49,013 nucleotides of DNA from Aquiluna sp. Its GTDB lineage: Bacteria; Actinomycetota; Actinomycetes; Actinomycetales; Microbacteriaceae. Each line of letters opens with the position of its first letter. Position 1 is the stretch's first letter. Below the pieces are notes generated by a model that saw only the letters and a list, made by a program, of their open reading frames with translations, searched no databases and had not been told where the DNA came from. Location: assembly GCA_029241985.1 (NCBI GenBank), contig JAQWUU010000037.1, forward strand, positions 1 through 49,013, written 5' to 3'. A program made the translations under genes and the position numbers. Positions 1-49,013 of this stretch are shown here, piece by piece.

Positions 1-28
1 ACCAGCTCAGGGTTTTCCCTGAACTGGT
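1..28 (-). terminator. Hairpin behind tRNA-Ser, cut by the window edge
   Basis: An inverted repeat of 12 bp with one G-T mismatch (accagctcaggg / ccctgaactggt) encloses a tttt loop. It lies directly downstream of the minus-strand tRNA-Ser, where a terminator is expected. The T-tract for that direction would be outside the window, so intrinsic termination cannot be confirmed. Confidence 0.5.
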
Positions 29-38
29 CCAATCAAAA

Positions 39-126
39 TGGCGGAGGCCGTGGGATTCGAACCCACGAGACATTTCTGCCCACTGGTTTTCAAGACCAGC
101 TCCATCGGCCGCTCGGACAGGCCTCC
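39..126 (-). tRNA. tRNA-Ser (anticodon UGA)
   Basis: This is a class II tRNA. On the minus strand a 7-bp acceptor stem (GGAGGCC/GGCCTCC) is followed by discriminator G and an encoded CCA at 41-39. The anticodon stem CTGGT/ACCAG holds the loop CTTGAAA, giving anticodon TGA, which reads UCN serine codons. A long variable arm precedes the T-arm GTGGGTTCGAATCCCAC. The 5' end lies 17 nt after the stop of the upstream HAD gene, so it is probably transcribed with serS. The CCA tail and the variable arm make the assignment secure. Confidence 0.97.
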
Positions 127-143
127 GCAGAAGAGTTTAGTGG

Positions 144-974
144 TTATTGAAAAAACTCAAGTCCCTCAAGTGACTTCAGCACCTGGGCGACTCCATTTTC
201 TGTAACGGCAGCAGTAACTGCAGTGGCGGCAAGCTTTACCTCTTCAGGGGCTTGGCCCATGGCAAATGCGTGCCCACCCAGGCTTTGAGCCCACTGGAAC
301 ATTTCGATATCGTTTCTGCCGTCACCCATGACCAACACTCTGTTTGAAGTGTGCTCGTAGTGATCCCGAAGTTGGTTTAGCGCATGGCCCTTGTCTATAC
401 CCTTTGGGGCGATGTCTAACCAGGCCGTATACCCAATGGCATAGCTCACCGATTGAAGGCCAACATCATCCATGATCTTCAAGAACTGATCGACATCATG
501 GTCCGGCGACAGCACAACAACTCGGCTGACCGGGTGGTGCAGAAGCTCCTCGAGAGGAGTTTCCAGGTTCTGGTCGCCGAGTGCATAACTTGGAAAGGGT
601 TTATGGAAGCGGTAGCCACCGTCTAGATCTTCAACGGCAAAGTGAGCGTTTGGAATCGTTTCAATTAGCCGGGCTAAAACATCAGAGGGGTCAAACGTCT
701 TCACGTCATGAACGGCAAAACCCTTTGGGTGTGAGCCATCTAGCCGAATTGTTACTGCGCCGTTGGAACAAACGGCGTGACCGGTGTCAATTCCAAGTTG
801 GTTGATTACTGGATAAGCATTTGAAGCTGCTCTCCCAGTTGCGACAAAGACATGGTGACCGAGGTCTCTGACACGGTTCACCTCAGCAACAACCTCGTCG
901 GACAGATACCCATCGTCATGGACAAGCGTGCCATCGATATCGATGCCAACTAGCCAGGGGTCGTTATGTGCCAT
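144..974 (-). CDS. HAD-superfamily phosphatase, Cof type
   Basis: A 276-aa soluble protein of the Cof/YbiV-like HAD group, which dephosphorylates small phosphorylated metabolites; the substrate here is unknown. Motif I DIDGT is at residues 12-16, with D12 the expected nucleophile and D14 the acid/base. Motif II lies in the VATGR segment near 45, and motif IV GDGRND is near 217, binding Mg. The large insertion between motifs is the C2-type cap usual for Cof proteins, and the length is normal. ATG at 974 follows immediately after the serS stop (TAA at 977-975), so translation is probably coupled. The order pheA-serS-HAD is familiar from actinobacteria. Confidence 0.88.
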   Translation of the reverse strand: MAHNDPWLVGIDIDGTLVHDDGYLSDEVVAEVNRVRDLGHHVFVATGRAASNAYPVINQLGIDTGHAVCSNGAVTIRLDGSHPKGFAVHDVKTFDPSDVLARLIETIPNAHFAVEDLDGGYRFHKPFPSYALGDQNLETPLEELLHHPVSRVVVLSPDHDVDQFLKIMDDVGLQSVSYAIGYTAWLDIAPKGIDKGHALNQLRDHYEHTSNRVLVMGDGRNDIEMFQWAQSLGGHAFAMGQAPEEVKLAATAVTAAVTENGVAQVLKSLEGLEFFQ

Positions 975-2240
975 TTAGCTCTTGGGGGCAATCTTCTCAA
1001 CGCCACCGAGGTAGCCGCGAAGTGCCTTTGGAATCAATACCGAACCATCTTCTTGCTGGTGATTTTCCAAAATTGCAACCAACCACCTGGTTGTTGCAAG
1101 CGTCCCATTCAAGGTCGCAGCGGTTGCTGGCTTTCCATCTTGATCGCGGTACCGGGTGTTGAGCCTTCTGGCCTGGTACGTGGTGCAGTTAGAGGTCGAA
1201 GTAAGTTCACGGTAATCACCCTGGGTTGGAATCCATGCCTCAACGTCAAACTTTCTAGCAGCCGATGATCCAAGGTCCCCAGCAGCAACGTCAATCACCC
1301 GATAGGGAAGCTCACACTTTTGCAGCATTTGCTCCTGCCAAGCAAGAAGCTTCTGATGCTCAGCTTCGGCATCTTCAGGTTTGCAGTAGGAGAACATCTC
1401 AAGCTTGTTGAATTGGTGGACCCTCAGGATGCCCCTGGTGTCTTTGCCGTGGCTTCCGGCTTCCCTGCGGTAGCAGGTGGACCAGCCGGCGTAGCGCTTT
1501 GGTTCTGCTAGGTCATCTAAAATCTCGTCACTGTGGTAGCCGGCAAGAGCCACCTCACTGGTGCCGGTCAAATAAAGATCGTCAGCCGGCAAGTAGTAAA
1601 CCTCTGCTGAGTGCTCACCGAGAAACCCGGTTCCCTGCATAATTTCTGGCTTGACCAATGTAGGTGTGATCAATGCTGTGAAGCCAGCCTCGCTTGCTTG
1701 ATCAAGAGCCAATTGCATGATGGCAAGTTCAAGCCTTGCACCAAGCCCCTTCAAAAAATAAAACCTGGAGCCGGCAATCTTTGCACCGCGCTCAATGTCA
1801 ATGATGTCTAGCGATTCACCAAGTGCAACGTGGTCTTTGGGTTCAAAAGCAAAAGTAGGTTTGCTGCCTACTTCTTTGATTAACTGAAAGTTTTCTTCGC
1901 CGCCTGCTGGGACACCATCGAGAACGATGTTCTCGATTTTATGAAGGACAACCATCAGTTCTTGCTCGGCTAAGTTTGCAGCCGCCTCTTGCTTTTTCAC
2001 ATCTGCTGAAAGTTCTTGAGCCTGAGCGACAAGAGCTGCTTTTTCTTCCTTGGGTGCTTGAGCGACCAGCTTCCCATGAGCATTCTGCTTTGCTCGCAAA
2101 GTCTCAAACTGTTGCAAAGCAAGCTTTTTTTGCTCAGCTAGATCCGCGGCCAGATCAACTAGCCCAACGTCCGCTCCGCGAGCAGTTTGGGAGGCCTTAA
2201 TAAGGTCTGGGTTTTCTCTAAGCAGGCTGATCTCAATCAC
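975..2240 (-). CDS. serS: Seryl-tRNA synthetase
   Basis: A 421-aa class II synthetase charging tRNA-Ser in the cytoplasm. The N-terminal 100 residues form the Ala/Lys/Gln-rich antiparallel coiled-coil arm that grips the long variable arm of tRNA-Ser. The catalytic domain shows [12 protein letters not shown], motif 2 ([20 protein letters not shown]) and motif 3 ([18 protein letters not shown]). Length is typical. The start is GTG at 2240, matching the conserved [12 protein letters not shown] opening. The gene sits 39 nt behind pheA and abuts the HAD gene, with tRNA-Ser at the end of the same strand run. Confidence 0.98.
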
Positions 2241-2279
2241 AGGCTCAAGCCTACCCGCTTGCTCGTGATTGCTTGCTAG

Positions 2280-3209
2280 CTAGCGATTTTGGCGGAGATT
2301 CTGAAGCCAAGCCTGCGCTGATTCGTAGTCTGGGTTTGCGTTGTTTCCCAAGTGGACTGAATCAGAATGATCTGCTCTTGGGTAGGAGCCCAAGAAGACG
2401 ACCTTGGGGCTAAATCTGTGAAGCCCCATCAGAGCCTCGCCAATCGCCTCGTCGTCTAAGTGACCCTCAACGTCGATGTTGAAGCGGTAACGACCGAACC
2501 GGTCACCAACCGGGCGGGATTCAATTCTGGAAAGGTTTATGCCCCTGGCAGCAAACTGCTCCAGCATTTCCAAAAGCCCACCTGGGCGATCGTCTGGCAG
2601 TTCAACAACAACGCTGGTCTTGTCCTGGCCGGTCTTTTTTGGAGGGGTTCCAGAAATACCAATTTCATAGAACCTGGTCTGGGCGTCCTGGTTTTCACCG
2701 ATGTTGCTGGCGATGATTTCAAGCCCGTAAATCTCAGCTGCACCGGTAGCCGCAATTACAGCATGGGCGCTTGAGCCGTTAGAAAGTGCTTTAGCCGCAG
2801 CCGCGGTCGAGGCTGCGGGGATATGACTCGGGTTTTTAAGGTTCTTGTCTAGCCACTTTCTGGATTGTGCGTAGGCCACAGGGTGAGTGAGGACGTCTGA
2901 GACATCTGCGAGCGCCGTGCCCGGCCTTGCCATCAGGTCGAAGCTGACTGGCACCAGGTATTCACCATAGATCTGAACACCCGGGATTGTTGCAAGAGCA
3001 TCTGAGGTGGCGCTGACACCACCCTCTAGAGAATTCTCAATTGGTGCCACTGCCCGCATCGCAAGACCGGACAAAACCGCATCGAGTGCCTCGATCACGC
3101 TTGACATCGGAAGCAGCTCTGCTTCACCTGAACCGGGCAGCATTTTGGCAGCCATCTCGGTGAATGTGCCTTCGGGGCCTAGGTATGCAATCTTGTGAGT
3201 GCTTGACAT
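2280..3209 (-). CDS. pheA: Prephenate dehydratase
   Basis: A 309-aa monofunctional prephenate dehydratase, converting prephenate to phenylpyruvate in phenylalanine synthesis. The N-terminal 190 residues form the periplasmic-binding-like catalytic domain: YLGPEGTFTEMAA at the start, ENSLEGGVSAT around 58-68, and the TRF motif in DAQTRFYEIG. An ACT regulatory domain follows (about 200-275) with ESRPVGDRFGRYRFNIDVEGH, the usual site of phenylalanine feedback inhibition. There is no chorismate mutase domain, as is normal in actinobacteria. ATG at 3209. It is the first gene of the pheA-serS-HAD-tRNA run, divergent from the membrane protein gene at 3261. Confidence 0.96.
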   Translation of the reverse strand: MSSTHKIAYLGPEGTFTEMAAKMLPGSGEAELLPMSSVIEALDAVLSGLAMRAVAPIENSLEGGVSATSDALATIPGVQIYGEYLVPVSFDLMARPGTALADVSDVLTHPVAYAQSRKWLDKNLKNPSHIPAASTAAAAKALSNGSSAHAVIAATGAAEIYGLEIIASNIGENQDAQTRFYEIGISGTPPKKTGQDKTSVVVELPDDRPGGLLEMLEQFAARGINLSRIESRPVGDRFGRYRFNIDVEGHLDDEAIGEALMGLHRFSPKVVFLGSYPRADHSDSVHLGNNANPDYESAQAWLQNLRQNR

Positions 3210-3260
3210 CCTTCAAGATTACGGCAGGCGGGAATCGGAAGATAGCAATACGATGCTTTT

Positions 3261-3662
3261 ATGCATAAAAGAGGCGATGTCCAAAGATTGCGCGGAGTAC
3301 TGAGGCTTGGTGCTCTGGTCTTCGTGATCAGCTCAATAATCTTGCTCACTCTGCCAAGAATTTTCACAGACCTACTGTCTTTGCCCGGCTCTGCAAACCT
3401 CGACTGGGCAATGCAAATGACCGGCGTCACAATCTTCACACTCGCAGGCCTAATGTTTGTGTCTGCTCAGTCCGGAAGTGACAGCACTGTGCTCTGGGTA
3501 GCACGGGTGATGATGGTGGGGGCGTTTGGCCTCGGTGTATTGACGCTGCTAATCCCAACCGGAGTGAACTGGTTTGTAATTCTCTACGCACTTATTGGCT
3601 TTGGGTTTTCTACCGGCTACCTGGTCTTCCTATTCAGAAAAAACCCAAGGGTTGAAAATTGA
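3261..3662 (+). CDS. Small four-TM membrane protein, function unknown
   Basis: A 133-aa protein with a basic N-terminus (MHKRGDVQRLRG) and about four hydrophobic segments, near residues 15-37, 50-66, 76-98 and 103-125, ending in a basic tail FRKNPRVEN. No motif I recognise. It starts at ATG 3261, 51 bp from the divergent pheA, and its TGA overlaps the TTG start of pgm by 4 nt (TTGA), so it is translationally coupled to phosphoglucomutase. The overlap supports it being a real gene; the coupling does not define a function. Confidence 0.75.
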   Translation: MHKRGDVQRLRGVLRLGALVFVISSIILLTLPRIFTDLLSLPGSANLDWAMQMTGVTIFTLAGLMFVSAQSGSDSTVLWVARVMMVGAFGLGVLTLLIPTGVNWFVILYALIGFGFSTGYLVFLFRKNPRVEN

Positions 3663-5287
3663 CCCACGAAAGAGCCGGGCAGCTGGCACAAGCAGCCGAC
3701 CTGGTTGACCTCCGCGCTCTGGAGGTTAGTTATTTTGACATCAAGCCAGACCCATCAGTAGCAACCGAGAAGGTTGTCTTTGGAACCTCCGGACACCGGG
3801 GCAGTTCGCTGAATGGCTCCTTCAACGAAAACCACATCTTGGCGATCACCCAAGCAATAGTTGAGTATCGCGATTCTCAAGGAATAAGAGGTCCGATATA
3901 CATCGGCCGCGACACCCATGCGCTTTCTGAACCTGCACAGCAGAGCGTTCTAGAAGTATTAGCTGGCAATGACATCAGGTGTTTTGTGGCGAAGGACAAC
4001 GGGTTCACTCCCACACCTGCGGTGTCGGTAGCAATCCTTGATCACAACCTCCAGGTTCCCAGGGGCTCGGATGCCCAGGCCGATGGCATCATCATTACCC
4101 CGAGCCACAACCCACCCCAAGACGGTGGCATTAAATACAACCCCCCTCACGGTGGCCCATCGGACACCGATGCAACCTCTCGCATCGCTAATCGAGCCAA
4201 CGAGCTATTGGCGGCAGCCCTTACCGGAGTGAAGCGAACCACCCCCAACCCAAAAGAATTTGATTTTCAAAATAACTACATCTCGCAACTGGGTGAAGTG
4301 CTGGACATGTCAACCATCAGCCGCTCAGGTTTACGCCTTGGTGCCGATCCACTTGGAGGAGCAGCGGTTCATTACTGGGCACAGATTGCCAGTGACTACC
4401 AGCTAGATCTAACGGTGCTAAACGACAAGGTAGATCCGCAGTTTGGTTTCATGAGCCTGGACTGGGACGGCAAGATTCGCATGGACTGCTCGTCACCGTT
4501 TGCAATGGCATCGCTCATTGAAAACAAAGCAAACTTCGACATCTCCACCGGCAATGATGCCGATGCCGATAGGCATGGCATCGTGACTGCAGATTCAGGC
4601 TTGATGAACCCAAATCATTTTCTGGCTGCCTCGATTCAATACCTAAGTGAATCCAGGCAGGGTTGGGATTCTCACGCTGGCGTCGGTAAGACAATGGTTT
4701 CTTCTTCGATCATTGATCGAATCGTCGAATCTCTGGGTAGAAAACTCGTTGAAGTTCCGGTTGGCTTTAAGTGGTTTGTGCCGGGGTTGGTGGATGGCAG
4801 CTTAGGTTTCGGTGGCGAAGAGTCAGCGGGAGCTTCGTTCCTGCGTCTAAACGGCCAACCGTTCTCCACCGACAAAGACGGCATCATAATGTGTCTCTTG
4901 GCGGCAGAAATGGAAGCCAGCACTAGATATAGCCCGTCCGAGCAATACGCGATGCTCACCCAGGAGTTTGGTGAGCCCAGCTATCGGCGCATCGATGCTC
5001 CGGCAACACTCGAGCAAAAAAGTGTGCTTGCAAAGCTCTCCGCAGATGATATTTCTGCCAAGAAACTTGGCGGGGAGACAATAGAAAAAATTGAAACCTC
5101 AGCCATGAACGGTGGGGCTTTAGGTGGTGTGAAGGTTTCAACCAAGAACGCTTGGTTTGCAGCTCGACCATCCGGCACGGAAGACGTCTACAAAATTTAT
5201 GGAGAGTCCTTTAACGGGCTAGACCACCTGGAAACAGTTTTGTCCGAAGCTCAGTCGATTGTCGACTCGGTCATTTCTTCCAAGTAG
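3659..5287 (+). CDS. pgm: Phosphoglucomutase (alpha-D-glucose-specific)
   Basis: A 542-aa enzyme interconverting glucose 1-phosphate and glucose 6-phosphate, feeding glycogen and UDP-glucose pathways. Four family landmarks are visible. The phospho-serine loop TPSHNPP has S149 as catalytic residue. The Mg loop is GNDADADRHGI. The sugar-specificity loop is GGEESAGASF. The phosphate-binding loop RPSGTEDVYKIYGESF is near the C-terminus. Length agrees with the E. coli Pgm subfamily (about 546 aa). The start is TTG at 3659 inside the TTGA overlap. Its last 37 nt overlap the convergent VanY-like gene. Confidence 0.96.
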   Translation: MTHERAGQLAQAADLVDLRALEVSYFDIKPDPSVATEKVVFGTSGHRGSSLNGSFNENHILAITQAIVEYRDSQGIRGPIYIGRDTHALSEPAQQSVLEVLAGNDIRCFVAKDNGFTPTPAVSVAILDHNLQVPRGSDAQADGIIITPSHNPPQDGGIKYNPPHGGPSDTDATSRIANRANELLAAALTGVKRTTPNPKEFDFQNNYISQLGEVLDMSTISRSGLRLGADPLGGAAVHYWAQIASDYQLDLTVLNDKVDPQFGFMSLDWDGKIRMDCSSPFAMASLIENKANFDISTGNDADADRHGIVTADSGLMNPNHFLAASIQYLSESRQGWDSHAGVGKTMVSSSIIDRIVESLGRKLVEVPVGFKWFVPGLVDGSLGFGGEESAGASFLRLNGQPFSTDKDGIIMCLLAAEMEASTRYSPSEQYAMLTQEFGEPSYRRIDAPATLEQKSVLAKLSADDISAKKLGGETIEKIETSAMNGGALGGVKVSTKNAWFAARPSGTEDVYKIYGESFNGLDHLETVLSEAQSIVDSVISSK

Positions 5288-6090
5288 AACTCGGCAGCGG
5301 GCAGCCCCCAGAACTCTTCCAGCGTTTGTATTCCATTTTGAGAATAGATTTCAGTCAGTTCTATTCCAACATAACGAAGATGCCATGGTTCATAGGTGTA
5401 GCCGGTGATTACCGTCGTGTCTTTTTCATAGCGAATAATAAAGCCGTAGCGCCAAGCATTGTCTGCAATCCACTGGCCGGCTTTGGTGTCACCAAAGCAC
5501 TGCATGATTGCACACCCCTGATCAGGAACTGAAACATCGACAGCCAATCCGGTCTGGTGTTCTGAGTGACCGGCCTTTGCAGACCGAATCAATGCTTCGG
5601 CAAGCCCATATTGGTTGGTCTTTGATTCGAAGAGTTCCACTTGGTACTCGTAGGTCCGATATGCAGAGTTCACAAACAACTTCCCGTAACCCTGCTCATA
5701 CATGTCTTTTGCCATTTCGACCAGGGCAGTTGCCGTTGCAGGCGTGAGCAGAAGTTTTCTGGAATTATCAAGCGACTCAGAACTTGGGGCAGCAACCAAG
5801 GTTGCCGGAGCGTAATCGATCGGATGCAGCTCTCGATGTTTATTCACCACAACGTACTGCTGGTTGGCAAAATCAATAGTTGAGCGTGGGTATAGGTAGT
5901 CGGTCATTTCCGGCGTTGGTGGAGTTAGGTTTTGAGCTTGAAACGCCTCGACCTGCTGAGCAATGATTGTGTGCTCCGGGGAAGTGAACATGCCAGATTG
6001 CAGAACCAACCCAAATCCCAGTGTGCCCAAAATGAGAGGGGGTCCAAATATAAATATTGGACTCCGTTTCATAGGAGTAGGATTACGCAC
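5251..6090 (-). CDS. D-alanyl-D-alanine carboxypeptidase, VanY/M15 family
   Basis: A 279-aa membrane-anchored zinc peptidase that trims the terminal D-Ala of peptidoglycan stem peptides outside the cell. An N-terminal hydrophobic segment (about 11-33) is an uncleaved anchor or signal. The VanY domain covers about 115-260. The zinc site is visible: SEHQTGLAVD gives H178 and D185, and EPWHLRYVG gives H237; SAYRTYEYQ is the conserved stretch before the site. The start is uncertain: GTG at 6090 has a weak AGGG upstream, while ATG at 6072 (MKRSPIF) has no clear ribosome site. Its 3' end overlaps pgm by 37 nt, tail to tail. Position 6090 also lies only 27 bp from the divergent MFS start. Confidence 0.9.
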   Translation of the reverse strand: MRNPTPMKRSPIFIFGPPLILGTLGFGLVLQSGMFTSPEHTIIAQQVEAFQAQNLTPPTPEMTDYLYPRSTIDFANQQYVVVNKHRELHPIDYAPATLVAAPSSESLDNSRKLLLTPATATALVEMAKDMYEQGYGKLFVNSAYRTYEYQVELFESKTNQYGLAEALIRSAKAGHSEHQTGLAVDVSVPDQGCAIMQCFGDTKAGQWIADNAWRYGFIIRYEKDTTVITGYTYEPWHLRYVGIELTEIYSQNGIQTLEEFWGLPAAEFYLEEMTESTID

Positions 6091-6117
6091 GTCTAAACCC
6101 TAAATCTAGGAGAGCCA

Positions 6118-7800
6118 TTGGCTACGAACACTTCTCGGGATGCCGCAAAAAAGGCAGCCCAATCCGGCACCATGACGCCGAAGCAAATTTGGATAGTTCT
6201 CATCGGTCTAATGTCAGGAATGTTCCTGGCTGCCCTTGACCAATCTGTAGTTGGTGCTGCGATGCGCACCATCGCCGATGACCTTGGCGGTCTTTCGCTG
6301 CAGGCCTGGGCGACAACCGCGTACCTCATCACCTCCACGGTGAGCACCCCGATCTATGGCAAGCTCGGTGACATTTTTGGTCGTAGGCCCTTGTTCATTA
6401 TTGGAATTGTGATTTTCATTATTGGTTCTGCAACGGCCGGGTTTGCAACCAGCATGTTTGAACTTGCCGCCTTCAGGGCATTGCAGGGGCTTGGTGCGGG
6501 TGGTCTGTTCTCGCTCGCCCTAACAATCGTTGCCGACATTGTTCCCCCAAAGGAACGAGCCAAATATCAGGGCATGTTCCTGGCTGTCTTTGGAACTTCA
6601 TCTGTATTGGGTCCGGTCATCGGTGGTGCCTTCGCGGGTGCCGGAGAGTTTTTGTTCATTGACGGCTGGCGATGGATCTTTCTTATGAACCTTCCAATTG
6701 GCGCAGTTTCGCTGTTTATGGTCATTACCTTTTTGCATGTCCCCCACACCCCGCAGCCTCAGAAAATTGACTGGTGGGGAGCAACAACAATCGTGCTTGC
6801 CGTTGTTCCAATTCTTTTGGTTGCCGAGCAGGGTCGTGAGTGGGGTTGGGGTAGCCCACTTTCGATTGCGATGTATGTCACGGGTGTCTTTGGAATTGTG
6901 AGCTTCATCATGATTGAAAAGAGAATGGGCTCAGCGGCATTGATTCCGCTTTCGCTATTCAAGAATGCCACTTTTGCTAGAACGCAGGTGCTCGGCTTCA
7001 TCATGGGAATCGGCATGTTCGGCGGCATGATCGTGCTGCCATTGATCATCCAGGTTGTCTATGGTGCAAGCCCAACTCAAGCAGGATTGCTTATGCTTCC
7101 GATGGTTGCCGGAATGATGACGGCAACAATTGTTTCTGGTCGCGTCATGTCAGCAACCGGCAAGTACAGAATCTTTTTCAACACTGGAACCGCAGTGTTG
7201 TTCTTCGGCTATCTCTACATGCTGCTGATGATGAATGCGTCCACTCCGATTTGGGTAATTTCAATAGGCATGATCCTTATCGGTCTCGGGCTTGGTCAGT
7301 TGATGCAAACAACCATGGTCGCAAGCCAGAACTCTGTTGCCGGCAAAGACATCGGCGTTGCAACCAGCTCCGTGACCTTCTTCCGCCAGATGGGTGGAAC
7401 ACTCGGTGTTGCAGTATTTATGTCAATTCTGTTTGGAACCGTTGGTGAAAAGATCTCAGGCGCGTTCTCAAGACCTGAGGTCACCGAAGGGTTAGCCTCC
7501 GCGACCTCAGACCCAAGCGTCTTGAACGACCCAGCGAACCAGGCGATCTTGGGGATCCTGCAATCAGGCCCAGCTGCGGGAGACCAAATCACGCTCGATT
7601 CGTCGTTCATGATTGGTGCTGATGAGCGATTGACCCTGCCATTCCGGATTGGCTTTGTCGAATCCTCGTTGACAGTCTTCTTCGTTGCGATCTTCTTTGT
7701 TGCGGCTGCCTTTGTAGTCAGCTGGTTCATCAAGGAAATCCCGCTCCGCGAAAAGAGTGCCTCTCAAGAAGCTGCCGATGCTGCGGGAATGAGCCACTAG
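6118..7800 (+). CDS. MFS drug exporter, DHA2 (14-TM) family
   Basis: A 560-aa inner-membrane proton antiporter of the EmrB/QacA group, exporting drugs or other hydrophobic compounds; the actual substrate cannot be told. Family marks are LDQSVVGAAMRTIADDL in TM1, GKLGDIFGRRPLF (motif A) after TM2, and VFGTSSVLGPVIGGAFAG (motif C) in TM5. The hydrophobic profile fits 14 TM helices, with a periplasmic insertion near residues 450-510. The start is TTG at 6118, chosen because AGGAGAG sits just upstream (6108-6114). It stands alone; the TPP riboswitch begins about 20 nt after its stop. Confidence 0.9.
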   Translation: MATNTSRDAAKKAAQSGTMTPKQIWIVLIGLMSGMFLAALDQSVVGAAMRTIADDLGGLSLQAWATTAYLITSTVSTPIYGKLGDIFGRRPLFIIGIVIFIIGSATAGFATSMFELAAFRALQGLGAGGLFSLALTIVADIVPPKERAKYQGMFLAVFGTSSVLGPVIGGAFAGAGEFLFIDGWRWIFLMNLPIGAVSLFMVITFLHVPHTPQPQKIDWWGATTIVLAVVPILLVAEQGREWGWGSPLSIAMYVTGVFGIVSFIMIEKRMGSAALIPLSLFKNATFARTQVLGFIMGIGMFGGMIVLPLIIQVVYGASPTQAGLLMLPMVAGMMTATIVSGRVMSATGKYRIFFNTGTAVLFFGYLYMLLMMNASTPIWVISIGMILIGLGLGQLMQTTMVASQNSVAGKDIGVATSSVTFFRQMGGTLGVAVFMSILFGTVGEKISGAFSRPEVTEGLASATSDPSVLNDPANQAILGILQSGPAAGDQITLDSSFMIGADERLTLPFRIGFVESSLTVFFVAIFFVAAAFVVSWFIKEIPLREKSASQEAADAAGMSH

Positions 7801-7819
7801 TTATTTCTTGTTAGAGTGA

Positions 7820-7920
7820 AAGTAGTAACCACGGGAGTTCGGTAAACCGGACTGAGAGGAAGACTAGAAATAGAGTCTTCGACCGTCAAACCTGATCTGG
7901 GTAATTCCAGCGTAGGTAGA
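7820..7920 (+). promoter_or_regulatory. TPP riboswitch (THI element)
   Basis: The conserved thiamine pyrophosphate aptamer is recognisable. CTGAGA sits at 7852-7857, a variable P3 arm at about 7860-7879 (AAGACT/AGTCTT), then ACCTGATC at 7890-7897 and CTGGGTAATTCCAGCGTAGG running to 7916. This matches the pyrimidine- and pyrophosphate-sensing halves of the family. The element precedes a substrate-binding lipoprotein and a fused permease, which identifies them as a thiamine transporter. The outer boundaries are approximate. Confidence 0.95.
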
Positions 7921-7931
7921 GACCTCTAACC

Positions 7932-7957
7932 CGTGCCTAGCATCCTCGAAAGGCACG
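7932..7957 (+). promoter_or_regulatory. SD-sequestering hairpin of the TPP riboswitch
   Basis: CGTGCCT (7932-7938) can pair with AGGCACG (7951-7957). The 3' arm contains the AAAGG ribosome-binding sequence that ends 8 nt before the ATG at 7962. No U-run follows, so the expression platform looks translational rather than a terminator. The switching itself is inferred. Confidence 0.6.
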
Positions 7958-7961
7958 AAAA

Positions 7962-8915
7962 ATGAAAAAAATAGCACTACTAATTGCAAGCGCGCTCATC
8001 CTTAGCGGATGCGCTTCAGCAGAAAATACAACAGTTCGACTCGCAGCTCACGATTCCTTTGTGATCAGCGATGAGTTGATTGCGGAGTTTCAAAGCGAAT
8101 CCGGTTTCGAACTAGAAATCATCAGACTGGGTGACACCGGTTCCCTTACAAACCAACTGGTGCTCACCAAAAATGCTCCGGTTGCAGATGCCTTCTTCGG
8201 CATCGACAACACCTTCCAATCGGTAGCACTCGAAAATGAAGTAGTCGACGGTGAGATGTCCGCGATTGACTTCTCAGACGTCTGCTTCAACTACGACCTG
8301 GATTGGTTTGCCGATTCTGAAATCACACCTCCAACCAGCTGGAGGGAATTGGGCCAGGAGCAATATCGTGGTTTGACGGTTGTCACTAACCCAAGGTTCT
8401 CATCCCCTGGGCTGGCATTCCTTGCAACCACTCAAGCGGGCTTTGCCACCAGCGCTGAGGTCTTTGCTTACTGGAGGTCTATTCGAGACAACGACCTGAA
8501 GGTTTCCGGAAGTTGGGAAGATGCCTATTTCGTTGACTTCACCAGATACGGCGGAGATCGCCCAATTGTTCTGAGCTATGCATCATCGCCAGCTGCCGAA
8601 GTGAATGAAGATGGCAGTGCCGGCTCCAAAGCACTGACATCAGAGTGCTTCAGGCAAACCGAATATGCAGGTGTGCTGGAGAATGCACAAAACAAAGCTG
8701 GTGCTGAAGCAATAGTGGAATTCCTGCTGGCTGACAACTTCCAAGCGTCAGTGCCTTCGGCAATGTATGTCTACCCTGCGAACACCGAGATTGAGGTTCC
8801 TGCTGACTGGGCGATGTTCGCAACACCAGCCACGAGCGTGATTGGGGTTGACCTCAACTTTTCTGAGAATCGTGAGCGTTGGCTAAAGGACTGGTCAGAC
8901 GTATTTGACAACTAA
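7962..8915 (+). CDS. thiB: Thiamine ABC transporter, substrate-binding lipoprotein
   Basis: A 317-aa periplasmic-type binding protein (family 1, ThiB/TbpA-like) capturing thiamine outside the membrane. The signal peptide MKKIALLIASALILSGC carries lipobox LSGC, so it is lipid-anchored at C17. The mature part has VRLAAHDSFVISDELIAEF, the typical ThiB opening, and GLTVVTNPRFSSPGLAFL in the first lobe. ATG at 7962, with its SD inside the riboswitch hairpin, so translation should fall when TPP is plentiful. It overlaps the permease start by 11 nt. The ligand call rests mainly on the riboswitch. Confidence 0.9.
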   Translation: MKKIALLIASALILSGCASAENTTVRLAAHDSFVISDELIAEFQSESGFELEIIRLGDTGSLTNQLVLTKNAPVADAFFGIDNTFQSVALENEVVDGEMSAIDFSDVCFNYDLDWFADSEITPPTSWRELGQEQYRGLTVVTNPRFSSPGLAFLATTQAGFATSAEVFAYWRSIRDNDLKVSGSWEDAYFVDFTRYGGDRPIVLSYASSPAAEVNEDGSAGSKALTSECFRQTEYAGVLENAQNKAGAEAIVEFLLADNFQASVPSAMYVYPANTEIEVPADWAMFATPATSVIGVDLNFSENRERWLKDWSDVFDN

Positions 8916-10311
8916 CCTCGAGCTGTTTGTCACCACCGCACTTATTGCTTTGGCAAGTGCGGTGGTGTCAGCGCTCATTGGCTACCCGATAGGAAACTGG
9001 CTGGCCTCTGTTTCGAAGTCTTACCGAAGATTTGTTTCGGCAGTGATTGTGGTTCCATTCTTATTGCCTCCTTTTCTGATCGGTCTAGCTCTGTTGCCAC
9101 TTCAGTCGCCGGAGATGAATTCCAGATTTGGAATACTTTGGATTATTGGTGCTCACGTTTTGATGAACGCTGGGTTCATGGCCAGAATCGTTTCTGCCAA
9201 CCAGGTACCGTCAGACCAAGTTGAGGCAGCCTCACTCGATGGCGCTGGAAGATTATCAACCAGGATCTTCGTTGAATTACCACAGCAATTGGGTGGAATG
9301 CTCTCTGCAGGATTACTTGTCGCTCTTTACAGTGCCACCAGCTACGGACTTGTTTTGACCCTGGGCCAAGGCAAGGTGCAGACGCTGGAGACTGAAATTG
9401 CGACCGCAGCGCTCAGAGATCTTGATTTCAATTCGGCTCTGGTTTTGGCTCTTCTGCAAACCGCACTCACACTTTGTTTTTTCTATTTGGCCAGATCAAT
9501 TGGTGCTGAGCCAACATCGCTATTTGGTGAGCAAGTTCCAGCTTCCAATGGTTCACGACTTGGTTGGATTCTCGGCACCTTGCTGCTGGCAGCAATCGGG
9601 TTTGTCTTTATTCAGGTCTTTTATCGCGCGGCAACTCTTGGACCCGGGTTGGTTCAAAACGTTCAAAATCTAGGTGGCAAGGGTGCCAGGGATTTATTGA
9701 ACATCTCGGTGATGGATGCAAGCATCAATTCTTTGCGAAACCTTGTGGTCGCCGCGCTAATCGCGCTGCCAATCGCCTGGCTTATTGCAGGAAGAAGAAA
9801 AACCAGCTTCGCCGTGCTCTTGCCGATAGGTATTTCCCCGGTTGTTTTCGGTCTCGTGTTTTTGATTCTTAGCGGTTACCTCCCTTCAGGAGTGCGCGGC
9901 AGTTGGCTCCTGGTTCCAATGGTGCAGAGCCTGTTTCTGATTCCCCTTAGCTATCAAGTGCTCAGGCCAGCGAGGCAAGCTGTCTCACTTGAAATCAAGG
10001 ATGCTGCTCGTTTGGATGGAGCTGTTGGATGGCAGATGTTTTCCCAAGTAGAAGCGCCGCTTGTGCGAAAGCCACTTGCAATTGCGGGTGCATTCGTAGC
10101 ACTGGGTTCACTTGGAGAGTTCGGCGCAGCTAGTTTCCTTGCCTACGGCTCTGAGGCTACGCTACCGCTGGTTTTGTTTAGGTTGATTGCAAGACCCGGG
10201 GCTGAGAACTTTGGCATGGCGATGGCAGCAGCGAGTTTGTTTGTGCTTCTTGCTTTTGTGGTGGTCTGGTTTATTTCTCGAGAAAGTCAAACGGAACTGC
10301 CAGATCGTTGA
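8905..10311 (+). CDS. thiP: Thiamine ABC transporter, fused permease
   Basis: A 468-aa membrane protein with two tandem binding-protein-dependent permease domains (roughly 1-220 and 250-460), about 12 TM helices, as in ThiP. Each half has an EAA-type cytoplasmic loop: VEAASLDGAGRLSTRIFVELP and IKDAARLDGAVGWQMFSQVE. These contact the ATPase. The start is TTG at 8905 within the end of thiB, with only a distant AAGGA, so it probably depends on translational coupling. No ATPase gene follows: the next 41 nt are shared with the convergent methyltransferase gene. The partner ThiQ-type ATPase must be elsewhere or shared. Confidence 0.9.
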   Translation: MTTNLELFVTTALIALASAVVSALIGYPIGNWLASVSKSYRRFVSAVIVVPFLLPPFLIGLALLPLQSPEMNSRFGILWIIGAHVLMNAGFMARIVSANQVPSDQVEAASLDGAGRLSTRIFVELPQQLGGMLSAGLLVALYSATSYGLVLTLGQGKVQTLETEIATAALRDLDFNSALVLALLQTALTLCFFYLARSIGAEPTSLFGEQVPASNGSRLGWILGTLLLAAIGFVFIQVFYRAATLGPGLVQNVQNLGGKGARDLLNISVMDASINSLRNLVVAALIALPIAWLIAGRRKTSFAVLLPIGISPVVFGLVFLILSGYLPSGVRGSWLLVPMVQSLFLIPLSYQVLRPARQAVSLEIKDAARLDGAVGWQMFSQVEAPLVRKPLAIAGAFVALGSLGEFGAASFLAYGSEATLPLVLFRLIARPGAENFGMAMAAASLFVLLAFVVVWFISRESQTELPDR

Positions 10312-11110
10312 GTCTTTTTTGAATCACTTCCAATGATTCAGGGTTTTGATCAACGACAGTGAAGTTCCTGCCCAGCTCAAAAGCGGCGTGAGCAGTGGTG
10401 CCGGAGCCGGCAAAGAAATCAAGTACTCGGTCACTAGGTTTTGAGCTGGCACTAATAATTCGCCTCAGAATTCCCAGTGGTTTCTGGGTTGGGTAACCGG
10501 TCTTTTCTTTTCCGGTTGGAGAAACGATGGTGTGCCACCAAACATCTGTTGGCAACTTGCCCCTTGCGACTTTCTCAGGGGTAACCAGTCCCGGTGCCAT
10601 ATATGGCTCTCGGTCAACTGTTGCAGAATCAAAGTAATAATCGTCTGGGTCGTTCACATAAACCAAGATTGTGTCGTGCTTGGCAGGCCATTTGCTTTTA
10701 GATTTCCCACCGTAGTCATAGGCCCAGATGATTTCGTTCAGGAAGCACTCCCTGCCAAATAGCGCATCCATCAGCACTTTTGCATAATGGGCTTCGCGAT
10801 AATCAAGGTGAAGGTAAATTGTTCCGGTTTTGGTCAGCAATCTTCGAGCCTCGATCAACCTTGGCTCAAGAAAGGCCCAGAAATCTGCAAACTCATCATC
10901 GTAGGACAGCACCGATTCGACAATCTGCTCATACCGCTTGCCTTGAAAACCAAGGTTTCCGGTGCTGCTAGCTCTTGATGATCTGTTTGTCCGCACCTGC
11001 TTGCGACCAGTGTTAAATGGTGGGTCGATGTAGATCAGCTGGAAAGACTCATCGGGAAGTGATTTCAACACACTTAGGTTTTCACCCTTGATAACCTGAT
11101 TGGTAGCCAT
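10271..11110 (-). CDS. Orphan site-specific DNA methyltransferase (N6-A/N4-C, beta class)
   Basis: A 279-aa SAM-dependent amino-methyltransferase acting on DNA. The order of motifs is beta class: catalytic motif IV DPPF near residue 30, then target-recognition and linker sequence, the conserved GYPTQKPLGILRRII, and SAM-binding motif I DFFAGSGTTAHAAFELGR near the C-terminus. ATG at 11110 (MATNQVIKGENL) is preferred over the longer frame that begins at 11146, which would add an unrelated hydrophobic stretch. No restriction endonuclease gene is adjacent, so it is probably a solitary methylase with a housekeeping or epigenetic role. The recognition site is not predictable here. It is divergent from the GNAT gene by 19 bp and overlaps thiP tail to tail by 41 nt. 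Confidence 0.9.
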   Translation of the reverse strand: MATNQVIKGENLSVLKSLPDESFQLIYIDPPFNTGRKQVRTNRSSRASSTGNLGFQGKRYEQIVESVLSYDDEFADFWAFLEPRLIEARRLLTKTGTIYLHLDYREAHYAKVLMDALFGRECFLNEIIWAYDYGGKSKSKWPAKHDTILVYVNDPDDYYFDSATVDREPYMAPGLVTPEKVARGKLPTDVWWHTIVSPTGKEKTGYPTQKPLGILRRIISASSKPSDRVLDFFAGSGTTAHAAFELGRNFTVVDQNPESLEVIQKRLNDLAVPFDFLEK

Positions 11111-11129
11111 AGAAAGAAAGATTAACAGC

Positions 11130-11459
11130 ATGAGCACAAAGGTCACACACGACAGTGAAAACCAGCGCTATGAAATCTATCTGGACAGCGTGCGAATCGG
11201 ACTTATGGATTACGTGATTTCCGAAAAAGACATCAGTCTTGTCCATACCGAAGTTAATCCTGAGCACCAGGGTAAGAATTTGGCTGCTATTTTGCTTCGG
11301 GAATCACTTGCCGACATTCGCGCCAGAGCGACCCATAAGGTCATACCTGTTTGCAGCTACACGGTCAAATACATGGAAAAACATCCGGACACCCATGACC
11401 TGCTCAAAGGAACGATCGAAGAGGCTGTCGCCTCTTGCCGCTGGCCAGGAGCCAACTAG
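11130..11459 (+). CDS. Small GNAT-fold N-acetyltransferase (YjdJ-like)
   Basis: A 109-aa protein of the short GNAT group (COG2388 type). It shows YEIYLDSVRIGLMDYVISEKD, then VNPEHQGKNLAAILLRESLADIRA, the acetyl-CoA-binding beta-bulge/helix, and VIPVCSYTVKYMEKHPD, the usual family ending with a conserved cysteine and tyrosine. The substrate is unknown. ATG at 11130 is preferred to an upstream in-frame GTG at 11100 because the family begins with this sequence and the longer form would overlap the divergent methyltransferase start. It ends in a shared CTAG with the convergent thioesterase gene. Confidence 0.88.
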   Translation: MSTKVTHDSENQRYEIYLDSVRIGLMDYVISEKDISLVHTEVNPEHQGKNLAAILLRESLADIRARATHKVIPVCSYTVKYMEKHPDTHDLLKGTIEEAVASCRWPGAN

Positions 11460-12007
11460 TCCCAGGTGCTGGGGGCTGGTTCTTTACCCTTGGGTAATTG
11501 AGTATCTTTTGCCCATCTGAGAACCCACTCTGGAACAGTCGGTTCTGGTCCTGGCCATCCACCGGAACCCTCCATGACTTCCTTGGGAGTCAAGATTCCC
11601 CAGCTGCGCTTCAAAAACCGCCCACGCATGATTGCCTTGGCATAGATCTCGCCATTACGAACAAAGCGCTGCTCAATGTAATACGCAACGTCGTCCCAAC
11701 CGATGACCTTCGTTTCAAGGTCAAATTTTTGCCATGGTTCTAGTGACTTGCGATAGCTGATGGTTGAATTCACAACGATCGGGTACCAGCCCTTTTTGTT
11801 CCACTCTTTCCAGAATCCAGTTCTAAGACCCTGGTCGTAGCGACCAAGATCCATCAGGGTTAGAAAGACACCATTATTCATGTGCTTGTAGATGTCCAAG
11901 TCACTTGGCATAACCCGAAGGGAAACCCGCGACACCTCGTCGATTGTTAGTTTGGAACGACGTCGCCAAGTCATGGAAATGTAAAGAATTCGGAACCAGA
12001 GTTTCAC
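11456..12007 (-). CDS. Acyl-CoA thioesterase-like hotdog protein
   Basis: A 183-aa protein with a 4HBT-type hotdog fold, similar to THEM6-like proteins. DLDIYKHMNNGVFLTLMDLGRYD is the characteristic helix-entry segment; the aspartate and histidine/asparagine cluster is where thioesterases keep catalytic residues. IVVNSTISYRKSLEPWQKFDLETKV and AKAIMRGRFLK complete the sheet. Substrate unknown. The start is GTG at 12007, overlapping the stop of the M13 peptidase gene by 4 nt (GTGA), so the two are translationally coupled. The first 12 residues are hydrophobic and could instead mean that ATG at 11974 (MTWRRRSK) is the true start. Confidence 0.82.
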   Translation of the reverse strand: MKLWFRILYISMTWRRRSKLTIDEVSRVSLRVMPSDLDIYKHMNNGVFLTLMDLGRYDQGLRTGFWKEWNKKGWYPIVVNSTISYRKSLEPWQKFDLETKVIGWDDVAYYIEQRFVRNGEIYAKAIMRGRFLKRSWGILTPKEVMEGSGGWPGPEPTVPEWVLRWAKDTQLPKGKEPAPSTWD

Positions 12008-13968
12008 CAGATAACTACGCGATCTTTTGGCTCAAGCCACATTTCATCTGTCTCACTAGTCTCAAATGTCTCGTGGTAGATGTCAAGGTTTTTAACCACC
12101 TGATTGCACCTGAACTCCGGTGGTGAGTGAGGATCTGTGGCTAGCCTCTGAATTGCGATCTCATCTCGTGACATTGCCCTCCAGCACTGAGCCCAGGAGA
12201 AGAAGAACCTCTCGGCTGCTGTGTAACCATTGATCACTGGGGGCTCTTTGCCATCAAGCGAGATGATGTATGCCTTCCACGCAATACCTAGGCCCCCAAG
12301 GTCTCCGATGTTCTCGCCAATGGTCAGTTCACCGTTGACGGTGTGAGTGTCATCAAGCTTCGCCGGGCTCAGTTTGTTGTACTGATCGATGAGCGACTTG
12401 GTTCTCTTTTCGAAGGCTTCCCGATCAGACTCGGTCCACCAAGAAAGTAGCTTGCCATCACCATCGTATTTAGAACCCTGGTCATCGAAACCGTGACCAA
12501 TCTCGTGACCAATCACCGCGCCAATGCCACCAAAGTTTTCAGCATCGTCAGCCTCCTCTGAAAAGAAGGGAGGCTGCAAAATGGCGGCTGGGAAAACTAT
12601 CTCATTCAACCCAGGGTTGTAATAAGCATTCACAGTCTGCGGGGTCATGTGCCATTCTTCTCGGTCGATTGGAGACCCGATCTTCTTAGCTTGGTATTCG
12701 AAGTCCCACTTCGAAACATTCTTGATGTTCTGCAAGAGATCATCGCGCTTGATGACAATGCTCGAGTAGTCGTGCCACTTAACCGGGTAGCCGATCTTCG
12801 GGGTGAACTTCTGCAGTTTGGTTTGAGCCTTTTGCTTGGTCTCGTCTGTCATCCAATCGAGCTCATCGATGCTCTGTCGATATGCCTCAATTAGGTGGGC
12901 GACCAACTTGTCCATCTGAGTTTTTGAACTCGGCGGGAAGTGCTTCTCAACGTAAATCTTTCCAACAGCCTCGCCCAGGCTTCCTTCGACCAAACTCACC
13001 GCGCGCTTCCAGCGCGAGCGGTTCACTGGCTGACCAGTCAACTTGGTGCCGTAGAAACTAAAGCGCTCTGCAACAAAGTCGTCTGATAGATATGGAGCGT
13101 GAGCGCGGATAAACAACCAGCTCAGCCAAACCTTCAAAGTCTCTAGGTGCTCCAACGTCAAAACTTCAGAAAGTCCTTCAAAGAAAGAAGGCATCATAAC
13201 TACATTCCATTCTAGGAATGCTTCTGTTAGCTCAAGCCCGGCTAAGTATTCATCCCAAAGAATAGAAGGAGCAAGCTGCTTCAATTCCGCGAATGTCTTG
13301 AGGTTGTACGTCTTTTCGGCATCGCGGGACTCAACCCTGCTCCAGTGCTTTGAAGCGATCAGAGTTTCAAGGGCAAGAATGTTTTCTGCGTTTTGCTTTG
13401 CAGCCGACTTGTCCACGCCCGCTAGCTCAAACATTCTCGCGATGTGAAGCGGATACTCGGATTTCACATCTTTGTATTTCTCGTCGGTGTAATAGTCCTT
13501 ATCCGGCAGACCGAGTCCGCCGTTGTAAAAATGAACCAGGTAGCGTTCTGGATCTCCTGGATCATTGTCTATGTAGCTTCCCCAAAGACCACCAACACCC
13601 ATTCGCTCAAGTTGGCCCATCAGGTGGAAAAGCTCTTTGAGGTTTGAAACGCTTGAAATCTTTTCCAAGTCCGCCGCTAGTGGTGTTGCACCAAGCGTCT
13701 GGATCCGCTCCTCGTCTAGAAATGAGGCGTAAAGATCGCCAATCTGTTGGCTAACTCCGGGTTGTGGATCAGCAGCTGCCTCTTCAAGAATATTCTTGAC
13801 GGCTAGCTCTGCATCATCGGCCAACATGTAGAAGCTGCCGTAGACGGCTTTGTCTTCTGGGATTTCGGTTTTGTCCAGCCACCCGCCGTTGACATGCTGG
13901 AAGAGATCCTTGGTTGGACTGACTGACTTATTAAATGAGGCTGTTTCAAGCCCTGGCTTCATAGACAT
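12004..13968 (-). CDS. M13-family zinc metallopeptidase (PepO/neprilysin type)
   Basis: A 654-aa endopeptidase. The zinc motif HEIGH is in VIGHEIGHGFDDQGSKYDGDG, and the third ligand Glu and catalytic Asp are in GENIGDLGGLGIAW. NAYYNPGLNEIVFPAAILQPPFF upstream is the S1' region conserved in the family. The length matches bacterial M13 enzymes. The N-terminus MSMKPGLETASFNKSVSPTKDLF has no signal peptide or TM, so a cytoplasmic oligopeptidase role is likely. ATG at 13968 is preceded by AGAAAG. It is followed by the overlapping thioesterase-like gene. Confidence 0.95.
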   Translation of the reverse strand: MSMKPGLETASFNKSVSPTKDLFQHVNGGWLDKTEIPEDKAVYGSFYMLADDAELAVKNILEEAAADPQPGVSQQIGDLYASFLDEERIQTLGATPLAADLEKISSVSNLKELFHLMGQLERMGVGGLWGSYIDNDPGDPERYLVHFYNGGLGLPDKDYYTDEKYKDVKSEYPLHIARMFELAGVDKSAAKQNAENILALETLIASKHWSRVESRDAEKTYNLKTFAELKQLAPSILWDEYLAGLELTEAFLEWNVVMMPSFFEGLSEVLTLEHLETLKVWLSWLFIRAHAPYLSDDFVAERFSFYGTKLTGQPVNRSRWKRAVSLVEGSLGEAVGKIYVEKHFPPSSKTQMDKLVAHLIEAYRQSIDELDWMTDETKQKAQTKLQKFTPKIGYPVKWHDYSSIVIKRDDLLQNIKNVSKWDFEYQAKKIGSPIDREEWHMTPQTVNAYYNPGLNEIVFPAAILQPPFFSEEADDAENFGGIGAVIGHEIGHGFDDQGSKYDGDGKLLSWWTESDREAFEKRTKSLIDQYNKLSPAKLDDTHTVNGELTIGENIGDLGGLGIAWKAYIISLDGKEPPVINGYTAAERFFFSWAQCWRAMSRDEIAIQRLATDPHSPPEFRCNQVVKNLDIYHETFETSETDEMWLEPKDRVVIW

Positions 13969-14012
13969 CTTTCTAGTCTATGACTGCCACCTCTGACTAA
14001 ACTGAATTTCAA

Positions 14013-14924
14013 ATGGCAATAAACAAGATCATCCTTTATTACGGGTTCACTCCGGTGGCGGACCCGAAAGCGGTCATGCTCTGGCAGAAGACGCTTTGCG
14101 ATGCGCTAAACCTGAAGGGTCGCATCCTGATCTCCAAACACGGCATCAATGGCACGCTCGGTGGCGACATGTCCGATTTGAAGAAATACTCAAGGGCAAC
14201 CAAAGAGTACCCAGGCTTTGGCAAGATCGATTTCAAATGGTCGGATGGTTTGGGTGATGACTTTCCAAAACTCAGCGTCAAGGTGAGAAAAGAACTTGTG
14301 GCGTTCACAACCCCCGATGAGGTCAAGGTCGAGAAATCGGGTGTAACCAACGGCGGAAAACATCTAAAGCCTCACCAGGTGAACGAGCTTGTTGAGAAGC
14401 ACGGCGACGATGTCGTCTTCTTTGACGGTCGAAATGCTTTTGAGGCAAAAATCGGCAAGTTCAAAAACGCAATCGTGCCGGATGTTCAAACCACACACGA
14501 TTTTGTTGCAGAGCTGGAATCTGGGAAATATGACCACCTCAAGGACAAACAGATTGTCACCTACTGCACCGGTGGCATTCGCTGTGAAATTCTGTCGGCG
14601 GTAATGCTGAACCGCGGCTTCAAAGAGGTTTATCAAATTGAAGGCGGCATCGTCCGCTATGGAGAAAAGTTCCGCGATAAAGGTCTCTGGGAGGGCGCTC
14701 TATATGTATTTGATAAGCGCATGACCCACAATTTTTCCAGTGATGCAAAAACAATAGGTGAGTGCGAGGCGTGCAACGGACCGACCTCAAATTTCAGAAA
14801 CTGCCAGGGGCCCGGCTGCAAAGACCTAGTTCTTCTTTGCGACAACTGTTTTGAAACACCAGAAAACCTGAACTGCGACCCGAGCCATGTCAGGGGCCGG
14901 CAAAAGCTTCAGGAGATTGGCTAG
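14013..14924 (+). CDS. trhO: tRNA uridine(34) hydroxylase (rhodanese family)
   Basis: A 303-aa protein of the YceA/UPF0176 group, which in bacteria hydroxylates U34 of tRNAs on the way to 5-methoxyuridine-type modifications. The N-terminal ferredoxin-like domain (about 1-95) is followed by a rhodanese domain (about 125-225) whose loop YCTGGIRCE carries C185 and C191. The C-terminal part is Cys-rich (CEACNG, CQGPGC, CDNC), as in family members. ATG at 14013, 44 bp from the divergent M13 gene. A strong hairpin lies just downstream at 14936-14963. Confidence 0.93.
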
Positions 14925-14935
14925 TTGTAGGAGAA

Positions 14936-14963
14936 AACCCCCAAGCAATTCTGCTCGGGGGTT
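14936..14963. terminator. Bidirectional intrinsic terminator between convergent genes
   Basis: A stem AACCCCC/GGGGGTT with an inner AGCA/TGCT pair closes on a short loop. On the minus strand it ends in GGGGGTTTTC, fitting termination of the secreted-protein gene; on the plus strand the U-tract is weak. It lies between trhO and the gene at 15098. I see no other feature in 14964-15097. Confidence 0.8.
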
Positions 14964-15097
14964 ACTCCAATTAGGAGGGTATCAAGTCAAGTAATTGACT
15001 TCACGGCTTCAGCTTATGAATCCAAGCCCTTTCTACTGGTGAAAATCAGTGTTTAGCCACCAACTTGTCAGCTAACACTCAGGTTAGGCATTCTTGG

Positions 15098-15796
15098 TCA
15101 CTCAGCTGGTTCCTCTGGCTCCCAAGATGGTGACCATTCAGCTGGATCAAGATCCTTATTGTTGCCCATCTTGCCGTGGCCCTTCTTGTCGTAACCACCC
15201 TTTTTCATTTTCCACTGCTCGGATGTCGCAGCCACTATTTCGCTGTAGCTGACAGTTAGATCCGCAGAGCTTGTGATTGTTGTGGCGCCAGCGGCGTCAG
15301 TGGTCATTGTTACCAGGATAGGGTCGGAGCCATCTGATGGATACACTGCGAATTTCTTGACTCCTGCTTCTCCTGAAGTTTTGAAGCTCAGGGTTGCCTG
15401 GATATCTCCATCAATAATTTCAGGCAGCTCTGGGTTTCCGGTCTCATCAATTGCAGGCTTAAACCCCATGATTCGAGACTTGGCTTCAGGCTTGGCTTCA
15501 GGCAGGACGGTTGCGTCATCTGCCAATCGATACACTCCAAAGTTCGCTCCCTTTGCAGCTTCACGGAGCGAGGTTACATCTGCAGGAACACTTGTTATCT
15601 CCGCTGAGACGGAAACAAATGATCCCTTTGACATCATCTTTCCGTAAGCACCTTCTTTTTGAGCTTCAACGCCCATGCCGCCACGCTCACCAGGTTTCTT
15701 TTGGCCATCATGGGCAAGCGATGGTAATGAAATTGCCAGTGCTCCTGCGGTAATAGCCGCCGTTGCGGCTATCGCGATTTTTGATTTTTTCTTCAT
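15098..15796 (-). CDS. Secreted protein of unknown function
   Basis: A 232-aa protein with a clear Sec signal: MKKKSKIAIAATAAITAGAL is a basic start plus hydrophobic core, with likely cleavage after SLAHA-type sequence near residue 29. The mature part begins with a Gly/Lys-rich region (HDGQKKPGERGGMGVEAQKE). A beta-rich domain follows (about 55-185, with SVSAEITSVPADVTSLREAA and AGATTITSSADLTVSYSEI). It ends in a Lys/Gly tract MKKGGYDKKGHGKMG and an acidic Trp/Pro tail. A short tandem PEAKPEAK occurs at about 100-107. No family recognised. ATG at 15796 follows a perfect AAGGAG, suggesting strong translation. It stands alone, with a terminator downstream. Confidence 0.82.
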   Translation of the reverse strand: MKKKSKIAIAATAAITAGALAISLPSLAHDGQKKPGERGGMGVEAQKEGAYGKMMSKGSFVSVSAEITSVPADVTSLREAAKGANFGVYRLADDATVLPEAKPEAKSRIMGFKPAIDETGNPELPEIIDGDIQATLSFKTSGEAGVKKFAVYPSDGSDPILVTMTTDAAGATTITSSADLTVSYSEIVAATSEQWKMKKGGYDKKGHGKMGNNKDLDPAEWSPSWEPEEPAE

Positions 15797-15901
15797 GTTC
15801 GCTCCTTGTCGTTGTCAATTATTCGGACAAGCAACAAGCTAGCTAGGAAAGATCAAATTCAACCCAAAATTCAGTGAGCGTGGAGTGGCTTGCCAGCTGG
15901 G

Positions 15902-15926
15902 TGCCAGAAAAGCCTGCTGTCTGGCA
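15902..15926 (-). terminator. Hairpin downstream of the TRIC-like gene
   Basis: TGCCAGA/TCTGGCA forms a perfect 7-bp stem with an 11-nt loop, 12 nt beyond the stop of the gene at 15939. No T-tract follows, so it may stabilise the mRNA end rather than terminate. Positions 15797-15901 otherwise hold only the promoter region and AAGGAG site of the secreted-protein gene. Confidence 0.4.
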
Positions 15927-15938
15927 GTTCGCTGGATG

Positions 15939-16562
15939 TTATAGGTATCGCCAGCGGAAAAGTTCGAGCTTGAACTTCACTGCTAAAAGTCGAACAACAA
16001 CCATAAGAACGGCCGCAATTAGAACGTCTACATATTCGGGAGACCGCAAGTAGCCCAAGAGAACAACGACCCAACCTCCGGCAAATGCAATTGCTGCGTA
16101 GGGCTGATGATCGTGGAAGGCCCTGGGCACTTCATTCACGAGCACGTCTCTGAGAACACCTCCGGCTACCGCTGTAACAACACCCATCAGGACGGCTATC
16201 AGTGGGCTCATCCCTGAAACCAGTGCGATGTGTGTGCCGCCGGCTGCAAAAATACCAAGGCCAAAAGCATCGGGTATCAGCATGATTTTTTCTGTCAGGA
16301 CAATGTGGTTGGCCTTAAAGAAAAATGGCAAAGCCAATCCGACTCCAATAAGAACCCAAACCCAAAATTCTTGTTCAACCCAGAAGAATGGCCGGCGATC
16401 CAGCAGGACATCGCGAAGCGTTCCACCTCCAAAAGCTGCAATCGCACCAATCATTACGACGCCAACCAGGTCAAATTGCTTTCTCGCGGCCTCAATGATT
16501 CCGGACAGGGCAAATGCCAGCACTCCGAGCGCTTCAAAGGCGAGTAGAAATGTCTCTAGCAA
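15939..16562 (-). CDS. TRIC-channel/UPF0126 membrane protein
   Basis: A 207-aa inner-membrane protein of the bacterial TRIC family (UPF0126, YadS/YicG-like). Some members are cation channels and some have been linked to glycine uptake. It has seven hydrophobic segments arranged as two similar halves, each with a conserved Gly-rich loop: GAIAAFGGGTLRDVLLDRRPFF (about 38-60) and GVVTAVAGGVLRDVLVNEVPRAF (about 126-149). The start is TTG at 16562 (MLETFLLAFEALG); no better in-frame codon keeps the first helix. It is divergent from fhaA across 151 bp. Confidence 0.9.
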   Translation of the reverse strand: MLETFLLAFEALGVLAFALSGIIEAARKQFDLVGVVMIGAIAAFGGGTLRDVLLDRRPFFWVEQEFWVWVLIGVGLALPFFFKANHIVLTEKIMLIPDAFGLGIFAAGGTHIALVSGMSPLIAVLMGVVTAVAGGVLRDVLVNEVPRAFHDHQPYAAIAFAGGWVVVLLGYLRSPEYVDVLIAAVLMVVVRLLAVKFKLELFRWRYL

Positions 16563-16713
16563 TTTTGGGTCTTTTCGCGGTAGTTCGGCCAGCAGGCCAA
16601 GGTTGACTAATTGGCCCTAAGTCTAACTCCGCAAGGGTTGATTAGAGGGCGCTATTTGGGGCCTTCAGCACTAGACTTGCCACACCTAAGAACCGCTAAG
16701 GGAAGCAGGTAAC

Positions 16714-17385
16714 GTGGGCTTTCTAGACAAGGCCGAAGCGCGCATCGAGAACACTGTGGGCTCGATGTTTGCAAAGCTGTCGAAAAGGCAGTTGCAGCCG
16801 ATTGAGATTTCGCAGGCCGTTAAGAACACCATGGACGTTGCGGCAAAGCTTGGCTCAGGAGACAAAGTTCTCGTTCCCCATCGCTACCTGATAAAACTAA
16901 ATCCTGCCGACAGACAAAATGTTTCTGACCAGCTCCTTCGCGCCATCGGGACAGAAATAGCCGACTATGCGAATCAAAAAAACTTTAGAGTCACCAGTGA
17001 TATCGAGCTAAAGCTCTCCGAGGACCCAGGAGTCCCAAAAGGTAGAGTCAAGGTTGGCTCGGCTGCCGTCAGTTCAACAGTTAAGTGGCAGCCGATAATT
17101 AGCTTCGGCAGCATTCGTCACGAACTCAGAGATGGCACCACAACTTTTGGCCGCGATGACCAAGCCGAGGTCATGATTGACGACCGCGGCCTGAGCCGCA
17201 TTCACTTTGAAATTGCATTCAACGGCGAAATTGCTGCTGTCAGGGACTTGGAATCAACCAACGGAACCTTCGTGGACGGCAACAGGGTGAGTGAGCTGGT
17301 ACTTCGCCAGGGCAGTGTGATTACCGCGGGCAGGACTGAGTTTGCATTTGAGCTCGTGGCATTGACAGGAGAGTCAAGTGAGTGA
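16714..17385 (+). CDS. fhaA: FHA-domain protein FhaA (DUF3662 + FHA)
   Basis: A 223-aa cytoplasmic signalling adaptor that binds phosphothreonine on partners of the PknA/PknB kinases and influences peptidoglycan synthesis. The N-terminal DUF3662 domain (about 1-115) begins MGFLDKAEARIENTVGSMFAK, the family opening. The C-terminal FHA domain (about 135-215) has TTFGRDDQAEVMIDD, LSRIHFEI and DLESTNGTFVDGNRV, supplying the Arg, Ser, His and Asn of the phosphothreonine pocket. The usual linker is very short here, so the protein is much smaller than the mycobacterial FhaA. GTG start at 16714. It overlaps fhaB by 8 nt and heads the cluster. Confidence 0.95.
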   Translation: MGFLDKAEARIENTVGSMFAKLSKRQLQPIEISQAVKNTMDVAAKLGSGDKVLVPHRYLIKLNPADRQNVSDQLLRAIGTEIADYANQKNFRVTSDIELKLSEDPGVPKGRVKVGSAAVSSTVKWQPIISFGSIRHELRDGTTTFGRDDQAEVMIDDRGLSRIHFEIAFNGEIAAVRDLESTNGTFVDGNRVSELVLRQGSVITAGRTEFAFELVALTGESSE

Positions 17386-17866
17386 ACTGGCTCTATTTCT
17401 GATTCGAATAGGTTTCGTGGCGGTGCTTTGGATTTTCATTCTGAGCTTGCTTTCTGTCATTCGTGCTGACCTTTACGGCCGCCGGGTAATTAGCAGAATT
17501 GCAAAGCAAAATGCTCCCGGGCTAACCGCAGGTTCAGCAGCGAACCTCGGCATTGAAGACGTCGAGGGCTTTGACCCTTCTGAGATAGCTGTTCTGACGG
17601 GACGCACCGCTGGCACAAACATCTTGCTCGAGGGTAAAAAGGAAGTGCTGATTGGAAGGGCGCCGAGCTCTGACATGGTCATCAGCGATGAATTTGCGTC
17701 ATCGATGCACGCGAAGTTGGTTCATGTTGGTTCAGATTGGGTTCTTCAAGACTTGAACTCAACAAATGGCACTCACCTCGACGGTAAGAGATTGACCACG
17801 CCTGAAACCATTCGGCCCGGCATGACAATCAGAATTGGCACAACAACATTTGAGCTGAGGTCATAA
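17378..17866 (+). CDS. fhaB: FHA-domain protein FhaB (membrane anchored)
   Basis: A 162-aa protein with one N-terminal TM helix (about 4-27, FLIRIGFVAVLWIFILSLLS) and a cytoplasmic C-terminal FHA domain (about 83-160). Phosphopeptide-binding motifs are LIGRAPSSDMVISDEFASSMHAKL and DLNSTNGTHLDGKRL. In actinobacteria FhaB (FipA) links PknA/PknB signalling to the division and elongation machinery. GTG start at 17378 overlaps fhaA by 8 nt. Its stop is 5 nt before the pstP start. Confidence 0.95.
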   Translation: MSELALFLIRIGFVAVLWIFILSLLSVIRADLYGRRVISRIAKQNAPGLTAGSAANLGIEDVEGFDPSEIAVLTGRTAGTNILLEGKKEVLIGRAPSSDMVISDEFASSMHAKLVHVGSDWVLQDLNSTNGTHLDGKRLTTPETIRPGMTIRIGTTTFELRS

Positions 17867-17871
17867 AAACC

Positions 17872-19125
17872 TTGGCCATCAAAACAATTAGCTATGCAGC
17901 CAGTGACATCGGAAAGCACCGAAGTTCCAATCAGGACTCCGGTTACTCGGGTTACCAGTTGTTTTTTGTGGCCGACGGGATGGGTGGGCATGCCGGCGGA
18001 GACATAGCTTCCGCAATTACTTCGCAGCGCGTGGCCCTAACTGACAGCAAATATGACAGCGTCGAAGAGGCCATTGAGGGCTTGAAATCGGGTGTCCTGG
18101 ATGCAAACAGCATGCTCAACGGCACCGTGGTTGAGCACCCGGAGCTTCAGGGCATGGGAACCACTTTTTCCGGCATGCTGGTTCACGGCAACCAGATCGT
18201 TACCGCCCACATTGGAGACTCCAGGATCTACCGAGTGCGATCAGGCGAAGTGGTTCAAATAACCAAAGACCACACCTTTGTTCAAAAGCTTGTTGAGCTT
18301 GGAAGAATTACCGAGGCTGAAGCACTTGTTCACCCGCGCCGAAGTGTCCTTATGAGAGTTTTGGGTGATGTTCAGGGTGAGCCAGAACTGGACATCGCTC
18401 TGCATGATGCACTGCCGGGTGACCGTTGGATGCTCTGCAGTGACGGCCTGTCAGGCGTTGTGCCAGAAGACGTCATGGAAAAAGTGCTGACCTCTAACAT
18501 TCCAACCGAAGAGGCCGCCGAGTTATTGGTCGGTGAAGCACTGGAGTATGGAGCCCCAGACAACGTAACGGTAGTTATCACGGACATTGTTCGCCCGACG
18601 GTTCAGGCTGACTTTGAACCAGGTGCTCACTTTGTGGGATCGGCAGATCACGAAGTGGTTATTGAAGAGCGCAAGGGTGGAAAGATTCTTCGGCTTTTCA
18701 ACCCTCGCAGCTTGCTAGAGCTTCTGCAGTCGCCTGAGGACCCAGCGAAGTTTGCACCAGAGTCAGAGGCTCTGCTGGCAAAGATTCTTGCCGAGACCAA
18801 GCTTCAGCTTCGCTGGCGAGGAGTTCGCATCGTGATGGGCTGGTTATTATTTGCCGGCATAATCGTAGGAATCGGTTTTGGTGCATATCAATACACTCAG
18901 ACGCGTTACTACGTTGATGTCTATCAGGGACAGGTGACGATTTATCAGGGCATTAGAGAACAGCTTGGGCCCTGGAAGTTCTCAAGTCCTTATTTGATCT
19001 CTGAAATAAATCTTGAAGACCTGTCACAGTTCCAACAGACTTTAATTGAGCGGTCAATTTCGGTTGAATCGCTTGAGGATGCAGTGAAACTAATCGACCA
19101 ACTCAAGAGCGGTATCAATGAGTAA
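17872..19125 (+). CDS. pstP: PP2C-type Ser/Thr protein phosphatase
   Basis: A 417-aa membrane-anchored phosphatase that reverses PknA/PknB phosphorylation. The catalytic domain (about 1-240) shows VADGMGGHAGGD, GMGTTFSGML, HIGDSRIYRVRSG, SDGLSGVV and DNVTVVITDI, which carry the metal-binding aspartates. A linker leads to one TM helix (about 323-345, VMGWLLFAGIIVGIGFGAY) and an extracellular tail of about 70 residues. The start is TTG at 17872. It overlaps the SEDS gene by 8 nt. Confidence 0.96.
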   Translation: MAIKTISYAASDIGKHRSSNQDSGYSGYQLFFVADGMGGHAGGDIASAITSQRVALTDSKYDSVEEAIEGLKSGVLDANSMLNGTVVEHPELQGMGTTFSGMLVHGNQIVTAHIGDSRIYRVRSGEVVQITKDHTFVQKLVELGRITEAEALVHPRRSVLMRVLGDVQGEPELDIALHDALPGDRWMLCSDGLSGVVPEDVMEKVLTSNIPTEEAAELLVGEALEYGAPDNVTVVITDIVRPTVQADFEPGAHFVGSADHEVVIEERKGGKILRLFNPRSLLELLQSPEDPAKFAPESEALLAKILAETKLQLRWRGVRIVMGWLLFAGIIVGIGFGAYQYTQTRYYVDVYQGQVTIYQGIREQLGPWKFSSPYLISEINLEDLSQFQQTLIERSISVESLEDAVKLIDQLKSGINE

Positions 19126-20482
19126 CGTGTCGCTCACCTCGGCAATACCAATGCTGCTGAAGGCGGTTCCGAGGTCAAGAAACTTCGAGGCGGTTCTGCT
19201 TTTCTGGGTGGCAGGTATTCACGCTTTTGCACTGGCACAAATCCAGCTTGCGGTGAATCAGGAAATGTCAATTGACCTTATGGGCTATTGGGCACCGCCG
19301 ACAATTGCCGCTTGGATTCTTCACTACGTGCTTCGCAAGCATGCGCTGAATGCTGATGGCCTTTTGCTTCCGCTTGGCTTCCTGCTAAACGGTCTGGGAA
19401 TCGCGATGATTTACCGCCTTGACCTTGCAGAGATCACAAACGGCAGCACGCAACTGTTCGCTGAGCGTCAGGTCTGGCTGAGCTGTTTTGCAATGCTGAT
19501 CGCTGCGGCGATTGTGAGGCTTGTGCCGAATCCACTGGTCCTTAGGCGCTTTCCATTTCTGGCCGGCGCGGCCGCAGTTGTGCTTCTGGTGCTGCCGGCG
19601 GCTCCAGTTATCGGTCGAACAATAAACGGAGCAACGCTGTGGATAGGCGTTGGAGACCTGTCTTTCCAGCCCGGAGAAATTGCAAAAATTCTGCTCGCAA
19701 TTTTCTTTGCTGGGTATTTGGTTTCGAGAAAAGGGCCGTTGTCGGAGATCGGTCTCAGGGTACTTGGAATGAGAATCCCTAGCGCTAAGGACCTTGGTCC
19801 AATTCTGCTTTTCTGGGTGGCTTCAATTGGTGTCTTGGTCTTGCAGCGCGACCTTGGTACTTCAATTCTTTACTTTGGGCTTTTCTTGGTCATGATCTAC
19901 ACAGCAACCGGTCGCGGATTTTACGTGGGAATCGGTATGGTGATGATGGTCACCGGTGCCCTGGTGGCATCAAGGCTCTTTGGTTATGTTGCAGCCAGAT
20001 TCGATTCCTGGCTAGATCCTTTTTCTCAAGAAAACTACAGCGCCGTTGGTGGAAGTTACCAACTGGTGCAGGGGCTTTTTGGTATGGCTCACGGAGATGT
20101 AATAGGTGCGGGACTTGGGTCAGGCTTCCCACAGCTAATTCCACTTGCCGAGAGTGACTTTATTTTTGCCGCTTTAGGTGAAGAGCTCGGGATGGCAGGG
20201 GTCTTTGCGATTCTCGCTACATACCTACTGATTGTTTATCGGGGACTTCGGATTTCAAACACCAACACTGATGAGTTTTCCAAGCTCTTAGCGATGGGGC
20301 TTTCTTTTGTAATCGGCTTGCAGGTATTTGTCGTTGCCGGTGGTGTGATGGGTCTTATGCCGCTAACCGGCTTGACCACTCCATTCCTAGCCGCCGGTGG
20401 CAGCTCGCTTTTGGCTAACTGGGCGATTATCGCGCTATTGCTGGTGCTTTCTGATTCTTCTCTGAGAAGGAAAGCCGCGTGA
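19118..20482 (+). CDS. rodA: SEDS peptidoglycan polymerase (FtsW/RodA family)
   Basis: A 454-aa polytopic membrane protein polymerising lipid II into glycan strands with its partner PBP encoded next. It has about 12 TM helices. Family marks include RTINGATLWIGVGDLSFQPGEIAKI, VLQRDLGTSILYFGLFL and the late segment LAESDFIFAALGEELGMAG. Position between pstP and pbpA corresponds to the gene named rodA in mycobacteria. Sequence alone does not separate RodA from FtsW; the synteny decides. ATG at 19118. Its stop overlaps the pbpA start by 4 nt (GTGA). Confidence 0.94.
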   Translation: MSNVSLTSAIPMLLKAVPRSRNFEAVLLFWVAGIHAFALAQIQLAVNQEMSIDLMGYWAPPTIAAWILHYVLRKHALNADGLLLPLGFLLNGLGIAMIYRLDLAEITNGSTQLFAERQVWLSCFAMLIAAAIVRLVPNPLVLRRFPFLAGAAAVVLLVLPAAPVIGRTINGATLWIGVGDLSFQPGEIAKILLAIFFAGYLVSRKGPLSEIGLRVLGMRIPSAKDLGPILLFWVASIGVLVLQRDLGTSILYFGLFLVMIYTATGRGFYVGIGMVMMVTGALVASRLFGYVAARFDSWLDPFSQENYSAVGGSYQLVQGLFGMAHGDVIGAGLGSGFPQLIPLAESDFIFAALGEELGMAGVFAILATYLLIVYRGLRISNTNTDEFSKLLAMGLSFVIGLQVFVVAGGVMGLMPLTGLTTPFLAAGGSSLLANWAIIALLLVLSDSSLRRKAA

Positions 20483-21930
20483 ATAGGCAGGTCAGAAGAG
20501 TCGGGTTATTCCTGACGGTGATGTTCATCGCGCTGTTCGCCATGGCTTCCTCGATTCAAGTTCTGAGAACACAGACGCTTTATCAAGACTCACGAAACGT
20601 CCGGGCTGCCTATGAGACATACAAGACCCAAAGAGGATCGATCTTGGTTGGCCAGGAGGAGGTTGTCACAAGTAATCCGATAAATGACCAGTATCGATTC
20701 TTGAGAAACTACGATTCCGTTCTATACAGCTCAGTCATCGGCTATTTCAGCGTTTTTACCGGCTCCTCTGGCATTGAGCGAGCTATGAACTCTTTGCTTG
20801 CGGGTCAGAGTTCTGCCCAGTTCTTTGAGCAAATCAACGCGCTATTAGATGGGACGCCCGTCACCGGTGCGGCAATCGAGCTAAGCCTGGATGCAACTAT
20901 CCAAAAAGCTGCTTGGGATGCACTCGGGTCTAGAAAAGGTGCGGTCATAGCAATGGAGCCTGACACCGGCAGGATCATTGCAATGGTTTCAAAGCCTGGC
21001 TTTGATGCCAATCTCCTTGCTGGCCATGAGAACCAGGCAGTTACTGATGCCTATCGTGATCTACTCGATGACCCGGAATCGCCGTTGGTTAATAGAGCAA
21101 TTGGAGGCGACCTTTACCACCCCGGTTCAGTTTTCAAGCTTGTCGTTGCTGCGGCGGCACTCGAAAGCGGTCGCTACAGCACAAGCACAACATTTGAAAA
21201 CCTTGACAGCTACCGCCTTCCAGGAACAACCACTTTTATTCAAAACTCAAATAACTCAACCTGCGGTGACGGGCCACTAGTCAAGCTCGAAACTGCCTTG
21301 ATTCGTTCTTGTAACATTCCCTTTGCAATGCTCGCGGTTGACCTCGGACAAGACCGAATCAGAGCGCAGGCGGAGCTGATGGGCTTTGGTGATGAACTTG
21401 CAATTCCGCTGACGGTGACGCCGAGCGTTTACCCGCAAGACATGGAGCTGTCGCAGGTGGCCCTAACCGGCTTTGGCCAGTTTGATGTTCGCGCTTCCCC
21501 GCTGCAGATTGCAATGAGCACCGCTGCGATTGCCAACCAAGGTGTTTTGATGAAACCTAGGCTCGTTGATCAGGTGGTGGCAAGCAACCTGAACGTCCTA
21601 AGCCAGCCCGAGCCCCAGGTTCTATCGTCTCCAATGTCGAGAGAAACAGCTGCGATTCTGACTCGCATGATGGTCGACTCAGTTGAATTTGGAGCTGCTA
21701 CGAGCGCTGGCATTTCCCAGGTTGCCGTGGCCGGTAAAACTGGGACTGCCGAGAATGGAACCGACGAGCCCTTCACTCTTTGGTTCACCGGCTTCGCACC
21801 AGCTGGGTCTCCAGAGATTGTTGTCACTGTAGTCGTTGAAGACGGCGGAGGCATTGGGCAAAACGGAACGGGCAACCAGATCGCCGCACCCATTGCCAAG
21901 GCAGTAATTCAGGCGGTGCTTGCTAGATGA
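20479..21930 (+). CDS. pbpA: Penicillin-binding protein PbpA (class B transpeptidase)
   Basis: A 483-aa bitopic protein cross-linking peptidoglycan outside the membrane. One TM anchor (about 8-28) is followed by a short dimerisation-type domain and the transpeptidase domain (about 150-480). Active-site motifs are HPGSVFK (S217, K220), the SxN motif SCN at 277-279, and KTGTAE at 420-425. The length suits the small actinobacterial PbpA. GTG start at 20479 lies in the overlap with the SEDS gene, and its TGA overlaps the pknA start (ATGA). The tight coupling supports equal synthesis of SEDS and PBP partners. Confidence 0.96.
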
Positions 21931-23402
21931 AACCAGCAGTAGGGCAGCTCTACGGCGATCGCTATCGTCTCCAGCTTCGGATTGCCATTGGAGGCATGGG
22001 TGAGGTTTGGCAAGCCGAAGACGAGCTTATTTTGAGACAGGTGGCGATCAAGATTCTCAAAGAGGAGTACCTGTCCGACCCAAACTTCTTGGAGAGATTT
22101 CGAAGCGAAGCGAAGGCCGCTGCACTGGTTGAGCATGAGGGAATCGCCAACGTTTACGACTACGGCGAAGACACCGGAGCCGCTTATTTAGTCATGGAGT
22201 TAGTGCCGGGCGAGTCGATGTCGAGATTGCTGGAGCGAGAAAAGAAGCTTTCTGAAGAGCAGGTTCTGGATATCATTGCCCAGACCTCAAGGGCCCTGGC
22301 TGCCGCCCACGCCAGAGGTTTGGTCCACCGAGACATCAAACCCGGCAACCTCTTGATCACGCCCAAGGGGAAAGTAAAGATTACCGACTTCGGTATTGCC
22401 AGAGTTGGTGACCAGGTTCCGCTTACCAAAACCGGCCAGGTGATGGGGACTGTGCAGTACTTGGCTCCCGAGCAAGCAACCGGAAAGACTTCGACCTCCG
22501 CAACGGACCTCTACTCCCTGGGTGTTGTCGCCTATGAAGCACTGGCTGGAAAACGCCCCTTCCGAGGTGAAAACCAGATGGCAATAGCCATGGCACACAT
22601 CAACGAAATGCCTCCGGCGCTAAGTGAATCGATTGACCCTCGCGTTCAGAACTTAGTTCTCAGTTGCCTGGCAAAAAAGCCGAATCAGCGTCCAGAATCA
22701 GGCACTTCTTTAGCAATCAGGGCCGAGGCCCTGCTTCGTGAAAAACAAAAAGGCTTGCCACCTAAGCCTGTGCAGGTCGAGGATGACCCGGTTACCGAGC
22801 TAATCAGCACTGACACGGCACCGCTTCCGAAGGCTCCGATCGTTTGGCCTTGGCTTGCGACCCTTGGCTTACTCGGGCTAACCACGATCGTTGTCATCGT
22901 GGCGATCCTGTCCGAACCAAATGCAAGTGATGTCCAACCCACTAACACTCCGGCGCCAACCGTGACGGAATCAGTGAGCCCCGAGCCGGAACCAACCGAA
23001 ACGACTCCTGCCAACTACGTGGTGTTGGTCTCTGATATCTTGGGCAAGAACCTGAGCGAAGTAACAGCTTGGCTTACCGAGCGCGGCTTTGTAGTCAACG
23101 CAATTCCCGGCGACCTGATTGATGGAACCTCTCCGGAGGTTAGGGTTGTTTACGCGGTGACACCCACTGGAAACTTGGCCGTGGGCAGCACCGTTAGCCT
23201 CACCTACTACGTGGGTAATTTTGAAGACATCCCGATTGAGATTCCTGAGCCAGATGCGAGTGCACCTGCTGAACCGGGTGAACTAGATCCAAACACCGGA
23301 CTTCCGCTGGATCCGGCGCCCCAAGCTCCTGATGTTCCATCCGAGGTTCCCGGCGATACTCAGGCACCCTTACCGGAACCGGAACCGAGCCCCACAGAGT
23401 AA
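21927..23402 (+). CDS. pknA: Ser/Thr protein kinase PknA with one PASTA-like domain
   Basis: A 491-aa transmembrane kinase. The kinase domain (about 9-270) has the glycine loop [18 protein letters not shown] with K42, HRDIKPGN with D136, DFG near 154-156 and YLAPEQATG. One TM helix follows (about 306-328). Outside are a Thr/Pro-rich linker and one PASTA-like domain (about 365-431, [20 protein letters not shown] then [11 protein letters not shown]), ending in a Pro/Glu-rich tail. Mycobacterial PknA lacks PASTA repeats, so the extra domain is notable. ATG at 21927 overlaps the pbpA stop. Confidence 0.94.
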
Positions 23403-23475
23403 TAAGACTGTGACCGAGATGTGCAATGAAAACTGAAAACAAAAACTAGACTTCAATAGGCGGAAAAGAGCGGGT

Positions 23476-25281
23476 TTGAGTAAGAGCGAAAGACTGATTG
23501 CAGGCCGATACAGGCTAGGTCAGCTGGTTGGCCGCGGCGGCATGGCCGAGGTGTTCGAGGGCTATGACACCAGGCTTGGCCGAACCGTTGCTATCAAATT
23601 ATTAAAATCAGACCTAGCCAACGATGCGAACTTTGAGGCACGCTTTCGCCAGGAGGCCCAGGCCAGTGCGAGGATGGCCCACCCAACGATTGTTCGCGTG
23701 TATGACGCGGGCGAAGAAGAGGCTACGGATTCAAACGGCCAGATTGTGAAAACCCCATTCATCATCATGGAGCTTGTCCGCGGAAAACTCTTGAGAGAAG
23801 TCGTGGCCGAAAAGACTCTCGATATTGACAAAGCCGTCAAATACATTTCTGGCATCTTGACCGCGCTTGAAGTTTCCCACCATGCAGGCGTGGTCCACCG
23901 AGACATAAAGCCTGCAAACGTAATGCTTGGCGAGGGTGACTCGATCAAGGTGATGGACTTTGGAATCGCAAGGGCAGTCAGCGACAACTCTGCTACCCAG
24001 GCAGCAACCGCGGGTATTGTCGGCACCGCGCAGTACTTTTCCCCAGAGCAAGCACGGGGAGATGCGGTCGACTCAAGAACCGACCTATATTCGACCGGTG
24101 TAATTCTTTACGAACTGCTGGCTGGCAGACCGCCGTTTCAGGGCGAAAGTGCGGTTTCTGTGGCCTACCAGCACGTCTCAGAACATGCCGATGCCCCCTC
24201 TGTCTATAACTCTGCTGTGAGTGCAGAGCTTGATGCAGTTGTTCTTCGAGCGATGACGAAGGATCCTAACGAGCGCTACCAAACAGCAGAAGAATTCCGC
24301 GAGCACTTGAATGCTGCCCACACTGGAACAGCGATCACTAAAAAGCAGCCTGCTCCAGCTGGAGAAATTAAGCCGGTAACCTTCGACGCCACGGAAGTAA
24401 TTACAAAAGTCAGCAGTAACGAGCTCCCAACTTCTCTGATTGATGGTTTTGAAACCGCGCCAAGCACACAGATAACCACAACCAACAGCAAGGTTGGCGC
24501 TGGTGTGCTTTGGGGGCTTGGCACCGGTGTGGTGGTAATACTCGTTGGCCTATTGTTCTGGGTCATGAACATCGGCGGCCAAACACCTGGCACAGCCCCA
24601 ACCAGCGGCGTGACGGTGGCAAGCGTTGAAGGGTCACTCTACGATGACGCACTCAACACTTTGAGCTCTCAAGAGCTAGTGGTACTTCGGGTTTACGAAA
24701 AGAGCGAAACCGTCCCCGAGGGAGTCGTCATTCGCCAGGTTCCCGAGGCAGGTACGCAGGTTCTGTCCAGCACAGCTGTCACACTTTATGTTTCAAGTGG
24801 TGCGACCGAGGTGACAGTTCCGAATCTTGTCGGAGCCAGTGAAGCAGATGCTGTTGCGCTAATTGAAGCCCAGGGGCTGACTGTTGGTTCAATTACCGTT
24901 GTTGGCTCGCCAGTTGTGGCCCAAGGAGTCGTAATAGCCTCTGACCCGGTCACCAACTCTAGAATTCCCCTCGGCACGATTGTGAACATAATCCTGTCGG
25001 ATGGCACGGTTCAGGTTCCAGATGTTCGAAACCTTGAGGTTCTAGAAGCTAGAAGCATCCTGACCAATCCATCGATTGGCTACACAGTGTCGGTTGAAAT
25101 TCTCGATTCGGCAACCTGCTCTGGAACACCTGGAACTATCGTGTTTGAGCAGTCGGTACTGCCGGGTGAAGCCCCACAGTTACAAAACATAATCTTGTTT
25201 GTTGAGTGTGTTGGTGGAGAGGTTGCACCATCGCCAACACCGACCCCTGTTCCAAGCCCAACAGAAACTGTTACCGGCTAG
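23476..25281 (+). CDS. pknB: PASTA-domain Ser/Thr protein kinase PknB
   Basis: A 601-aa transmembrane kinase sensing muropeptides or lipid II and controlling growth and division. The kinase domain (about 11-275) has GRGGMAEVFEGYD, VAIKLL with K41, HRDIKPANVM with D143, DFGIARAV and YFSPEQARGD. The activation segment between them is Thr-rich (NSATQAATAG). A TM helix lies near 335-360. About three PASTA repeats follow, the second starting EVTVPNLVGASEADAVALIE and the third VQVPDVRNLEVLEARSIL, and a Pro/Thr tail closes the protein. TTG at 23476, 73 nt after pknA. Its TAG shares a CTAG with the convergent trpG stop. Confidence 0.96.
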   Translation: MSKSERLIAGRYRLGQLVGRGGMAEVFEGYDTRLGRTVAIKLLKSDLANDANFEARFRQEAQASARMAHPTIVRVYDAGEEEATDSNGQIVKTPFIIMELVRGKLLREVVAEKTLDIDKAVKYISGILTALEVSHHAGVVHRDIKPANVMLGEGDSIKVMDFGIARAVSDNSATQAATAGIVGTAQYFSPEQARGDAVDSRTDLYSTGVILYELLAGRPPFQGESAVSVAYQHVSEHADAPSVYNSAVSAELDAVVLRAMTKDPNERYQTAEEFREHLNAAHTGTAITKKQPAPAGEIKPVTFDATEVITKVSSNELPTSLIDGFETAPSTQITTTNSKVGAGVLWGLGTGVVVILVGLLFWVMNIGGQTPGTAPTSGVTVASVEGSLYDDALNTLSSQELVVLRVYEKSETVPEGVVIRQVPEAGTQVLSSTAVTLYVSSGATEVTVPNLVGASEADAVALIEAQGLTVGSITVVGSPVVAQGVVIASDPVTNSRIPLGTIVNIILSDGTVQVPDVRNLEVLEARSILTNPSIGYTVSVEILDSATCSGTPGTIVFEQSVLPGEAPQLQNIILFVECVGGEVAPSPTPTPVPSPTETVTG

Positions 25282-25916
25282 TTCTTTTCAATCCTTGGGC
25301 TCAAGTGCTTTGCCTTTTCCTTGGCGTCTTTGACTCCTAAGGTGTCGAGCCAATTAGCAAGCATCTGATACCCACCCTCAGTCATCACTGACTCGGGGTG
25401 AAACTGGACTCCATAAATAGGCTTGGTCCTGTGCTCTAGACCCATAATCACACCGCTGGAGGTCTGGCCCGTAACAATCAAATCATCTGGAACCGTTTCT
25501 GGAACGACGGCGAGCGAGTGATACCTGGTAGCCAAAAAGCCCTGCGGCAGGCCTTCAAGAATGAGGCTTTCTTGATGATTCACCTGTGAGGTTTTTCCGT
25601 GCATCAGTTCGGGCGCGCTCTGGACTCTCGCACCCATCGCCTCGGCGATTGCCTGGTGGCCAAGACACACACCAAAAACCGGGTAGTCGGTTTCAAGCGC
25701 GAATTTTACCGTTGGGATAGAAAGCCCTGCGCTAGCCGGAGTTCCGGGGCCTGGGGAGATCAGAACAGCGTCGTACTTTGACAGTAACGCTGGCAATTCA
25801 GATTCTTCGATTGCATCGTTCCGAATTACGTCAGTTAACGCCCCAAGCTGCTGGAGGTAGCCGTTTAGCGTGTAGACAAAGCTGTCGTAGTTATCTAAAA
25901 CGAGGATTTTGACCAT
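25278..25916 (-). CDS. trpG: Anthranilate/aminodeoxychorismate synthase glutamine amidotransferase
   Basis: A 212-aa class I glutamine amidotransferase that supplies ammonia to chorismate-using synthases in tryptophan or folate biosynthesis. The catalytic triad is visible: C84 in GVCLGHQAIAEAMG, and His and Glu in GVQFHPESVMTEGG near residue 175. VLDNYDSFVYTL at the start is typical. The location beside pknB matches the gene called trpG in mycobacteria, although such proteins often serve p-aminobenzoate synthesis, so TrpG versus PabA is open. ATG at 25916. Divergent from crgA across 59 bp. Confidence 0.93.
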   Translation of the reverse strand: MVKILVLDNYDSFVYTLNGYLQQLGALTDVIRNDAIEESELPALLSKYDAVLISPGPGTPASAGLSIPTVKFALETDYPVFGVCLGHQAIAEAMGARVQSAPELMHGKTSQVNHQESLILEGLPQGFLATRYHSLAVVPETVPDDLIVTGQTSSGVIMGLEHRTKPIYGVQFHPESVMTEGGYQMLANWLDTLGVKDAKEKAKHLSPRIEKN

Positions 25917-25975
25917 GGTGTGGATAGTTTATTCGGAATAGCGCATCTTTAGGTTCAGGCATTAAGCTACTTGGC

Positions 25976-26242
25976 ATGGCTGAATCTCGATCACGCAAGA
26001 ATAATGACTCAAAACCACTAAAACCAAAGGTGGTTCAAGAGGAACAAGACAATCCGACCTGGTACAAGGTCACGATGTTTGGCTTCATGCTCTTCGGGCT
26101 GGCCTGGATTCTCGCTTTTTACATCTCATCCGCGAGGTTCCCACTGGGAAGCGCAACACCGATTGACCTTTCCAACTGGAACATTCTGATTGGTTTTGGA
26201 ATTGCCATGATCGGCTTCGGCATGACAACTAGGTGGAAATAA
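25976..26242 (+). CDS. crgA: Cell division protein CrgA
   Basis: An 88-aa actinobacterial membrane protein that recruits septal proteins and helps localise the divisome. It has a charged cytoplasmic N-terminus (about 1-28), then the signature NPTWYKVTMFGFMLFGLAWI in TM1, a short outside loop, and TM2 (about 64-83, WNILIGFGIAMIGFGM). The length is typical. ATG at 25976. Its stop abuts the convergent rhomboid stop with no spacer. Genomic place next to trpG and pknB agrees. Confidence 0.96.
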   Translation: MAESRSRKNNDSKPLKPKVVQEEQDNPTWYKVTMFGFMLFGLAWILAFYISSARFPLGSATPIDLSNWNILIGFGIAMIGFGMTTRWK

Positions 26243-26896
26243 CTACATCCAGGTAGAGATCTTCAACATGGTTAGTCCGTAAAGGACTCCCCAAACCAAA
26301 AACACCCCAAAAATTTGTTGCACGCGTTTCTCGCGTGCTCTGGTTTGTGAGTAGATGCCCGCGATTGCCAGGCCTGTCACAAGGCCGCCAAGGTGCCCCT
26401 CCCAGGAAATTCCAGAAACAAATAGTCCAAGCCCAAAGTTGATCGCGATCAAAGTGAAGATCTGAGTGGCATTGCCACCGGTAGTTCTAACCACAATGAA
26501 GTAAGCCCCCATTAGACCGAACAGCGCTCCAGAAGCACCAACCACTGGGACCTGAGGATCTGACAGCCACATAACAGCAACCGACCCTCCAACAATCGAA
26601 GTCAGATACATCACCAGGAACCGAATCGGACCAAGCAGTGGCTCGAGAATTCGCCCGAAGATCCAGATCGCGTAAGAGTTCAACAGGATATGCAGCGGTC
26701 CAGACCAGTCATGGACAAAGCCAGAGGTAAGCATGCGCCACGGCTCCCATGGCGCAAATAGAGGCGCGAAGAAGAAGCTGTTTGTGAACAGGTAGCCAAG
26801 CGGGCTAATTTGCCCCAACCAAATAAGCACGTTAAGGGCCAACAGGCCCGAGGTTACTGGGGCCTGTTGGAACCTAGATAGTTTTAGTTTGGCCAC
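26243..26896 (-). CDS. Rhomboid-family intramembrane serine protease
   Basis: A 217-aa polytopic protease cleaving membrane proteins within the bilayer. Six or so TM helices. The catalytic serine is S122 in VVGASGALFGLMGAYF and the catalytic histidine is H168 in WEGHLGGLVTG; HILLNSYAIWIFG in TM2 carries the conserved His/Asn stabilising the oxyanion. The start is GTG at 26896, immediately after the ppiA stop codon, so it is translated in coupling with ppiA. Substrate unknown. This gene is a constant neighbour of crgA and ppiA in actinobacteria. Confidence 0.94.
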   Translation of the reverse strand: MAKLKLSRFQQAPVTSGLLALNVLIWLGQISPLGYLFTNSFFFAPLFAPWEPWRMLTSGFVHDWSGPLHILLNSYAIWIFGRILEPLLGPIRFLVMYLTSIVGGSVAVMWLSDPQVPVVGASGALFGLMGAYFIVVRTTGGNATQIFTLIAINFGLGLFVSGISWEGHLGGLVTGLAIAGIYSQTRAREKRVQQIFGVFLVWGVLYGLTMLKISTWM

Positions 26897-27427
26897 TTAG
26901 GCCTTTTCGATTGTGATGCTCTCAATGATGATGTCGTCAACTGGCTTGTCGTTTGCACCGGTTGCAGCAGCACCGATCTGGTCCACAACCTTGCGGCTAA
27001 CCTCGTCCACCACAGCACCGAAGATGGTGTGGCGGCCCTGCAACCAGGTGGTTGGAGCGGTTGTGATGAAGAACTGTGAGCCGTTAGTTCCAGGACCAGC
27101 GTTGGCCATTGCAAGCATGTAGGACTCGGTGAAGTTAAGTTCTGGGTGAATCTCGTCACCGAACTGGTAGCCAGGGCCACCCATTCCGGTTCCGGTTGGG
27201 TCTCCACCCTGAATCATGAAGTCAGGAATAATGCGGTGGAAAATCACACCGTTGTATAGCGGGGTGTTTGTCTGGGTCGCGTTTGTCTTTGGGTCACGCC
27301 ATTCGATGGCACCGGTTGCCAGTCCTTCGAAGTTTTCGACAGTCTTGGGTGCGTGCAGACCGTAAAGGTCTACCTTGATTGCGCCGTGGTTGGTGTGCAG
27401 GGTTGCTATTGATGTTGGATTCGTCAT
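26897..27427 (-). CDS. ppiA: Cyclophilin-type peptidyl-prolyl isomerase
   Basis: A 176-aa cytoplasmic cyclophilin catalysing cis-trans isomerisation of prolyl bonds. The core motifs are NGVIFHRIIPDFMIQGGDPTG, with the catalytic Arg, GPGTNGSQFFITTAPTTWLQGRHTIFG in the peptide groove, and the length is normal. No signal peptide. ATG at 27427 has no evident SD. It is divergent from the TetR gene across about 60 bp and is followed directly by the rhomboid gene. Confidence 0.95.
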   Translation of the reverse strand: MTNPTSIATLHTNHGAIKVDLYGLHAPKTVENFEGLATGAIEWRDPKTNATQTNTPLYNGVIFHRIIPDFMIQGGDPTGTGMGGPGYQFGDEIHPELNFTESYMLAMANAGPGTNGSQFFITTAPTTWLQGRHTIFGAVVDEVSRKVVDQIGAAATGANDKPVDDIIIESITIEKA

Positions 27428-27454
27428 TTGACTATTGTGTCACGAATCGAGTGC

Positions 27455-27483
27455 TTGATATTTGCTGAACAGTTGTTTAGTAT
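27455..27483 (+). promoter_or_regulatory. Promoter of the TetR gene, leaderless type
   Basis: TTGATA (27455-27460), a 17-nt spacer and TAGTAT (27478-27483) form a near-consensus vegetative promoter. Transcription would start about 7 nt further, on or next to the ATG at 27490, giving a leaderless mRNA. The arms GCTGAAC (27464-27470) and GTTCAGC (27494-27500) form an inverted repeat around the -10 region, a plausible autoregulatory operator. Confidence 0.6.
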
Positions 27484-27489
27484 TTGAAC

Positions 27490-28098
27490 ATGCGTTCAGC
27501 CGAGACGACAAGAGAGCAACTACTCAAGCTTGCCGTTGAGATGTTCGCCGAAAAAGGCTTTGCGGACACCTCATTGAGGGCGATCGCCAAACGAGCCGAG
27601 GTGTCTCCTGCGCTATTGATCCATCACTTTGGGACCAAGGATGCGCTTGTGAAGGAGGCAATCTCAATAACCCTGGGTTCTTGGGTTGCTGGCGAGAAGG
27701 CAGCGATGCTCGATGACCAATCAAATCAACTTCAAAACTGGCAGAACATTATGGAAAAGGGAGCCACGCCACTCAACTTCTTTAGGCAAGTGCTACTTGC
27801 TGGAGGCGAATATTCCCAGCGACTTTTTGACGCGGCTGTGAGCGAGTCAGAGGTCTTGCTCGATCAAATGCAGTCAGTGGGACGGCTTAGAGACATCAGC
27901 GACAAACAAACCACGGCCCTAATAATGACGATCAGTGGCCTGGGGTCAGTGCTGTTGATGAGCCAAATCGAAAAATCAATGGGGGGGCCAATCAGCTCAG
28001 ATCATGTTGCCACGAGGCTGATGAACTCCAATAACGAAATGTTGCGGGACGGAATCTTCAAACCGACCAGCAGAACCAATGAGAAAGCAGGTAAATGA
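27490..28098 (+). CDS. TetR-family transcriptional regulator
   Basis: A 202-aa repressor. The N-terminal HTH (about 8-55) has TREQLLKLAVEMFAEKGFAD, TSLRAIAKRAEVSPALLIHHF and GTKDALVKEAI, as in TetR proteins; the C-terminal ligand domain is not recognisable. ATG at 27490 is chosen over TTG at 27484 because the predicted promoter places the transcript start there. Its TGA overlaps the ABC ATPase start (ATGA), so it very probably regulates its own operon with the exporter in response to the exported compound. Confidence 0.9.
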   Translation: MRSAETTREQLLKLAVEMFAEKGFADTSLRAIAKRAEVSPALLIHHFGTKDALVKEAISITLGSWVAGEKAAMLDDQSNQLQNWQNIMEKGATPLNFFRQVLLAGGEYSQRLFDAAVSESEVLLDQMQSVGRLRDISDKQTTALIMTISGLGSVLLMSQIEKSMGGPISSDHVATRLMNSNNEMLRDGIFKPTSRTNEKAGK

Positions 28099-28802
28099 TG
28101 GCTGCAATTGCCATTTCTGGCCTGGTCAAGACCTACGGCAAGCAAAATGCCGTTGACAACTTGACGGCCAACATAACAAAAGGGCGAATCACGGGCTTTC
28201 TAGGCCCTAACGGCGCTGGAAAATCGACGACACTTCGTTGTCTTGTGGGGCTATCCGCCCCGACGAGCGGGACGGCTCTTATCTATGACAAGCCCTATCG
28301 CGACTTAGATAACCCGCTTAGCAAAGTTGGAACAGTCCTTGATAGCCGAGGCTTCCACTCAGCCCTCACTGGCAAACAAAACCTCAGGGTCGTTGCCGCG
28401 GCGGCCGGGATACCGGACTCGAGGGTTGATGAAGTATTGGAAATGGTCGAGCTAAAGGACGCTGCCGGCAAGCGGATGAAGATCTATTCGCTGGGAATGA
28501 AGCAACGTTTAGCACTCGCTGGAGCCATTCTCGGTGACCCAGAGATTCTCATTCTCGATGAGCCTGCCAACGGCCTAGACCCTGCGGGAATTGCCTGGCT
28601 GAGAAAGTTTCTCAGGCGGCTTGCGGAGGGTGGTCGGACAATCCTGGTTTCCTCGCATCAGCTCGCTGAGATGCAAAACACGGTTGACGACGTGATCATC
28701 ATCAATAAGGGCAAGCTCATTGCCTCGGGATCGATGAAGGAAGTAATTGGAGACGGCAGCTTAGAAGACGCCTTCTTGGCGCTAACCGGAGGTGAGCTGT
28801 AA
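28095..28802 (+). CDS. ABC transporter ATP-binding protein (exporter type)
   Basis: A 235-aa ATPase of the multidrug/bacitracin-like group (CcmA type) energising the permease encoded next. Walker A is GPNGAGKST (about 36-44), the signature is YSLGMKQRLALAGAIL, Walker B is ILILDEPANGLDP, and the switch histidine lies in VSSHQLAEM. ATG at 28095 in the overlap with the TetR gene. Its stop shares one base with the permease start (TAATG). Confidence 0.93.
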   Translation: MMAAIAISGLVKTYGKQNAVDNLTANITKGRITGFLGPNGAGKSTTLRCLVGLSAPTSGTALIYDKPYRDLDNPLSKVGTVLDSRGFHSALTGKQNLRVVAAAAGIPDSRVDEVLEMVELKDAAGKRMKIYSLGMKQRLALAGAILGDPEILILDEPANGLDPAGIAWLRKFLRRLAEGGRTILVSSHQLAEMQNTVDDVIIINKGKLIASGSMKEVIGDGSLEDAFLALTGGEL

Positions 28803-29581
28803 TGGGAGCACTACTGAAATCTGAATGGCGGAAGCTGATCTATGCCCGAGCACACTGGGGTCTGCTAATCGGAGCAATCTTGGTGGCTGGCCTAGGTACT
28901 GCGGTCAGTCCAGTAATCCTGGACAACCCCGATTCGGGCTTTGGGCTGGGACTTGAACAGACCCAGTCTGTTGATGCGGTGTACGCCAATGCCATCTCGG
29001 GCTACTTCTTCGCGATCATCATTGGCATCATGTTGATGTCGGGTGAGTTCCGACATGGAACCGCTGTTGCGACCTTCCTGACAGCTCCGAAGCGTGGCAC
29101 GGTGCTGGCAACCAAGCTCGCTATCGCTGCCATCGGGGGCATGCTGGTGATGGTTATTGCAACCGCTGCAGGCCTGACCGCCGGTTGGATAGCTCTCTCA
29201 TTCTTCCCAGATGCCGCAAGTCCGACAAACGAGGTGTTTATCAATACTTTGCTCGCGGCAGTGGTATCGGGAGCGATCCTAGGGATCGTAGGTGTGGCGC
29301 TGGGAACCTTGGTCAGAAACCAGATGCTCGCGATCACAGGAGCCCTCATCTACCTCTTCGTAATTGATCCGATCCTGTTGGCTCTGGCCCCTGACGCTGG
29401 GAAGTACCTGCCAGTTGGTCTAATTACGGCCATGTTGGCACTGGACATCGACGCTCCAGAGTTCGGGATAGATACCTCCGCCTACCTCCCACCACTAACG
29501 GCAACGCTAGTGCTGCTTGGTTACGGCGCGGTTTTTGCAACACTTGCAATCGCCACAAGCCTCAGGCGGGACATCGAATAA
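28802..29581 (+). CDS. ABC-2 type permease
   Basis: A 259-aa membrane protein with about six TM helices, the ABC-2 exporter topology. The start MGALLKSEWRKLIYARAHWG is the usual cytoplasmic elbow before TM1, and MSGEFRHGTAVATFLTAPKR between helices 2 and 3 is the coupling segment of this family. With the upstream ATPase and TetR regulator it forms a drug or peptide resistance-type operon. The substrate is unknown. A terminator follows at 29596. Confidence 0.9.
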   Translation: MGALLKSEWRKLIYARAHWGLLIGAILVAGLGTAVSPVILDNPDSGFGLGLEQTQSVDAVYANAISGYFFAIIIGIMLMSGEFRHGTAVATFLTAPKRGTVLATKLAIAAIGGMLVMVIATAAGLTAGWIALSFFPDAASPTNEVFINTLLAAVVSGAILGIVGVALGTLVRNQMLAITGALIYLFVIDPILLALAPDAGKYLPVGLITAMLALDIDAPEFGIDTSAYLPPLTATLVLLGYGAVFATLAIATSLRRDIE

Positions 29582-29595
29582 AAACAAGCAAAGAG

Positions 29596-29625
29596 GCGGG
29601 CTGGGGAAACCTAGCCCGCTTTCTT
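29596..29625. terminator. Terminator shared by convergent operons
   Basis: GCGGGCT (29596-29602) pairs with AGCCCGC (29613-29619), extended inward by two pairs, and is followed by TTCTTT on the plus strand. It ends the TetR-ABC operon. On the minus strand it sits right behind the last gene of the compatible-solute operon, with a T-rich tail, so it probably serves both. Confidence 0.8.
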
Positions 29626-30386
29626 TACAGCCCCTTGGGCTTTAGGTACTTCTGGGCCAAGGCGCTCAAGAAATCAAACACCAGGGCCAAGATTGCAACC
29701 ATTACAGCCCCAATCAGAATTGCTGGGCCCCTGTCTAGCTTTAGGCCGGAGTTAATTGTTTCTCCAAGCCCGCCTCCACCAACTAAGAATGCCAGTGCGG
29801 AGAAGCCAACGTTAATTACCACCGCGGTTCTGATGCCAGCGAGGATTACCTCCACAGCAAGCGGAAGTTCGATCTTGAGCAAGATTTGTCTCGCTGTAAG
29901 GCCCATTCCGCGCGCTGCATCAATGACTGACTTATCAACTTGCTCTAGGCCAACTATCGTGTTTCGAAGCACCGGTAGCAATGAAAACGCTGCCAGGGCG
30001 AGGATTACAGTTACGATTCCTGACCCCATAAAGGAGAAGAAAATAACAATCAACCCATAGGCAGGCAGAGCCTGCCCTAAGCCGAGGGTATTAACTAAAA
30101 GGCTCTTCAGCCTTGGATAGCCCTTTCGCGTTACCAAGATGCCGACTGGAACTGAAATCAAAATCACCAACAGAGACGAAGTTAACCCCAAAATCAGAGT
30201 CTCACCGAGCTGCCTTTGGATCTTTTCTGGCGACAAAATGGCGATAGTGATTTTGTCGAGGTCCGAATACACCCAGACTGCAATACCCAGAATCGCCAAG
30301 GCAACAGCAAAGATGGGAGAGATAATCAGATCTAGCCGCTCACTCAGCGGCGATCGAGTCTTGGTGTTTATGTTGGCCGTTGTCAA
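29625..30386 (-). CDS. Compatible-solute ABC transporter permease (second)
   Basis: A 253-aa inner-membrane permease of the OpuCB/OpuCD (ProW/ProZ) type. It has about six TM helices, and the EAA loop is VIDAARGMGLTARQILLKIELPLAVEVILAG. It pairs with the other permease and the CBS-domain ATPase to import glycine betaine, choline or related osmolytes. The start is TTG at 30386, supported by AGGAG 6 nt upstream. It is the last gene of the operon, 9 nt after the ATPase stop. Confidence 0.92.
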   Translation of the reverse strand: MTTANINTKTRSPLSERLDLIISPIFAVALAILGIAVWVYSDLDKITIAILSPEKIQRQLGETLILGLTSSLLVILISVPVGILVTRKGYPRLKSLLVNTLGLGQALPAYGLIVIFFSFMGSGIVTVILALAAFSLLPVLRNTIVGLEQVDKSVIDAARGMGLTARQILLKIELPLAVEVILAGIRTAVVINVGFSALAFLVGGGGLGETINSGLKLDRGPAILIGAVMVAILALVFDFLSALAQKYLKPKGL

Positions 30387-30395
30387 CGCTAGCTC

Positions 30396-31514
30396 CTAGC
30401 CGTCACTCATGATCAGCTTGGCAAGACTCTCGATTGTTGTGCACCCAAGGTACTTGCCCTTTCGGTCTGTTACACAGGCCATTCCTACAGAGGACTGCAA
30501 CATCACAGTCAAAGCATCTTGAAGGGTGTCCTCTGGCTGCAAATCGACGGTCACCGGACGGCCAGATTTTTCAATCGGCTGAGTCGTGCGGTTTAGAGCT
30601 CGCTCGTCGATCCACCTGAGTGGCTTACCGTTGGCATCGAGCAAGAGTGCCACCTGGTCTACCGATTCCTGAAGTGTTTTCAGGGCGTCTTCACGCATCA
30701 CCGGAGAGGTAAGCGTAGGCACCTGGTGCAACTCGATGTCGCTTACCTTTTTCAAGGTAAGCCCCTTCAGAATTGCGCCAGAGCCCAGGAAGCTTTCCAC
30801 GAACTCATCCGCAGGATGAGACAAAATTGCCTCTGGCGTATCCAGTTGAGCAATTTCGGAACCCTCGCGCAAAATAGCGATTCGGTTTCCCATTTTTATT
30901 GCCTCATCGATGTCGTGAGTAACGAAGACGATGGTCTTTTTTAGCTCCTGCTGAAGTCTCAAGAACTCGTTTTGAAGTCGGTCACGAGTAATGGGGTCAA
31001 TCGCGCCAAACGGCTCATCCATCAACAGCACATCAGGATCTGCAGCAAGGGCTCTCGCTACACCGATTCGTTGTGCCTGGCCTCCGGAAAGCTCCTTAGG
31101 GTAACGATCACGGTAAATTTCTGGATCCATGGAAACGAGTTCTAGCAGTTCATCTACGCGGGCCGCGATTTTGTCTTTCTTCCAGCCGAGCAACATTGGC
31201 ACCGTGGCGATGTTCTCTGCGATCGTGCGGTGAGGGAAAAGCCCCACCTGCTGAATAACGTAACCAATCTTTCTTCGTAGCTCGGATGGGTTCGCATCCG
31301 TGACATCTTCGCCATCAATGAACATGCGCCCGGAAGTAGGTTCTATAAGGCGGTTTATCAGCCTGAGGGTTGTGCTCTTTCCACAGCCGGATGGCCCGAC
31401 CAAAACAAGCACCTCGCCGCGCATGACCTCTAGAGTCAGGTTCCGCACTGCTGGCTCAGAACCGGCTCCGTAGGACTTGCTGACGTTTTCTAGTCGTATC
31501 AGTACATTGCTCAT
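30396..31514 (-). CDS. Compatible-solute ABC transporter ATPase with CBS domains
   Basis: A 372-aa ATPase of the OpuCA/ProV family. Walker A is GPSGCGKST, the signature ELSGGQAQRIGVARAL, Walker B VLLMDEPFGAIDP, and the switch VTHDIDEA. After about residue 240 the protein continues with two CBS-type segments (about 265-370), which in OpuA-like transporters sense ionic strength or nucleotides. ATG at 31514 overlaps the upstream permease stop by 4 nt. Confidence 0.94.
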   Translation of the reverse strand: MSNVLIRLENVSKSYGAGSEPAVRNLTLEVMRGEVLVLVGPSGCGKSTTLRLINRLIEPTSGRMFIDGEDVTDANPSELRRKIGYVIQQVGLFPHRTIAENIATVPMLLGWKKDKIAARVDELLELVSMDPEIYRDRYPKELSGGQAQRIGVARALAADPDVLLMDEPFGAIDPITRDRLQNEFLRLQQELKKTIVFVTHDIDEAIKMGNRIAILREGSEIAQLDTPEAILSHPADEFVESFLGSGAILKGLTLKKVSDIELHQVPTLTSPVMREDALKTLQESVDQVALLLDANGKPLRWIDERALNRTTQPIEKSGRPVTVDLQPEDTLQDALTVMLQSSVGMACVTDRKGKYLGCTTIESLAKLIMSDG

Positions 31515-32167
31515 CGAATACCCTTCGAGATAGTGGCCGCTCGTAGGGCCTGGAGAATTAAGTCAATTGCTAGAGCAAGGACTAGACACAGCAGTGTGCC
31601 CAGCCAGATTGACTCCAGTGAATTTGGAAGTGGCAGTCTAGCCAAACCGCTCTTTATGAAATCACCCAGTCCGCCACCTGCAACCAGAGTGGCGATTGAT
31701 GCGATTCCAACGGTCAGCATCGAGGAGACTCTTACTCCAGCCAAAATTACGGGCCAAGCAAGGGGCAATTCCACCTTGATAAGGACCTGAAGGGGCGATA
31801 AGCCCATGCCCTTTGCCGCGTCTAATACGCCAGGGTCAATTCCATCAAGACCCGTGATGGTGTTGCGCAAGATTGGCAACAGAGAATATAAAAACAGGGC
31901 GATGAAAGAAGGTGCGAAGCCGAGTCCGACAAGCGGAATGAAAATTACAAACAGTGCTAACGATGGGATAGTCAAAAAGACCGAAGCAATCGCTAACGCT
32001 AATTCCTTCGCCAGAAGATTACGCCTGGTTACGACACCGGTGACGATGGCAAATAAGCCAGCCGTCACCAGCACCGTAATCACGTACCAAGCATGTTGGA
32101 CTAGACCTTCTGCTACCTGCTCTTGACGAGACAGCGCAAATTCAATGAGCCTTAGTAGAAAGTCCAC
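31511..32167 (-). CDS. Compatible-solute ABC transporter permease (first)
   Basis: A 218-aa permease with about five or six TM helices. The EAA-type loop is VLDAAKGMGLSPLQVLIKVELPLAWPVILAG, nearly the same as in the second permease, so the two arose by duplication and probably form a heterodimer. GTG start at 32167, 8 nt after the binding-protein stop. Its stop overlaps the ATPase start (ATGA). Confidence 0.92.
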   Translation of the reverse strand: MDFLLRLIEFALSRQEQVAEGLVQHAWYVITVLVTAGLFAIVTGVVTRRNLLAKELALAIASVFLTIPSLALFVIFIPLVGLGFAPSFIALFLYSLLPILRNTITGLDGIDPGVLDAAKGMGLSPLQVLIKVELPLAWPVILAGVRVSSMLTVGIASIATLVAGGGLGDFIKSGLARLPLPNSLESIWLGTLLCLVLALAIDLILQALRAATISKGIR

Positions 32168-32175
32168 AGGGTGCT

Positions 32176-33171
32176 TTAGTCGATTAGACCTTCAGCAACC
32201 AAGTACTCCTTGGCCACAACGCCTGCATCTTGACCTTCAGCCGAAACAAAGCCGTTTAGCTCTGCCATGCGAACGTTGGTCAACGGAGCGAGGATTGCAT
32301 TGATGATTGCATCAAAAGCCTCTGGTGCTTCGTTGTACTTGTCCTGGCCCATAGTTCCGGAAACGTTGTAAAGAATGTTCACGCCTGGATCTTCAACCAG
32401 TGTCAAACCAAGTGCTGGGATTCGTCCATCAGTTGTGTAGACCTCACCGAAGTCACAGTTGTCGTTTGCGGTCTCGGTGTAGATGATGCCAGTGTCAAGA
32501 ATCAACTGCTGGCTGTCAGGCAAAGTGATTCCCGAGTGGTTCTCAGTCAAGATCAGTCCGTCTGGACGGGATGGGAACTCAGACTCCATGCAGACGATTG
32601 CGTCCGGGTTGGCCTGTGTGTACTCCATCATGGAAGTCAGAGTGAATGCTCCGCCGTTTGCCTCTGTTGCTGCCGGGCTTGAAGCGAAACCGTAGGTGTT
32701 GTTAAACGGTGAACGACCAATCCAAACAATGCCGTTCTCAGCAAGGTCTAGCTCTCTAACTCCAGGAGTCAGTACCTCTGGGTCGAAGCTTGGGTCATCC
32801 TGTCCTAGGTGGACAGCCCAACCAGTTCCGTTGTACTCCATGTAAATGTCAATGTCGCCGGACTCGAGTGCCGCGCGAGCAACACTGGTTCCGCCCAGGT
32901 CAACCTTGTTGTCAACCGTTGCGCCAGCTTCTTCAAAAGCAGCGACCAGTATTTCACCGAGAATTAGTTGCTCGTCAAAGTCTTTCGAACCAACGGCAAT
33001 TTCAATACCGGATAGGTCGTATGCACCAATTACTGAGGTCTCTACGGCGTCAGTTCCAGTTGCTGCTGATGTCTCTGTTTCTGGCTCTGTTTCTGCTGCC
33101 GCGCATCCTGCGAGCACTAGACCTGAAATGGCACCGATGGCCAGTAGTGAGAATGTTTTTCTCATCTTCAT
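32176..33171 (-). CDS. Compatible-solute-binding lipoprotein (OpuCC/ProX type)
   Basis: A 331-aa binding protein, first gene of the importer operon. The signal peptide ends in lipobox LAGC (C22), followed by an acidic Thr/Glu linker. The OpuAC domain opens with IAVGSKDFDEQLILGEILVAA and has GDIDIYMEYNGTGW, the segment of the osmolyte site in OpuCC/ProX proteins. The ligand could be glycine betaine, choline, carnitine or proline betaine; the sequence alone does not say. ATG at 33171 with AGGAG upstream. Divergent from an IclR regulator across 99 bp. Confidence 0.93.
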   Translation of the reverse strand: MKMRKTFSLLAIGAISGLVLAGCAAAETEPETETSAATGTDAVETSVIGAYDLSGIEIAVGSKDFDEQLILGEILVAAFEEAGATVDNKVDLGGTSVARAALESGDIDIYMEYNGTGWAVHLGQDDPSFDPEVLTPGVRELDLAENGIVWIGRSPFNNTYGFASSPAATEANGGAFTLTSMMEYTQANPDAIVCMESEFPSRPDGLILTENHSGITLPDSQQLILDTGIIYTETANDNCDFGEVYTTDGRIPALGLTLVEDPGVNILYNVSGTMGQDKYNEAPEAFDAIINAILAPLTNVRMAELNGFVSAEGQDAGVVAKEYLVAEGLID

Positions 33172-33233
33172 ATTTATATCTCCTTGTGGTTTCTCCTACA
33201 GGGTAGGCGCGACGCAGAGCCTAAGTCGAATGA

Positions 33234-33264
33234 AGTTGTGCATATGTCAACTAATTGGTAAATT
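33234..33264 (+). promoter_or_regulatory. Putative leaderless promoter and operator of the IclR gene
   Basis: TTGTGC (33236-33241), 17 nt and TAAATT (33259-33264) place the transcript start near the ATG at 33271. AGTTG and CAACT (33234-33252) form an inverted repeat overlapping the -35 box, suitable for a dimeric repressor. Both assignments are by eye. Confidence 0.4.
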
Positions 33265-33270
33265 CAATGG

Positions 33271-34110
33271 ATGCGCATTCATACCTCAGGCCTAGCTCGT
33301 GACCTAGAAGTAATCGAGGTGCTTTCCTATGCCGAATCTTTTGCCAACGGGGGCCTCGGTGTGAACCGAGTAGCAGAGCTCACTAACCGAGACAAAGGCC
33401 AAATTTCGAGGGTTCTAAAGACCTTAGAGGTCTCTGGATTGGTGGATCGCGATGAAAGAACCAGGCGCTATTCACTTGGCCACCATTTCTATTCGCTTTC
33501 GATGCGCACCCGTGAGGCTCACCTAGCCATGCAGTCTGAGTCACAATTAGCTCAGTTGGTTGCCCAGGCCCAGGAAACTGCACATTTGAGCGTCCTAAGG
33601 GGCGGCCGGGTGCTGACGATCAGAACTGTTGTTGCGGCCGATGCAATTAGACGCTCGGGTTGGGATGGTGTGCTTTCTAACGCTGGCGTCACAGCCTCCG
33701 GGCGGGCAATGCTCGCGGGCCTCACTGACAGTGAGATTGAGCTTTGGTGGCGAGAACATGCTTTAGATGCACCATTGCCCTTGGTTGATGATGACCTTCC
33801 GAATCCAACCGAGCCGATTAATCCCAAGACTTCAAAGCCAAGATTGCCCGCCAAGAGCCTCAAGCAGTTCATGCGAATGTTGCAAGACATCAGAGACTGG
33901 GGATATGCCGTAAGCGATGAGTTTCAAGCCGGGATCGTTGACTTCGCCGCTCCTGTGAGGGATTCCTCAAACCTTGTCGTGGCAGCAATCTCGGTTGGCA
34001 CCACCAGAGAACGCATCGGCGACCAGACCGATCAGCTCGGTCAAATGGTCTCGGCTGCTGCAATCAGGCTTTCTCTGGAATTGGGTGCTCCGATTATTGG
34101 CCCGGCTTAG
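33271..34110 (+). CDS. IclR-family transcriptional regulator
   Basis: A 279-aa regulator. The N-terminal winged HTH (about 10-70) shows LARDLEVIEVLSYAESF, LGVNRVAELTNRDKGQISRVL, VSGLVDRDERTRRYSLG. The IclR effector domain (about 80-270) has TAHLSVLRGGRVLTIRTV, SNAGVTASGRAMLAGLTD and GYAVSDEFQAGIVDFAAPVRD. A basic, Pro-rich insertion (about 170-195) is longer than usual. It may control the downstream SDR-DoxX-Gfo genes (13-nt gap), the divergent osmolyte importer, or both. ATG at 33271. Confidence 0.9.
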   Translation: MRIHTSGLARDLEVIEVLSYAESFANGGLGVNRVAELTNRDKGQISRVLKTLEVSGLVDRDERTRRYSLGHHFYSLSMRTREAHLAMQSESQLAQLVAQAQETAHLSVLRGGRVLTIRTVVAADAIRRSGWDGVLSNAGVTASGRAMLAGLTDSEIELWWREHALDAPLPLVDDDLPNPTEPINPKTSKPRLPAKSLKQFMRMLQDIRDWGYAVSDEFQAGIVDFAAPVRDSSNLVVAAISVGTTRERIGDQTDQLGQMVSAAAIRLSLELGAPIIGPA

Positions 34111-34123
34111 TAAAGTTTATTAA

Positions 34124-34939
34124 ATGAGCAATGTTGCTATCGTCACTGGAGCTGGGTCTGGTTTTGGCCTTGGGCTCACAAAGAAACTCCTGGCTGCCAA
34201 ATGGATTGTCTACGGAGCTGACATTTCCCCCGACGGCCTTGAAACCCTAAAGGCGCTAGGCGCTAATCCTCTAAAACTAGACGTCACAAGCGACAAAGAC
34301 GTCAAGGCTGGGGTTTCGAAAGTAATCAAAGAGCAGGGCCGGATAGATCTCTTGGTAGCAAACGCCGGATACGGTTCATTTACCGCTGTCGAAGAAACCA
34401 CCAGCGAACAGGTTCGAGCAATTTTTGACGTCAACGTCTTTGGTGTTGAGAGGTGCGTAAAGGCAGTCCTACCTCAAATGAGGCTGCAGAAATCAGGAAG
34501 GATCGTGTCAACAACCTCTGTTGTGGCACATGTTTCGCTGGTTGGGTTGGGCTGGTATTCCGCAACGAAGCACGCTGTAAAAGCCATGTCTAATGCGCTT
34601 CGCCAAGAAGTGAAGCACCTCGGGATTCAAGTTGTCACGGTTGAACCCGGAACTTCAAAAACAGCCTTCGGTGCAGCTGCCTTTGACAAGCTGGGCAAAT
34701 CACGAGCTATTGGCGACTATGACGGCGTGATGCGAGGGCTGAACAAATGGTTGGGTGGCCTGTATCGAATCTCTCCCGGCCCAGAAAAGATAATCAAGAA
34801 GCTGTACCGGGCAGGAACTACAAGCCGCCCAAGAGCTCACTATCCGGGGAGTTGGGATGTCAGGGCGCTAAAAATGGTGTTCTATGCGATCCCAGCAAAG
34901 ACCTTGGACAGATTGGTTCTATGGCTCGCAAAACGCTGA
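34124..34939 (+). CDS. Short-chain dehydrogenase/reductase
   Basis: A 271-aa NAD(P)-dependent oxidoreductase of the classical SDR family. The cofactor loop is TGAGSGFGLGL (residues 8-18), NAGYGS near 80 is the conserved NAG, catalytic Ser lies in STTSVVAHVS, and the YxxxK motif is YSATK near 146-150. D35 after the second strand suggests NAD preference. The substrate is unknown. The C-terminal 60 residues are basic and may be membrane-associated. ATG at 34124, and it overlaps the DoxX-like gene by 19 nt. Confidence 0.92.
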   Translation: MSNVAIVTGAGSGFGLGLTKKLLAAKWIVYGADISPDGLETLKALGANPLKLDVTSDKDVKAGVSKVIKEQGRIDLLVANAGYGSFTAVEETTSEQVRAIFDVNVFGVERCVKAVLPQMRLQKSGRIVSTTSVVAHVSLVGLGWYSATKHAVKAMSNALRQEVKHLGIQVVTVEPGTSKTAFGAAAFDKLGKSRAIGDYDGVMRGLNKWLGGLYRISPGPEKIIKKLYRAGTTSRPRAHYPGSWDVRALKMVFYAIPAKTLDRLVLWLAKR

Positions 34940-35307
34940 CCGAGATTGGCCCAAAGGTTGTCATTGGTGCCTTTCTACTTTCTGGCATCTTGCACCTAAT
35001 TGCGCCGGAGGTATTTTTACCGCTGATGCCGGATTTCTTGCCTTTTCCAAAAGAACTTGTTTACCTCTCCGGTGTTGCCGAAATAGTTGCGGCAATTGGG
35101 CTAATTGCAAAACTACGCTGGGCACCAATTTTCACGGCGCTTGTTTTGCTGGCGGTCTGGCCCGCCAACTGGTGGGCTGCGATCGAGGCAACCAGTCAAG
35201 GCGACACAATCACGGCAATTATCAGCTGGCTGCGTTTACCTCTGCAGTTGCCCTTGATTTACTGGGCAATCAAGGCTCCGGTCAGGCTCAAGCCAGTAAG
35301 TTTGTAA
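34921..35307 (+). CDS. DoxX-like small membrane protein
   Basis: A 128-aa protein with four TM helices. FLLSGILHLIAPEVFLPLMPDFLPFP and LVYLSGVAEIVAAIGLIAKL match the DoxX-like/MAPEG-adjacent family found beside oxidoreductases. The start is ATG at 34921, which gives the conserved N-terminal helix; the reading frame is open further upstream, but that part lies inside the SDR gene. It overlaps the SDR stop by 19 nt, so it is translated with it. Role unknown, perhaps in a redox function linked to the neighbouring dehydrogenases. Confidence 0.85.
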   Translation: MARKTLTEIGPKVVIGAFLLSGILHLIAPEVFLPLMPDFLPFPKELVYLSGVAEIVAAIGLIAKLRWAPIFTALVLLAVWPANWWAAIEATSQGDTITAIISWLRLPLQLPLIYWAIKAPVRLKPVSL

Positions 35308-35341
35308 CATGTTTCTACCCGAGCCGATAATCATCGATCCA

Positions 35342-36328
35342 ATGTCCGTACCCGCCTTGAATTGGGGGATCATTGGGCCCGGTGGGATTGCAGAGGTTTT
35401 TGTCGAGGCAACCCAGAAGCACACCGCTCAAAGATTCATCGGTGTCGCCTCGAGGACACCTGGCAGAGCCGAAGAATTCGCAAGTATGTTCAACATTCCA
35501 AAGGCTCACGCCTCATACGAAGACCTAGTCGCGGACGAAGAGATAGACGCTATCTACATAGCAAGCCACATGTCTGACCACTTCAAGCACGCAATGCTTG
35601 CTATCAACGCTGGCAAGAGCATCTTGGTTGAAAAACCAATTACCTACCTGCCAGAAGAAGCCGAAAAGATCTTTGCAGCGGCAAAAGCAGCCGGTGTGCT
35701 GGCCATGGAGGCAATGTGGACCAGGTATCTACCGCAATCAACGATCTTGAGGCAGCTCCTCGAGTCAGGAGAGCTCGGTGAACCAGAGCTCCTAACAGCG
35801 AGTTTCTGTGCCGACAACAGAAGTGTTGAGAGACTTTGGAAGCCAGGTGGTGGTGGAATCGTGTTTGACATGGGCATCTACCCGATAGCTATTGCCCAGC
35901 AAATACTTGGAGACCCTTCATCGATCTCCGCTTCAGGGGTTGTTCGCCCAGACGGCATGGATGAAGAAAGTTATGTAAACCTGAAGTACTCCTCGGGTGC
36001 CAGGGCAAGCCTGATAATGTCCGGTGTTGCCACCCTTCCCATGCTCGCGAGCTGTTCTTTCGAGAACGCAGTTATTAGCTTTGGAGAACCCTTCTTTGTT
36101 CCATCAAGCATTTCTCTAAAGACCAAGGACTTTTACCCTGAATCAACAACTTGGGTTGACGAAACCGGTATTGCCGGTCACGAGGGTTTGAGCTATCAGG
36201 CGACCTGGTTTGCCAAGTACTTATCCGAGGGCAAAATAGAATCTGATGTCCACACCCATGCCGAAACTGTTTCCAACATCAGAACTGCTTTTGAGATCAC
36301 AGCGCAGATTGGGGCAAAGCCCTTTTAG
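35342..36328 (+). CDS. Gfo/Idh/MocA-family oxidoreductase
   Basis: A 328-aa NAD(P)-dependent dehydrogenase, usually acting on sugars, inositols or related polyols. The Rossmann fold begins NWGIIGPGGIAEVF, VEKPITYLPEEAE is the conserved EKP motif, and GGGIVFDMGIYPIAIAQQIL carries the catalytic Asp/Tyr region (the second domain's DxGxY motif). ATG at 35342 is preferred over 35309, which would add 11 unrelated residues. It ends overlapping the convergent toxin gene by 4 nt. Together with the SDR and DoxX-like gene it forms an oxidoreductase operon of unknown substrate. Confidence 0.9.
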   Translation: MSVPALNWGIIGPGGIAEVFVEATQKHTAQRFIGVASRTPGRAEEFASMFNIPKAHASYEDLVADEEIDAIYIASHMSDHFKHAMLAINAGKSILVEKPITYLPEEAEKIFAAAKAAGVLAMEAMWTRYLPQSTILRQLLESGELGEPELLTASFCADNRSVERLWKPGGGGIVFDMGIYPIAIAQQILGDPSSISASGVVRPDGMDEESYVNLKYSSGARASLIMSGVATLPMLASCSFENAVISFGEPFFVPSSISLKTKDFYPESTTWVDETGIAGHEGLSYQATWFAKYLSEGKIESDVHTHAETVSNIRTAFEITAQIGAKPF

Positions 36329-36579
36329 TGGTGATATCGGAGCTGAATGACGACAACCTCTTGTTGATTGACCAAGTAAACCATTCGATGCTCAAGATTC
36401 ACTCTCCTTGACCAAGCATCCAGATCGCTGAACCTAAGTGGCTTCGGGTTCCCCAGTCCACTCTTTGGAGTGCGCAGTGTGTCGGCAATTAGTTTGTTTA
36501 TGCGCAGCAGCATTTTTGGGTCATGTTTTTGCCACCAGAGGTAATCGGACCAACCGGTTGACGTGAACGAAAGAGTCAA
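36325..36579 (-). CDS. yoeB: YoeB/Txe-family toxin
   Basis: An 84-aa mRNA interferase-type toxin that cleaves mRNA on the ribosome. Family marks are GWSDYLWWQKHDPKMLLRINKLI, KPLRFSDLDAWSRRVNLEHRMVYLV and the C-terminal IQLRYHH: the conserved Glu, Arg and terminal His-Tyr/His residues of the RelE-like active site are present, so it looks intact. The start is TTG at 36579 within a TTGA overlap with the antitoxin stop, so it depends on antitoxin translation. It is the end gene of the pair, convergent with the Gfo gene. Confidence 0.93.
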   Translation of the reverse strand: MTLSFTSTGWSDYLWWQKHDPKMLLRINKLIADTLRTPKSGLGNPKPLRFSDLDAWSRRVNLEHRMVYLVNQQEVVVIQLRYHH

Positions 36580-36845
36580 GGCTTAGCTAACTTATTCAGC
36601 TCCTCAAGCCAGACCTCAGTAACCTCGCCGGAACCAGCCTCCTCGAGTCCTTGAAGCAGGCGAGCAGCGTTCTTTCTTGAGGCAAATATGTGATGTAACT
36701 CGCGAAGACTTGCCAGCTCCGCAGTGTTCACCAGCTCAACATCACCGTCTTTGGAGCTGATGGTTAGGCTTCCAGTCTCATCAGCCAAGACCTGCTTGAC
36801 TTGGTTGTAGAGGTCCTGACGGAATGCGGTCAGTGAGATTGCCAT
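36576..36845 (-). CDS. yefM: YefM/Phd-family antitoxin
   Basis: An 89-aa antitoxin: the N-terminal half (about 1-50) folds as the DNA-binding dimer (AISLTAFRQDLYNQVKQVLAD, LTISSKDGDVELVNTAELASLRE) and the C-terminal half is a flexible acidic toxin-binding tail. It neutralises the toxin and represses the operon. ATG at 36845, 11 nt from a repeated palindromic operator. Its stop overlaps the toxin start. It lies 72 nt downstream of the fadB-like gene in the same direction but has its own operator region. Confidence 0.93.
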   Translation of the reverse strand: MAISLTAFRQDLYNQVKQVLADETGSLTISSKDGDVELVNTAELASLRELHHIFASRKNAARLLQGLEEAGSGEVTEVWLEELNKLAKP

Positions 36846-36855
36846 CCATTTTCCT

Positions 36856-36876
36856 TACGTACGCTAATACGTACGT
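36856..36876 (-). promoter_or_regulatory. Putative YefM operator: two TACGTACG repeats
   Basis: TACGTACG occurs at 36856-36863 and 36868-36875, each containing the self-complementary hexamer CGTACG; the two centres are 12 bp apart. It lies immediately upstream of the antitoxin start. The E. coli yefM operator also has two palindromes with a TGTACA core and, as I recall, 12-bp spacing, so binding by the antitoxin is likely. Confidence 0.75.
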
Positions 36877-36917
36877 CTATTACAAGGTGAAAGGCAAGAA
36901 CGGTTGGAGTTTGATCT

Positions 36918-39038
36918 CTAGTCTCTGACCCCAATAATCATTGGGGTGTGGAAAGTTGAACCAAATGCCTTTTCAGAAGCCCCGCTTCTGTCAAGGTAAG
37001 GCGTGATTCCACCTAGGTGGAATGGCCATCCGGCCCCCATAATCATGCAAAGGTCGATGTCTTCGGGTAGGTGAACCACCTTTTCGTCAAGCATTAGCTT
37101 GATTTCCTTGGCAAGACCGACATTCACTGCCTCAAAGATTTCCTCGGCAGACCTGCCGCCGTTTGAGCTGTTTCCAACAATATCGATTGCCTTCTTGTCA
37201 TAGCCCTTGATCTTGCCCTTACCGTCACGCTCCAGGAGCTTTCCGTATTCGGCGAGCTTGTGAAGATTCTCGCTGGCATAAAAACGATCTTGATTGAACG
37301 CGTGCATGGAATCAAGCACGTGGGCGCCGACCTTCAAGCCAACAAGCTCAAGCAAGTCGAACGGGTTCATTGGCAGACCAAGTGGGGCAATCGCATCTGC
37401 AACCTTTTCGAAGCTTGCACCCTCATCGACTGCGCGCATTGCCTCTCCCAGCAAGAACCCAAGGAGCCTGTTCACAACGAATCCAGCTGAATCTGAAGTG
37501 ATAACGGCAGTCTTCCTGAGTGACCTAGCAACCTTCATAGCGGTAGCTACCGACTCGTCGTTTGACTTATCTGCTCTTACAACTTCAAGTAGCGGCATCA
37601 CGGCAACAGGGTTGAAGAAATGGAAGCCAACCAAACGCTCGGGCTTCGAAAGAGCTTTTCCAATCTCATCGACAGAAAGAGACGAGGTGTTGGTTGCAAG
37701 AATGCAATCTTCCCTGACCACCTTCTCGATGGCCGCAAAGACTTCTTGTTTGATCTTTAGCTCTTCAAAAACTGCCTCAATGACCCAGTCGCAATCTGCA
37801 AATGCAGCGTATTCAAGTGAACCAGACAGGTTGCCCACGTAGCGATTACGGTCATCGCTCGAGAGCCTGCCCTTGGCAACCAATTTGTCTAGTTCTTCGG
37901 TGATGTAGGTAATTCCCTTGTCAATGCGCTCCTGAGAGATATCGGTAATTACTACCGGAACTTCAAGCCTTCTCAGAAACAGCAGAGCAAACTGTGAAGC
38001 CATCAAACCAGCACCAACAACTCCCACCTTGGTTACAGGCTTGGCAAGTTTTGAATCCGGAGCACCCTGTGGCTTCTTGGCGTGCTTTTGCACAAGATTG
38101 AAAGCATAGATTGACGCCCTGAACTGGTCTCCCGCGCTCAAATCTTCAATCGCTTGATCTTCTCGCTCAAAAGCTGCCTGCTTTGTCCCACTCTTGGCCG
38201 CCCCCAGCAGGTCAAGCACTCGATACGGTGCAAGTGGAACCTTGCCAAGCTTTTCCTCAACCATTGACCTTGCTATCGAAACAGCTGGTCCCCAGATTGT
38301 GGCCTTTTCCACTGCGCCAGGCTGGTTCTTGCGTTTGATTTTCTTCCCGCCAAGAACCTGGTCTGCCCAGTCGATGGACTGCTCCAAAAACCTAGAAGAA
38401 TCAAAAATCGCGTCGGCAATTCCTAGGTCGAAAGCCTCGTCTGGCTTCAGCATGCGGTTTTGCTTCAGTGGATTTTCAAGCATTACCTTGAGGGCATTAC
38501 GAATACCTATCAGGTTTGGCAAGAGGTATGCCCCGCCCCAACCGGGAATCAATCCCAAGAAAATTTCTGGAAGAGCAATCGCTGGAGCTGCTCTGTTAAC
38601 GGTTCGGTAGTCAGCATTCAGTGCAACCTCAAGACCGCCACCCAATGCGAGTCCGTTTATGAAAACAAAGCTCGGCACACCAAGGTCAGACAACTTATCC
38701 AGCGCCCAGTGGCCCATTTCGCCAATCAGGCGACCAGAATGCCTGTCCTGCAATCCCTGAACCTTGGTTAGGTCAACACCGGCAGCTAGGTAGTAAGGCT
38801 TACCGGTAACGGCAACGCCGTGAATTTCTTTGTCCTTGGCACGTTGTTTAAGTTCATCGAGTTTTCCTGCGAACTCAAGCAGAGTGTGGGGTCCTAGGGT
38901 GTTTGGCCTGGTGTGGTCTTGGCCGTTATCTAGAGTAATGAGCGCAAGAGTCTTGCCGGAGGCAAGCTTGATGTCTCTGACATAAGAGTGCGTGATGATT
39001 TCATCGGTGTCCTGCAGTAGTGGTTGGAAACGCTCCAT
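36918..39038 (-). CDS. fadB: FadB/FadJ-type fusion: enoyl-CoA hydratase + 3-hydroxyacyl-CoA dehydrogenase
   Basis: A 706-aa bifunctional beta-oxidation enzyme carrying out the hydration and NAD-dependent dehydrogenation steps. The N-terminal crotonase domain (about 1-250) has FINGLALGGGLEVALNADYR and LPEIFLGLIPGWGGAYLLP, with the catalytic glutamates. The dehydrogenase starts VGVVGAGLMASQFALLFL (NAD loop, near residue 340), with ATNTSSLSVDEIGKAL and GFHFFNPVAVMPLLEVV. ATG at 39038 shares one base with the thiolase stop (TAATG); the longer frame reaching 39101 is not needed. Translation is coupled with fadA. Confidence 0.94.
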   Translation of the reverse strand: MERFQPLLQDTDEIITHSYVRDIKLASGKTLALITLDNGQDHTRPNTLGPHTLLEFAGKLDELKQRAKDKEIHGVAVTGKPYYLAAGVDLTKVQGLQDRHSGRLIGEMGHWALDKLSDLGVPSFVFINGLALGGGLEVALNADYRTVNRAAPAIALPEIFLGLIPGWGGAYLLPNLIGIRNALKVMLENPLKQNRMLKPDEAFDLGIADAIFDSSRFLEQSIDWADQVLGGKKIKRKNQPGAVEKATIWGPAVSIARSMVEEKLGKVPLAPYRVLDLLGAAKSGTKQAAFEREDQAIEDLSAGDQFRASIYAFNLVQKHAKKPQGAPDSKLAKPVTKVGVVGAGLMASQFALLFLRRLEVPVVITDISQERIDKGITYITEELDKLVAKGRLSSDDRNRYVGNLSGSLEYAAFADCDWVIEAVFEELKIKQEVFAAIEKVVREDCILATNTSSLSVDEIGKALSKPERLVGFHFFNPVAVMPLLEVVRADKSNDESVATAMKVARSLRKTAVITSDSAGFVVNRLLGFLLGEAMRAVDEGASFEKVADAIAPLGLPMNPFDLLELVGLKVGAHVLDSMHAFNQDRFYASENLHKLAEYGKLLERDGKGKIKGYDKKAIDIVGNSSNGGRSAEEIFEAVNVGLAKEIKLMLDEKVVHLPEDIDLCMIMGAGWPFHLGGITPYLDRSGASEKAFGSTFHTPMIIGVRD

Positions 39039-40231
39039 TACTTGCCTCCGTAGTTGAGGTTTTCCCAAATTACGGTTCCACCCATACCAAGCCCGATACA
39101 CATGGCTGTCACGCCATAACGAACCTCTGGGTGTTCTTCGAACTGCCTTGAAAGTTGGTTCATTAGCCTCACGCCGGATGACGCCAGCGGGTGACCAAAG
39201 GCGATTGCTCCGCCGTATTTATTTACTCGCTCATCATCATCGGCAATGCCAAAGTGATCCAGAAAAGACAGTACTTGAACCGCAAACGCTTCATTTAGCT
39301 CAAATAGCCCAATGTCATCAATTGTGAGTCCGGCCTTTTCAAGAGCCTTCTCTGTTGAAGGAATTGGGCCGATGCCCATGATCTCAGGCTCAACGCCTGC
39401 AAAACCAAAACTCACCATCTTCATACGCGGAGCAAGGTTGTGCTTTTTCACTGCATCGCCAGATGCCAAGAGCGCGATTGTTGCGCCATCAGTCAAAGGA
39501 GATGCGTTTCCCGCGGTCACCTTGCCGTGAGGTCTGAAGGGAGTCTTGAGGTCTTTCATGCCTTCGACGGTGCTGTCTGGGCGCAAAAGCTCATCTTGGG
39601 TTACAAGATTCCAGCCTTCAGCAGTTGCAGCCGAAACCGGTATGAGGTCTTTTTGAATCTTGCCGTCTTTATAGGCCTGAGCTGCTTTTTGTTGACTGCC
39701 AACCGCGAATGCGTCAGCGCGTTCTTTGGTCAAGTGCGGGAAGCGGTCATGAATCTTTTCAGCCGTGTTGCCCATGTTCAGGGCGTCTGGAGAAACCAGT
39801 TTCTCAGCCAAGAACCGTGGGTTTGGATCTGCATCAAAACCCATTGGGTGTCTTCCCATGTGCTCAACACCACCGGCTAACACCATGTCATAGGCGCCGA
39901 TTCCAATTCCAGAGCCGGTGGTTGTTACCGCAGTCATAGCTCCGGCACACATTCTGTCGATCGCAAAACCTGGAACACTCTGCGGCAGGCCAGCAAGGAT
40001 GCCCGCAGTTCTTCCGATTGTTAGGCCCTGGTCACCTTGCTGCGTGGTAGCAGCAATTGCCACGTCATCGATGGCGGTTAGGTCAAGATCTGGGTGGCGC
40101 TCTAAAAGGCCGATCATGGCCTTTACGACTAGGTCATCTGCCCTGGTGTTCCAGTAGACACCCTTCTCACCGGCTTTGCCAAATGGTGTTCTGACGCCGT
40201 CTACAAAGTAGACATCTTGCGGCTTCATCAT
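39038..40231 (-). CDS. fadA: Acetyl-CoA acyltransferase (3-ketoacyl-CoA thiolase)
   Basis: A 397-aa thiolase completing the beta-oxidation cycle by releasing acetyl-CoA. The nucleophile Cys is in DRMCAGAMTAV near residue 92; the other active-site motifs are GGAIAFGHPLASSGVR (catalytic His) and AMCIGLGMGGTV (second Cys). NEAFAVQVLSFL supplies the conserved Asn. ATG at 40231 overlaps the acyl-CoA dehydrogenase/oxidase stop by 4 nt; a second ATG follows immediately. The thiolase-FadB-like pair is the canonical trifunctional complex. Confidence 0.95.
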   Translation of the reverse strand: MMKPQDVYFVDGVRTPFGKAGEKGVYWNTRADDLVVKAMIGLLERHPDLDLTAIDDVAIAATTQQGDQGLTIGRTAGILAGLPQSVPGFAIDRMCAGAMTAVTTTGSGIGIGAYDMVLAGGVEHMGRHPMGFDADPNPRFLAEKLVSPDALNMGNTAEKIHDRFPHLTKERADAFAVGSQQKAAQAYKDGKIQKDLIPVSAATAEGWNLVTQDELLRPDSTVEGMKDLKTPFRPHGKVTAGNASPLTDGATIALLASGDAVKKHNLAPRMKMVSFGFAGVEPEIMGIGPIPSTEKALEKAGLTIDDIGLFELNEAFAVQVLSFLDHFGIADDDERVNKYGGAIAFGHPLASSGVRLMNQLSRQFEEHPEVRYGVTAMCIGLGMGGTVIWENLNYGGK

Positions 40232-42192
40232 TTCCTAACTAGCTGCGTTTTGGATGCTTGACGCTGCTTTTCATCGGAGGCAAGGTTTGTCCTTACTAGG
40301 CCAGGGGTGAGCAGGAAGGAGTCAACCAGGCTCTCAACGTGGGGTCTCAACCTTGGCAGCAACCGACCGTCAATGTATTCGGTGATTGCCTCAGCCCTTG
40401 AGGAGGAAAGCCTGCCATTGATGAGGTACCAAGAAAGATTTTCCTCAAGAATGCCAAAACCATAAAGGTCTCGAAGCCAGGTGAGGATCTGCCTCGAGTC
40501 GTCATCCTTGATTGTTTTCAGCGCCGAGGTGAAGGCCTCCCACAGGATCAGCTCACCGTGAGCCCTTGCGGCCAAAATGAGGTCATTCTGATGTCTGTTG
40601 AAAAGCTCGGCTTGCTTCGCAGGGTCTTTAGGACCTGAAGTTTTCAGGTTGTTTGCCAGCTTTGCAACCATGGTGTGAACGCGATCGGTTAGGAGCTGCT
40701 GCTGGTGCTCCTCCTCTTTCACATAACCCACTGAACGGGCGGTTGAACCGAAGTCCACCATTTTTTGAGCCAGCCCTCTGAGGCCGCCTCGGTTGATTGT
40801 GGCCTCACCAACTTGCCCGGCAACATAGTTTGCTAGGGTCCCGAAATCAGGTGACTTGAAGGCCTTTGCGTAGTCGGCCAGCAGCCTTTTTGCGACAAGC
40901 TGCAGCATTACGTTGTTGTCGCCCTCGAAGGTGACATAAACATCTAGGTCAGCACGAAGACCAGTCAAGCGGTGTTCCGCCATAAAGCCCTGACCACCAC
41001 ATGCCTCTCGGCACTCCTGAATGGTGTCCATGGCATACCAACTGCTTAGGGCCTTTGATGCCGCGGCAACGGTTTCGAGGTCTTGCCTAGACTCATCGGT
41101 GTCATTTTCACCGGTGAAAACCGAATGAAACTGGTCTAGCAGTTCTTGGTGAGCAAAGATCTGGGCATAGGTTCTTGCAAGCAAGGGAATCAAACGCCTC
41201 TGGTGGCGGCCGTAATCCATGATGGTTTTTTCTTCCCCGTCTGATCCAACAAACTGCTTTCTCTCAAGCCCGTAGCGCACCGCAATGTCTAATGCCAGCT
41301 TCTGAGCGTTTACGACACCGCCGGTTAGCGAGACTCTTCCTTGAACCAATGCACCCAACTGAGTGAAGAACCTTCTTCCCGAAGATTCAATCACTGAACT
41401 GTAGGTGCCGTCCGGACTCACATCGGCATAGCGATTCAGCAGGTTGGTTCTAGGGATTCGGACGTTGTCAAAAAATAGTCTGCCGTTGTCGATGCCGTTT
41501 AGGCCGCCCTTCAGGCCATCGTCCTGGCTCCCAACACCGGGAAGCAACTTCCCTCTTTTTCGAATCGGGACATAAAAAGCGTGAACACCGTGTTTCTCTC
41601 CCTCGGTGTAGAGCTGAGCGAAAACAACAGCCGCGTGGCCGTGTTTGGCCGCGTTGCCGAGGTAGTCCTTATAGCTGTGACGATCCGGCGTGTGAATGAC
41701 AAACTCGCCGGTTGCAGCATCGTAGGTGGCCGTTGTTCCAATTGAGGCGACATCCGACCCGTGACCGGTTTCGGTCATGGCAAAAACACCTGGGACATCA
41801 AGGTTGACAGCTCCCGGCAATAAGTCCTTATGGTGTTGCTCGGTTCCCAAGTAGAGGATTGCCGAAGCAAAAAGTCCATATTGAACCCCGTACTTAATCT
41901 GAAGCGACGGATCTGCAAACAATAGTTCTTCGAAACTGGATAGTGACCCACCCGGGTTCATTTGCCCGCCCAGTTCTTCGTGGAAGCCGTATTGGGTCGC
42001 GTTATTCTCAACCAGAGTTTTTAGCTGCTTGAGCACCAGCTCTCGGTGTTCGATGTATGGCATTCCCTCTTGCTTGAAGAGTTTGTGTTCTTCAATCACA
42101 GTTCGGGTGTGGCGACGAATTTCTGCCCATCTACCGAGAATTCGCTCTCCGGTTGCCTGGACGTCTAGTTGAATCTCTTCGTTGATATTCAT
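40228..42192 (-). CDS. Acyl-CoA dehydrogenase/oxidase, ACOX-like
   Basis: A 654-aa FAD enzyme performing the first oxidation of beta-oxidation. The length and motifs resemble peroxisomal-type acyl-CoA oxidases more than the 380-aa dehydrogenases: FAMTETGHGSDVASIGTTATY, GEFVIHTPDRHSYKDYLGNAA, and ACGGQGFMAEHRLTGLRAD, then FEGDNNVMLQLVAKRLL with the expected catalytic Glu. Whether electrons go to O2 (giving H2O2) or to an electron-transfer protein is not decided by the sequence. ATG at 42192 has AGAGGTG upstream. First gene of the acyl-CoA dehydrogenase-thiolase-fadB operon. Confidence 0.88.
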   Translation of the reverse strand: MNINEEIQLDVQATGERILGRWAEIRRHTRTVIEEHKLFKQEGMPYIEHRELVLKQLKTLVENNATQYGFHEELGGQMNPGGSLSSFEELLFADPSLQIKYGVQYGLFASAILYLGTEQHHKDLLPGAVNLDVPGVFAMTETGHGSDVASIGTTATYDAATGEFVIHTPDRHSYKDYLGNAAKHGHAAVVFAQLYTEGEKHGVHAFYVPIRKRGKLLPGVGSQDDGLKGGLNGIDNGRLFFDNVRIPRTNLLNRYADVSPDGTYSSVIESSGRRFFTQLGALVQGRVSLTGGVVNAQKLALDIAVRYGLERKQFVGSDGEEKTIMDYGRHQRRLIPLLARTYAQIFAHQELLDQFHSVFTGENDTDESRQDLETVAAASKALSSWYAMDTIQECREACGGQGFMAEHRLTGLRADLDVYVTFEGDNNVMLQLVAKRLLADYAKAFKSPDFGTLANYVAGQVGEATINRGGLRGLAQKMVDFGSTARSVGYVKEEEHQQQLLTDRVHTMVAKLANNLKTSGPKDPAKQAELFNRHQNDLILAARAHGELILWEAFTSALKTIKDDDSRQILTWLRDLYGFGILEENLSWYLINGRLSSSRAEAITEYIDGRLLPRLRPHVESLVDSFLLTPGLVRTNLASDEKQRQASKTQLVRK

Positions 42193-42355
42193 AAGTTTTT
42201 CACCTCTTGAGCCTCAAGTAAATGCTAGAAAATGCATCTGGCCAAGGGGTGTCTGATTAATTCGTGACTGCACACAATAGGGTGCTAGAAACACTTTCAG
42301 TTTTTAGAGGTTATCTACAAAAATTGTTCACAGATTTATGGAGCAGTGACAAAGA

Positions 42356-43135
42356 CTAGTTTCCCTCGAACTTGGCTGACTGCTTCGTGACAAAAGCCTC
42401 CATGCCCCTGGCAACGTCTTTTGTTTGCATCAGCGCCGCCAGACGCCGAAAAACCTGTGTCTTTTCTGCTTCCGCGTCAGTGGCCCGAGCAGATGCCAAA
42501 GTTGCTTGAACTGCAAGAGGTGCCTGGGAGGCAATCTTTTCAGCAACGGTGAGAGCGATTGCAAATTCCTCCCCGGGTTCGCAGACTTCGGTGACAAAGT
42601 TCATTTTCAAAGCCTGTTCAGCATTGAAGCTGTCGCCGGTCAAGAGATAGCGCATCGCGCCTGCGTGACCAGCTGCTTTTGGAAACCGAAGGGTTGCACC
42701 GCCAAATGGCATGATCCCACGGCTGACTTCCAGTTGAGCGAACTTGCTGTCGGTTGCTGCAATGACAATTTCACTTGCCAGGGCAAGCTCAACTCCGAGC
42801 GTGAAGCAGGTTCCCTTGGTCGCCATCACAACGGGTTTTGACACCTGCCTGGTTGACATGCCCCACGGGTCAAGTCCCCCTTCGGGGACCATTTGAAGTT
42901 TGCCGGCTGCGAGCTTCGGCCCGACATCGTTTAGATCCAGGCCGGCTGTGAAGTGGTCGCCGTGAGCAAAGACCAAGCCGACCCTGAGGTCTGGGTTTCG
43001 GTCTAGTTCACCGTAGGCGAGTGAGAGCTCATGAAGCATCTGCTCATCAGCCGCATTCATTTTGTCTGGGCGATTCAGGCCAATTAGAAAAACGTGGCCC
43101 CTGGTCTCTGTTGTGATTCTGGTCTTCATTGACAT
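42356..43135 (-). CDS. Enoyl-CoA hydratase/isomerase (crotonase family)
   Basis: A 259-aa crotonase-fold protein. GHVFLIGLNRPDKMNAADEQML is the entry, FTAGLDLNDVGPK and TLGVELALASEIVIAATDSKFAQLEV form the oxyanion site, and SRGIMPFGGATLRFPKAAGHAGA carries a catalytic position. The usual catalytic Glu of hydratases in these places is partly replaced (ELAL instead of a simple E pattern), so the exact reaction, hydration or isomerisation, is open. ATG at 43135; a second ATG lies two codons later. It stands upstream of the fad operon on the same strand, separated by 163 bp, and is probably part of the same fatty-acid metabolism. In that gap I see only the AGAGGTG ribosome site and an imperfect palindrome near 42289-42304. 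Confidence 0.87.
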   Translation of the reverse strand: MSMKTRITTETRGHVFLIGLNRPDKMNAADEQMLHELSLAYGELDRNPDLRVGLVFAHGDHFTAGLDLNDVGPKLAAGKLQMVPEGGLDPWGMSTRQVSKPVVMATKGTCFTLGVELALASEIVIAATDSKFAQLEVSRGIMPFGGATLRFPKAAGHAGAMRYLLTGDSFNAEQALKMNFVTEVCEPGEEFAIALTVAEKIASQAPLAVQATLASARATDAEAEKTQVFRRLAALMQTKDVARGMEAFVTKQSAKFEGN

Positions 43136-43183
43136 GGCTCAAATGCTAAACGCTTTTGCTGCATCTTCGCTACCTGAAATGCT

Positions 43184-43441
43184 CTAGGTTGTTCTTCGCT
43201 TCCTATTTGGCCAAGTGATGATTATTGAGCCAATAATCAAACCAAGAAGTGGGACGATTCCAAGCGCCCAAGCAATACTGATGCCAAAAATTGCTGCGAA
43301 CCCGGTCAGGGCGTTAAAGGTCATGGATATCCAAGGACGAAGTTTTCTTTTTCTGGCCAGTACAGCCAACACAATGTTTACAACCGCCACACCTGCAAGC
43401 AAAACGTAGATGGTGGCAACCAGCGCCGCTAGATCTTCCAT
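43184..43441 (-). CDS. Small membrane protein, function unknown
   Basis: An 85-aa protein with three hydrophobic segments (about 5-29, 37-57, 60-77) and a basic end WPNRKRRTT. No motif I recognise. ATG at 43441 with a weak GAAGAA. It lies 24 nt behind another small membrane protein on the same strand, probably one transcript. Confidence 0.65.
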   Translation of the reverse strand: MEDLAALVATIYVLLAGVAVVNIVLAVLARKRKLRPWISMTFNALTGFAAIFGISIAWALGIVPLLGLIIGSIIITWPNRKRRTT

Positions 43442-43465
43442 TTCTTCAGTCTATTTTCAAAGTGC

Positions 43466-43696
43466 TTAGGGTGAGCGTTTCCTCGATGAGACTTTCAACC
43501 AAATAAGCAGCACCATAAAACCAATCACTGAGCCGACCAGTCCAAAACTTGCAAGGCCTAGCGCCCAAAACGCTTCCACAAGCAGCCCCGATTCACTCAC
43601 GTAATTGGGGCTCAGGTTATAAATCACCAGCAGTGCGACCGAAGCCAAGAGTGCGGCCATCAAAACCCGCAGTAAAAACACCTGTGCCTTATTCAT
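43466..43696 (-). CDS. Small membrane protein, function unknown
   Basis: A 76-aa protein with two TM segments (about 5-26 and 43-67) and a basic C-terminus LKVSSRKRSP. No family recognised. ATG at 43696 (MNKAQVFLLRV) is preferred because AGGA lies 9 nt upstream; an in-frame ATG at 43732 would add 12 residues. It is followed by the gene at 43184 and divergent from the nitroreductase. Confidence 0.6.
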   Translation of the reverse strand: MNKAQVFLLRVLMAALLASVALLVIYNLSPNYVSESGLLVEAFWALGLASFGLVGSVIGFMVLLIWLKVSSRKRSP

Positions 43697-43770
43697 AATA
43701 CGAATCCTAGCGACAGTGTCTTGGGGCGACATCGGTGCTGAGTAGGTGTTTCTGCATCTAGGCTTTAGTC

Positions 43771-44472
43771 ATGCTTAGTTATGAAAATTGGCAAGAACTT
43801 GCGTCCTCAAGGCGCTCCACCAGAGACTTTTTGGACACCCCGGTAGAAATCGAAGTGATTCGCAGTCTGTTGACCGACGGCCTAACCGCTCCAAGTTGGT
43901 CGAACACCAGGCCTTTTATGGTCGGAATTGTGCAGGGAGAACAACGAGATCGAATTAGCCAAAAACTCGTTAGCAAACTTCGGGATTCAGCGGAGCTGCC
44001 GAACTTGGGTTCAAACCCAGATTTCACCCATGAAATCCCCTACCCAAAGCCACTGAGTGAGCGCAGTCAGAGAGTTGGACTCGGTATTTACGGGGCCCTT
44101 GGAATCGAACGCGGTGACAGCAAAGCAAGGTTTGGATTCATGGAGCGCAACTACGAATTTTTCGGGGCTCCCACCGCACTGTTCTTTTTCACGCACCGAG
44201 GCTTGGATCAGTTTGGCACTTTAGACCTTGGGCTTTTTATGGAAAACATCATGCTTGGCGCCGAGGCTAAAGGCCTTGGCACCTGCCCGCAAGGGTTTCT
44301 TGGAAACTACCCGGATGTCGTAAAGTCTGAGTTTGAAGTTGACGAGAACTACGCACTGGTTTGTGGAATGTCTATTGGCTATGCCTCAGATCACCCAATC
44401 AATAACTGGAAGGCTGAGCGCCTGCCAATTGATGACTTATTGGTTTCACCCTCTCAGTCTTCTAAGAGCTGA
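43771..44472 (+). CDS. Nitroreductase-family oxidoreductase
   Basis: A 233-aa FMN enzyme reducing nitro compounds, quinones or similar substrates with NAD(P)H. RRSTRDFLDTPVE near the start is the FMN-phosphate-binding segment. APSWSNTRPFMVGIV and LGLFMENIMLGAEAKGLGTCPQG are further FMN contacts. CGMSIGYASDHPINNWKAERLP is the typical ending. Physiological substrate unknown. ATG at 43771. It stands alone. A small hairpin (GTTCCT/AGGAAC, 44479-44494) without T-tract follows. Confidence 0.92.
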   Translation: MLSYENWQELASSRRSTRDFLDTPVEIEVIRSLLTDGLTAPSWSNTRPFMVGIVQGEQRDRISQKLVSKLRDSAELPNLGSNPDFTHEIPYPKPLSERSQRVGLGIYGALGIERGDSKARFGFMERNYEFFGAPTALFFFTHRGLDQFGTLDLGLFMENIMLGAEAKGLGTCPQGFLGNYPDVVKSEFEVDENYALVCGMSIGYASDHPINNWKAERLPIDDLLVSPSQSSKS

Positions 44473-44549
44473 GTGTCAGTTCCTCTTCAGGAACCATGGC
44501 TAGCCTCCAGTCATCGTAAGTTAGCTTTTAGACTCGAAGGATAAGAGAC

Positions 44550-44987
44550 ATGGAAGATCTATTGCTATTTATCGGTGGCTTGCCGGTCCACCCACTTGCT
44601 GTTCATTTTGCGGTAGTGCTTTTCCCGCTGGCCGCGCTTTTGCTGGCCCTGGTTGTTAGCTGGCCGAGATTGCGAAATCAGTTCCTCGGGATGTCGGTCA
44701 TATTTCTTGCTCTAACGGTTCCGCTGGTGTTTATTGCCCAGCAGTCAGGTGAAGCTCTCGGAGACTACTCATACGAACCTGATCCACACTCAACATTTGG
44801 TGATCTGATGACACCGGTGGCGTTGGCCACCGCAGGCGTTGCGGTCTTGTTTTGGATCGCACATAAGGTTTCCTGGCCAAAGCTAATTCTGAAGGCACTG
44901 GGGTTTTTGGTCGTGAGCGCCGCAGTTGGAGCCACGGCAATGACATTCGTGGTGGGCCACTCTGGTGCAGAGGCTGTCTGGGGATGA
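44550..44987 (+). CDS. DUF2231-family membrane protein
   Basis: A 145-aa protein with four TM helices. GGLPVHPLAVHFAVVLFPLAALLL is the typical DUF2231 start, with two conserved histidines, possibly heme or metal ligands; GDYSYEPDPHSTFGDLMTPVALATAGVA includes a third His, and the end FVVGHSGAEAVWG a fourth. The role is not known; relatives sit near redox or metal genes. ATG at 44550 has AAGGA upstream. Convergent with the small gene at 45042. Confidence 0.88.
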   Translation: MEDLLLFIGGLPVHPLAVHFAVVLFPLAALLLALVVSWPRLRNQFLGMSVIFLALTVPLVFIAQQSGEALGDYSYEPDPHSTFGDLMTPVALATAGVAVLFWIAHKVSWPKLILKALGFLVVSAAVGATAMTFVVGHSGAEAVWG

Positions 44988-45041
44988 CGACCATTCGGCT
45001 ATTGGTTTCCGATGTCAAGCGAGGCGATTAAAGCCTAAAAA

Positions 45042-45209
45042 TTAGTCGCGCTTCTTTTGAGCGGACCATAACCATGCGGCTAAGCCTGCTAGACACAGCA
45101 GCGCTGCAGCCCCAGCAACTAAATAAGTGTTCTCCGCGTAAAGATCAAAGCTCGAAACCACCATGAGAAATAGGGCGGTGTATCCCAAGAGAATCCACTT
45201 TTTGTTCAC
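45042..45209 (-). CDS. 55-aa membrane protein, function unknown
   Basis: A short frame from GTG at 45209 to TAA at 45042 encodes a protein beginning MNKKWILLGYTALFLMVV and ending WLWSAQKKRD. It has two hydrophobic segments (about 5-18 and 31-50) and a basic C-terminus that suits a two-TM peptide. AAGG lies close to the GTG (weak spacing). The composition and charges look coding, and it would fill an otherwise empty gap between DUF2231 and the acyltransferase. No family recognised. Confidence 0.55.
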   Translation of the reverse strand: MNKKWILLGYTALFLMVVSSFDLYAENTYLVAGAAALLCLAGLAAWLWSAQKKRD

Positions 45210-45374
45210 ACCTTGATTCTAGGTGTCAAAAAATATTTGTGTGTTCGTAACCAAGAAAAGAAGTGTCTCATCGTGTCTAGGAGGTTTAACTTGCGGAGAC
45301 CAGAGCGGTATGCATTCCGCTAAACCAATCACTGTGAGCCCATATTTTTGGAGATCGGACTATTTTTTTGGGTT

Positions 45375-46427
45375 CTATCCCCTAGCTCGCAAAGGGTAAC
45401 GCTTACCGTTGAGCAAGCGTGAAAGTGGGGTATGCCTTACTAAAAGTTTGTAGCTCACCACACCAAAAACGGCGGTGAACAGACTGGTTAAAAATACGAC
45501 CGGCAGGGCCGAGAGTCCGGACCTGCTTAGTGCGACCAAACAGACAAATACCACCGGCAAATGAATCAGATAAATCCAATAGCTCGCTTCAGAAACAAAC
45601 TTCATGACGCGGTTTTGGTTATTTCCAACCCTCAAAAATAGACCAATCACCCCATATGCCCCGAGGACAACCGCACTGGAATAAACCCAGCCAGTGCCCG
45701 CTAATTCAAGGTCCTGAACCAGAAAAAAGTAGCTAAAGGTTGCTAGCAAGGCCGCAATTAGCCAAAAAGATCCTTTTTTCAACTGCCCAAGCCATAGCTC
45801 CTGTTGAAGATAGGCAACTGCCCCCGACAAGTAAATTAGGAAGTAAATGGTTAGCAGACCTGGTTCGGGTATGAGCTTTGTGCTGGTTGCGAGAGTGCCC
45901 TCCCTGTCCAGAACTCCCGGGATCAAAGGAAGAACGATTACCAAAATCCCCATGTACCAGCCTGGTCGTATTCGCCTGACTAGAGCCTTTTTGAAAAGCG
46001 GCCATGCAAGAAAAAGAACCAGGCTAAAGAGAAAGAGAAAGTGCAGAAACCAAAGGTGCTGAAAGTCAACAGGAAAGAACCGGAAATACTCTGTTCCTTT
46101 GATCCAAGAGCCTTGGCTTGCCCCGATGTTGGCGACACTAAGAGGAGGCCAGAAAATTACAAGTGGTAACAGAATCCTCCAAGTGCGATTTTTCAAGAAC
46201 CGATTTCGGCCCCGGGTGTCCAGCAGGTAAGCGGCGAGAAACCCGGCGATTACAAAGAAGGCGGGCATCCTGAATACGTGCAGGAACTGGTATACGTAAA
46301 CCACGAACAAAAACTCTGCGGTACCGCTTGGCGGCTGATAGAGGTAAACAAAGACAAAGGAGTGATAAACGATTCCGGATAGAAGCAGCACTGCTTTTGC
46401 ATTATCCAGAGCCGCAATTCGATTCAT
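45375..46427 (-). CDS. Acyltransferase 3-family membrane protein
   Basis: A 350-aa polytopic protein of the acyltransferase-3 (OafA/YrhL) family, transferring acyl groups to glycans or other envelope molecules. About ten TM helices. RIAALDNAKAVLLLSGIVYHSFVF is the family start with the catalytic His; FLHVFRMPAFFVIAGFLAAYLL is the conserved FR..FF segment; QHLWFLHFLFLFSLVLFLAW is typical. The acceptor is unknown. ATG at 46427. It is monocistronic. Upstream 45210-45374 on its far side contains a hairpin (45304-45321) and an isolated AGGAGG but no supported gene. Confidence 0.9.
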   Translation of the reverse strand: MNRIAALDNAKAVLLLSGIVYHSFVFVYLYQPPSGTAEFLFVVYVYQFLHVFRMPAFFVIAGFLAAYLLDTRGRNRFLKNRTWRILLPLVIFWPPLSVANIGASQGSWIKGTEYFRFFPVDFQHLWFLHFLFLFSLVLFLAWPLFKKALVRRIRPGWYMGILVIVLPLIPGVLDREGTLATSTKLIPEPGLLTIYFLIYLSGAVAYLQQELWLGQLKKGSFWLIAALLATFSYFFLVQDLELAGTGWVYSSAVVLGAYGVIGLFLRVGNNQNRVMKFVSEASYWIYLIHLPVVFVCLVALSRSGLSALPVVFLTSLFTAVFGVVSYKLLVRHTPLSRLLNGKRYPLRARG

Positions 46428-46451
46428 AGGCCCACGCTAGCAGCTAATTAC

Positions 46452-46485
46452 AAGCAGTCCAGCTAGGTACACCCTCAGTGGCAAG
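46452..46485 (+). repeat. 34-nt direct repeat, copy 1
   Basis: This 34-nt sequence recurs at 47018-47051 with two differences (A/G at the 18th, G/A at the 29th position). It starts aagcagtccagctaggtaca. It lies in the 46428-46654 gap, outside the coding regions. Beyond it I see only the AGGAG site of the 64-aa gene and no other structure. Confidence 0.85.
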
Positions 46486-46654
46486 CCTCTCTTCCAAGCC
46501 AGAAAACCCAGAGCAGGAAGGGTTCTCAGCCGAGGTCGCTAAGCAGGCAGAGTGAGAATTGGGGTTAGAAGAAACATCCCCGCCCCACCAGACACAGTAG
46601 TTGACTTTCTTCCGCCTGGCTGGAAAGGTGAGGCAACTAGAAAAAGGAGCGAGA

Positions 46655-46849
46655 ATGGGCTGGTACTGGGTTGGATTTGCGATCGGTATCTACATGACCT
46701 GGGGTGGTGCAACTAAGTCCTCAGCAAAGCCTTATTTCTTTCTCCACGCCAAGGCGAGCCTGCTCTGGAAGAAATATGCCCACGCTTTTCTTTTGATCTC
46801 TGGGCTTGCGGTGTCACAAGTGATGCTTGTTCTGGCATTGGCTGGGTAA
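46655..46849 (+). CDS. 64-aa membrane protein, function unknown
   Basis: A small protein with two hydrophobic segments (MGWYWVGFAIGIYMTWGG at the start, and ALLISGLAVSQVMLVLALAG at the end), connected by a basic loop SSAKPYFFLHAKASLLWKKYAH. ATG at 46655 is supported by AGGAG six to eight nt upstream; the open frame upstream has no such site. No family recognised. It lies directly before the truncated tRNA-Ala copy. Confidence 0.6.
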   Translation: MGWYWVGFAIGIYMTWGGATKSSAKPYFFLHAKASLLWKKYAHAFLLISGLAVSQVMLVLALAG

Positions 46850-46853
46850 CGAC

Positions 46854-46873
46854 AAAAACCCTCCCGTTGGGAG
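46854..46873 (-). terminator. Decayed copy of the tRNA-Ala terminator
   Basis: CTCCC-GTT-GGGAG (46861-46873) is a short stem followed on the minus strand by TTTTT. Its first 15 nt are identical to 48746-48760 of the intact terminator, with a 3-nt deletion in the loop region. Confidence 0.55.
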
Positions 46874-46904
46874 AGTCTTCCACTTTGTGGAGACTAGGGG
46901 GGTC
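46854..46904 (-). repeat. Truncated tRNA-Ala 3' end plus terminator (att-like repeat, left copy)
   Basis: 51 nt align to 48746-48799 with three substitutions and one 3-nt indel. Positions 46882-46904 (23 nt) are identical to 48777-48799, covering the last 16 nt of tRNA-Ala (acceptor strand and part of the T-arm), the discriminator and the first 6 nt beyond. The tRNA 5' two-thirds are missing here. This is the pattern of an attL/attR pair at a tRNA 3' end, or a decayed tRNA duplicate. Confidence 0.85.
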
Positions 46905-47017
46905 TATGTTGCCCCATGTTCTCTCTAGTTGTGACGCTAATCTTAAGAAATCAGACTATCTGGTACGTGAATCTTCGGCTAGGCAAGTCTGAGTGAATCG
47001 TTCCCCAGATGCCCCAG

Positions 47018-47051
47018 AAGCAGTCCAGCTAGGTGCACCCTCAGTAGCAAG
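47018..47051 (+). repeat. 34-nt direct repeat, copy 2
   Basis: Second copy of the repeat at 46452-46485, 566 nt away, 32 of 34 identical. It lies just beyond the DUF305 stop. Its right part with the following sequence can pair (ACCCTCA at 47036-47042 with TGAGGGT), but without a T-tract on the minus strand, so a terminator role is doubtful. Confidence 0.85.
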
Positions 47052-47082
47052 AATTGACTCTTGAGGGTTGGGTTATGGGTGG

Positions 47083-47727
47083 TCAGGATTGTGCCAACAA
47101 AGTTTGCATTAGCCTAATTTCTTCATTCTGAGCCTCGATAATTGCCTCGCCAAGGGCCCTTGCTTCTGAGTTGTTTGAGTCAACTATCATTTGCGCCATC
47201 TCAATTGCTCCCTCGTGGTGAGCAATCATTCCCTCGAGGAAGAGCTTGTCAAAAGCTGGCCCTTTGGCATCTTGTAATGCCTGCATTTCTGCTTCACCAA
47301 GCATTCCCCCCATATTCATGTCATGGCCCATGTCCAAAGGGGAATTAGTATCATTCAACCAACGAGTCATTTGGGTGATTTCCGGTGACTGCTCGGCCTG
47401 AATTTTTGCCGCAAGGGATTTCACATCTGGGCTAAAGGCGCGTGATTCAGCTAGGGCCCCCATTTCGACCGCTTGTTGGTGATGCGGGATCATCATCTGG
47501 GCAAACATTATGTCCCAACCGGAGAAGGCTTGACTGCTGTCAATAGTGCTGTTCCCTGTCGTTCCCTGTTCGTCTTCGGAACCACTCGTGCCAAAATTTA
47601 TTGTGCAGCCCACGAGCATGAGAGAGAGAAGCAATAGACTCGCACTCCCTGCGGTAAAACGGAGAGCTGAGATTCTCTTCAGCTCTGAAGGTGCCCCTGA
47701 GGATTTTTTTGACATAAGCAGTTTCAT
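47083..47727 (-). CDS. DUF305-family lipoprotein
   Basis: A 214-aa lipid-anchored extracytoplasmic protein. The signal ends in lipobox LVGC; a Ser/Thr/Glu linker follows. The DUF305 domain has two matching halves: MFAQMMIPHHQQAVEMGALA and LFLEGMIAHHEGAIEMAQMI, each with HH and Met, separated by a Met/His-rich stretch (DMGHDMNMGGM). The paired HH/Met arrangement suggests metal binding, likely copper, but that is inference. ATG at 47727 is used; ATG at 47715 is possible, and neither has a clear SD. Positions 47728-47836 contain a small inverted repeat AGCC/GGCT (47742-47753). Downstream of the BNR lipoprotein on the same strand. Confidence 0.9.
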   Translation of the reverse strand: MKLLMSKKSSGAPSELKRISALRFTAGSASLLLLSLMLVGCTINFGTSGSEDEQGTTGNSTIDSSQAFSGWDIMFAQMMIPHHQQAVEMGALAESRAFSPDVKSLAAKIQAEQSPEITQMTRWLNDTNSPLDMGHDMNMGGMLGEAEMQALQDAKGPAFDKLFLEGMIAHHEGAIEMAQMIVDSNNSEARALGEAIIEAQNEEIRLMQTLLAQS

Positions 47728-47836
47728 GTACAAAGGGTAAGCCTGAAGGCTGCTAAATTACCCTGAATTGTCAGCAATCCAGACGGTTGGAAATTTTTGA
47801 TGGGAGCTGGGTCACATGCTTCCCCGACACAAGATC

Positions 47837-48661
47837 TCAGGGCAAGAGCTCGAAGGTGATCCCATTGTCCCTCGAGACATGGACACCATTCCCGTCCATG
47901 ACTATTACCGCTTTGGAGCTCGCTGCCAGTGCGGTAATTTTGTTGAACTCCTTTGACAGAGCAGCAAAAGGACCCTCTGGCACAGGGCTGAAGTAAATCT
48001 TGGTGCTTGTCGCATAGTAAACGCCGCCATCAGACCACTCGAGGAGATTTGCGGAAGCAGGGGTGGCAACTGGCTCGAATGGCTTACCAGCTTCACTTGA
48101 CTTGAGTAACACCCCATCCGAGGCAAGAAGCAATTCATTGCCGTTCGCGGGATTTAAGACAAGGCTTGTCAAAGCGGGCACCTCTATGCTGGACCAACTC
48201 TTACCCCCGTCGATAGAGGTAATCACAATCCCATAGTTCGCTGCCACGCCAACCATGGTGTCTCCTGATACCTCCAGCAGATGAAAGTCAACCTCCCCGG
48301 TCAATGCATCTGGAACCCAAGAACGACCGCCATCTTCAGAAACCAGAATTCCAAGTGGGTTTGGCAGGGGTTGGCGTGGTCCCGGGTGACCGCTTCCATA
48401 GAAAATGCCATCTGAAATTGAAAACCCCATGAGGTCCATTTCGTCTCCGCGGAGGGTCCACGAGTCTTCTGACAAAGCGTAGAGCCCGTGGTGGCTCGCC
48501 AGAAAAAACTCTTCACCATCTGTGGCGACGCTGTGGACGTGTTCAAGATCGGCTAAAGACAGCCCAGAATTGACGGCCGCACAACCGCTCAGCAACGCTA
48601 ACCCGAACAAGCCAGTGCCAATTGCGGCAAAATTTCGACTTGTAACACGTGACAATGACAT
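47837..48661 (-). CDS. BNR-repeat lipoprotein (sialidase-like/F510_1955 type)
   Basis: A 274-aa lipid-anchored protein predicted as a beta-propeller. The signal MSLSRVTSRNFAAIGTGLFG ends in lipobox LSGC. Asp-box/BNR signatures recur: SEDGGRSW, SIDGGKSW and SRDNGITF, spaced along the chain, and LEHVHSVATDGEEFFLASHHGLY is the usual start of the family. Such proteins are often called glycosyl hydrolases, but no catalytic residues are evident and a photosystem-stability or scaffolding role is equally possible. ATG at 48661 is preferred (GGGAG 8 nt upstream) over the longer frame from 48706. Together with DUF305 it forms the cargo between the two tRNA-Ala 3' repeats. Confidence 0.85.
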   Translation of the reverse strand: MSLSRVTSRNFAAIGTGLFGLALLSGCAAVNSGLSLADLEHVHSVATDGEEFFLASHHGLYALSEDSWTLRGDEMDLMGFSISDGIFYGSGHPGPRQPLPNPLGILVSEDGGRSWVPDALTGEVDFHLLEVSGDTMVGVAANYGIVITSIDGGKSWSSIEVPALTSLVLNPANGNELLLASDGVLLKSSEAGKPFEPVATPASANLLEWSDGGVYYATSTKIYFSPVPEGPFAALSKEFNKITALAASSKAVIVMDGNGVHVSRDNGITFELLP

Positions 48662-48745
48662 AAAGGGTGCTCCCTTGAGGAGATGGCGGTCTTTAACTAT
48701 AAACATCCGGAGTGCAGATCAGACTATTTATGCTCATGGTAAAAG

Positions 48746-48774
48746 AAAAACCCTCCCGTTCCCGGGAGGGTTTT
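48746..48774 (-). terminator. Terminator of the tRNA-Ile/tRNA-Ala transcript
   Basis: AAAACCCTCCCG (48747-48758) pairs perfectly with CGGGAGGGTTTT (48763-48774), a 12-bp stem with a TTCC loop. On the minus strand TTTTTCTTTT follows, making a strong intrinsic terminator 9 nt behind tRNA-Ala. Confidence 0.93.
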
Positions 48775-48782
48775 CTACTTTG

Positions 48783-48855
48783 TGGAGACTAGGGGGGTCG
48801 AACCCCTGACCCCCTGCTTGCAAAGCAGGTGCTCTACCAACTGAGCTAAGTCCCC
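48783..48855 (-). tRNA. tRNA-Ala (anticodon UGC)
   Basis: A 73-nt tRNA with acceptor stem GGGGACT/AGTCTCC (one G-U pair), discriminator A and no encoded CCA. The D-arm is TAGCTCAGTTGGTAGAGCA, the anticodon stem CCTGC/GCAGG closes the loop TTTGCAA with TGC, and the T-arm is AGGGGTTCGACCCCCCT. The last part is duplicated at 46882-46904. It is 34 nt behind tRNA-Ile and ends before the strong terminator. Confidence 0.97.
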
Positions 48856-48889
48856 ATAGCGAGCATTCCTTGGCGGAAAGTGCTCACCG

Positions 48890-48963
48890 TGGGCCTAGGA
48901 GGACTTGAACCTCCGACCTCTTCATTATCAGTGAAGCGCTCTAACCACCTGAGCTATAGGCCC
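48890..48963 (-). tRNA. tRNA-Ile (anticodon GAU)
   Basis: A 74-nt tRNA with acceptor stem GGGCCTA/TAGGCCC and discriminator A. Anticodon stem CTTCA/TGAAG closes the loop CTGATAA, giving GAT. T-arm is CGGAGGTTCAAGTCCTCC. The tRNA-Ile/tRNA-Ala pair in one transcript near crgA-pknB is the arrangement found downstream of gyrA in many actinobacteria; gyrA would lie outside the window. Confidence 0.97.
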
Positions 48964-48976
48964 GTTGAGCAAGTTG

Positions 48977-49005
48977 ATGCTACTAGAAAAAACCAACCGC
49001 CACAA
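48977..49005 (-). promoter_or_regulatory. Putative tRNA-Ile/tRNA-Ala promoter
   Basis: On the minus strand TTGTGG (49005-49000), a 17-nt spacer and TAGCAT (48982-48977) lie upstream of tRNA-Ile, with about 13 nt to the tRNA 5' end. The -35 is only half-consensus, so this is a suggestion. Confidence 0.4.
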
Positions 49006-49013
49006 ACTCTAAT

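Follow-up and report, generated by a model that had tools for sequence, protein, structure and literature searches.

Probable CIME-like, gene-sized cassettes with putative arm sites at the 3' end of tRNA-Ala in Aquiluna

Introduction

Streamlined plankton gain small gene sets at tRNA sites. Cassettes or additive islands marked by tRNA repeats have been described in Ca. Actinomarinales (PMC7771536) and in fGI-2 of Ca. Methylopumilus (PMC10872708); transfer of cassettes between genera was reported for the former, and sizes from 330 bp with a single CDS up to 42 kb for the latter. In the text of these papers available for comparison, arm-type sites are not described and the way in which cassettes without an integrase move is left open; the words 'integrase' and 'recombinase' are absent from the main text of PMC7771536. 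Tycheposons are given in PMC10872708 as elements of 4–200 kb with a tyrosine recombinase. CIMEs, as defined in PMC5704250, are decayed ICEs or IMEs. Genomic islands at ssrA of Dehalococcoides occur in tandem, and some of them, which are without an integration module, were suggested to be possible CIMEs (PMC3146451).

Here we describe a locus in Aquiluna at which small units adjoin the 3' end of tRNA-Ala. As far as the accessible accounts of the systems above allow a comparison, these units resemble tycheposons in being tRNA-associated mobile islands of streamlined plankton, but the unit studied here measures 1.9 kb and a profile search found no match to PF00589 on its contig. They share with CIMEs the att-like flanks, the absence of integration genes and the tandem accretion at one target, and differ in being gene-sized, in recurring as arrays and in that at least one of them seems mobile as such. 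With the Dehalococcoides islands they share the tandem arrangement downstream of an RNA gene and the lack, in some, of an integration module. Integron cassette arrays likewise consist of small units bounded by a common recombination site; at the Aquiluna locus, in contrast, the site is a tRNA end plus arms. While tRNA-targeted cassettes are known in other plankton, what is new relative to those accounts is the defined anatomy of the site (terminator, core and spaced arms), here with tRNA-Ala as the target and in another lineage, and the occurrence of one site type common to integrase-less units across genera. Among the matches listed from the open-licence literature, none was recognisable as a description of such an array in Aquiluna.

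Results and Discussion

The repeat and the tRNA-Ala target

The window analysed is an entire contig (C37; 49,013 nt) of the draft genome G000 (1.31 Mb, 90.5% complete). A sequence-only reading of this stretch had noted an intact tRNA-Ala on the right and a truncated copy on the left, with similarity continuing through the terminator, around DNA encoding only a DUF305 and a BNR lipoprotein and no integrase. All of this held up. The following features delimit the locus:

46854..46881, minus strand: former chromosomal tRNA-Ala terminator (by geometry), now displaced (alignment and fold)
46882..46904: left core, in which 23 nt of the tRNA-Ala 3' end are repeated (repeat, profile and alignment)
47083..47715, minus strand: DUF305 lipoprotein, cargo, matching the CopM family metallochaperone model (94.2 bits; cut-off 90)
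47837..48661, minus strand: BNR-repeat lipoprotein, F510_1955-like, cargo (174 bits, just below the NCBIfam cut-off of 175)
48746..48781, minus strand: tRNA-Ala terminator carried by the cassette (repeat and fold)
48777..48799: right core, crossover region, exact match to the left copy (repeat alignment)
48782..48855, minus strand: intact tRNA-Ala(TGC), the target gene, its 3' end rebuilt from the cassette (ARAGORN, Rfam)

The 23-nt repeat (46882–46904 and 48777–48799) is exact; by our own arithmetic, assuming equal base frequencies, the chance expectation of such a pair in 49 kb is ≈ 2 × 10−5. Across the repeat and terminator, 48 of 54 alignment columns are identical (88.9%), which fits the three substitutions and one 3-nt gap counted earlier. 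The gene at 48782–48855 (minus strand) is the only tRNA-Ala found by ARAGORN, with no second one at 46.9 kb, and an Rfam scan of 44500–49013 returned two tRNAs and nothing else. Family matches identified the two main ORFs of the cassette as DUF305 and BNR; a recombinase is absent. The window thus shows the mark of insertion beside a tRNA, namely direct repetition of the 3' portion of the gene.

A profile built from ten left sites of relatives, with the window excluded, matched 46852–46959 at 50.4 bits (E = 4 × 10−14). It scored 45.1 bits on the tRNA itself and at best 6.7 bits in shuffled sequence. We consider it likely that 46905–48799 is a small integrative cassette of ≈ 1.9 kb, inserted site-specifically at the 3' end of tRNA-Ala. 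Its flanks appear attL-like and attR-like, each consisting of the core and one arm-like motif.

The folding energy of 48742–48782 was −23.6 kcal/mol (z = −4.97), and that of 46850–46885, a stretch of slightly different length, was weaker (−14.5 kcal/mol). A weaker left hairpin is expected, since it no longer ends a tRNA. Less simply explained is that the right terminator is closer than the left one to the terminators of two relatives, G014 and G002, which we ascribe to erosion of the left copy.

Vacant sites in relatives

Integration at the tRNA 3' end, as proposed in the sequence-only reading, is borne out by a vacant site in G014 and G002. In both genomes an 82-aa gene, found at 46.6 kb in the window, lies directly beside tRNA-Ala and the cassette is absent; 3–4 nt separate the stop codon of the gene from the A-run with which the tRNA-Ala terminator begins. 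When the cassette was removed from the window by joining 46904 to 48800, the resulting sequence aligned end to end with both genomes. Homology to G014 runs up to the final base of the left core (46904), breaks off there and restarts at the right terminator. For the window's own cassette, the evidence of movement consists solely of these vacant sites. Gene content at the locus varies among relatives, those with vacant sites included.

The vacant sites also bear on the second origin that had been considered, decay of an ancestral tRNA-Ala tandem. Such decay could leave a copy with only the 3' half and the terminator in common, as seen here, but none of 15 aligned left copies reaches into the 5' half of the tRNA, and most run instead into the arm common to the elements. 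Furthermore, each locus in which ARAGORN finds a tRNA-Ala has a single one, and no relative with two full tRNA-Ala genes was present among the loci scanned. The left copies lacking a 5' half, the single tRNAs and the vacant sites rule out tandem decay for all practical purposes.

Units at the locus

The 82-aa gene had been taken as a flank of the cassette. It does adjoin tRNA-Ala in G014 and G002, but it may itself be cargo, as the following features suggest:

45281..45363, plus strand: eroded left att-like site (23.5 bits; core with 4 of 17 positions mismatched; one arm-like motif at offset 60)
45375..46427, minus strand: acyltransferase (PF01757), possible cargo of an older unit (family match)
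46601–46849, plus strand: 82-aa ORF, possible cargo of an older unit; 46655..46849 gives 64 aa from ATG (ORF list, relatives)

Because of the third, eroded site at 45281–45363, the acyltransferase and the 82-aa gene possibly constitute an older unit. Counting against this, the profile finds no site to the left of the acyltransferase in G012 and G004. The site in the window is faint, which also weighs against an older unit. The 82-aa gene is present in six of the 22 genus genomes (the window's own counted), the copy in G014 having one in-frame TAG. Its possible cargo status, the array and the arm sites go beyond what had been read from the window.

A profile search found extra sites at the locus in 11 of 22 Aquiluna genomes (G000, G001, G003, G004, G005, G008, G011, G012, G014, G018 and G019). 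The tRNA site stood alone in seven (G002, G006, G007, G009, G010, G017 and G020; plus strand of the stretch fetched, E < 10−3). G021 has a right arm only, G015 ends at the tRNA, and the locus was not matched in full in G013 and G016. We defined units as stretches between consecutive profile matches of at least 23.5 bits, the window's left site standing at 23.5 and some tRNA copies being admitted below this value. In this way 22 units were delimited in 13 genomes, namely the 11 Aquiluna genomes and G303 and G391 of other genera. The counts leave out units cut by contig ends or with no left site found (G003 C6/L081, G021/L086 and G376/L119–L120). Also uncounted are the unit on the left side of the island in G011, the join of the two contigs of G018 and, having been scanned separately, G429/L123.

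No integrase was found in 20 of the 22 units, which measure 455–4635 nt from core to core; the PF00589 search covered the 20 Aquiluna units, 18 of which gave no match, and G303 and G391 were judged by ORF listing. Among the units that we read, many contain one or two ORFs; the G014 unit of 4.6 kb has about eight. The remaining two units hold an integrase (6580 nt in G001 and 9001 nt in G011), and these are the larger elements at the same locus that the sequence-only reading had suggested looking for in relatives. Most of the genomes are drafts, and contigs break at the locus in G000 (C37/C6), G005, G018 and G003. This fits variation within populations, but also ordinary breaks caused by repeats. 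G012 (AM-384-N17) is, presumably, given the style of its name, a single-cell genome.

Arm-type motifs

Both ends of the window's cassette bear ATCAGACTAT at set distances from the core, a motif that often occurs in units as a 12-bp tandem:

46948..46959, plus strand: left arm-type site AAATCAGACTAT; TCAGACTAT begins 62 nt past the core start (46889), and the second tandem copy is absent
48718..48728, plus strand: right arm-type site ATCAGACTATT; TCAGACTAT begins 65 nt ahead of the core start GGAGACTA (48784)

Allowing one mismatch, AATCAGACTAT matches the 49 kb only twice on both strands, at the two cassette ends (about 46949 and about 48717). Inside the left core, most units have a common block ending in AAATCAGACTATAAATCAGACTATT or a single copy. 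In scoring arms, we accepted TCAGACTAT with no more than one mismatch. By this measure, left arms are present in 19 of the 20 integrase-less units, 60–62 and/or 72–75 nt from the left core start, with both copies in 10 of the 20; the one left site without an arm is in G014. Right arms were found in only four of the 20 (the window, G003, G303 and G391), 64–65 (and 76) nt before the core, and further ones in uncounted units (G003 C6, G021, left of the G011 island, and G376).

The match rate in random 36-nt stretches, drawn from anywhere in the same loci with att regions included, was 0.0059. The arm motif occurred at 23 of 44 ends, against a maximum of 11 and a mean of 0.2 for 300 shuffled motifs. 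The arms were first found by eye and later counted on many of the same loci, so that these counts describe the pattern rather than provide a blind test of it. More independent evidence comes from confinement of the motif to the locus and from its occurrence in other genera. With up to three mismatches, the tandem arm gave 16 matches in nine of 22 genus genomes, all at the locus (two for the reversed control). With up to two mismatches, five of 398 family genomes matched, among which G376, G391 and G303 were new. A genus search added G429 (two of 60 genomes matched; the reversed control matched once). The exact arm pattern had no match in IMG/VR. The tandem pattern is likewise missing from the window's own genome, where single copies are kept. 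Since there is one arm copy per end, the window's copy of the cassette may no longer be mobile.

Integrases

The 6.6-kb island of G001 and the 9.0-kb island of G011 use the same locus and the same core as the cassettes. On the islands of G011 and G001 the tandem motifs are different ones (TTCAAACAG and TTTACGACA), placed at offsets of 62/74 nt on the left (in G001 also 51) and 66/78 nt on the right, that is, within 2 nt of the offsets in integrase-less units (60–62/72–75 and 64–65/76). Since a near-identical geometry is tied to an integrase gene, the motifs look like integrase arm sites. In G011, the truncated N-terminus of an integrase lies directly inside a cassette-type right arm; its 105 aa show 39% identity with the corresponding N-terminus in the island integrase. 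This remnant is the only candidate for a cognate integrase, the putative helper; it is also a possible sign of descent from an ICE or IME, seen in G011 only. With the fragment as query, a full-length cognate integrase was sought in 22 genus and 398 family genomes and only G011 itself was returned; in IMG/VR neither the fragment nor the island integrase had a match. Against phage records the island integrase gave two distant matches (22.6% and 25.1% identity).

These islands lend weight to one of the two forms that the sequence-only reading had left side by side, a shrunken island or a minimal integrating cassette. Deletion may have stripped a larger integrase element, integrated here, of its integrase and most genes, so that attL, attR and two cargo genes remained, immobile. 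The shared core, the integrase remnant of G011 beside a cassette-type right arm and the single arm copy per side in the window are in line with this, as is the absence of a right arm from 16 of 20 integrase-less units, which deletion of the integrase end would leave. Such an origin partly overlaps our preferred explanation. Set against it are the 18 of 20 Aquiluna units (0.5–4.6 kb) that are without PF00589, nearly all of which keep left arms, and at least one such unit that seems to have moved intact between species (95.8% identity versus 78.3% for gyrA, see below). We regard the shrunken island as a serious contender but a somewhat doubtful one; the minimal integrating cassette fits better.

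The recombinase complement of the hosts was also inspected. G014, G005 and G018 (98, 96 and 90% complete) encode two PF00589 proteins each, in every case one XerD-like and one XerC-like by best NCBIfam match; the names follow the best match, since five of these six proteins score below the curated thresholds for XerC/XerD. G000 has four PF00589 matches, none on the window's contig and one beside tRNA-Lys. G019 also has four, one of them weak, with a stop, at a contig end. An integron was rejected, as there is no IntI among the six recombinases of G014, G005 and G018: all match best as XerD-, XerC- or general Xer-type, and integron-integrase models scored 60–111 bits on them versus cut-offs of 265 and 435. 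A serine-integrase system was rejected as well. Whereas the islands of Dehalococcoides, in the available account, have a serine recombinase module at ssrA (PMC3146451), PF00239 is absent from 12 genomes with arrays at the Aquiluna locus (the control was positive in 10 of 14), and the window's genome gave no match.

Similarity between species and genera

A cassette with a 316-aa gene is 95.8% identical between G005 and G012 over 1186 columns from core to core, versus 78.3% for gyrA, the sole yardstick of divergence used here. Its right end (110 nt plus the core) is 98.4% identical. The neighbours differ on both sides, the DNA after the cassette being the tRNA in G005 and another cassette in G012, and the block of identity ends at the cores. 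In its present form, this unit seems to have passed between species. Its cargo gene in G005 had no match in IMG/VR.

Similar units also occur in different genera. A cassette with a membrane gene of 99–106 aa is found both in G003 and in G391, which belongs to another genus; identity is 78.3% for the cargo and 66.7% for gyrA. For G376, of a third genus, the comparison covered the last 190 nt of this cassette, which are 94.1% identical between G376 and G391 (gyrA 69.2%) and 83.0% between G376 and G003 (gyrA 63.6%). In G021 the membrane gene has a right arm and no left site, and the final 300 nt of the cassette share 72.1% identity with G003. Between G018 and G008, the methyltransferase units show 64% identity over 332 nt. 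The sharing between G018 and G008 and between G021 and G003 does not look recent, being as diverged as old inheritance would give. The AHSA1 region common to G005 and G008, 70% identical over 210 nt, does not look recently shared either.

Exchange of this kind could also come about by RecA-type homologous recombination, which would swap cassettes via the conserved tRNA and att ends and leave the integrase a role only in the distant past. The similarity of ≈ 120-nt ends between units and the conserved tRNA side would provide for it. We find it unlikely, given that the G005/G012 unit has different neighbours on both sides with identity stopping at the cores, and that arm spacing is kept while the sequence from core to arm varies.

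Proposed mechanism

The best reading of these data, which we believe to be correct with good probability, is that the units are CIME-like cassettes of gene size and that a tyrosine integrase moves them in trans. The evidence of movement is comparative; mobilisation would come from another element. A unit would circularise by recombination of core with core, and the circle would carry its own terminator, the tRNA 3' end and the arm sites. Another element would provide, in trans, a tyrosine integrase that binds the arms and inserts the circle at the tRNA, such that the newest unit adjoins the tRNA and older ones are pushed outward. The unit would then act as a cis-mobilizable element cut down to one or two genes, the logic of the array being like that of integron cassettes.

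More tentatively, and with some doubt, we propose a standing cassette system on a tRNA att site, analogous to integrons. Arrays would consist of gene-sized units with a common terminator–core–arm site, in host cells often devoid of integrases beyond the Xer pair (three genomes examined), and a visiting integrase would reshuffle single genes and spread them between genera of streamlined aquatic actinobacteria. The site can be put to the test in the form of a terminator, a core of 18–23 nt and arms ≈ 62/74 nt to the right of the left core and 64–66/76–78 nt before the right core. Other genomes can be scanned with this definition, which could tell mobile units apart from debris. It also predicts features of the helper, namely an integrase gene that sits just within ATCAGACTATAAATCAGACTAT arms, beside a tRNA-Ala core.

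Cargo genes

The comparison of k-mer composition suggested by the sequence-only reading could be made but was weakly informative: four of 147 sequence windows deviate in 4-mers as much as the cassette or more, and its GC content is ordinary. Composition is therefore a weak sign of foreign origin.

Among the units, cargo includes a methyltransferase, a short-chain dehydrogenase, DUF1801 with AHSA1, glyoxalase-like, DoxX-like and DUF6326 proteins, a protein resembling multicopper oxidases that scores below the curated cut-offs, and membrane proteins not assigned to any family. The cargo of the window's cassette probably functions in copper handling in the cell envelope. By score, the best homologues in the genus are 58% identical for DUF305 (G010) and 54% for BNR (G017), both located elsewhere. 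In G010, homologues of DUF305 and BNR are adjacent to each other, beside what we take, by eye, to be the end of a P-type ATPase gene.

The assembly at the tRNA pair

The end of the window (48848-49012) overlaps the end of another contig of the same draft genome, C6 (6673-6837), over 165 nt at 95% identity. We conclude from this overlap of C37 and C6 that the Aquiluna assembly was broken at the tRNA pair, which is represented there by two sequence versions. Within the window, inspection by eye showed two direct copies of a 34-nt sequence, which differ from each other at two positions: one copy (46452-46485) lies upstream of the acyltransferase start and the other (47018-47051) downstream of the DUF305 stop.

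Other loci in the window's own genome and in relatives

Homologues of the two cargo genes, DUF305 and the BNR lipoprotein, are adjacent to each other in the relative G010 (locus L049), where they lie outside the array of att-bounded units and beside the end of what looks by eye like a P-type ATPase gene. This pair is a possible source type for the cargo of the window.

At tRNA-Ala itself, G011 (L074) and G001 (L073) carry integrase-bearing islands that have tandem arm motifs of their own. An ORF in the island of G011 also resembles, by eye, a serine recombinase. In G008 (L084, oriented positions 10290-10667), an att-like site adjoins an ORF resembling, by eye, a multicopper oxidase fragment from the C-terminal end, which would suit a unit that had been cut or recombined at this point. 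The window's own genome also has a tRNA-Lys followed directly by a gene for a 389-aa integrase and by small genes (L116, on contig C1, 23-1361), apparently a separate integrative element.
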